From a virus: a stretch of DNA of 30,235 bases. Positions within the stretch are counted from its first letter, which is position 1. Every line of letters starts with the position of its first letter. Under the pieces are notes generated by a model. The model did not search any database, was not told where the DNA came from, and was given only the letters and a program-made list of their open reading frames with translations. The stretch covers positions 1-30,235 of the IMG/VR virus record IMGVR_UViG_3300032048_000225; one strand, 5' to 3'. Of the stretch, positions 1 through 30,235 are shown in pieces. A program made the translations under genes and the position numbers.

Positions 1-266
1 GTCCAAATATCTATACCAGTTGACGAATAGAAACGTCGCCGGTCTGAGTCTTCGTTATCTAAATAGAGTTGACCAGCACCATACGACCAATCAGTTTGAG
101 AACGTACCCACGCACCAGTTGTATCTAAAGTATTCTCACCAGGCTCTCTACTATTATCACGTTGCTGACGTGAAACAGGGACAGTTGTCCGCCGATAGGC
201 AGCAGTATCTACTAGATACGAAATGCCATTCAACTCGACTGGCAACGACTCGGCATTGAAACTCAC
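1..266 (-). CDS. Tail/virion structural protein, 5' portion (runs off the left edge)
   Basis: The frame opens with GTG in a GTGA overlap with the stop of the upstream 311-residue gene and stays open for 88 codons to the window edge. The visible part reads NGISYLVDTAAYRRTTVPVS, then a Gln/Arg/Asp-rich stretch, EPGENTLDTTGAWVRSQTDW, and a segment with SDRRRFYSSTGIDIW. From memory, phages often carry this type of opening (TTVPV, EPGE, SDRRRF) at the start of large tail or propeller-like virion proteins, so I infer a tail protein. The C-terminus is outside the window, so neither length nor fold can be judged. The GTG start follows the coupling pattern of the whole operon. A different frame on the plus strand over the same bases is only a shadow. 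Confidence 0.75.
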   Translation of the reverse strand, partial: MSFNAESLPVELNGISYLVDTAAYRRTTVPVSRQQRDNSREPGENTLDTTGAWVRSQTDWSYGAGQLYLDNEDSDRRRFYSSTGIDIW

Positions 267-1198
267 CGCACATAACCCCACTGGCTACTACGCACAGCAG
301 CATGACGATTCCATTGTTGTGGGTATTGTGCAACAAGACGACTTGATTCAGCTTCAAGACGAGCTTTTCTGCGTCCCATGAGATCACGGAACGACGCTGA
401 GATCGCACCGGGTGGAACTTCTTCACCCATACGTGAGGTGCCTTGGGCGTCAAGGAACTCCCGACGGATAGGTCGAGTAGTCATCAATGCCATAGCTGCA
501 CCAAGCGGAGGTAGATCGTAAGCGGTAGTTGCTAAACCTACATCTGCTAAAGGAGTAGTGCTGTTTGCGATTGGGGTGAGAGGTGACTTGTATAGAACTC
601 TTACTGTTCTCCCAGGTATAGCGCCATCATAAAGAATCAAAGCATTACCACTAGGGAAAGCTGATGCTGCGGTGTCTCTATCTCGTTTGAGTCGCCACGA
701 AATTATTTCTGGTTCGTTAGCTAACGCTCCGACTGCTGCATGAGTTACTTCATAAATAGAGTCAACTACAAAACCGCTTGTGTCAAGGTTGTAGCCTGCT
801 ACCCCGCCGTTATATACAAATGTGGTAGTACGCATTTGGAACATGCCATTAGCGGGTGATGAGATATCGGCAAGATCGTCATTAAGAGAGGAAATGATTC
901 GATGAGTAGGGAACATAGGTGACACACGAACAATGTCATCAATAGCATGAGCCGCTGGTGTTGATCCTGCGTAGCCACGGAATACTGAAATCGTTGTTGA
1001 AACAACCTTAACAACATACATCAACTCAGCGTTAATCTCGATGACAACACCTGGGACAATAGAAGATGCATAACCTTGAACAACTATCTCTGAGGGGACC
1101 GTTGTTTCTGCAACAATGCCAGTGAGTATGTCTAAGTCTTCGACGTAACCTGATAGAAGCATGTCACGAGTTTCATCAATCCATATTTGTGCTGTCAT
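263..1198 (-). CDS. Virion structural protein, possible head-tail adaptor (311 aa)
   Basis: It begins with ATG in an ATGA overlap with the FmdB-like gene and ends in a GTGA overlap with the next gene. The N-terminal half has the pattern of a phage structural family I recognise only loosely: a helix with IDETRDMLLSG, short beta strands, INAELMYVVKV, an RGYAGSTPAAH turn, and a segment with FPTHRIISSLNDDLADI. The C-terminal 60 residues are charged and helical (FRDLMGRRKARLEAE). There is no enzymatic motif and no membrane segment. A connector, tail-completion or tail-accessory role is inferred from its place just upstream of a tail protein. The family assignment is uncertain. Confidence 0.7.
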   Translation of the reverse strand: MTAQIWIDETRDMLLSGYVEDLDILTGIVAETTVPSEIVVQGYASSIVPGVVIEINAELMYVVKVVSTTISVFRGYAGSTPAAHAIDDIVRVSPMFPTHRIISSLNDDLADISSPANGMFQMRTTTFVYNGGVAGYNLDTSGFVVDSIYEVTHAAVGALANEPEIISWRLKRDRDTAASAFPSGNALILYDGAIPGRTVRVLYKSPLTPIANSTTPLADVGLATTAYDLPPLGAAMALMTTRPIRREFLDAQGTSRMGEEVPPGAISASFRDLMGRRKARLEAESSRLVAQYPQQWNRHAAVRSSQWGYVR

Positions 1199-1593
1199 TC
1201 CAAAATCTCCTGTAACTGTGACTCAGCCTTTTTACGGTTCCCCTCTTTAATAATGTGTCCCGCTTTAACTTCCCATTTATTTCCGGCCCGAGTTTCAAGA
1301 TCAGCAGCCCCATCTATAGACGGGGGATGAAGACCTTCCGAGCGAAGCCGTTTATAGGCTGCCATATCTCTATCTTTATTTCGTTCTTTAGTTTTAGTTC
1401 CATCCCAGTCGATAGCTTTACCATCGTGAACCCCACGAGTAGGCGTAGCTGACGCAGAGATATGTACTTGCCCAAAGTGTTTGCGTACTACACCACTGCA
1501 CCCTTCGCAGTCTCCTTGATATGTCTCTTCAAACGAGTGACGCACGTCAAGGGATAGACCGCAGTCGAGACAACGGTAAACATATACGGGCAT
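1195..1593 (-). CDS. FmdB-type zinc-ribbon protein (132 aa)
   Basis: The N-terminus, MPVYVYRCLDCG followed by SFEE and a second Cys pair, is the signature of the FmdB-type putative regulatory zinc ribbon. C8, C11, C29 and C32 should bind one zinc. The short FmdB domain (about 40 residues) is followed by a roughly 90-residue Lys/Glu/Arg-rich helical tail (KERNKDRDMAAYKRLRSEG) with no recognised fold. Bacterial FmdB proteins are proposed regulators. Related ribbons are common in actinobacterial phages, where their function is not settled. The gene starts in a TAATG overlap with the PATIA-repeat gene and sits among virion genes, so it might act late or be a minor assembly factor. The zinc ribbon is sure; the role is not. 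Confidence 0.85.
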   Translation of the reverse strand: MPVYVYRCLDCGLSLDVRHSFEETYQGDCEGCSGVVRKHFGQVHISASATPTRGVHDGKAIDWDGTKTKERNKDRDMAAYKRLRSEGLHPPSIDGAADLETRAGNKWEVKAGHIIKEGNRKKAESQLQEILE

Positions 1594-2456
1594 TAAGAAA
1601 CACCTGCTCCTACATCAATGGGGAAACCGCTTGCTTCAAGTAATGATATCTCACTAGATGTTAGATCTGTGGGTGGGAAGTGACCGCCGAGAAGCCACCG
1701 TGTAACTGTTGTGGTATCTACTGGAAGGTAATCTTGTACCGATGTTCCGTTAATAATGAATAGGTTCCCGGCACGTGGCCTTGGCGGATAGAACCGAGCT
1801 AACGCATACGCAGCCGCAGTAGGTCTATTGCGTAGTCCGACAGGTGGGACGATAGCGGTGGCACCAGGATAGAACGTATAGAGTTGTCTCGCCCCGTCAC
1901 TTGTGAGGTCAACAGCTATTGTTGCTGGGGTTACGTGTGTTTCCTGAGTCGCATCTGGAACAGCAGCTACACCGACGATAGTCGCGGGTTTTACGATGTT
2001 TACACCGGTAATGGGGTCAACCCCGCCGATACCAGCGATTGTGGCTGGGTAAAGGATAACCCCGGTAAGGATCGTAGGAGCAGGCAAGCTCGCTGTAGCA
2101 GCTATACCCGCATCGACATGGACATAGTTAGCGTCAATGTCAACAGCCGGGACAGCCGCAACAGCAGCAATAGTCGCCGGACTAACCGTGATCGGTATAC
2201 CACCCGTAGCCGTGATCGAAGTAGTAACAGCGACCGTAGCTGGAGTAGCAACAACCAGATAGGTGTTACCTGAAATTATTCCTTGACGATAGTCGTAACT
2301 GTTTCTGTAAGCCTGCCCAGATTGACGGTATTCAAACTGGAAATTAGCTGGGATTGTTGCTGTGCACGCAATAGTCGCAGGGGTAATAGTCGTAGGCGTC
2401 CCATAAGCGACGCCCGATGCCCTATATACAACTCCTGGTTGACGATATTGCGTCAC
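1593..2456 (-). CDS. PATIA-repeat structural protein (287 aa)
   Basis: Start is GTG, eight bases after a GAGG box and 15 bases below the holin stop. The N-terminal 60 residues carry Tyr/Arg/Gln-rich units (YRQPGVVYRASGVAYG and FEYRQSGQAYRNSYDYRQG). Residues 26 to 181 hold at least six copies of a P-A-T-[IV]-[AV] unit (prolines near 26, 72, 93, 137, 157 and 177), often followed by AAVP. The spacing is about 20 to 23 residues or twice that, which suggests a beta-strand repeat. The last 90 residues are non-repetitive and end in a helical segment with TDLTSSEISLLEASGF. The composition is Ala/Thr/Val/Ile-rich with one Cys. I do not recognise the family; a virion surface, fibre or tail role is inferred from neighbours. 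Confidence 0.7.
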   Translation of the reverse strand: MTQYRQPGVVYRASGVAYGTPTTITPATIACTATIPANFQFEYRQSGQAYRNSYDYRQGIISGNTYLVVATPATVAVTTSITATGGIPITVSPATIAAVAAVPAVDIDANYVHVDAGIAATASLPAPTILTGVILYPATIAGIGGVDPITGVNIVKPATIVGVAAVPDATQETHVTPATIAVDLTSDGARQLYTFYPGATAIVPPVGLRNRPTAAAYALARFYPPRPRAGNLFIINGTSVQDYLPVDTTTVTRWLLGGHFPPTDLTSSEISLLEASGFPIDVGAGVS

Positions 2457-2471
2457 AGAACAACCTCATTC

Positions 2472-2675
2472 CTAACCGCTAAGTGACGCCGTTTCGGGAT
2501 CGCCCACCTTTGTAGCGGCCACAGCTTTAGCAATACTAATAAGTGCGGCAACTCCCGCAATCTTTAAGGAGTCACCCCAATCGGGACCAGGGATTGCCAT
2601 AGCGGCAGCCCAAGCCTGAGCAAACGTGGATACTCCACGCTCTAATGAATCTTTAATAAAACGCTGGTTGAACAA
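2472..2675 (-). CDS. Holin, r1t-like (67 aa)
   Basis: The protein reads FIKDSLERGVSTFAQAW, a hydrophobic stretch, PGPDWGDSLKIAGVAA, a second hydrophobic helix, then GDPETASL. This KD..ER..STF...W...L and GD..TASL pattern is that of r1t-like holins, small two-helix proteins that open the cytoplasmic membrane so the endolysin can reach the wall. I choose the TTG start because GGAGACAAGAAG (GGAG eight bases upstream) precedes it and the protein then begins just before the holin domain. In-frame ATG and TTG codons further upstream would add about 18 to 20 residues with no family resemblance. The gene begins inside the end of the endolysin gene, a 23-base overlap typical of a lysis cassette. Confidence 0.85.
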   Translation of the reverse strand: MFNQRFIKDSLERGVSTFAQAWAAAMAIPGPDWGDSLKIAGVAALISIAKAVAATKVGDPETASLSG

Positions 2676-3465
2676 CTTCTTGTCTCCGTATCTGCATAGC
2701 CGCCCAAGTCTTGGGACCGACCACGCCATCTGCAACGAGCCCTTTGGTTCGCTGCCATTGTTTTACTTTGGCGAGTGTACCACGCCCAAAAATGCCGTCA
2801 GCTAATGCACCTATCTTTCGTTGAACATGAACAACAGCCTGACTATTCGATCCTTTGCGTAGTGTTCCGGGGAACGGAACCATTCCGTCTAATGGTTCTT
2901 TAGGTAAAATCATTGTAGGAATATCTGTGACCATGCGCCGATGAATCATCCCACGTAGCTCAGGCATAGAGAATGAGGGATCAACTTTCCTGGAGGTCCA
3001 CTCCTTGTGACCTATAACAGACACCGCAGGGTTCCATTTGTGTCCGTCACACAGAAAAGCACACAAACTAACTAACGCTTCCATCTGAGCTTCAGGTACA
3101 TCTTCACCCAACCCGTCATTAATAAGAGATACTCCTACAAAACGGGCGTTAGCTGTAATCTTTCCTGCGCTCTTAGCGTTTCCCAAAACAGGAAGGTTTT
3201 TTTGGGTACGAGTCAACACCGACTGAAGCCCTCGACCAGCATGATTAGCTTTCACATTCTCAGCAGTCAACTTGACAATGGTACCATCACGTTTTATGAG
3301 GTAGTTGTATAAAGGTCCGGGTACTTTGTTGACGCCACGCACACACATTGCGACCACGTTGTCGGGGTCTGCGTTGCGGTTGGAGGCGGTGTGGTGTACG
3401 ACTATTCCGAAGGGTTTTAGTGGCCGACCGGTAGTGATTTTGCCGGGGGCATCAACTAGCTTCAT
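2653..3465 (-). CDS. Endolysin: N-acetylmuramoyl-L-alanine amidase with peptidoglycan-binding domain (270 aa)
   Basis: Residues about 15 to 170 form an Amidase_2/PGRP (T7 lysozyme-like) domain, a zinc enzyme that cuts the bond between MurNAc and L-alanine. Visible motifs are IVVHHTAS (H24, H25), PLYNYLIKRDGTIVKL with Y53 in the place of the T7 lysozyme catalytic Tyr, NHAGRG, and IGHKEWTSRKVDPSF. H24, H153 and D162 are the likely zinc ligands, and K160 corresponds to the T7 Lys. Residues about 200 to 257 are a PG_binding_1 domain (LRKGSNSQAVVHVQRKIG, DGIFGRGTLAKVKQWQ, DGVVGPKTW). No signal peptide is seen, so export through the holin is expected. The start overlaps the end of the upstream gene by 14 bases, and the holin start lies inside its 3' end. 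Confidence 0.95.
   Translation of the reverse strand: MKLVDAPGKITTGRPLKPFGIVVHHTASNRNADPDNVVAMCVRGVNKVPGPLYNYLIKRDGTIVKLTAENVKANHAGRGLQSVLTRTQKNLPVLGNAKSAGKITANARFVGVSLINDGLGEDVPEAQMEALVSLCAFLCDGHKWNPAVSVIGHKEWTSRKVDPSFSMPELRGMIHRRMVTDIPTMILPKEPLDGMVPFPGTLRKGSNSQAVVHVQRKIGALADGIFGRGTLAKVKQWQRTKGLVADGVVGPKTWAAMQIRRQEVVQPAFY
2675..2691 (-). promoter_or_regulatory. Ribosome binding site that sets the holin TTG start
   Basis: On the minus strand the bases TACGGAGACAAGAAG lie directly before TTG. GGAG at eight bases is the only good Shine-Dalgarno match near the holin N-terminus, and it lies inside the final codons of the endolysin gene. Use of a weak TTG codon would keep holin synthesis low and coupled to endolysin translation; that part is inference. 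Confidence 0.55.
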
Positions 3466-3847
3466 TGAATGCCGCTATGTATTGCGCGGGAGTTAGCCAT
3501 TCACCGTCTTTTTTAACAGCAACAACGGGGTACGGTTCCTCGTGGGTAGTAGTTGTCGGTTCCCAAACTTCTTCCCATTGGCTGCTACCAGAATTGTGAA
3601 CAGCGGTCGGTAGGTGCTGTGTGGTCGTAACACCTTCTCGGATGCCTTCGCAACCTTCTGGGATAAAGCCTTCTACCGGATCAGGGTTTAATGTTTCTTG
3701 ATAAGTAATCTCATCCGGGGGTCGGGCTATTTCGACTATCCGATGCCAGCCGTCTGGTAACGGGTCGCCGTCTGTCCATCCGGGAATTTCTCGCTCAACA
3801 TCCCCAACATATAATGGAAAGAAACCAGCGTCATTAATGAATTTCAT
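3452..3847 (-). CDS. Small fibre-associated protein of unknown function (131 aa)
   Basis: The start MKFINDAGFFPLYVGD is set by an ATGA overlap with the beta-propeller gene; an upstream in-frame extension would overlap that gene needlessly. The protein is acidic and rich in Pro, Glu, Trp and Thr, with a PGWTDGDPLPDGWHRIVE segment near the N-terminus and KKDGEWLTPAQYIAAFNE at the C-terminus. Phages often carry short proteins of this kind (PLYVGD, LPDGWH) beside fibre genes, but I know no proven function; a fibre-assembly or fibre-tip role is conjecture. No Cys cluster or membrane segment is present apart from a single Cys mid-protein. Confidence 0.7.
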   Translation of the reverse strand: MKFINDAGFFPLYVGDVEREIPGWTDGDPLPDGWHRIVEIARPPDEITYQETLNPDPVEGFIPEGCEGIREGVTTTQHLPTAVHNSGSSQWEEVWEPTTTTHEEPYPVVAVKKDGEWLTPAQYIAAFNEAS

Positions 3848-5319
3848 TCTACCGCCGCCGTATAGAGGTGCGGAGTGAAGGTGGAACCGACACCCCAAGT
3901 ACCGCTACCCGCAGCAGATTGGCTTGTGCTAGTTGTCCACCCCATCGTTGTTCCGGTAGCTACAGACCAGCCTCCTGCTGCATCCGTGTACGAAGATGAG
4001 TCATAGGTGATCTCTCCACCGTGAATACTGATAGGTGAAGCTGAAGTCAAACTGCCATCAGACGGAACTTTCAAAATCATACCTTGTCCATCTGCACCAC
4101 TCAGCTTGCACCTGTTAATAGATACATAAAGATCTTCCTCATCGGCGCTAAGAGCTAACTGTTGAGGACTAAATTGGTTGGCAACGCTTACCACAGTTGT
4201 TGCTTCAATAGCGTTTTGCCACTGTATAGCCCCAGAACTGTCGTATTTGACAATTGAGACTCGTTCAGTTCCGCCTGAACCGAGAGAATCCCCCCAAGCT
4301 ATATAACAGTTGTCGCTGCTATCAAAAATAGGTTTACAAGGCTGCCCCCCAGCCGAACTAGCAGCGCCCGTCGTTCCGGGGCCATACATACTGTCGCCGC
4401 TCAAACTCCGGTTCCACTGGACAGTACCGGCATCGTTTAATTTGATAAGGCTTACCTTTTCGTGACCGATGTACGGGTTGCAGGTCAGCCAGTACGCATA
4501 CTCGTCACCTGTTTCGCCGGTGTTCCACGTAGCACTACTTGATACATTTTGTATATAAACCCCGTCACTACCCCAATACTCGTATGCTGTGCCCACCACC
4601 GTCTGGCCGCTTGTGGTGTGATTTCCCGCAATTATAGGCTGGGAGCCACGTCGGCATGTAACCCCCCACCTGTTAGCGCCCCATTGGAACGCACAGTTTC
4701 CGTCATGGGTGGCATTGTCACTCGAAAGACCGCTACCCCCAGTGTAGGTCGGGTAAGTTGTTTGACCCCAGAGGTAGGCGGGATAGAACCACACGCCGCC
4801 TTGAATAGTTCGCCAACCGAAATAGTTAAATGCCTCTATTGATGACCAAAAGAACTTACCGTTGGTAGTGTCCAACTCTGCTTGATTAGCACCCTTCCCC
4901 ATATTGTCACCCGAGTTAATGTAAATCCCACGAGAAGATGAACCACCAACACCAGTCGTTAAGTCTGTCTCAATCGAATAAATCCAACACGACTCCGAGA
5001 CCTCATTTCTAGTACCGTAACAAGCCAAAGTTTCAGTACCGGAATCATCCCATACTGTTAAACCAGATATCGGAACATAATTGTCGAGCTTTGTTTGAAC
5101 GTCAGCAGTCGGAAGATCACCGCTCTGTTCAAACTTAATCAAATAGGCTTCGCTACCCGAGTTATCGTAGAAAGCCCAATACACATTGTCGCTGGAATCA
5201 ACGTCTATACCACCCCCCATTGATTCGTCACCATCCGAATTTGGACTCAGAGCCAAAGCCCAATAGCTTTTACTGACACCCGCCTGATCTCCGACAGCCC
5301 CCAAAAGTGCGACGTGCAT
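3844..5319 (-). CDS. Beta-propeller (SBBP-like repeat) tail protein, likely host-recognition (491 aa)
   Basis: The start MHVALLGAVGDQ is set by an ATGA overlap with the upstream fibre-like gene. The chain repeats a blade-like pattern: a V-D-S-S-D-N-V-Y-type strand (IDVDSSDNVYWAFYD, FDSSDNCYIAWGD) paired with I-K-[FLY]-[N]-x-x-G-x-[VI]-x-W strands (LIKLNDAGTVQWNRSL, IVKYDSSGAIQWQNAI, ILKVPSDGSL). These resemble the seven-bladed SBBP/PQQ-like repeats seen in virion proteins of many environmental phages. The middle (residues about 150 to 270) is aromatic and Gly-rich and less regular, possibly a carbohydrate-binding face. The place before the lysis genes and after a fibre-like gene suits a receptor-binding protein. 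No catalytic residues for depolymerase activity can be identified. Confidence 0.75.
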   Translation of the reverse strand: MHVALLGAVGDQAGVSKSYWALALSPNSDGDESMGGGIDVDSSDNVYWAFYDNSGSEAYLIKFEQSGDLPTADVQTKLDNYVPISGLTVWDDSGTETLACYGTRNEVSESCWIYSIETDLTTGVGGSSSRGIYINSGDNMGKGANQAELDTTNGKFFWSSIEAFNYFGWRTIQGGVWFYPAYLWGQTTYPTYTGGSGLSSDNATHDGNCAFQWGANRWGVTCRRGSQPIIAGNHTTSGQTVVGTAYEYWGSDGVYIQNVSSSATWNTGETGDEYAYWLTCNPYIGHEKVSLIKLNDAGTVQWNRSLSGDSMYGPGTTGAASSAGGQPCKPIFDSSDNCYIAWGDSLGSGGTERVSIVKYDSSGAIQWQNAIEATTVVSVANQFSPQQLALSADEEDLYVSINRCKLSGADGQGMILKVPSDGSLTSASPISIHGGEITYDSSSYTDAAGGWSVATGTTMGWTTSTSQSAAGSGTWGVGSTFTPHLYTAAVE

Positions 5320-6080
5320 CAGCCAATATTCCCGAAGATCGTCCAAGTATCAGCAGCGATTTTTACTGCTGCGATTGTAGTGTAACGGTCTTTGCAAGTG
5401 AGAGTTGCGTCTTTAGAGTTAACAGTTGCACCAGCACCCGCCGCAAAAGTAAGCGTCCCAGCACCATTACGTTCAAAGACAATACTGCTACCAGTTGGAA
5501 AAGCCACAGCAGAATCCTGGGGCAACGTAACAGTAATACCGGTGCCATGAGTCGTGAGAATGTAAGCAGACGCATCAGTTAGCGCAGGAGTACGAGTCGT
5601 AGTCGAATCAGTAATAACATTCAGATAAGTCGTTGTCGTACCCGTAACAGTAAGAGCATCCGTTATCTCAACGTCACCATCCGCAACCTCTAAAGCATTC
5701 TGCCCATTAGTACCAGTGATAACCAGCTTCTCTTCGCTGGTATCCCACAGCATCGTGTCGCCTGCGGTATCGGAATACCAAGTTACGTCTACCCCTGAAC
5801 CGTCGGTACCGAAACCAACGGTAGGAAGCGTGGAAGACCACGCAGACCCAGAACCCGTACCCTGCAATATCGTCCCAGAAGAAGGAGTTGAAGCAGTAAT
5901 ACCCAGCTTTGTTTGTAATTCCACAACAGTTTTCGAGAGATTGCTATGCAAAATATCGTGTTCAACGTTTGTTGCATCTAAATCAGTTGACGATAACGGT
6001 TGAGGGAACTCTACCGATGCGCTAGGTGAGGTCGAATAATCGTCAAGGGTTGTTGGATACCCGGTAGCTGGCATCGTCAT
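5319..6080 (-). CDS. Fibre- or spike-like structural protein (253 aa)
   Basis: ATG lies seven bases after an AGGAG box. The N-terminal 60 residues have the pattern of virion-attachment regions in environmental phage fibres (VEHDILHSNLSKTVVELQTKLGI, given here as HDILHSNLSKTVVELQ). After that come short beta-strand units, GDTMLWDTSEEKLVITGTNG, ALEVADGDVEITDALTVTG, and a C-terminal segment with VTLPQDSAVAFPTGSSIVF that resembles the end of phage fibre or collar proteins. Thr, Ser, Gly and Ala dominate. The protein probably trimerises as a short beta-rich fibre and may carry the following propeller protein, with which it overlaps by ATGA. No enzymatic motif is seen. Confidence 0.75.
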   Translation of the reverse strand: MTMPATGYPTTLDDYSTSPSASVEFPQPLSSTDLDATNVEHDILHSNLSKTVVELQTKLGITASTPSSGTILQGTGSGSAWSSTLPTVGFGTDGSGVDVTWYSDTAGDTMLWDTSEEKLVITGTNGQNALEVADGDVEITDALTVTGTTTTYLNVITDSTTTRTPALTDASAYILTTHGTGITVTLPQDSAVAFPTGSSIVFERNGAGTLTFAAGAGATVNSKDATLTCKDRYTTIAAVKIAADTWTIFGNIG

Positions 6081-6089
6081 GGTTTACTC

Positions 6090-6530
6090 CTACGGGGTGA
6101 GGTCAAGCGTAAAGATTCCGCTTGGATTCCAAGTAATTTTGAATGTGCCTGAAGTGGTAGAGAAAGCTCCACCGAAGTCGATGGCACAAATCAGAGGTTT
6201 GTCAGTAAGATCGTCATCATAAACGACAGCGAAAGTGGCACCAGTAATAGTGCTCGTAGTCCACTCAACATCCGCTGCATCCCAAGTGATCGTCCCCGAA
6301 GCCCCTACAAATGTGACAGAAGTCAACGACTCTCCGCCAGGGGTATATCCGGTACCTGACGCCTCATTAGTCACATCAGAAAAGTGTTTATGAGTGTCAT
6401 AGTTCGGTGTATATGTAGTCGTCAACATGCATTTGAAACGATCAGCGGTCACAGAAGAAAAATCGATAGTGTAGTTGGCTGTCTGCTCCAAGTTATTTTC
6501 AAATGGAGTAACGTAAAGGCCACTAGCCAT
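6090..6530 (-). CDS. Beta-sandwich virion protein, possible capsid decoration or collar protein (146 aa)
   Basis: ATG follows GGAGGG by seven bases, and the gene overlaps the 26-residue micro-gene by eight bases. The sequence is almost all beta strand: ANYTIDFSSVTADRFKCML, TYTPNYDTHKHFSDVTNEA, ASGTITWDAADVEWTTST, FAVVYDDDLTDKPLICAIDF, and a final FKITWNPSGIFTLDL. This order (short strand, H-x-F-x-D-V loop, exposed acidic DDD loop, W-N-P-x-G-I-F end) is a recurrent small family next to capsid genes in environmental phages. From position it may decorate the capsid or belong to the tail. I cannot tell these apart from sequence alone. Confidence 0.75.
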   Translation of the reverse strand: MASGLYVTPFENNLEQTANYTIDFSSVTADRFKCMLTTTYTPNYDTHKHFSDVTNEASGTGYTPGGESLTSVTFVGASGTITWDAADVEWTTSTITGATFAVVYDDDLTDKPLICAIDFGGAFSTTSGTFKITWNPSGIFTLDLTP

Positions 6531-6603
6531 TCTTCGGCCCTCCGACCCCAGTAATGGGCTTAGGCCGGATGTTTACATCAGCGTTTGGCTTGGGTTCTGA
6601 CAT
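6523..6603 (-). CDS. Micro-gene, 26-aa Pro/Gly/Asn-rich peptide
   Basis: The frame reads MSEPKPNADVNIRPKPIT and ends GVGGPKNG. It starts inside the end of the 34-residue basic gene (26-base overlap) and ends eight bases inside the following gene. Its own GGAGGG stretch doubles as the ribosome binding site of that next gene. It could therefore be a true small peptide, or a translated bridge that couples the next gene to the micro-gene before it. The high Pro content argues against a folded domain. Confidence is limited by its size. Confidence 0.45.
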   Translation of the reverse strand: MSEPKPNADVNIRPKPITGVGGPKNG

Positions 6604-6682
6604 TCTTTTTCTTCCTCGCTACAGCAGCGGCCTTTTTACCTTTAGCGGTATAAGGGTAATGTTTTCCTTTTACAACTGGCAT
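6578..6682 (-). CDS. Micro-gene, 34-aa highly basic peptide
   Basis: The frame reads MPVVKGKHYPYTAKGKKAAA followed by a run rich in Arg and Lys that ends TQAKR. The opening MP[VI]VKGK.[FY]PYT.KG is a pattern I recall from many phage genomes, where short Lys-rich proteins of 30 to 40 residues sit beside capsid genes. The function of this type is not settled; DNA contact in the head or a minor head role is a guess. It lies 82 bases below the major capsid gene with no strong Shine-Dalgarno box. The recognisable opening is the main reason to call it. Confidence 0.65.
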   Translation of the reverse strand: MPVVKGKHYPYTAKGKKAAAVARKKKNVRTQAKR

Positions 6683-6707
6683 AAATCAAATAGTAGCAGA
6701 GAGAAGC

Positions 6708-6741
6708 GGGGGAGCCAGGGAAAGGGGAAAACCTGACCCCC
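6708..6741 (-). promoter_or_regulatory. Two-part hairpin just after the major capsid gene
   Basis: Starting 24 bases below the capsid stop, the minus strand can pair GGGGG with CCCCC and, inside that, CAGG with CCTG, around a 12-base loop and a small internal loop. It is followed by a C/U-rich stretch (GCTTCTCTC), not by a run of U. It is therefore not a canonical Rho-independent terminator. It may act as a partial terminator, or as a 3' stabiliser that keeps capsid mRNA levels above those of downstream genes. Confidence 0.4.
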
Positions 6742-6764
6742 CCACGCCTCAGATGCAACAGCTA

Positions 6765-7757
6765 TCAGGTGTTATCACCGATTGACGATGACGACTCGAT
6801 GCGTCGCAAACATTCTTGCCGGAAGATCTTCCATCCAGCAAGGTGATACCAGCCCACAGGGTTGAACCGACGCAGAGTATCAGTCACAGGACCGAATACG
6901 ATGCTTGGTTGCTCGCCAAAGCCTGGTGCACGGCTGAAAGCCTTTGCCAGAGCTTGACGACCAGCAATAATGGTCTGGTAAACGTTGGTTGTACTGGTAG
7001 CACCAGCATCATTCAATATGGGAGCCCGAGGGTTCTCAATGTAGTTGATACCGTTGAACGTGCCGATCGAGCCTGCACGAATCGGTGCACCGTCTTGGTA
7101 CAACTGGTATTGGATAACGTCAGTTACCGCTGTTTCTCCACGGAGGTCATAGGAAACATCCGGGTGGATGATTGCCATATAGTTTCCGTTTTCCCAGCCG
7201 GGAGCGGAGTCGCCACGTAGCTGGGCTACAGCTTGACGTGGTGTAGTGGTGTCATACGTATTGGCGTCAGCAACAGTGACACGGGACGTAGGTTGTGCAC
7301 CCGATCCCTTGGAGTAAAGGACGTAATCAGCAGTACCAGCCATAGCAGCATCGGAAACAACTTTGTCGATTGAATCGACCATGTTGTAACCAATAATGTT
7401 GGCGGCGTCAGCATCAACATTCAAGAATGAAGTGCCTCGGATCAAAGCAGTCGTGATGACCGAGCTACCATACTCAGCCAAAGAAACATCTACTTTGGAG
7501 TCGGAGAGAGCAACAGGTGTAACGTCTGTCGCCTCAGTAAGTGTTCCGGTAACCTGATCCATATTTGGATAGAACGTGAACTGAACAGTAGCCGCATTGT
7601 GGCTCTGCGCAGTTGAACGAACATCTGCAAGCATCTCATAGAGAGGTTGTGAACGTAAGGCAAAATAGGCGATCTGTTCGAACGCCGTAGTTACCTGGTT
7701 CGTTAATTGACCAGTCCCGGTTGGGTTAGTTAAGGATAGAGGTGGTGTATAAGCCAC
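6765..7757 (-). CDS. Major capsid protein, N4-gp56 family (330 aa)
   Basis: The sequence matches the N4-gp56 type of HK97-fold capsid protein: a hydrophobic start with TTAFEQIAYFALRSQPLY, the conserved VQFTFYPNMDQVTGTLTEATD region, VSLAEYGSSVITTALIRGTS, a long helix NIIGYNMVDSIDKVVSDAAM, YMAIIHPDVSYDLRGETA, and GRQALAKAFS near the C-terminus. About 330 residues is normal for the family and leaves no room for a scaffold fusion; scaffold is supplied by the gene immediately upstream. Start is GTG. Its weak AGGAC ribosome binding site lies within the 3' arm of a perfect hairpin, described separately. The shell is formed from several hundred copies of this product. Confidence 0.93.
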   Translation of the reverse strand: MAYTPPLSLTNPTGTGQLTNQVTTAFEQIAYFALRSQPLYEMLADVRSTAQSHNAATVQFTFYPNMDQVTGTLTEATDVTPVALSDSKVDVSLAEYGSSVITTALIRGTSFLNVDADAANIIGYNMVDSIDKVVSDAAMAGTADYVLYSKGSGAQPTSRVTVADANTYDTTTPRQAVAQLRGDSAPGWENGNYMAIIHPDVSYDLRGETAVTDVIQYQLYQDGAPIRAGSIGTFNGINYIENPRAPILNDAGATSTTNVYQTIIAGRQALAKAFSRAPGFGEQPSIVFGPVTDTLRRFNPVGWYHLAGWKIFRQECLRRIESSSSIGDNT

Positions 7758-7760
7758 AGT

Positions 7761-7780
7761 GAGTCCTATGGTTAGGACTC
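7761..7780 (-). promoter_or_regulatory. Perfect 8-bp hairpin covering the capsid gene ribosome binding site
   Basis: In the 41-base gap between scaffold and capsid genes the sequence is GAGTCCTA, a four-base loop, then TAGGACTC, a perfect 8-bp inverted repeat. On the minus-strand mRNA the 3' arm contains AGGAC, which is the only Shine-Dalgarno-like stretch before the capsid GTG, and ends three bases from that start codon. A hairpin here would hide the site until opened, for instance by ribosomes finishing the scaffold gene. That would adjust the scaffold to capsid ratio. A protein-bound operator or an RNA processing site are alternatives. Confidence 0.55.
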
Positions 7781-7798
7781 CAACGACTTAGCGAACGG

Positions 7799-8275
7799 TC
7801 AGGTAGCTGCGCCCCACAAGATACCATTCGACTCTAACAACGCCCGAAGCTCATCTTCGTTATTCGTTGCTTTAATTTGTGAGTCTAAATCAGGTGGTAA
7901 CACCGGATCTCCACCTTCACCCGCCGCTTGTATTCGCTGCTCCGCACTCAACATATCGTTGAACACAGAATTTTGAGCTACAGGTGCATCAGCACCCAAG
8001 AACCCTGCCGCCGTAGCTTCCTGACGGATAGCCTCAGCATCGAGTTCACCTTCATAGCCCTTCACGAAATACCTAACACGTGCGTCATCAGGATCAAGTC
8101 CTGCTGAACGAAATGTGTCACGCCGCTGGATAGACGAAAGCTCTAGTTCTAAAGTCGCAGCTTTTTCTTCTGCTTCCTTAGCACGAGTTTCGAGTTCCCG
8201 TCGCCAGTTGGGTTTCGATTCGGTTGAACTGCCAGAACCTATTTCACTGTCGCCAATGGAGTCGGAATCTGTCAT
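7799..8275 (-). CDS. Capsid scaffolding protein (158 aa)
   Basis: Size, charge and position are those of a phage scaffold. It has a Ser/Asp/Glu-rich disordered start (MTDSDSIGDSEIGSG), a coiled-coil region from about residue 24 (RRELETRAKEAEEKAATLEL), a DPDDARVRYFVKGYEG segment and an acidic helical end (DLDSQIKATNNEDELRALLE). Scaffold helps the capsid protein form a procapsid and then leaves. The gene is directly upstream of the capsid gene. ATG is preceded by GCAGGTGAGTGACAT, a good site. No protease motif is visible. Confidence 0.85.
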   Translation of the reverse strand: MTDSDSIGDSEIGSGSSTESKPNWRRELETRAKEAEEKAATLELELSSIQRRDTFRSAGLDPDDARVRYFVKGYEGELDAEAIRQEATAAGFLGADAPVAQNSVFNDMLSAEQRIQAAGEGGDPVLPPDLDSQIKATNNEDELRALLESNGILWGAAT

Positions 8276-8400
8276 ATGTCACTCACCTGCCTAAACGCAT
8301 CCTCGGCGGTGGTACCTCGGATGGAAATTGTTTATTCACTGCATTTATCCCGCACAGACAAACGCATCAAATATAAGAGTAATTACAGTAACCGTTTATG
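8276..8400 (-). promoter_or_regulatory. Gap before the scaffold gene, possible internal late promoter
   Basis: This 125-base gap is the longest inside the leftward operon, whose other junctions nearly all overlap. On the minus strand it is AT-rich in its first half and contains TTGATG, 15 bases, then GATAAA. These are weak matches to -35 and -10 boxes at a short spacing. A separate promoter for scaffold and capsid would make sense because capsid is needed in excess. The match is poor and the call rests mainly on the gap. Confidence 0.25.
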
Positions 8401-9600
8401 TCAAGTACTAACCGACCCTAAACCGGTTATGCCTTCCTGACCCGCAAGAGCCCCCGCAGTACCAGCGAATGCGCTAAGTCGCCCTTCGCCTCGCCGCCGA
8501 AGTTTTGTCGCAGCATTCCTATCAATACCAAAGCTGCCTGTCGCTACTTCACTAGCCGTAAATTCGTCCTCACCGATCAAACGAGAAAGCATTCCTGCTC
8601 GCTGCGCTAATTTCGGTATATCTGACACTCCCACAGAGGCTTGTTCTAGTCGTTGTGCTGCACGTACCGTTAAACCCGCTCCAATAGTATTGACAACCGC
8701 TGACGATAGTTCGGCAGTACGCATTCGTTGTTCTTGTTCAATCAGATCCACAGTTTTTTTAGGATCAAGATAGTACGCTGCTACCCATTCGGGACCAAGA
8801 TTGTAAAGTTCTCTTAATTGTTTAACAGTGTCAGCATTTGCTTCATTTTCAAACTGGTACGCCATAGAAACACGCCGCTGAAACTCGTTACCGGAAACAT
8901 CAAGTTCTATAAGTGTCGCAAAATCTGAAGGTTCATCATAAAAACCTGCAGGCATGTTCGCTGCTCGAAGTGTTTGACGGTAAGTATCTTCAAGTGTCAA
9001 ATACTGCAACTCGGAAATAGCGTTAAACCCAGCCGCTTGGCGTAGTTTCATCGCTGGGAACCGTCGTTCATACTCGGGGCGTTCCCGTAAACGCTGAGTG
9101 ATAGTAGTTGCATCGTCACCCACGACTAATGATTCTTTAATGAAAGCGACAAGACCCGTAATGTCTTCTTCTGAGAAGCCGTAGGTTCTGAGTAATTCGG
9201 CAGCTATACCGTAGATACCACCTCGTGGTGCATATGGAGGTGTATATCCGCCTCCTCCGCCAGTGATCTCGTCCTGTGTAAAAGGCTTACCCGCTATGTT
9301 AGTTTGTGTTCCTTCTGGATCAGTCCAAATCCCTTCCAAACCTTCTAACCAGTTTCCTTCAGCATCACTAACCCTGCCGTCTTGAAGAACCGGTTTGAAA
9401 GGCGCACTCCCTGGTACACCCGGTACACCCCCTATGGGTGATCTCGTTGCGGGGTCCCAACGGCCTAACGCCTCAGTCATCCCTATCTGTTCACGAGCCG
9501 AAGTAAACCTGTCCTCAAAACCTGCTTTAGTCCACGTAGGTCGATCAACCAGTGGACTTCCAAACTCGGCTGCTGCTAAAAGATCAGAAAAAGTAGACAT
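8401..9600 (-). CDS. Probable internal virion protein (399 aa)
   Basis: It starts in an ATGA overlap with the upstream gene and is followed by the gap before scaffold. The N-terminal 130 residues are rich in Gly, Pro and Asp and probably flexible (GGVPGVPGS, GGGGGYTPPYAPRGG). Residues about 130 to 370 are helical and charged (GFSEEDITGLVAFIKESLVV, FQRRVSMAYQFENEANADT, YYLDPKKTVDLIEQEQRM). The end is Ala/Gly-rich (LSAFAGTAGALAGQ). I recognise no catalytic motif. It belongs to the block of four long genes between portal and scaffold, so an ejection or inner-core role is inferred. A tail or neck component is a less likely alternative. Confidence 0.7.
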   Translation of the reverse strand: MSTFSDLLAAAEFGSPLVDRPTWTKAGFEDRFTSAREQIGMTEALGRWDPATRSPIGGVPGVPGSAPFKPVLQDGRVSDAEGNWLEGLEGIWTDPEGTQTNIAGKPFTQDEITGGGGGYTPPYAPRGGIYGIAAELLRTYGFSEEDITGLVAFIKESLVVGDDATTITQRLRERPEYERRFPAMKLRQAAGFNAISELQYLTLEDTYRQTLRAANMPAGFYDEPSDFATLIELDVSGNEFQRRVSMAYQFENEANADTVKQLRELYNLGPEWVAAYYLDPKKTVDLIEQEQRMRTAELSSAVVNTIGAGLTVRAAQRLEQASVGVSDIPKLAQRAGMLSRLIGEDEFTASEVATGSFGIDRNAATKLRRRGEGRLSAFAGTAGALAGQEGITGLGSVST

Positions 9601-11258
9601 CAGCTAGTTCTCCCGACTGCGCCCCATTTTTTCATAATGTTTTCAACAACTTTACGTCCCGATTGGCGAGCGTTTTGAGTCTCTTCCCATTCAGGTAACG
9701 ATCGAATATATGTTTGAGCTTCAGGAATAGTCATCGGTCGAAATCCAGTCTCAGCATCGGGAACTCCTTTAGCGATCACATCAAACATGTTTCTGTCATC
9801 ACCAAAAAATTTGACTGGTCGTTCCAAAAGATTTGTTGCCGCAGTTTGAAACGACCCAAAATATGTTCCCGGCAGAAATCCTTTATCCATAATCTCGTTA
9901 AGTGCCGGGTATTCGCTACGGGCCATCTCCGCAAACCCCTGAGTTATACCGCCGAGTGTTGCCATCCCAGTGTTGATTTGTTGGGCATACACATCAAGCG
10001 TAGCATCATCAATATTCAACATATAGAGTTCTGCCTTATCCCGTAACTGGGAAACCCAGTTAGCGTGGTCACCTTTAGCCATATTAGTGATAGCTAGTTC
10101 GGCGTTATCGTAAAGCGCTTGGTCGATCTCTTGATCATCCCAGCCCATAACGAAAGCATTACGGGCAATACCAATGATGGTTGCTTCGTCTACTTCATCA
10201 AGATTGACACCAAAATTAGAAAGAGCTTTCCGTACCTCTTTGATTTTAGCTTCAAGGGTGCGTAATTCTTCGCCTTCGGTTTGCCCAAAAAGCACCGCTT
10301 GATTAACCCGAAATGTGTCCCAATTTTTTGCTTGCCGAGCAAGTTCGGTAAAATAACTTTCGTGTAAATCGGGATTTTGATCTAGATAATCTCCGAGTGT
10401 GGTGCCTGGAAGAACGTCTTCACCTCGTGCACCATGTGTTATTTCCCAACCAGACTGTTTGAAGAAATCATTATCAATCTGCTTTTTCATATAAGTAACA
10501 AATCCTGCAGATTTCCCCGGAGCAGGAGCAGCACCATCCGAAGGCGGAACAGTTTCGATAGCCCCCCCGCCACCAGCCTGCCCTGACTCATTAGGATCTA
10601 CCGGCCCAGGTCCGACGAATGGTGTTGGGTATTGAGTTGCTGGACCTTCAGGCGGAAGTGTTTGTGCGCCACCCCCTATTTCTGGTTCAACGACTGGTGG
10701 TATAGGTTCTCCTACAGCATCAGGTATTTTTCTTGTAGAAGTTTCTTCTGCGGGTGGTCCTTCAATATATTCATCATACCGATCAGCAAACATCGAAGTG
10801 CCCGCGAAATCTTGGCCGTCGTATATAACCGAGTCACCAAATAAAGAATCAGCTAAAACATCGCCAGAAAGAAAAGCAAAAAGTTCTTCTTCAGAAGAAT
10901 CGGCGTTAAGATCCTCACCAACTTCAATAAGATTTTCTATATCTTCCACTAATAAAACAAAACTGTTCCAACTTGTACCTTTAGCAAATCTTTTGGGGAA
11001 CATCTCCCAAAATCTTGCGAAGGCTGCGGAATCTTTACCACTTAAAGTATTCCTAAACTCTTCGGGACTGGTTGCCGTCACCTCATCTATTTCTGTTGCG
11101 TCTAAATTAGTAAGCCCCCATAAAAGATCTCTGAGAGTATCAAGTTGCCGATTTTTTGCATCCTCTTTACGCTCGTCTAATGACTTACCAACATCCTCAC
11201 TCTCAAATTGGCCTACTTCATTCCAAACCCATTGAGCAGCATCGCTTATCCAATTCAT
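9600..11258 (-). CDS. Probable internal virion protein (552 aa)
   Basis: I take ATG (MNWISDAAQWVWNEVG) at the TAATG overlap with the upstream stop, not the GTG seven codons earlier. Residues 1 to about 170 are acidic and helical. About 180 to 245 is a Pro/Gly/Glu-rich linker (VVEPEIGGGAQTLPPEGPA). From about 255 to the end it is helical with well-spaced aromatic residues (ANWVSQLRDKAELYMLNI, KGFLPGTYFGSFQTAATN, PVKFFGDDRNMFDVIAKG) and finishes with a basic segment. The helical domain plus Pro linker plan resembles the 399-residue gene that follows. No enzyme motif is recognised. The role is inferred from position between portal and scaffold genes. Confidence 0.7.
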   Translation of the reverse strand: MNWISDAAQWVWNEVGQFESEDVGKSLDERKEDAKNRQLDTLRDLLWGLTNLDATEIDEVTATSPEEFRNTLSGKDSAAFARFWEMFPKRFAKGTSWNSFVLLVEDIENLIEVGEDLNADSSEEELFAFLSGDVLADSLFGDSVIYDGQDFAGTSMFADRYDEYIEGPPAEETSTRKIPDAVGEPIPPVVEPEIGGGAQTLPPEGPATQYPTPFVGPGPVDPNESGQAGGGGAIETVPPSDGAAPAPGKSAGFVTYMKKQIDNDFFKQSGWEITHGARGEDVLPGTTLGDYLDQNPDLHESYFTELARQAKNWDTFRVNQAVLFGQTEGEELRTLEAKIKEVRKALSNFGVNLDEVDEATIIGIARNAFVMGWDDQEIDQALYDNAELAITNMAKGDHANWVSQLRDKAELYMLNIDDATLDVYAQQINTGMATLGGITQGFAEMARSEYPALNEIMDKGFLPGTYFGSFQTAATNLLERPVKFFGDDRNMFDVIAKGVPDAETGFRPMTIPEAQTYIRSLPEWEETQNARQSGRKVVENIMKKWGAVGRTS

Positions 11259-12034
11259 TATCGTTGCCCCGCTGCCCACGTCATAAAGCGATCTTGAACA
11301 TTCTCATGTTCCATAAAAGCTGTAGCACCCGGATTCTGTGTCTCTAACGCATGAGTCATCTGAGCCCCAACCTCATACTTCTCGCCACGTTCCTGAGCAT
11401 CCAAAGCCTGTCTCCTCATACCAGAAACAAAATTACGAAACTGATCTGGATTAGTTTTACTTACATCAAACCCAAGCGTCGCAACAGACTGCGCTTGCCA
11501 CTGAGTTTCCAAAGCTCTCATATCGGGAAGAGTCACTAATCCTTTTTCTGCTTCCGCAATTTTTTCTTCAAAAAGATCTAAATCAGTTTCTTTGAATTTG
11601 CGATCCATTTGAGGAATAAACTCATCAGGATTATCAGTCACTTTCAAAAACGCTTCCGGGGTTACCCCAAGCGCTCCTGCCTTCGCAGCCAAATCATCCA
11701 TCACATCTAAGATCCCAGCAAACACAATTTCAGGATCATAAAGTTCATCAACATTATTTGTAAAAGTTGTGTACCCCTCTATAAATAGGGCTTTAGCTAA
11801 AGGTTCAAGTTGTTCAGGTGTCAAAGCTATAAAATATTCGTACATGTCAAGCGATGTCATACGCACTTGTTCACGTCGTCTGAACTGTCGATCCGCCGCA
11901 TTAGCAACTTCTTGTAACGGTGACTTCAGAATTGTGTTATAGCCAAGAATAAAACCAGGACTACCGGCATAGCCGCCAATCAAATTACCAATCTCTCTTT
12001 GTTCTTCTTCGCTAATCGGTGTGCCTTCAGCCAT
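11258..12034 (-). CDS. Probable internal virion protein, helical (258 aa)
   Basis: ATG follows TGAGGAATT and lies six bases below the stop of the giant gene. The protein is almost wholly helical and acidic: a short N-terminal Gly/Ala part with IGGYAGSPGFILGYN, then REQVRMTSLDMYEYFIALTP, LDVMDDLAAKAGALG and DLFEEKIAEAEKGLVTLP. It has no Cys, no membrane segment and no catalytic signature. It overlaps the next gene by TAATG. It may form part of the same internal complex as the giant protein; that is inference. Confidence 0.7.
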   Translation of the reverse strand: MAEGTPISEEEQREIGNLIGGYAGSPGFILGYNTILKSPLQEVANAADRQFRRREQVRMTSLDMYEYFIALTPEQLEPLAKALFIEGYTTFTNNVDELYDPEIVFAGILDVMDDLAAKAGALGVTPEAFLKVTDNPDEFIPQMDRKFKETDLDLFEEKIAEAEKGLVTLPDMRALETQWQAQSVATLGFDVSKTNPDQFRNFVSGMRRQALDAQERGEKYEVGAQMTHALETQNPGATAFMEHENVQDRFMTWAAGQR

Positions 12035-12040
12035 AATTCC

Positions 12041-15000
12041 TCATGCCGCTCTACTTACCCCTAGTTGATACGCCTTTTGGTTCTTAGGCCAAGACGTTCG
12101 GAAAATCACATCATCTTGATCCAAGTATCTCACAAATATGGATGCCATATCTGGAACATTAGAAAAGGCGATACGGGCAGATTCCCATTCCTCTTTCTTA
12201 TCTTTATTAGTCGGATGCGAAAGTAATTGCATCTCAGGGTCACCACTTTGTTGTGAACGTTGCAGCAAGATACCAGTGATCTCGTCACGTTTTTGGAGAT
12301 AAGCCACCATATGCGGCTGCCCAGGATGCCATCCCGATATCTCTATATTATTAACCCAGTTTCGCAGGCTATGAATTACCTTCGAGTTTTCTTCTGCCGT
12401 TTTAATATCATTAAATTGCTCTTTCCACAAAGGAAATTTGTTACCGATCTTCTGGATAATCATTTGCCTAGCCTGTTTCAAATTTATATTAGCTTTTGCA
12501 TTCAAACTTGACGGCAAACCAGACAGTCGAAGCTGTTCTTGTTTCTGACGAATCGGCTGCATTCCTCTTTCATACCAGAACCAACCCGCATTACCAGCAG
12601 CCCGTTCCGCTGTTTCTTTAGGCGTCTGATAGGTACGGCGTCCCTCCCCAATTTCTTTTCTATAAACGGTATTACTGAACGCTATATCCGATGCCATCAA
12701 AACATCGGTCGGTCCAATCTTCCCTACCAAAAGATCTGAGATAGATAAGTTATCGAGGAAGAACTTTGGATTATCTTCATATTGCTCTTCACCAAATAAT
12801 GTTGCTGAGGCAAGGGCACCTTCTGTTACACGAGTTTGTCTACCAACAACACCCCAGAAATCTGGGTTCTGAATCAGTAACCATTCGTCAGCAGCATGGA
12901 GCCCTTCTTCTTCCATAATTTTTTTGTAATTTGAAATTACATGTGCATGTGGAGACTGATACATAAACGAAATTGGTGACATGAGGTTGGCAACCATGCG
13001 AAGACGCATCATTGCTTTAACTCGTTCATCAACTTCATCTTCAAATGCAGCTAAATCGGAAGGCGATTCGATCGCTTCACCATTAAGTTCATATTCGACA
13101 ATCATGTCCGACGCCACACGGGCACGTACCCTTTGACGTTCATATGTGCTGAACATGGCACTTCGAGCAGTTTGTGTCCAAAGAGGTGTGACCGAATCCG
13201 TAAACCGTTCAAAAATATTGCCCCCCTCCGCTAACCCGTAAGGGAATGCCCAGTCAAGCGATTCGGTTACGCTTGGGACTTGAACGGCGGCTTCACTAGC
13301 AGCAAAAGCTACAAGAGGGCCAAACCCTGGTAATCCGCCTGACATCATAGACATCGATGACAAGTTTAATTTGATTGGGTTATCACCAAGTTTGCCGAAA
13401 CGTCCAAACAGTTTTTGATCTCCAACAAGAGGAAGCCAACTAGGAGCTTCTGCTCCAAGAATTGTTCCGAATCTAAGCAAGAATAATGGTGCACCTGTTT
13501 CTTCATCTACAGCATTGAAATTTTCAAGACCGTTATGGAAGTTACGTGTAGTAGCAAGAACAAACCCTGGGTTGCGTACAGATAAACCTGCCCACCGTGT
13601 AATCACTTCTTGATACGCAGCAAAGAACGGCATCACATTAGCCATCAGTTCTTCAAACTTTGTGCGTTCAGCTAAATCGTAAAGAAGATCTTTAGTTTTT
13701 CCAAGGGCTACCCGACGGGCTTCTCCCTCGATAGCATTCAAATCTTTTTGGGTAAGACTGTATGATCCATCACTGTTCTTAAAGTTTGGTATACGTCTAG
13801 CAACTTCGGAGCTATACACACTCCTGAATACAGTGCTTCTAGTAAGAAGATCCGTTGGCATTGTCCCAAGATGCTGGAATGCGTTATCAGTCCACCGTTT
13901 AATTCTTACAATCATTCCACCTGTTTTGTATGCGTCTTCTAAAGCCGAATCACCGATAACGAATCCAAAATCCCCAAATCCATGAGGGTTTGCAGCATTC
14001 CCGGTCATTCTGACTTGTGCAACACTCCCACCGAACTGTCGATCCACAATCGGTTGGATGTCTCGTGCCCATTTGATTTCATCACCTTGGGCCATCTTCG
14101 CTCGCACATGAGCAAATTCAGCTATAGGAGGTACAAGGTTGTTTGTTTCATAACGAACCTGGGCTATCCACTCGTTAAGTGAATGAACATTATCGGTGAA
14201 ATGTGCAGGCATTGCATCTTGCAACACATGTCCATCACCAAAAGAAAGCCAGTGAAGAATATCGTCATCGGTAACATTATCTAACCAAAATAAACGGGTG
14301 AACTCTTGGAAAGGATTCCCCTGCGAATACGCAATCCCACTATTTTCACGCCACCATTTAGCATCAGCAAACGCTTCTTCGTTTTGCTTTTTCCCAATAT
14401 CAACTGTTCCAACAGCATCAACAGTTACAGGGCCTCGTTCCCCAGCCCAATACATTCCAGCTTCCTCAAACTGCTGACTTGCTTCCCATGATGCTCTCTG
14501 CAAATTAACAAACTCATCTAACTCTGCAGGAGTTAAATCAGCATCATCCCACTGCAACGAACCATATTTGTCGTTAAGTTTTTCAACAACTACCTTAAAT
14601 TCTTCTTGAATCTGGTTGAACTTCACTCTGCTATCAGCCATTTGGATAGTCTCATTACGAGGCGCAAAATGGCCTGGACGAGAATAAGCACCTGGATCTT
14701 GCATCGGTACCCACTGATGATTAACTGTATCGTCCCACGCATCAGTAAATAATTTAGGATCTCTAATCCCACCAGGAAGGTTTAGAATATCGTATTGCTG
14801 TCGAGAAGACTGGCGAATAGTTTTACGAGTTACCGCACTCGTACTATTCCAAAGAGCACTCTTATACTGATTCGCTGACATCGAATTTCTATTTATCTGA
14901 ATTGCTTGGGGAGTATTCCCAAAAGCATTTCCGATATTCAATCCATCTAAATGGAAATCAGACACACCGGCATCAACCATAATTTTGCCAGCCGTATCGA

Positions 15001-18000
15001 AGTTCTGGACAATAGTGCCTTCACTATATGCCTGGATACTTTCGCTAGCATTATCAATTTCTTGTTTCCGTGCCTCTAATTTTTTACGCATTTGCCCGGT
15101 GACTCGATCACGCAACGTAAACTGATCTTGCATCTGTCTTGCTTGTGTCAAAAGAACGCTTCGACCGTCTTCTAATTTTTTGGCATTCTCAATAAGATTC
15201 GCTATTTGCTCTTTGTTTTTAACGGGATCAAGTTTTAGTAATTGTTTTTCGATTCGTAGTATCTCATTATTAACTTGATGGCGACCTATTTGACTTAACG
15301 AAAACCCCATATGGTTAAGAGTTTCGAGTTTCGCTAATCGTTGCATAGAACCACGAGAATACAATCCGTACATAGCTGCCCCAACAAGTCCAGCAGGACC
15401 AGCTAACCACGCACCCATCGCAGAAGCACCCATTACTCGTCTACGAATTTTTTGTTTCCCATATTCCTCATAAATAACTTCTTTAACAAGATCTTGTAAC
15501 CGTTTCTCATCACCATCAAAGTGTTTCGTTATTGCTTGGAGCAATTCATCACTATTAGCAACATCGGCACGTACAGGCCGTAACCCTGTCCCCGGTAACT
15601 CAATTTTGATCTTGGCATCATTAAGAACAGAACGCATCTTTAACTGAAGCGGTTTCGCTAAATCAAATCCTTCTCGTTGAAATAGTCCGGCACGCAAATC
15701 CCCAAGCCCACCAGCCACACCTTTTAGCGCAGTCATTGTTCCGTAATCAGCAGAGACACGCATAAATTCGTCAGTGAGAACTCTGACAGGCCACGCTGGT
15801 CGCAAAAGAACTGACTTTTTCCAAAGAGTTGTAAACACATCCAGTGTCATTCCGACACCATCTCTAACTCCCAATGCAGCTTTCATCACTTTGCTTTGAT
15901 CTGTGAATGCGTTCGCATACAAGTCATAGCGAGGGATAAGTGTTGCTTCTGCTAATTGTGGAGGAGTTAGTGGAAGACTACGAACATTGATAACCCGATT
16001 CTCGTCCATACTAAAAGTACGAATTTGGTTGTTGCCATAGAGTTTGGCCTCTGAACCCATCCGAGTAAGTTCTTTTTGAGCCGATCTCCAATTACGTCGC
16101 AAAATGCGTGTTAGCTCAGCGGAAGACGTATTAATAAATTTGCCGTCTTTCCATTGACCAATACGGTTCGCAAACATTTTGCCAAGAGAACTATTCAAAG
16201 TCTCAACTGTTTCATTAAACAGTTGTTGCCTTGCCTGCCTATCAGGATTCGAAACCCATCTACCCAAAATTTCTTCTGAGTTTAATCCCGCAAATTCGAC
16301 AAGGTTCTGGTCAACAAGATCAGCGTTTTGATAAAATCTTGGTCTTACCCGAGAAGCGTCACGAAGCATACGCTCAAATTGTTGATATGCGTCAACAGGT
16401 TTATCCCAATGGATAAGTCCTTGCGTAACTTTTTCAACAAAATAACGAACACGAATATTCGGCATTTCTATTGGGAATCCAGTTTTCTTTTCAAAAGTAT
16501 GAACGAACTCCTGAACATACCCTTGTTCACCAAAACTTCGTCCTACTGCCCCTATCCCTCCACTAATGCCCCCAGAAAATTCGTTAAATCGGCTAACCCC
16601 TGGGACTCTTTCTAACGCTCCAACATTAGGAATATGGCGTTCGATTAGATCGTTTGCGACTGCTTCTACAAGTTTTTTGTTATTGCCACTATTCAAAGCA
16701 TCGTAAAGAGCTTCAACATTTTCGTGTTGCATGTCACGAAAATCTTTACGTCGAGCAGCGTTTTTCAAACGATGATCTTCAAATATCAAAGCAGCAGCAA
16801 ACGGCATCTCCGGGTACTCAGTCATGAGCTTGTTTTCAATTTCTCGTTGACGCCTAAGTAACTCATTGTCACCTAACGCTTCAAAGATGCGTCCTGTCGG
16901 GGAATTCATACGCGGATTTCTAACATTATGCACAATATTTTGCACACGTTCTATATTGGCTAATCTAACGTCGTCTACCGGTACCCCATCTTGGTACCAA
17001 GCATTTTCGTAGATCCATCCTTCAGTTATTGGTGGCGAGTTGGGATCTGGTATGAAATGACCACGGACAACAGGTTCTCCTAGTACCCGTTTTTCTGGAA
17101 CCCAGATATCTTGTGGTCGATTGAATTCAGAATGATCTGCCAGATCAACCCATTCGCCTGTTGCCTTATCTAAAACTTTCATACTTTCATCGTTTAGATT
17201 AATCTTGACAAGAATATTTTCTTTACCTGGCTTCGAATACCAAGACTTCATTTCAGGCTTGATTTCGTCAATCAGACTCCGCCGAAAAGCAAGCTGATTG
17301 ACCAAAGGAATTTCTGCAGGTGTCAGCGTAGGACGCCGCATAGCAAAGTGGTATGCCGCTCTTTCTGCAGATTGGCTTTGCAAACCACCAATTCCTTCAT
17401 CCGCATACGGTGACCGCTGCCATACCGGATTACCTGTTTCGTCTATTACTTGGTTACCAAATTCATCTAGTTGTGGACGTTCATATTCGCCGGGATCGGA
17501 TCGCCGTATTTCGTGTCGTTCTGCTAAGAGTTCCCGTATAGTATTTGCCCCTACCCGAATGTCGCCTACTTCGTCGGCTCGTAGGTCCGAGAAGTCTGCT
17601 GGAGCTTCACCGAATTTGGATTCGAGTATTTCGTCCCAGTGTCCAGAGTATTTAACGAAGTCGTCGTATTCGTCAATATGACCTAAAACAGAACCACGTC
17701 GGGTTCTAGCAAAAGTGGTTTTCAAATCAACGCCTGTTTCGGCTAACTCGTTAGCTAAATCCCAAAAGCCTTTGAGTTGTTCTTGTGAACTAAGTGCTGC
17801 CCATGCGTTTTCTGCTTCATCTATCCCAGTTTTCCCAGTTACGTTTTCTTTTAATTCTCGAAACTGGTATGGAGTAGCTTCATCTATCCATCGTCTATAT
17901 TCGTCACGAAGAGATCCAGCCGTAATCCTATCCTTTGGAAGTTCGCTAAAAGCCTTTGCTCCTATTCGACCTCCTTCCAAAAGAGTTTCTGCGTCACGTA

Positions 18001-20908
18001 TCACATCTTTAGTAGCTTGAATATCGTCTTTTTGTGCTTGGGTACGTCTTCCCCAAACTTTGTTTTGTCTACTTTGAAGATCAGCTAACTCATCTTTAAC
18101 TTTTTTGAGTTCCTTCGGTGTAAGAAAATCAGGATTATCTTTCAACGTCGGGTCAAACGAATCTATAAGTTCGAATTGTGCCTCATCACTTAACTCATCA
18201 AAGCTTCTACGAACTTTCAACCCTCCAGCTAAAGCAGGATGATCAGCAACAATGTCTCCCCAACGACTCACCCACTCAAAAGATACATTAAGACGATTTG
18301 TCTCTACATCGTCAATAAATTTTTGCCAGTGAGGATCAAGACCATCCTCAGGTGTTAGCTGATGCGTATAAGGACGATAATTAACGTCCTCATACCAGTC
18401 ATTTGTTTCACGATACTGTCGAGGGGGAGCCCACCGTTTCACAACTCTCTGAAATTCTGGGATAGCAGACTGTGTTTCTCTTGCCTCAGCCATTTCATCA
18501 GGAATTTCGTCAAACTCAGGTTCTTCAGTCTTCCGAATTTTTCCAGTTTCAGGATCGGGTCGTTCAACCGTCCTCATAATTTGATTGCCCTCAACATCAA
18601 GTTTCGGGGCTTGCCTCGTTTTAACACCGACACGGCTGAGGGCTTCATAGATTTCGTCGATAACTGCCAACGCTGCTTCGGTTGGTTTCCCACGACCCCA
18701 GTTAGGTGAATCTGGTGTCTGATAGGAAGGTCTATCAAAGTCTCGTCCGCCTGGCACACGATCAATAATTTCGTCAATCGACAAACCAATGTACGGGTGA
18801 AGATCTTTAGGTAAAAGTTTTTTAAGTTCAACGACTCGTTGTTGTTCGCTAAGGTTTTTCCACTTAGCAAAGTCGTCGCTTTCCCCAGGCATTCTAGCTG
18901 TAGCTAATTCTTCTTCTGTCCACTGTTTATTGAGATCATCCCATAAACGTTTCCACGCATTATCTTGAATATTTCCGGCAGCGGTAACAGTGGCATTCAG
19001 GTTAGGTGCTCCACGTACCCGAGCATCCGTAGCCATAGGCCGTCGCCCTCGACGTACCCGTTTCGTAGAAAGCACACCTTTTTTTCTCAGTAAAGATTTC
19101 TCTAAACCTCCACGTGGAAGTTTAACTGGGTCATCACCAAGCATTTCTTCCATTGCGTCAAGCATTCGACCGACACCTTTATTACGCAACCGTTGAGATA
19201 TCTCAGGGTCACCCGGTCGGTAAGCGCCACCTTTATTTCGGTGACCTATACGCGCAGTTTCTATAACATTATTAAGAGCAACATCGGTTTGAATTAACTC
19301 ATCCCAATTTTTTTGAAATGCTTCTCTCGCTATGGTATCTCCTACCGGTATGCCTGCCCAATGAAGCAAATTGTTTCGGTCTGTATCAGATAACTGAATC
19401 CAAGGTTTATCTCGGAGGTAGGCTTTATCTGTAGTTGTTGTTCTGAACCAACGAAAAAAGCCTTCCCCTACTGGATCAACTAAAGAAGCATCGGCTGGAT
19501 TAAATCGAAGCCCTAAATCATCAGCAGCTTTTCGTGCATCAGTAACAACAGCTTGTCGGGCACGATCAACTTGGCCGGGGGTGACACGTTCACCCAAAAC
19601 AACTCCATCGAAAAGATCGACAAGAGTTTTACCTTCCATGTCAATCATGCCTCTAAGAAATTTGAGGTTGTCTACCGTTTGGGCACGTTGAGGATGTAGA
19701 GCTTTACCTTCTCGATCAGTTAAACCGTCTTCTAACTTTTGAATATATTCGTCAATCGTGAGAGGTTTACCGTCCGGTCCCATTTTGAGGTAGTCATCAA
19801 TATCTTTAGTTACGAAAGCAAGTTCATCTTTTAACCCACCGTTCTCCCAAAGATCCTCGACATACGTTTGAGCTTTTTTTTGCAATTTTTCAAAGACTTT
19901 GGCATGTCCGCCGCTATCCGCAAGCAAACTAATAAACATGTCGATACCATCACCATGTTGTGCTGCAAGGGAAAGAGCTAACTCTGGGTTTGTCATACCC
20001 GACATCAAACGCCCTAAACGGCCTTTATCTGCTGCCTTTTTAATTCGTACACCCAGTATGCCTATATTCAACATATCTGACTGCTCGAAACCTTGACCTG
20101 ATTTATATGTTTCTGAGAAATTCAAAAACTCGTCGGGCTTATCAGAATATATTGCTGTGTCTTTAATCTCTTGAAGCCGTTCTTTGAATATGCGATATTG
20201 GCGAGTCTCTAATGCTGCACCGGAAGCTAAAAGTTTGGCGTTTCTTGTACGCTTAGCTTGTTTAACAAGCTTTGCAAATCCAAACGCTGCAAGGTTCGCC
20301 GGATCAAGAAACCAGTTTGAAAAAAGATCAACTGATCCTGACAACAAATTGTAATATGGTGTCCCCTCAAATCTTTCTACATCATCAGGATTATCGAGAT
20401 TAATATTTTTTGAAAGCAACGCAACTGCTTGTCCCCAACTTCGTGAACCCGTTGCTTCCCATGCTTCTGCCCACGAACTTGGATCGACAACGGTATGGAT
20501 ACCGTCGTTAGCAACCATGTTCGCATAAGTAACAAATGTTCCAACAGGGCGATCTACCCCATATTCGTAAACAAGGTCAAGGGCCTCCATCGCGGGATTA
20601 AGAATTTTGGTTGCTGGTTTCCGTACAGTCTCAGGAATACTCCCAAAGAAATGTCCGCCGAATGCGGCATTCGGGTTACCATTTTCATCAAATTCGTCAG
20701 GTCCGAAAAGGCTTTGTATCACACCACCTTCGCCAAGAACGTTATCTTGCCAAGATCCCCAAACAGTATCTAAAACTCCGTTGCCTTCGAATTTGTCGGC
20801 ACCGGTTAAACCTTCATGGGCAATATCAAGAAAAAGGTCAACCGTTTGGGTTGTCGCATTAAACAGCCCCTTCGCCATTCCTTCTAAACGACCAATCGGA
20901 TTAACCAT
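12041..20908 (-). CDS. Giant virion-associated protein, probable ejection/internal protein (2,955 aa)
   Basis: This one frame takes 29 percent of the window without interruption. It starts in a TAATG overlap with the small gene after portal. No signal peptide is seen. Most of the chain is charged and helical, with many YEW-type aromatic positions. Near residues 1826 to 1853 there is a Gly/Ala-rich hydrophobic stretch (GAWLAGPAGLVGAAMYGLYS) able to enter a membrane. Near residue 2424 is MPFFAAYQEVITRWAGLSVR followed by NPG, which I recall as a conserved piece in other very large phage virion proteins. I can name no catalytic motif (no lysozyme, protease or ADP-ribosyltransferase signature that I trust). 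Size, position after portal and the membrane-active segment suggest a protein ejected with DNA, like internal proteins of podoviruses. Confidence 0.8.
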   Translation of the reverse strand: MVNPIGRLEGMAKGLFNATTQTVDLFLDIAHEGLTGADKFEGNGVLDTVWGSWQDNVLGEGGVIQSLFGPDEFDENGNPNAAFGGHFFGSIPETVRKPATKILNPAMEALDLVYEYGVDRPVGTFVTYANMVANDGIHTVVDPSSWAEAWEATGSRSWGQAVALLSKNINLDNPDDVERFEGTPYYNLLSGSVDLFSNWFLDPANLAAFGFAKLVKQAKRTRNAKLLASGAALETRQYRIFKERLQEIKDTAIYSDKPDEFLNFSETYKSGQGFEQSDMLNIGILGVRIKKAADKGRLGRLMSGMTNPELALSLAAQHGDGIDMFISLLADSGGHAKVFEKLQKKAQTYVEDLWENGGLKDELAFVTKDIDDYLKMGPDGKPLTIDEYIQKLEDGLTDREGKALHPQRAQTVDNLKFLRGMIDMEGKTLVDLFDGVVLGERVTPGQVDRARQAVVTDARKAADDLGLRFNPADASLVDPVGEGFFRWFRTTTTDKAYLRDKPWIQLSDTDRNNLLHWAGIPVGDTIAREAFQKNWDELIQTDVALNNVIETARIGHRNKGGAYRPGDPEISQRLRNKGVGRMLDAMEEMLGDDPVKLPRGGLEKSLLRKKGVLSTKRVRRGRRPMATDARVRGAPNLNATVTAAGNIQDNAWKRLWDDLNKQWTEEELATARMPGESDDFAKWKNLSEQQRVVELKKLLPKDLHPYIGLSIDEIIDRVPGGRDFDRPSYQTPDSPNWGRGKPTEAALAVIDEIYEALSRVGVKTRQAPKLDVEGNQIMRTVERPDPETGKIRKTEEPEFDEIPDEMAEARETQSAIPEFQRVVKRWAPPRQYRETNDWYEDVNYRPYTHQLTPEDGLDPHWQKFIDDVETNRLNVSFEWVSRWGDIVADHPALAGGLKVRRSFDELSDEAQFELIDSFDPTLKDNPDFLTPKELKKVKDELADLQSRQNKVWGRRTQAQKDDIQATKDVIRDAETLLEGGRIGAKAFSELPKDRITAGSLRDEYRRWIDEATPYQFRELKENVTGKTGIDEAENAWAALSSQEQLKGFWDLANELAETGVDLKTTFARTRRGSVLGHIDEYDDFVKYSGHWDEILESKFGEAPADFSDLRADEVGDIRVGANTIRELLAERHEIRRSDPGEYERPQLDEFGNQVIDETGNPVWQRSPYADEGIGGLQSQSAERAAYHFAMRRPTLTPAEIPLVNQLAFRRSLIDEIKPEMKSWYSKPGKENILVKINLNDESMKVLDKATGEWVDLADHSEFNRPQDIWVPEKRVLGEPVVRGHFIPDPNSPPITEGWIYENAWYQDGVPVDDVRLANIERVQNIVHNVRNPRMNSPTGRIFEALGDNELLRRQREIENKLMTEYPEMPFAAALIFEDHRLKNAARRKDFRDMQHENVEALYDALNSGNNKKLVEAVANDLIERHIPNVGALERVPGVSRFNEFSGGISGGIGAVGRSFGEQGYVQEFVHTFEKKTGFPIEMPNIRVRYFVEKVTQGLIHWDKPVDAYQQFERMLRDASRVRPRFYQNADLVDQNLVEFAGLNSEEILGRWVSNPDRQARQQLFNETVETLNSSLGKMFANRIGQWKDGKFINTSSAELTRILRRNWRSAQKELTRMGSEAKLYGNNQIRTFSMDENRVINVRSLPLTPPQLAEATLIPRYDLYANAFTDQSKVMKAALGVRDGVGMTLDVFTTLWKKSVLLRPAWPVRVLTDEFMRVSADYGTMTALKGVAGGLGDLRAGLFQREGFDLAKPLQLKMRSVLNDAKIKIELPGTGLRPVRADVANSDELLQAITKHFDGDEKRLQDLVKEVIYEEYGKQKIRRRVMGASAMGAWLAGPAGLVGAAMYGLYSRGSMQRLAKLETLNHMGFSLSQIGRHQVNNEILRIEKQLLKLDPVKNKEQIANLIENAKKLEDGRSVLLTQARQMQDQFTLRDRVTGQMRKKLEARKQEIDNASESIQAYSEGTIVQNFDTAGKIMVDAGVSDFHLDGLNIGNAFGNTPQAIQINRNSMSANQYKSALWNSTSAVTRKTIRQSSRQQYDILNLPGGIRDPKLFTDAWDDTVNHQWVPMQDPGAYSRPGHFAPRNETIQMADSRVKFNQIQEEFKVVVEKLNDKYGSLQWDDADLTPAELDEFVNLQRASWEASQQFEEAGMYWAGERGPVTVDAVGTVDIGKKQNEEAFADAKWWRENSGIAYSQGNPFQEFTRLFWLDNVTDDDILHWLSFGDGHVLQDAMPAHFTDNVHSLNEWIAQVRYETNNLVPPIAEFAHVRAKMAQGDEIKWARDIQPIVDRQFGGSVAQVRMTGNAANPHGFGDFGFVIGDSALEDAYKTGGMIVRIKRWTDNAFQHLGTMPTDLLTRSTVFRSVYSSEVARRIPNFKNSDGSYSLTQKDLNAIEGEARRVALGKTKDLLYDLAERTKFEELMANVMPFFAAYQEVITRWAGLSVRNPGFVLATTRNFHNGLENFNAVDEETGAPLFLLRFGTILGAEAPSWLPLVGDQKLFGRFGKLGDNPIKLNLSSMSMMSGGLPGFGPLVAFAASEAAVQVPSVTESLDWAFPYGLAEGGNIFERFTDSVTPLWTQTARSAMFSTYERQRVRARVASDMIVEYELNGEAIESPSDLAAFEDEVDERVKAMMRLRMVANLMSPISFMYQSPHAHVISNYKKIMEEEGLHAADEWLLIQNPDFWGVVGRQTRVTEGALASATLFGEEQYEDNPKFFLDNLSISDLLVGKIGPTDVLMASDIAFSNTVYRKEIGEGRRTYQTPKETAERAAGNAGWFWYERGMQPIRQKQEQLRLSGLPSSLNAKANINLKQARQMIIQKIGNKFPLWKEQFNDIKTAEENSKVIHSLRNWVNNIEISGWHPGQPHMVAYLQKRDEITGILLQRSQQSGDPEMQLLSHPTNKDKKEEWESARIAFSNVPDMASIFVRYLDQDDVIFRTSWPKNQKAYQLGVSRAA

Positions 20909-21246
20909 TAGCGATTTTTGGGTGGAGTTGCCATCAATGCTAGTTGATTAACAATGAAACGTGTTTGTGGACTAGCCGTAGGTTTCGATGCTTCCTCTAA
21001 CAGATACGGCATCATCACAGCTAACCTCTGATTAAAGGTACTATCTCCAGTTCTTTGAGCCGGAGGTGCCGTGTTCGGTCTAGGGGACTGCATAACAGAT
21101 TCGTTAGGGTTTTCGCTTCCCCTAAGTAAACTGCCCCCCTCCCCTGGCCGCATTTGGGGTAATGGCATTGCTCGTTGAGCGTCTTCTTGTTGACGCACTT
21201 GACCATATTCTTGATCTTCGGCTGTTTGTATCGGTTGATTTGCCAT
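20908..21246 (-). CDS. Small Gln/Pro-rich protein after portal (112 aa)
   Basis: It is coupled on both sides by TAATG overlaps to portal and to the giant gene. The first 65 residues are disordered-looking and rich in Gln, Pro, Arg and Asn (EDQEYGQVRQQEDAQ, PRPNTAPPAQRTGD). The rest is a helical segment (FNQRLAVMMPYLLEEASKP and TRFIVNQLALM). I do not recognise a family. A portal-associated plug, adaptor or chaperone for the giant protein is possible from position alone. Confidence 0.65.
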   Translation of the reverse strand: MANQPIQTAEDQEYGQVRQQEDAQRAMPLPQMRPGEGGSLLRGSENPNESVMQSPRPNTAPPAQRTGDSTFNQRLAVMMPYLLEEASKPTASPQTRFIVNQLALMATPPKNR

Positions 21247-23012
21247 TAGAGCGCTCCAAGAAGTTCGCCAACAGGTGGTGGCGCTACTGGGGCTGCCTGC
21301 GATTCAGGAAGTACCGGAGCTTCTGCTCCCATACCTGGCATAGCTAATCCAGGTTGCGTTTCAGGGGTACCTTCTATAGCTGGGGTTGCTTGACGTTCTT
21401 GTGCTTCTCTTTGAACTTTATCGACAGCTTCCGCTAATTCCATTTCATTATTTTTCACAAGAGAAATGATTCGAGCTAAATCTGCAGGTGGGATCATTCC
21501 TTCAGATGCTTGCTGTTGAAGCGACGACAGCATCGCTTGTTCAAGTTGTTCAGCAATCACAGTGTCATGCTCAAATTCTGGATCATCGACAAGGGGATCG
21601 ATAGACATAAACGAACGTTTAGACATTGTTCCCATTCCCACACGTTGCCCACCCCCAATAACAAGATTGTTTATATCTGCCCCCGGATGCGAATAGGAAA
21701 CAACATTGTCATTTGTGTCAAAGTTTTCATTTGGAATATATTCAACTTGACCTTTAGCATTTTTCGTAGTGACATAGAAACTACGTTTACGTCTACCCCC
21801 ATAGGCTTTAGCCATATCTATTGCTAAACGGTTCTCTTCTTGGAGAGAACGTGCCAAGATCCGTTGTGCTTCCTGAACAGTGAAGTCAACTACTGCAGAC
21901 ATCACGGCATCACCTCGACGCCCTGTCCGAATATTTGAGGTAGATTCGCCACCAAATTCTGCAGGTATACCAGCAGTAAGTCGTTGCGCTCGTTCCAATC
22001 TATCAATCGCAGGATTTGTCATATACCCTGGTTGCATTTGCATATCTTTAAGATCGCCACCTCGGATGATGCCAACTTCACCAGTAAGCCCATCCGAAGG
22101 ATTAACAATCTGTGGTGTTTCACCGGCTCGCCCAACTAGCCACGTGTCAGGGAACACACCTTTTTGCACCGCTATAACTTCGAGAGCCATAAGTCGTGCC
22201 TGCATTTGATACATACCAAGAATGCCATCGAATTGGCCTTGTGCCCCATCGAGACTGATACGTTGAGCACATACAACTGGGGTTTGTCCTAACGGATTAG
22301 GCACTCGTTCCAGTTCTTCGATAACAGCTTTGCTTTCCCTCGAAGGAGCCATAAACATAGTGGTTTGGATAGGGGCACGCATCCCAATAAGGACTTGTTC
22401 TTCCCCATCGATGTATTCGATAAGGTCGATATTTTCATCTTCTGTTGAAGTACCATCGCCACTAAATTTGCGTGCTGCTTCGGGATACATTTGGCGTATC
22501 CAACCGAGTGACCGGTTGTACGCAAAAATAACATCCCGTGGACGCATATCGTCTACCCCAATCATTGCTGCTGGGTAGGAAGTGAGTGGGTCACGGATAT
22601 GCCAAACCGGTGCCCCCGTTTTTTTATCGAACCGTAGTTGGATACAAGTAGTGGCGTAACCGATAAGGTGTCTTGCCCGTTTAGCGATTTGAAGATCCAT
22701 TCGGCTGTTTTCCCACCAGCCAAATAATGCTTTACGTCTAATGTCTGCGTTATCTCGTGCCCGTTTTGTCTTTGTATCTACGGGTGGACAAAAGATGTCG
22801 GGGTTTGTTGATGCAATACGCATCGCTGTCTGATCTAAACCTTGACCTAAAAGATTTGCAACAGCCGATTTTTCGTCACTGTTCAGTTCCGGTAATGGGA
22901 TTACTACATCACCGTTATAGAAATCTCTAACTTCACGCATCTTCATTTTTGCACTATCATTGATTCGTGACCGTGCTGTATATAAGGAAATAATTTCTTC
23001 AACAGTTTTCAC
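21246..23012 (-). CDS. Portal protein (588 aa)
   Basis: It lies two bases below TerL, the usual place of portal. The portal forms the twelve-fold ring through which DNA is packaged and ejected. The N-terminus has DSAKMKMREVRDFYNGD and NLLGQGLDQTAMRIASTNPD. A central clip- and stem-like region follows with GRAGETPQIVNPSDGLTGEV, then a long helix FTVQEAQRILARSLQEENRL after an SNIRTGRRGDAVMS turn. The C-terminal 100 residues are Gln/Glu/Pro-rich (EAQERQATPAIEGTPETQPG) and probably disordered inside the head. Length is normal for portals. The family is called from pattern and position, not from one diagnostic motif. Confidence 0.85.
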   Translation of the reverse strand: MKTVEEIISLYTARSRINDSAKMKMREVRDFYNGDVVIPLPELNSDEKSAVANLLGQGLDQTAMRIASTNPDIFCPPVDTKTKRARDNADIRRKALFGWWENSRMDLQIAKRARHLIGYATTCIQLRFDKKTGAPVWHIRDPLTSYPAAMIGVDDMRPRDVIFAYNRSLGWIRQMYPEAARKFSGDGTSTEDENIDLIEYIDGEEQVLIGMRAPIQTTMFMAPSRESKAVIEELERVPNPLGQTPVVCAQRISLDGAQGQFDGILGMYQMQARLMALEVIAVQKGVFPDTWLVGRAGETPQIVNPSDGLTGEVGIIRGGDLKDMQMQPGYMTNPAIDRLERAQRLTAGIPAEFGGESTSNIRTGRRGDAVMSAVVDFTVQEAQRILARSLQEENRLAIDMAKAYGGRRKRSFYVTTKNAKGQVEYIPNENFDTNDNVVSYSHPGADINNLVIGGGQRVGMGTMSKRSFMSIDPLVDDPEFEHDTVIAEQLEQAMLSSLQQQASEGMIPPADLARIISLVKNNEMELAEAVDKVQREAQERQATPAIEGTPETQPGLAMPGMGAEAPVLPESQAAPVAPPPVGELLGAL

Positions 23013-23014
23013 TA

Positions 23015-24946
23015 TTACCTCGCCAAAAGTTCAGCATCGCCCGTAATCCACGTTGGACGCCACTGTCTAGTGTTCACTATAGTCGGCATATACAATTTTT
23101 CTAAGTTATGTTCAAGGAACCATTGTGCCATAACACAGTCATCTGTGCGTGCACCCGTACCTTCAGCATTCCAGCGGGTTACTTCGTTGACCAAAAGTAG
23201 CGAATGCGGTCTTGCTTCAGTGTTTTGTCTGCCTGGCAAACGCACTCTGCCAACACGCCATAGCGGAGCGAGCATTTGCACTCCATACTTGGGGTCGCCT
23301 TTGTTGCGAGAATGCGTATAGTGCGGAACAAGTTGGACATTTCGTAATGCCCCCCACCTTCTAAAGTGATCGTATTGTAGGATGAATTTTTGTGCAGCAT
23401 TAGCTTCAATAATCCAATGAGTAATGGGACGCCCCATCTCATTAGTGATTTGCCACCACTCTTCAGCTATACCAGTAAATCGCTGCTCTTCGTGGCTCCA
23501 ATCAAGAAACGCTGGGGCATCCATTTTTCTGCGATAAGACTCCAACAGATATCTAAACTCGGTTTCTTGGTTATATGCCCAACATTGAAGAGCCCAAAAC
23601 TTGGAGGGAGAAGGATCTGCAGTCGCTACAACGAACATTTCACCAGAAACTCCTGAAGGAAGTTCCCAAATATCTCTGTCATTATCCCAACAACCTGGAT
23701 GTTCTACCCCGTCAGCGCCTTTACCACCTGATACCCATAGGGGATCAACGAGAACATTGGCAGGGTCTACGTCCGATTGTTGATATAAGACCTCAAATCG
23801 TTCTGGAGTTTGTGCCTTAACATGTCGAAGCCGTCGCCACGGTAAGCGCCGGGGATATAATAGGCATCCTGTGGGCCAAGGATCGCCGCTCGGTTTGTGT
23901 TGCGCCGGGTCACCCGTGCACAGTTCTTCATAATGCGCTTTATATTTGATGTGAGTGTATTTGCGCCACTCTTCTGGGGCGTCTTCGATATCGAATTCGT
24001 CAAGTTCGAACTCATCTGGAGGCGCGACTTTATCAAGTGCGTACCGGTAAATGTCGTCAGCGGACATTCTCTGCCCTTGTAATACAAGTAATCCGCCCGG
24101 TTCAAGCCTTGTTTCTGCAACTTCATCCCACCATCTTCGCATATCTTCACGGGCTTCGGCGTTACGCATCTTACGTGGGTCATATACGTCATCCCAGATA
24201 ACAAAATCGAATCGGCCACCAAGGAACCCGGAGTCCATACCGAACGCAGACCATGTGGGTTCTTTCTGGGAGAGTGGTTGGTCGTTTGCTTGTAAAACGG
24301 TGAATGCCTCGGCACGCCAGATCTCCGAAGAGTCTGGTTTGAACATGCCGAAGTCTTCCATCAGCGTCGCTTCGGCGTCAACCGCTAAACCAAGTCGAAC
24401 ATCGTTCAATTCGGCTCTGACCGGGTGCGTTCGATCAAGTTCGGCACGCAACCTACGGGCATACCACTCTGCTAGGCGCTGTGTGGAAGATCCAATCATA
24501 CCACGGAGGGCACGATTACGCACAGTTGCCCACGCAGGGAGCACTTTAGCGAAGAAAGTGGACTTTCCTGACCCTGGAGGGGCGTTTATCACTACATATT
24601 CTTCAAATTCGGTATCCATGAGCGCCATGATTCGTTCTGTGGCCTCAATTTGCCAGGGTTGGAGGATAATTCCGAAGTATCGTTTAGCGAATATCTCTAT
24701 ATTGTCGTATGCTGCCTGCGCTTCAGGACACAGTTCATCGTAGTTCGGGACTTCAGGGGCAGCTTCTCCCCCTAATTTCTCTAAAGCAACAGTGTAGTTA
24801 CGGGGAGCTTTGCCGCCTTCGGCATCCCGGCAGGCATGATAGGAAAGCCCTGAATCTTTAGCGGAACCGAAAAGGCTGTGGCCTTGACGGCGAAGAGCTA
24901 AGTATTCTAGCCATTTGTCTACGGTTGTTGCTTTGCCTGATGGCAT
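23015..24946 (-). CDS. terL: Terminase large subunit, TerL (643 aa)
   Basis: This is the packaging motor and DNA-cutting enzyme. The ATPase has an adenine-binding LQPWQ (residues 96 to 100), Walker A NAPPGSGKST (121 to 130), Walker B FDFVIWDDV (246 to 254) and a coupling motif LVLQGQRM (287 to 294). The RNase H-like nuclease has acidic residues D444 (VVATADPS), E514 (HWIIEANAA) and D602/D603 (GARTDDCVM). Residues about 10 to 42 look like a helix-turn-helix (RRQGHSLFGSAKDSGLSYHA), unusual at the N-terminus of TerL and possibly replacing part of a small subunit, which I do not find as a separate gene. ATG is preceded by AAGGGG at six bases. Confidence 0.95.
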   Translation of the reverse strand: MPSGKATTVDKWLEYLALRRQGHSLFGSAKDSGLSYHACRDAEGGKAPRNYTVALEKLGGEAAPEVPNYDELCPEAQAAYDNIEIFAKRYFGIILQPWQIEATERIMALMDTEFEEYVVINAPPGSGKSTFFAKVLPAWATVRNRALRGMIGSSTQRLAEWYARRLRAELDRTHPVRAELNDVRLGLAVDAEATLMEDFGMFKPDSSEIWRAEAFTVLQANDQPLSQKEPTWSAFGMDSGFLGGRFDFVIWDDVYDPRKMRNAEAREDMRRWWDEVAETRLEPGGLLVLQGQRMSADDIYRYALDKVAPPDEFELDEFDIEDAPEEWRKYTHIKYKAHYEELCTGDPAQHKPSGDPWPTGCLLYPRRLPWRRLRHVKAQTPERFEVLYQQSDVDPANVLVDPLWVSGGKGADGVEHPGCWDNDRDIWELPSGVSGEMFVVATADPSPSKFWALQCWAYNQETEFRYLLESYRRKMDAPAFLDWSHEEQRFTGIAEEWWQITNEMGRPITHWIIEANAAQKFILQYDHFRRWGALRNVQLVPHYTHSRNKGDPKYGVQMLAPLWRVGRVRLPGRQNTEARPHSLLLVNEVTRWNAEGTGARTDDCVMAQWFLEHNLEKLYMPTIVNTRQWRPTWITGDAELLAR

Positions 24947-24955
24947 TGTGGCCCC

Positions 24956-25237
24956 TTATTGGCACGATTCACATATATCGGGATTCTCTAAGTCGCATTC
25001 GATTACTTCGTCGTCGTCGAAGGGGTCAACGCCTGCACGTTCCCCCATAAGTTCAGGGTGTTTTTCAAAAACTTCCATAAGTGTTAGAGGCTCGATATCT
25101 TTCCCCTCCTCGTGCGCTTCCTCAAAACAAAAGCAATCGTCAGCACAGTCGGGACAACTATCGCAAGCACAGTCATAATGATAGAAATGGCAAATACATT
25201 CTTCTTCATCGCAGCCGCAGTCCGACGGGCGTCCCAT
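24956..25237 (-). CDS. Cysteine-rich acidic protein before TerL (93 aa)
   Basis: ATG is coupled by TAATG to the upstream gene, and the stop is nine bases above the TerL start. Thirteen of 93 residues are Cys: ten within residues 7 to 37 (CGC, CIC, CAC, C-x-x-C, C-x-x-C, CFC) and three near the C-terminus (CDLENPDICESC). His 17, His 20 and abundant Asp/Glu add further possible metal ligands. The middle (LTLMEVFEKHPELMGE) is a helix. The close CxC spacing recalls metallothionein-like or multi-zinc clusters, but the family is not recognised. The position normally holds the small terminase, yet nothing here resembles a DNA-binding TerS. Confidence 0.75.
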   Translation of the reverse strand: MGRPSDCGCDEEECICHFYHYDCACDSCPDCADDCFCFEEAHEEGKDIEPLTLMEVFEKHPELMGERAGVDPFDDDEVIECDLENPDICESCQ

Positions 25238-25680
25238 TACCAACCAAGAAATTCTCTAAGTATTTCGTCACCCCAACTACGACTTCGTAGGGCTTCTTCG
25301 AACGCATAGGACCGGTGGTGAAGATCTTCTATTTCCCATCTGAACTCTTCACCGTTGCCACGGTCAAGGTCGTCATGCCATTCTTCTAGTTCCACGATAC
25401 GGGACATGAGTTCCGCATTGTGGTCCATGTCGGCAAGCTCGTCGATTTTTTCTTCTAGGTCACCGAGTCTTATAAGGATTGCGGGGTCGGTTTCGAAGTT
25501 GAGGTTGCTCATGTCGGCTTCGACTCGGTTGACTGTTTGTTCTAGTTCGCTGATGCGGCCTGCGACTTGGGCTGCGTTCCAAACAATAACTCCGCTGGTG
25601 ACTGCTACGGACATGATGAGTCCGAGTGTGAGTCTGCTGATTTTGATTTGTTTGAAGTCACCTTCAATTTCTTCAGCCAT
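25237..25680 (-). CDS. Membrane-anchored coiled-coil protein (147 aa)
   Basis: An N-terminal cytoplasmic tail of about 15 residues (EEIEGDFKQIKISR) precedes one membrane span (LTLGLIMSVAVTSGVIVWNA, about residues 17 to 36). A heptad-like coiled coil follows (GRISELEQTVNRVEADMSNL, LGDLEEKIDELADMDHNAEL), then an acidic, Arg-containing end. The shape is that of an inner-membrane spanin-like or holin-partner protein, although spanins are not expected in a Gram-positive host. It is coupled by TAATG to both neighbours and follows another single-span protein. The role is unknown; a membrane or lysis function is inferred. Confidence 0.75.
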   Translation of the reverse strand: MAEEIEGDFKQIKISRLTLGLIMSVAVTSGVIVWNAAQVAGRISELEQTVNRVEADMSNLNFETDPAILIRLGDLEEKIDELADMDHNAELMSRIVELEEWHDDLDRGNGEEFRWEIEDLHHRSYAFEEALRSRSWGDEILREFLGW

Positions 25681-25961
25681 TAACAGTCCATGTCTCGTTT
25701 AAGACCTTCCCAAACAGTCCACTGGGATTCAGTCCATGTGTGGTCAATAGTATTATAAAGTTGCGAACATTGCGGACCATACCCTGTGCCCTGCAAAACA
25801 GGTTCAATTACCGGGGTTTCAGTAGACCCTGACGGCCACCACATTAGTAAAGCACCGATAGCGGTAGCTAAAGCAATCCCCGCAGCGGTAATGGATTTGA
25901 TAATCTTTTTTATTGCTTCTGACCAAGCATCAGCTTTTTCAGCGATATCCTCGATTGTCAT
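25680..25961 (-). CDS. Single-span membrane protein (93 aa)
   Basis: I choose the ATG that gives MTIEDIAEKADAWSEAIK. It lies seven bases after the stop of a 44-residue gene and leaves that gene intact; the in-frame GTG 20 codons earlier would run across it. Neither start has a strong Shine-Dalgarno box, so reinitiation is likely. An amphipathic helix is followed by one span (SITAAGIALATAIGALLMWW, about residues 24 to 43) and an external Pro/Thr-rich part with two Cys (QCSQLYNTIDHTWTES and the last residue). It could be a second holin-like protein; the family is not recognised. Confidence 0.65.
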   Translation of the reverse strand: MTIEDIAEKADAWSEAIKKIIKSITAAGIALATAIGALLMWWPSGSTETPVIEPVLQGTGYGPQCSQLYNTIDHTWTESQWTVWEGLKRDMDC

Positions 25962-25968
25962 AAGGCAA

Positions 25969-26103
25969 TCAGGAAGGGGAAAACTTCCCGTCATTAATAC
26001 GTGACTGATTACCGTCACCACGCATCAATCGGAAGATCTCTTCGGTAGCTGCCTGTTGAGCAGCAACACGTTCTTGTTCCGATATGTCTTTTCGTTCAGT
26101 CAT
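25969..26103 (-). CDS. Short charged protein, 44 aa
   Basis: The frame reads MTERKDISEQERVAAQQAAT, then EEIFRLMRGDGNQSRINDG and a KFSPS end. Its ATG overlaps the stop of the upstream 104-residue gene as ATGA and is preceded by AGAGGAACACAAGC, a good ribosome binding site. It fills what would otherwise be a 140-base hole in a fully overlapped operon. It is predicted to be helical and soluble. The family is unknown. Confidence 0.65.
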   Translation of the reverse strand: MTERKDISEQERVAAQQAATEEIFRLMRGDGNQSRINDGKFSPS

Positions 26104-26414
26104 GCTTGTGTTCCTCTACTACTACCCCAACTCGGTACCGGATTACGAGGTCTTGGGTGTGGCCCCGTATCCTTATATTTACGTTCTTTATAATCGCTAA
26201 CAGAAACATCCATTCCTGCCATCAATCTCTTCCGACTCTGATTAAGTAATCGGCCCCTCAGCGTCGCAGCTTTATTGTGACCAGTAGATCGCCGTTGAGC
26301 AGGATTCTGTTCCTCATGCATACGATAAAGGTCTGTACCCGGACGACCCCTCGTAAGATTACGACTATACGCATCCCACTGAGCCCTAGTCTTACCGCCA
26401 AACTTTTCTGCCAT
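26100..26414 (-). CDS. Basic protein of unknown function (104 aa)
   Basis: ATG (MAEKFGGKTRAQWDAYSRNL) is coupled by ATGA to the first gene of the operon and has AGGAAGG upstream. A TTG one codon earlier is less likely. The protein is very basic with many Arg, Lys and Gln (HNKAATLRGRLLNQSRKRLM), one short acidic segment and a Pro/Arg-rich end (TGPHPRPRNPVPSWGSSRG). It has no Cys. The charge suits nucleic-acid binding, so a packaging accessory is possible, but no helix-turn-helix is evident. Confidence 0.65.
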   Translation of the reverse strand: MAEKFGGKTRAQWDAYSRNLTRGRPGTDLYRMHEEQNPAQRRSTGHNKAATLRGRLLNQSRKRLMAGMDVSVSDYKERKYKDTGPHPRPRNPVPSWGSSRGTQA

Positions 26415-26662
26415 CAAAATACCTTCCTAGGCCATCTAGCTTTCTTCCAATTAGGAGGATTATTCATGGACACATCAGCAGCATTAACCCCACGAGTAAA
26501 ACCCTTCTGGGCATCCCGCTTATTGACTTTCGCGATACCACTCAGGCTAGGCCCCCCAGCCTTAGTCTGATTCCCATACAAAAGAACGTCCATATCAAAG
26601 ACTTCATGGCTACCGGACTTAGGCATCACATACTTCGTAGGCGCTTTTCTTCCTTGTGCCAT
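26414..26662 (-). CDS. First gene of the leftward operon, basic protein (82 aa)
   Basis: I choose ATG (MAQGRKAPTKYVMPKSG) because GGAGATTTTTG lies just before it. The open frame extends 44 codons further upstream, but that part is hydrophobic and Cys-containing and has no matching start signal. The protein is basic with short polar motifs (HEVFDMDVLLYGNQTKAGG, GIAKVNKRDAQKGF, NNPPNWKKARWPRKVF). No family is recognised. Being first after the divergent intergenic region, it marks the 5' end of the late transcript or is very near it. Confidence 0.65.
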   Translation of the reverse strand: MAQGRKAPTKYVMPKSGSHEVFDMDVLLYGNQTKAGGPSLSGIAKVNKRDAQKGFTRGVNAADVSMNNPPNWKKARWPRKVF

Positions 26663-26874
26663 CAAAAATCTCCAAAACAATAAGAAAACATCTTCGCCTG
26701 ATGTTACACTACAGAACAACCCGCCGCTAACAACGGTCCGATCGCCCGTCAGAGGGGCATCTGCTTCCGTGTCCAGACACGACGGCCCCAACAAAACCAG
26801 GGGGGCACGGAACGACCAACACAGAGCGGTTAGGTCAAGGCAAGCGGTGCCTCAAACCACGGTGGGACCCAGGG

Positions 26875-26947
26875 CACAAACCAACCAACCCCAAACACCC
26901 CCCCAACACCACCACCACAACAACTGAACCTAACTCAAACCCCCAAC
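26875..26947. repeat. C/A-only low-complexity tract
   Basis: The first 50 bases contain only C and A, and the full 73 bases contain one G and three T. On the minus strand this gives runs of GGGGGGG, GGGG and GGTGGTGGTG that could form G-quadruplexes. It sits about 210 bases above the late operon start and close to the packaging genes. It could be part of a replication origin, a packaging site, or a G/U-rich untranslated leader. The sequence does not decide between these. Confidence 0.6.
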
Positions 26948-27076
26948 GATAAGCATATCTCTTTGGTCGGGGGGCTCGGCACTGTACCCCTTCAAGAAAA
27001 ACCACCCCCCAGGTCTACCAAACTATCACACCGACCACCCAAATACATTAAGACTAGCTGTTGGAGGTTTGTTCAA

Positions 27077-27117
27077 CCGGCGCTGTGTTTTGTGTTCTGT
27101 AAGTTGTAGTGCGCCGG
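27077..27117 (+). other. Long-loop GC inverted repeat
   Basis: CCGGCGC at the left and GCGCCGG at the right form a perfect 7-bp inverted repeat around a 27-base T/G-rich loop. No U-run follows, so it is not a normal terminator. It may be an RNA stem at the 5' end of the rightward transcript or a DNA site for a protein. Confidence 0.4.
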
Positions 27118-27159
27118 GTATTTGGCTTATTGATTCATAAACGCACTTAGATGTCATCA

Positions 27160-27192
27160 TTGTTACGATGGAAATAAACAACATTGTAACAA
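27160..27192. promoter_or_regulatory. Operator-like TTGTTAC/GTAACAA box pair
   Basis: TTGTTAC and GTAACAA form a perfect inverted repeat with 19 bases between. Each box is also close to a palindrome by itself (CATTGTTACGATG and TTGTAACAA), and the two are direct near-repeats of CATTGTWAC with a 24-base shift, slightly over two helical turns. This geometry suits a pair of dimer-binding sites for a repressor or activator that controls the rightward genes. No regulator with a clear DNA-binding domain is seen nearby. Confidence 0.45.
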
Positions 27193-27250
27193 AGATGAAA
27201 TCTGCGTAAATGCTGAATCAATCCGGTGTAATCGGTCTCAGAGGCGTGTA

Positions 27251-27292
27251 TGGGGGGTGGTCAGTGAGTTAAACGCTCACGTGTGCCCTCCA
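27251..27292 (+). promoter_or_regulatory. Two-tier hairpin before the first rightward gene
   Basis: TGGGGGG pairs with CCCTCCA (one G-U pair) and encloses a second stem GTGAG/CTCAC with a seven-base loop. The element ends 18 bases before the first ribosome-binding box. It could stabilise the 5' leader, hold back ribosomes or terminate weakly. No U-run follows. Confidence 0.4.
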
Positions 27293-27309
27293 CTACCGTA
27301 ACTGACATT

Positions 27310-27326
27310 CACCCGAAGGGAGGTGA
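27310..27326 (+). repeat. Start-associated box class A, copy 1
   Basis: CACCCGAAGGGAGGTGA precedes the first rightward gene and is identical over 17 bases to the box before the second long gene. It contains the ribosome binding site GGGAGGTGA. CACC and GGTG can pair, leaving the AAGGGA part in an apical loop. Confidence 0.75.
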
Positions 27327-27331
27327 TTCCC

Positions 27332-27667
27332 ATGTCCACTACAGTGTATCGCGACGTCATCATTGATGATCACCGTGGTTGCGGCGTCTTCAAAGTCCGC
27401 TTCGTGCTTAACGAAGCCGGTACTCTTGTCCACTCCGCAATACCGTACATAGTCTTGAACGCAGGCCCCAACTCTTACAAAGTTGTTGGTAAGTTCAAGT
27501 CTGTTCAAGCTGCGTTCATCAAATCGGTCAACGACAGCATCGAACTGTCGTCAACCGATAAGACTATGAACCCCGTCGTTGCCCGTCGTCCAGCGTGCTC
27601 GGACCTCAGCGTTGCTGAGTTTCTTGGCATAGAGATGGCCGACTCCATGCGTGACTCGACCACCTAA
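27332..27667 (+). CDS. First rightward gene, unknown protein (111 aa)
   Basis: ATG (MSTTVYRDVIIDDHRGCG) follows GGGAGGTGATTCCC; an in-frame GTG nine bases earlier lies within the ribosome-binding box and is rejected. The protein is alpha/beta: VFKVRFVLNEAGTLVHSA, then YKVVGKFKSVQAAFIKSV and a C-terminal helix LSVAEFLGIEMADSMRDS. Two Cys are present (17 and one near residue 88), not in a cluster. I do not recognise a family. It is the first of a series of small genes with copied leaders, which suggests early expression. Confidence 0.75.
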   Translation: MSTTVYRDVIIDDHRGCGVFKVRFVLNEAGTLVHSAIPYIVLNAGPNSYKVVGKFKSVQAAFIKSVNDSIELSSTDKTMNPVVARRPACSDLSVAEFLGIEMADSMRDSTT

Positions 27668-27683
27668 CCACGTTCCTATGTCA

Positions 27684-27695
27684 CCTTGAAAGGGG
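27684..27695 (+). repeat. Start-associated box class C, copy 1
   Basis: CCTTGAAAGGGG occurs here and again before the SLOG-like gene. In both places an ATG follows after eight bases, which suggests the same function at both sites. Confidence 0.5.
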
Positions 27696-27715
27696 GGAGC
27701 CTTATGCTCCTTTGT
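27696..27715 (+). terminator. Possible weak terminator hairpin after the first rightward gene
   Basis: GGAGC, a five-base loop CTTAT and GCTCC form a perfect 5-bp stem followed by TTTGTT. It is a plausible short Rho-independent terminator in the gap between two genes. The stem is short, the U-run is broken, and the same bases contain the start of a possible leader peptide, so both readings stay open. Confidence 0.3.
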
Positions 27716-27772
27716 TCTGCACGTCAACTACACCCGAAGGGAGGTGAAACATGTTCAAACAATGGGTCTTAA
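27704..27772 (+). CDS. Possible 22-aa leader peptide overlapping the next gene
   Basis: ATG follows class C box CCTTGAAAGGGG at the same eight-base spacing as in the SLOG-like gene. The peptide would read MLLCSARQLHPKGGETCSNN and end GS. Its codons run through the ribosome-binding box of the following gene (HPKGGE is encoded by it) and its stop lies 22 bases inside that gene. Translation would thus interfere with or couple to the start of the next gene. The hairpin over its start codon argues against strong use. Confidence 0.35.
   Translation: MLLCSARQLHPKGGETCSNNGS
27731..27747 (+). repeat. Start-associated box class A, copy 2
   Basis: This is a second exact copy of CACCCGAAGGGAGGTGA, placed three bases before the ATG of the 106-residue gene. 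The two copies are 421 bases apart. Bases outside the box differ, which suggests selection on the box and not recent duplication of a whole leader. Confidence 0.75.
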
Positions 27773-28071
27773 CAACAGACTACCGTGACTGGAAAACACA
27801 CTTCAACGTAGCGAACATCCCGGAATGGGTCGAAGTGCTCTACAGCACCGAGATACCTCCCGGCAAGGTCTTCTGCTACCAGTACTGCTGGAATATCACA
27901 GACGATTACGTGTTCAGCGACACTTGGAGAAGTGGGTCCTACGACGTTCCCACATGGGAGAAGAACCCAATCACTCCACCGATGGACGGCGACACGATGG
28001 TTGCACACAACGAGTTGACCACCGAGTTCCCCGGCATGGACTTTATGACGTCTGTCTGGCTTCTCAGCTAG
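27751..28071 (+). CDS. Unknown aromatic-rich protein (106 aa)
   Basis: ATG (MFKQWVLTTDYRDWKTHF) follows the second class A box. The protein is rich in Trp, Tyr and Phe (VFCYQYCWNITDDYVFSDTW) and acidic, with a likely compact beta fold and two nearby Cys (CYQYC). Near the end it reads HNELTTEFPGMDFMTSVWLL. It has no membrane span or recognised motif. A possible leader peptide overlaps its start. Confidence 0.75.
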   Translation: MFKQWVLTTDYRDWKTHFNVANIPEWVEVLYSTEIPPGKVFCYQYCWNITDDYVFSDTWRSGSYDVPTWEKNPITPPMDGDTMVAHNELTTEFPGMDFMTSVWLLS

Positions 28072-28099
28072 ACAGCTTGTCCTTATCCGCTACCTAGTA

Positions 28100-28113
28100 C
28101 CAAGAAAGGAGGG
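28100..28113 (+). repeat. Start-associated box class B, copy 1
   Basis: CCAAGAAAGGAGGG, here followed by AGCGT and ATG. It is the first of three exact copies, each acting as the ribosome binding site of one small gene. Confidence 0.75.
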
Positions 28114-28118
28114 AGCGT

Positions 28119-28352
28119 ATGTCGGAACAACTAAGCCTTTTTGACTTCGTAAAAGCAGTCAAATGGCTCGAACAAGAGCATCTGTTTGAGGTTGGCGAGC
28201 TTGCGAAAGCACCTCGCATTTCACCTCAACACAAACACTTGTATCAAGTGTGGATGCCTCGTGCTCATGCAGCGTTAACTGCCACTCAGGAACAACCTGA
28301 CGTGTCATTGCGTCATTGGGCAGACGAAGAACCTGACGACAACAACGTCTAG
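28119..28352 (+). CDS. Small protein with N-terminal sliding-clamp-binding motif (77 aa)
   Basis: The sequence opens MSEQLSLFDFVKAVKWLEQE. Residues 4 to 8 are QLSLF, an exact match to the bacterial beta-clamp-binding consensus QL[SD]LF, exposed at the very N-terminus. The rest has a helix up to about residue 30 (HLFEVGELAKAPR), a middle with HKHLYQVWMPRAHAAL and an acidic end (WADEEPDDNNV). It could bind host or phage sliding clamp, either to tether a partner or to block replication, as small phage proteins are known to do. The motif also occurs by chance or as a relic at the start of other phage proteins, so function is inferred. Confidence 0.75.
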   Translation: MSEQLSLFDFVKAVKWLEQEHLFEVGELAKAPRISPQHKHLYQVWMPRAHAALTATQEQPDVSLRHWADEEPDDNNV

Positions 28353-28379
28353 TCGGGCTATCACATTCGCCTACGACCA

Positions 28380-28393
28380 CCAAGAAAGGAGGG
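28380..28393 (+). repeat. Start-associated box class B, copy 2
   Basis: CCAAGAAAGGAGGG again, followed by GGCGT and ATG. With the first copy it shares a wider frame: both have CCTA a few bases upstream, or a variant of it, and GCGT directly before the start. Confidence 0.75.
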
Positions 28394-28398
28394 GGCGT

Positions 28399-28581
28399 AT
28401 GCTGACCATACACAGGTGCTACGACTGTCGCATCTGGCTGCCCAAGAAACACGTGCTGACGTACTCATCGAAAGCACGATCACGTTTCCGCAGCCGATTC
28501 GTACCTCGTACACGTTACTGCACCGAATGTTGGGATGACTATCTCGAAGCTGAACAGCTTTGGGAACAAGCAACCCAATAA
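28399..28581 (+). CDS. Zinc-ribbon-like protein (60 aa)
   Basis: C7-x2-C10 (RCYDCRIW) and C41-x2-C44 (YCTECWDD) form a four-Cys zinc-ribbon pattern. Between them is a strongly basic loop (KARSRFRSRFVPRTRY), suited to nucleic-acid contact. The C-terminus is a short acidic helix (DDYLEAEQLWEQ). It begins right after a class B box. A small DNA- or RNA-binding regulator is likely, but no named family is recognised. Confidence 0.75.
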   Translation: MLTIHRCYDCRIWLPKKHVLTYSSKARSRFRSRFVPRTRYCTECWDDYLEAEQLWEQATQ

Positions 28582-28603
28582 CCGTCCTATCCGACCTCTA
28601 CCT

Positions 28604-28617
28604 CCAAGAAAGGAGGG
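28604..28617 (+). repeat. Start-associated box class B, copy 3
   Basis: A third exact CCAAGAAAGGAGGG, followed by AACC and ATG. The upstream bases (CTATCCGACCTCTACCT) echo the ones before copies 1 and 2. Confidence 0.75.
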
Positions 28618-28621
28618 AACC

Positions 28622-28876
28622 ATGAGTACAGAACCAACTGTTGCGGACGTATTTTGGGCACAGATTGCTCGTGTCGAAGCTATCAAGTTAGCTAAGGACG
28701 AGCTTCTGCCACGCCTAGCACAAGCGTTCAATACTCGTACGAAAGATGAATACATTGCTCTCGAAGACGAGTACTCGAAGCTCTGCGACGACTTCGAAGC
28801 AGCCAACAAAACGGTTTGTATGACACTTCAAGATTCGCTGAACCGCAGTCCTGAAATGTACAACCGTCCAACTTAA
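28622..28876 (+). CDS. Helical protein of unknown function (84 aa)
   Basis: ATG (MSTEPTVADVFWAQIARV) follows a class B box at four bases after the GGG. The frame is open upstream, but that part overlaps the zinc-ribbon gene and has no better site. The protein is helical and amphipathic (AIKLAKDELLPRLAQAF, DEYIALEDEYSKLCDDFEAA) with two isolated Cys. It resembles a small helical bundle. No family is recognised. Confidence 0.7.
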   Translation: MSTEPTVADVFWAQIARVEAIKLAKDELLPRLAQAFNTRTKDEYIALEDEYSKLCDDFEAANKTVCMTLQDSLNRSPEMYNRPT

Positions 28877-28936
28877 CCGGATACCGGTGCGGGGCCACGG
28901 CTCAGGTCGTGGTCCCAACTCCAGCTATCCGGCTGG
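28877..28936 (+). ncRNA. Structured leader element 1 with two exclusive folds
   Basis: Outer arms CCGGATA (28,877 to 28,883) and TATCCGG (28,926 to 28,932) enclose a 9-bp hairpin, GGGGCCACG with CGTGGTCCC and an eight-base loop. The right outer arm also fills the loop of a second hairpin, CCAGC/GCTGG (28,921 to 28,936), so outer stem and 3' hairpin exclude each other. It lies between the 84-residue gene and the SLOG-like gene. No tRNA-like arms or U-run are present. I read it as a cis-acting leader; the type used here is the nearest available. Confidence 0.45.
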
Positions 28937-28944
28937 ACAATATC

Positions 28945-28956
28945 CCTTGAAAGGGG
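28945..28956 (+). repeat. Start-associated box class C, copy 2
   Basis: CCTTGAAAGGGG followed after eight bases by the ATG of the SLOG-like gene. CCCT and AGGG within it can pair around TGAA, which would cover the ribosome binding site. Confidence 0.5.
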
Positions 28957-28964
28957 ACAAAACC

Positions 28965-29561
28965 ATGTTCAACCTTAAGACAGACGAGGTTACAGGGTCC
29001 AACGAAAACACCACAGACGAAAGGATTGAGACTGTGGATATTATAGAAAGCGCCTTCCAAGGTGCGACAAATGAAAATACCCAAGCGATTGAGGAAGCTC
29101 TTAGCGAGCCGACTGATCGTCCGTTTAGGTTACTAATCAACGCTGATTGGGACTTCGCTACGACAGCAGAGGATGATATGAATCTGCTGAAAGAAGCGAA
29201 GCGTATGCTCTCGGAGCGTGTCGAGAGTGGTCAAGAAGTTGAGATTGTGACCGCAGGATACCGAAGAGGTTCCTCCAACATGGTGGAACACTTTGCGACA
29301 CTGTTTGTTGCGGACCATGACATGATAACGCACCGTGTTGTGGAACCAACGAAGCCAGGTGAGTCACGTGAGCGTATGGATACCTACCGACGCAACCGTT
29401 TCCTCGCTAGGTACTGTGATGCTGCGTTGCTGTTCAAGGCAAGCACTGAAGAAAACCGTATGTCACAGCATATGGACACGTGCTTCCAAGAATGGACACC
29501 AGCTAGTCGTAACGGGCAAGCGAAACGAGTTGTTGTTAAGACTCGTGAGCAACTGTCCTAA
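28965..29561 (+). CDS. Probable SLOG-superfamily (DUF2493/YspA-like) protein (198 aa)
   Basis: I choose ATG (MFNLKTDEVTGSNENTTD) after the class C box. The first 50 residues are acidic and disordered. From residue 53 comes a Rossmann-like core: PFRLLINADWDF (first strand and the D of the family's G-x-R-x-F/D turn), a helix LLKEAKRMLSERVESGQ, EVEIVTAGYRRGSSNMVEHF (the V-x-G-G-A-R-G-A-D site with changed Gly), and YRRNRFLARYCDAALLFKAS, equivalent to R-N-x-x-M-x-x-x-A-D-x-x-I-A-F. This order fits DUF2493-type SLOG proteins, which bind nucleotides or related ligands. A role in sensing or removing a nucleotide signal is inference. The changed glycines lower confidence. Confidence 0.7.
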   Translation: MFNLKTDEVTGSNENTTDERIETVDIIESAFQGATNENTQAIEEALSEPTDRPFRLLINADWDFATTAEDDMNLLKEAKRMLSERVESGQEVEIVTAGYRRGSSNMVEHFATLFVADHDMITHRVVEPTKPGESRERMDTYRRNRFLARYCDAALLFKASTEENRMSQHMDTCFQEWTPASRNGQAKRVVVKTREQLS

Positions 29562-29567
29562 CGGTTG

Positions 29568-29624
29568 ATTGACCGGGCCTCCTCGCTTTCGAGCGGGGGG
29601 GCCTAGCCAGTCAATTCGGACTGG
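29568..29624 (+). ncRNA. Structured leader element 2 with two exclusive folds
   Basis: ATTGAC (29,568 to 29,573) and GTCAAT (29,610 to 29,615) enclose a 12-bp hairpin (29,576 to 29,587 with 29,592 to 29,603; two G-U pairs) capped by TTCG. The right outer arm overlaps a second hairpin CCAGT/ACTGG (29,607 to 29,624). This is the same plan as element 1 with different bases. It lies between the SLOG-like gene and the next gene. No U-run follows the strong hairpin, so simple termination is less likely. I treat it as a cis-acting leader. Confidence 0.45.
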
Positions 29625-29640
29625 AACAGAAAGGAACACC

Positions 29641-29988
29641 GTGAACAAATGGTGCCTAGAAAACCGGAGAATAACAGTCAACATAGCGTGCCCGGAACGG
29701 GAACCGTTTGACAAATATTGTCAGACGTGTCCTCGAACTGAGCACAGTGAGCTTAGCTATGGCTATATGCCTGCTAGTCCTTACGCTGACTTCTGGCGGG
29801 AGCATGATAAACAACATTTGCGTGACAAGCGTGAGGGTGAGGTGCTCAAATTGGTGGAAGCATGTAGACGGGTCGCGAATCCAGGTGAAGAGTACTTGCA
29901 GGATTTGTACCGTACCAGGATGTTTTGGTATGACGACAGTTTGCGACGTCGTGGTCAGATGAGGAGATATGAGAAGGGAGAAAGATAA
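29641..29988 (+). CDS. Unknown Arg-rich protein with four Cys (115 aa)
   Basis: GTG follows AGAAAGGAACACC. The frame is open upstream through the structured leader, but that part has no start signal. The protein carries C5, C17, C27 and C30 (KYCQTCPRTE), a possible metal site, then HDKQHLRDKREGEVLKLVEA and a very basic helical end (MRRYEKGER). Cys spacing is not that of a standard ribbon. A nucleic-acid-binding role is plausible, but the family is unknown. Confidence 0.7.
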   Translation: MNKWCLENRRITVNIACPEREPFDKYCQTCPRTEHSELSYGYMPASPYADFWREHDKQHLRDKREGEVLKLVEACRRVANPGEEYLQDLYRTRMFWYDDSLRRRGQMRRYEKGER

Positions 29989-30035
29989 GAAAAAAAGGGA
30001 AAGAAAAAATCATTCTCAAAATAAGGAGAGAAATA

Positions 30036-30173
30036 GTGGATTACATATCAGTTAGGCAACATAAATCATATCAATGGATAAGCATTAAGAACCCATCATC
30101 AAAAGAGTGGGCAAGAATTAAAAGTCATCTAACAAAGGAGGGACAAGTTGTCGGTAAGAGAACAGAAACTTGA
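30036..30173 (+). CDS. Short basic protein (45 aa)
   Basis: GTG follows ATAAGGAGAGAAATA (GGAG at eight bases). The peptide reads MDYISVRQHKSYQWISIKNP, then SSKEWARIKSHLTKEGQ and a basic end. The leader upstream is very A-rich, unlike those of the earlier genes. It overlaps the next frame by 26 bases, and that gene's ribosome binding site lies inside it. No family is recognised. Confidence 0.6.
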   Translation: MDYISVRQHKSYQWISIKNPSSKEWARIKSHLTKEGQVVGKRTET

Positions 30174-30235
30174 TCCAATAGAGTGTCCTCGGTGTGACGG
30201 AAGTAATTTCGGTCGCTATAGAGGACGAAAACAAC
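30148..30235 (+). CDS. Zinc-ribbon protein, 5' end only (runs off the right edge)
   Basis: TTG follows AAAGGAGGGACAAG, a strong site of the same kind as class B boxes. The visible part reads MSVREQKLDPIECPRCDGSN and continues FGRYRGRKQ. The C-P-R-C knuckle followed by a basic R-Y-R-G-R-K stretch is the first half of a zinc ribbon, as found in transposase-type and transcription-factor ribbons. The second Cys pair should lie beyond the edge. The role cannot be decided from 29 codons. Confidence 0.55.
   Translation, partial: MSVREQKLDPIECPRCDGSNFGRYRGRKQ

Follow-up and report, generated by a model that had tools for sequence, protein, structure and literature searches.

A structured RNA element with two competing folds is repeated before early genes of marine and Streptomyces phages

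Related elements of phage early operons

The RNase III sites R0.3, R0.5, R1, R1.1, and R1.3 of phages T7, T3, and phiYeO3-12 are intercistronic elements of the early operon, occurring several times per genome. Their common anatomy consists of a lower stem, often with a stop codon at its 5' foot, an internal loop, and an upper stem of 9-12 bp; a Shine-Dalgarno sequence comes after the hairpin, with the start codon about 20-30 nt on. For instance, R1.1 of T7 forms a hairpin of 60 nt whose internal loop is 4/5 (PMC6121014).

In cluster K mycobacteriophages, extended start-associated sequences (ESAS; PMC3203893) are multi-copy inverted repeats located directly 5' of the ribosome sites of non-structural genes with large gaps, and their consensus varies between subclusters. 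They accompany the SAS motif GGGATAGGAGCCC, 13 bp long and placed at the start, and their authors reported little support for RNA pairing (PMC3203893). In TM4 (L084, 20082 and 20672) and Pixie (L086, 27405), each ESAS arm is itself self-complementary (TGTTGA....TCAACA), and a long hairpin competes with two short ones. For elements of this kind, only the SAS/ESAS papers were found in the open literature on actinobacteriophages, and the Abafar paper mentions no hairpins.

The element described here is a structured coding-strand RNA; it recurs 5' of many early genes and displays two competing folds that are both selected. Fold A is a single long imperfect hairpin of about 22-25 positions, composed of a lower stem (P0), internal loops, and an upper stem (H1). 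Fold B combines H1 with a second hairpin (H2) that re-uses the 3' strand of P0; this strand constitutes the loop of H2 and part of its stem, and a few further downstream bases are required. This widespread RNA was hitherto unlisted and enlarges the repertoire of phage early operons remote from T7.

Like the T7-type sites, the element is intercistronic, belongs to early operons and is present in several copies per genome, with the same layout of hairpin, Shine-Dalgarno sequence, and start codon; in most copies the imperfect hairpin spans roughly two helical turns and has an internal loop between its upper and lower stems, as T7-type sites do. It differs from them by its phage lineage and by its internal loops, which are mostly symmetric and not of 4/5 nt, and the refolding hairpin H2 is absent from the T7/T3 sites. 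With a covariance model built from 17 T7-type sites (R2), the best element reaches 11.8 bits (E about 5), whereas the sites themselves score 38-64 bits; thus, the elements are not members of that family by sequence. A 14-mer, CATTCGCAAGAGTG, is common to a marine copy (L041, 7424-7498) and T7 R1.1 (L087, 5450-5497), at the top of the upper hairpin in both, which may be a coincidence.

Two elements in an uncultured phage fragment

The window analysed is a virus record (IMGVR_UViG_3300032048_000225), a linear phage fragment of 30,235 bases whose right end carries elements 1 and 2 as the leaders of consecutive small genes. The initial annotation, made from the letters alone, had described before both genes an arm, a strong hairpin, the matching arm, and a 3' hairpin, and direct reading of the sequence retrieves this plan in both leaders (28877-28937 and 29568-29624). 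Both elements are taken from the upstream stop codon, element 1 extending from that at 28874-28876 to 28937 and element 2 from that at 29559-29561 to 29624, with the following features:

28874-28876, + strand: stop codon TAA of the gene upstream of element 1, abutting its 5' arm (read from the sequence)
28877-28883, + strand: element 1, 5' strand of the lower stem P0, CCGGATA (beats permuted flanks, p 0.012; swap rank 0.03)
28891-28916, + strand: element 1, upper hairpin H1, GGGGCCACGGC/GTCGTGGTCCC, 11 bp, TCAG loop, two G.U pairs
28920-28937, + strand: element 1, hairpin H2, TCCAGC-TATCCG-GCTGGA (3' arm beats permuted arms, p 0.005)
28926-28932, + strand: element 1, 3' strand of P0, TATCCGG, within the H2 loop
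28950-28957, + strand: Shine-Dalgarno sequence of the gene after element 1, start ATG at 28965
28965-29561, + strand: gene after element 1, 198 aa, initially annotated as SLOG-like
29559-29561, + strand: stop codon of the 198-aa gene, just 5' of the arm of element 2
29563-29573, + strand: element 2, 5' strand of P0, GGTTGATTGAC
29576-29603, + strand: element 2, upper hairpin H1, GGCCTCCTCGCT/AGCGGGGGGGCC, 12 bp, TTCG loop
29607-29624, + strand: element 2, hairpin H2, CCAGTC-AATTCG-GACTGG (p 0.007 by permutation)
29610-29615, + strand: element 2, 3' strand of P0, GTCAAT, shared with the 5' arm and the loop of H2
29629-29636, + strand: Shine-Dalgarno region of the gene after element 2, start GTG at 29641

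In element 1, the loop of H2 is complementary to the 5' arm, and fold A includes an asymmetric internal loop (7/9). In element 2, P0 may be drawn in two registers, ATTGAC/GTCAAT, with the arm ATTGAC at 29568-29573, and GGTTGATTG/CAGTCAATT, a longer register that pairs too (GGTTGATTG at 29563-29571). As initially noticed, the 3' hairpin ends shortly before the ribosome site, 12-13 nt from the Shine-Dalgarno sequence in element 1 and about 5 nt in element 2. Other leaders of the same operon (28072-28118, 28353-28398, and 28582-28621) carry no element and display plain CCAAGAAAGGAGGG ribosome sites. As some early leaders are devoid of it, the element is not required for expression as such. At the gathering score, none of the 4227 families of Rfam 15 matches the window or seven element-bearing loci.

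The outer stem and the 3' hairpin had been proposed to exclude each other, and energies computed for both folds in both elements confirm this. Fold A is predicted at -34.1 kcal/mol in element 1 and -37.7 kcal/mol in element 2, and fold B at -38.2 and -38.9 kcal/mol, respectively, fold B being thus predicted 1-4 kcal/mol stabler in the window. In most relatives, the minimum-energy fold is fold A, usually without net bulge, and in several copies both folds are near-equal in energy. The outer stem and the inner hairpin, initially treated apart, are one long imperfect hairpin with usually symmetric internal loops. The ribosome site is unpaired in most predicted folds.

The SLOG-like label given to the 198-aa gene (28965-29561) is not borne out by Pfam or PHROGs: its product falls in no curated family, a weak Cas_NE0113 match (E 0.0034) staying below the cut-off, and has no relatives in 50 related records. 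The copies of two relatives (L019 and L020) also sit before a gene that looks SLOG-like, as judged by eye.

Copies in marine relatives and cultured Streptomyces phages

For the 643-aa terminase of the window, 155 relatives were found among IMG/VR contigs, and 80 of them were retrieved; PHROGs recognises both this terminase and the major head protein. Among isolates, Streptomyces phages constitute the largest group of distant terminase matches (29/43, about 28% identity). The early proteins of the window have no homologues in the 80 loci by tblastn; orthologous leaders of its own genes are thus not alignable.

The expectation of more copies before other small genes is borne out in relatives, where the plan recurs with up to eight copies per marine phage. 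A mechanical descriptor, defined as an arm, a strong hairpin, then a hairpin overlapping the complement of the arm, has its strongest + strand matches in the window at exactly elements 1 and 2. On the early strand of 30 related records (284 kb), it retrieves 23 compound elements at a score of at least 20, compared with 1.8 in shuffles; the antisense strand gives 0 matches, and the late strand or operon 6 vs 2.5 in shuffles. In five records (L041, L045, L056, L058, and L063), two to eight copies are present per record; they precede the opening genes of the early operon and are absent before later early genes. Marine copies come in two sequence flavours, exemplified by CACTAGG-TTGTGCTTT-GGACATTC-GTGA-GAGTGTCC-TTAGTA-GTGCCTAGTGGCAC and by TAGCTTA..CTCGGAGCACATC..GATGTGTTCTAGG followed by ATGCTAAGCGCAT. 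More generally, among the 93 early leaders whose length was suitable, 54 have a folding z <= -2.

Elsewhere in these operons, some leaders display long near-perfect hairpins (about 15-20 bp, wide loop) without H2, directly before the ribosome site. They are located at 4315-4393 in L019, 7025-7101 in L002, and 5026-5085 in L058, counted on the early strand, i.e., the reverse complement of the first 10001 bases, and are possibly a simpler form of the same signal.

The kinship of the element extends far past the near relatives of the window phage, as its spread includes both marine uncultured phages and cultured Streptomyces Beephvirinae. The plan precedes many early genes of Immanuel3, Manuel, and FlowerPower and, in Immanuel3, most of the first ones (z-scores of these leaders being based on mononucleotide shuffles). 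In the leader of Immanuel3 gene 76, H2 reads GCGATC-CACTAG-GATCGC, and its loop is complementary to the arm CTAGTG. The analysis also took in nine more records of Beephvirinae type, Kumquat in the orthologue alignment only. The leader set was not selected for the element and comprises all 79 annotated early leaders of at least 45 nt from Immanuel3 and eight other records; of these, 51 were parsable, and in 37 an arm of at least five bases matches H2. The arm complement lies in the H2 loop in 22 leaders from a subset of 54, vs 0.7 in mononucleotide shuffles.

Evidence for selected RNA pairing

Elements 1 and 2 fold 4.0-4.7 s.d. lower in energy than 200 dinucleotide shuffles, none of which (0/200) folds as well. 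The claim that the plan is kept while bases change is upheld by orthologous Streptomyces phage leaders, in which 13 of the 19 pairs of fold A are doubly changed. In this alignment (A6, leaders before the HTH gene, seven distinct sequences), 91.6% of cells are paired; no shuffle (0/500) reaches 13/19 double-changed pairs, and slid partners pair at 33-50%. Leaders after the ArdA gene illustrate the same behaviour: arms (CTAGTG, CGAGT, CCAGTG), H2 stems (GATCC/GGATC, GGCCC/GGGCC, GGTCC/GGGCC), and H1 all vary, with pairing kept. In type I copies, double changes occur in 9/19 pairs (0/500 shuffles) of a structural alignment that was itself fitted to the model. Base pairing is thereby maintained between phages with terminases of about 28% identity.

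Both pairings were also evaluated copy by copy. In 37 marine-type elements, the 5' flank and the 3' arm of H2 each beat permutations, with Fisher values of 1e-28 and 3e-30 that overstate significance because they ignore the relatedness of the copies and because the descriptor served to choose some of them; the own arm of an element fits its core better than the arms of other elements (median rank 0.056). The unselected Streptomyces phage leaders give Fisher values of 1.7e-24 and 4.6e-18, again overstating independence since elements within one genome are related, and a median rank of 0.03 for own vs swapped arms. A chance origin is ruled out by the shuffle, permutation, and descriptor controls. 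A covariance model of the CTCGGAGCACATC subtype (R1) recovers just that subtype, in three phages, because the sequence changes too fast for one model.

When mismatches are counted in register, G.U exceeds A.C, with 89 vs 17 in the upper 12 positions, a count partly biased by stem detection, and 53 vs 13 at positions 13-22. This excess indicates pairing of the transcribed strand, i.e., of RNA, and not a DNA palindrome. It therefore bears, together with the compensating changes, against a DNA-level feature such as repressor operators or cassette-shuffling recombination boundaries, as proposed for the ESAS of cluster K. The element does share with ESAS its placement, and its genome-specific sequence flavours recall the consensus varying between ESAS subclusters; its matches are nevertheless found on the sense strand only, and no SAS motif is found in the window, even with up to two mismatches allowed. 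A DNA-level origin is thus regarded as highly improbable.

Equivalence with ESAS as such was rejected as well, since the descriptor shows no excess in TM4, Anaya, and Pixie and the element stands without SAS. RNA pairing, little supported for ESAS, is strongly supported by double changes in the element.

Placement and proposed role in processing

H1 and H2 are separated by 0-9 nt (medians of 3 and 5), and the end of H2 stands before the start codon at a median distance of 19 nt in the Streptomyces set and at 11-29 nt in the marine set. Where Streptomyces phages have long gaps, the arm lies tens of bases 3' of the stop codon (for instance between Immanuel3 genes 80 and 79, with a gap of 186), whereas the downstream start still stands mostly 15-24 nt away. 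The distance to the start being kept and that to the stop codon variable, the element is anchored to the downstream gene. Frameshifting or readthrough was rejected, as the downstream start has no preferred frame and the stop codon is usually inside the structure.

The initial annotation had read the element as a repeated cis-acting switch or processing element, a reading supported by the compensating changes, the extra copies, and the energies relative to shuffles. Between both, processing appears favoured. The element may thus act in cis as a processing signal of the early polycistronic message, an intercistronic punctuation in which fold A is cut and H1 and H2 cap the products; a probability of about 45% is given to this reading. 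During transcription, fold A, with its two helical turns or so and its internal loop, would form first and would be the substrate of a double-strand-specific RNase, most likely the host RNase III, as for the early R sites of T7. The 3' side would be cut, within the short linker (0-9 nt) that separates H1 from H2. The upstream mRNA would then keep H1 as a 3' hairpin, while the freed 3' strand of P0 would refold with the next few bases into H2. This hairpin, near the new 5' end of the downstream mRNA, would shield it from 5'-end-dependent decay and leave the ribosome site open. Where fold B forms first, the site would stay uncut.

In favour of this reading, fold A closely matches the T7/T3 sites in size, position, and layout, with its upper stem of 9-12 bp, and the element lacks a terminator U-tract. 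Such a cut would also account for the retention of both folds, the adjacency of H1 and H2, and the open ribosome site. Given their spacing and the median of 19 nt from the end of H2 to the start, one cut would cap both products. Stem-loops of the ompA/papA type, which stabilize messages from their 5' side, are hairpins that lie close to the mRNA 5' end and immediately precede an open ribosome site. H2 would occupy the same position after a cut, whereas in the primary transcript it is internal and competes with a longer fold. References on 5'-stabilizing stem-loops of bacterial mRNA are among those given in PMC3997798, and mRNA is reported to be stabilized both by a 3'-terminal hairpin and by one in the 5' UTR (PMC6993053). 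Several points stand against processing: as T7 sites have no H2, the cap idea is without precedent there, the model of T7 sites misses the elements, fold B is the stabler one in the window, the internal loop of element 1 is asymmetric, and some early leaders lack the element.

The near-equal energies of the two folds in several copies would also suit a bistable switch acting without cleavage. A ribosome at the upstream stop codon would cover the 5' arm and block fold A, H2 would form, and downstream expression would change. In 36 marine-type elements this stop codon lies within the 5' strand of P0 or immediately next to it, at a median of 19 positions from the H1 loop. The anchoring to the downstream start and the long Streptomyces gaps, which put the arm far from the stop, argue against this scheme, and so does the absence of an obvious output, the ribosome site being mostly free in both folds and no terminator being present. 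Such a switch is considered unlikely.

The complement of the arm frequently has its centre in the H2 loop, with a median of four of the six arm bases in the loop, and by sequence this loop-arm complement fits simultaneous pairing as well as alternative pairing. Such a geometry would be that of a loop-arm kissing pseudoknot, and this pseudoknot, or either fold, might be bound by one phage or host factor controlling the early genes as a set, as a translational operator or enhancer. The restriction of the multiple copies to early genes would agree with this. The sequences of H1, loop, and arm nevertheless vary between copies and phages, with no evident conserved recognition letters, H1 loops alternate between GNRA and UNCG types, and a full pseudoknot with zero-length linkers would be sterically demanding. 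An operator role is therefore held to be rather improbable.

An early operon that contains structured RNA and that the host polymerase presumably transcribes also evokes put-like elements, which act on the transcribing RNA polymerase by antitermination or pausing. Put-like elements generally act once, near a promoter, whereas the copies described here precede up to eight successive genes and are positioned relative to start codons. In addition, no terminators were detected nearby on the element strand, and neither element of the window is called as an intrinsic terminator (G+C-rich hairpin plus T run), terminator U-tracts being absent. This possibility is thus judged very unlikely.

Returning to processing, the element could tentatively, at somewhat less than even odds, represent an undescribed multi-copy class of phage RNA, either a processing signal whose 3' strand holds the product-capping hairpin or a bistable or pseudoknot regulator of the early regulon. 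If the processing reading is true, a single strand would contain both the site of the cut and the cap that protects its product, offering a possible part for polycistronic expression in Actinobacteria. Streptomyces mutants in rnc (RNase III), deleted in S. venezuelae, and in rnj (RNase J) exist (PMC12096830) and, as elements are present in phages grown on laboratory strains of Streptomyces, the processing question is directly answerable.

Other features of these genomes

A contig binned as a Gammaproteobacteria MAG (L093) carries a terminase 84% identical to that of the window and is probably a misbinned phage. The structural operon of the window includes a 2955-aa open frame (12041-20908, - strand), and that of Immanuel3 encodes a 1648-aa protein of unknown function. 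Finally, three relatives (L012, L016, and L017) display on the + strand, near 7628-8239, two strong hairpins that adjoin each other and are conserved, ACCTCCGG..CCGGAGGT followed by CTTCYACG..CGTRGAAG, located on the late strand upstream of the terminase.
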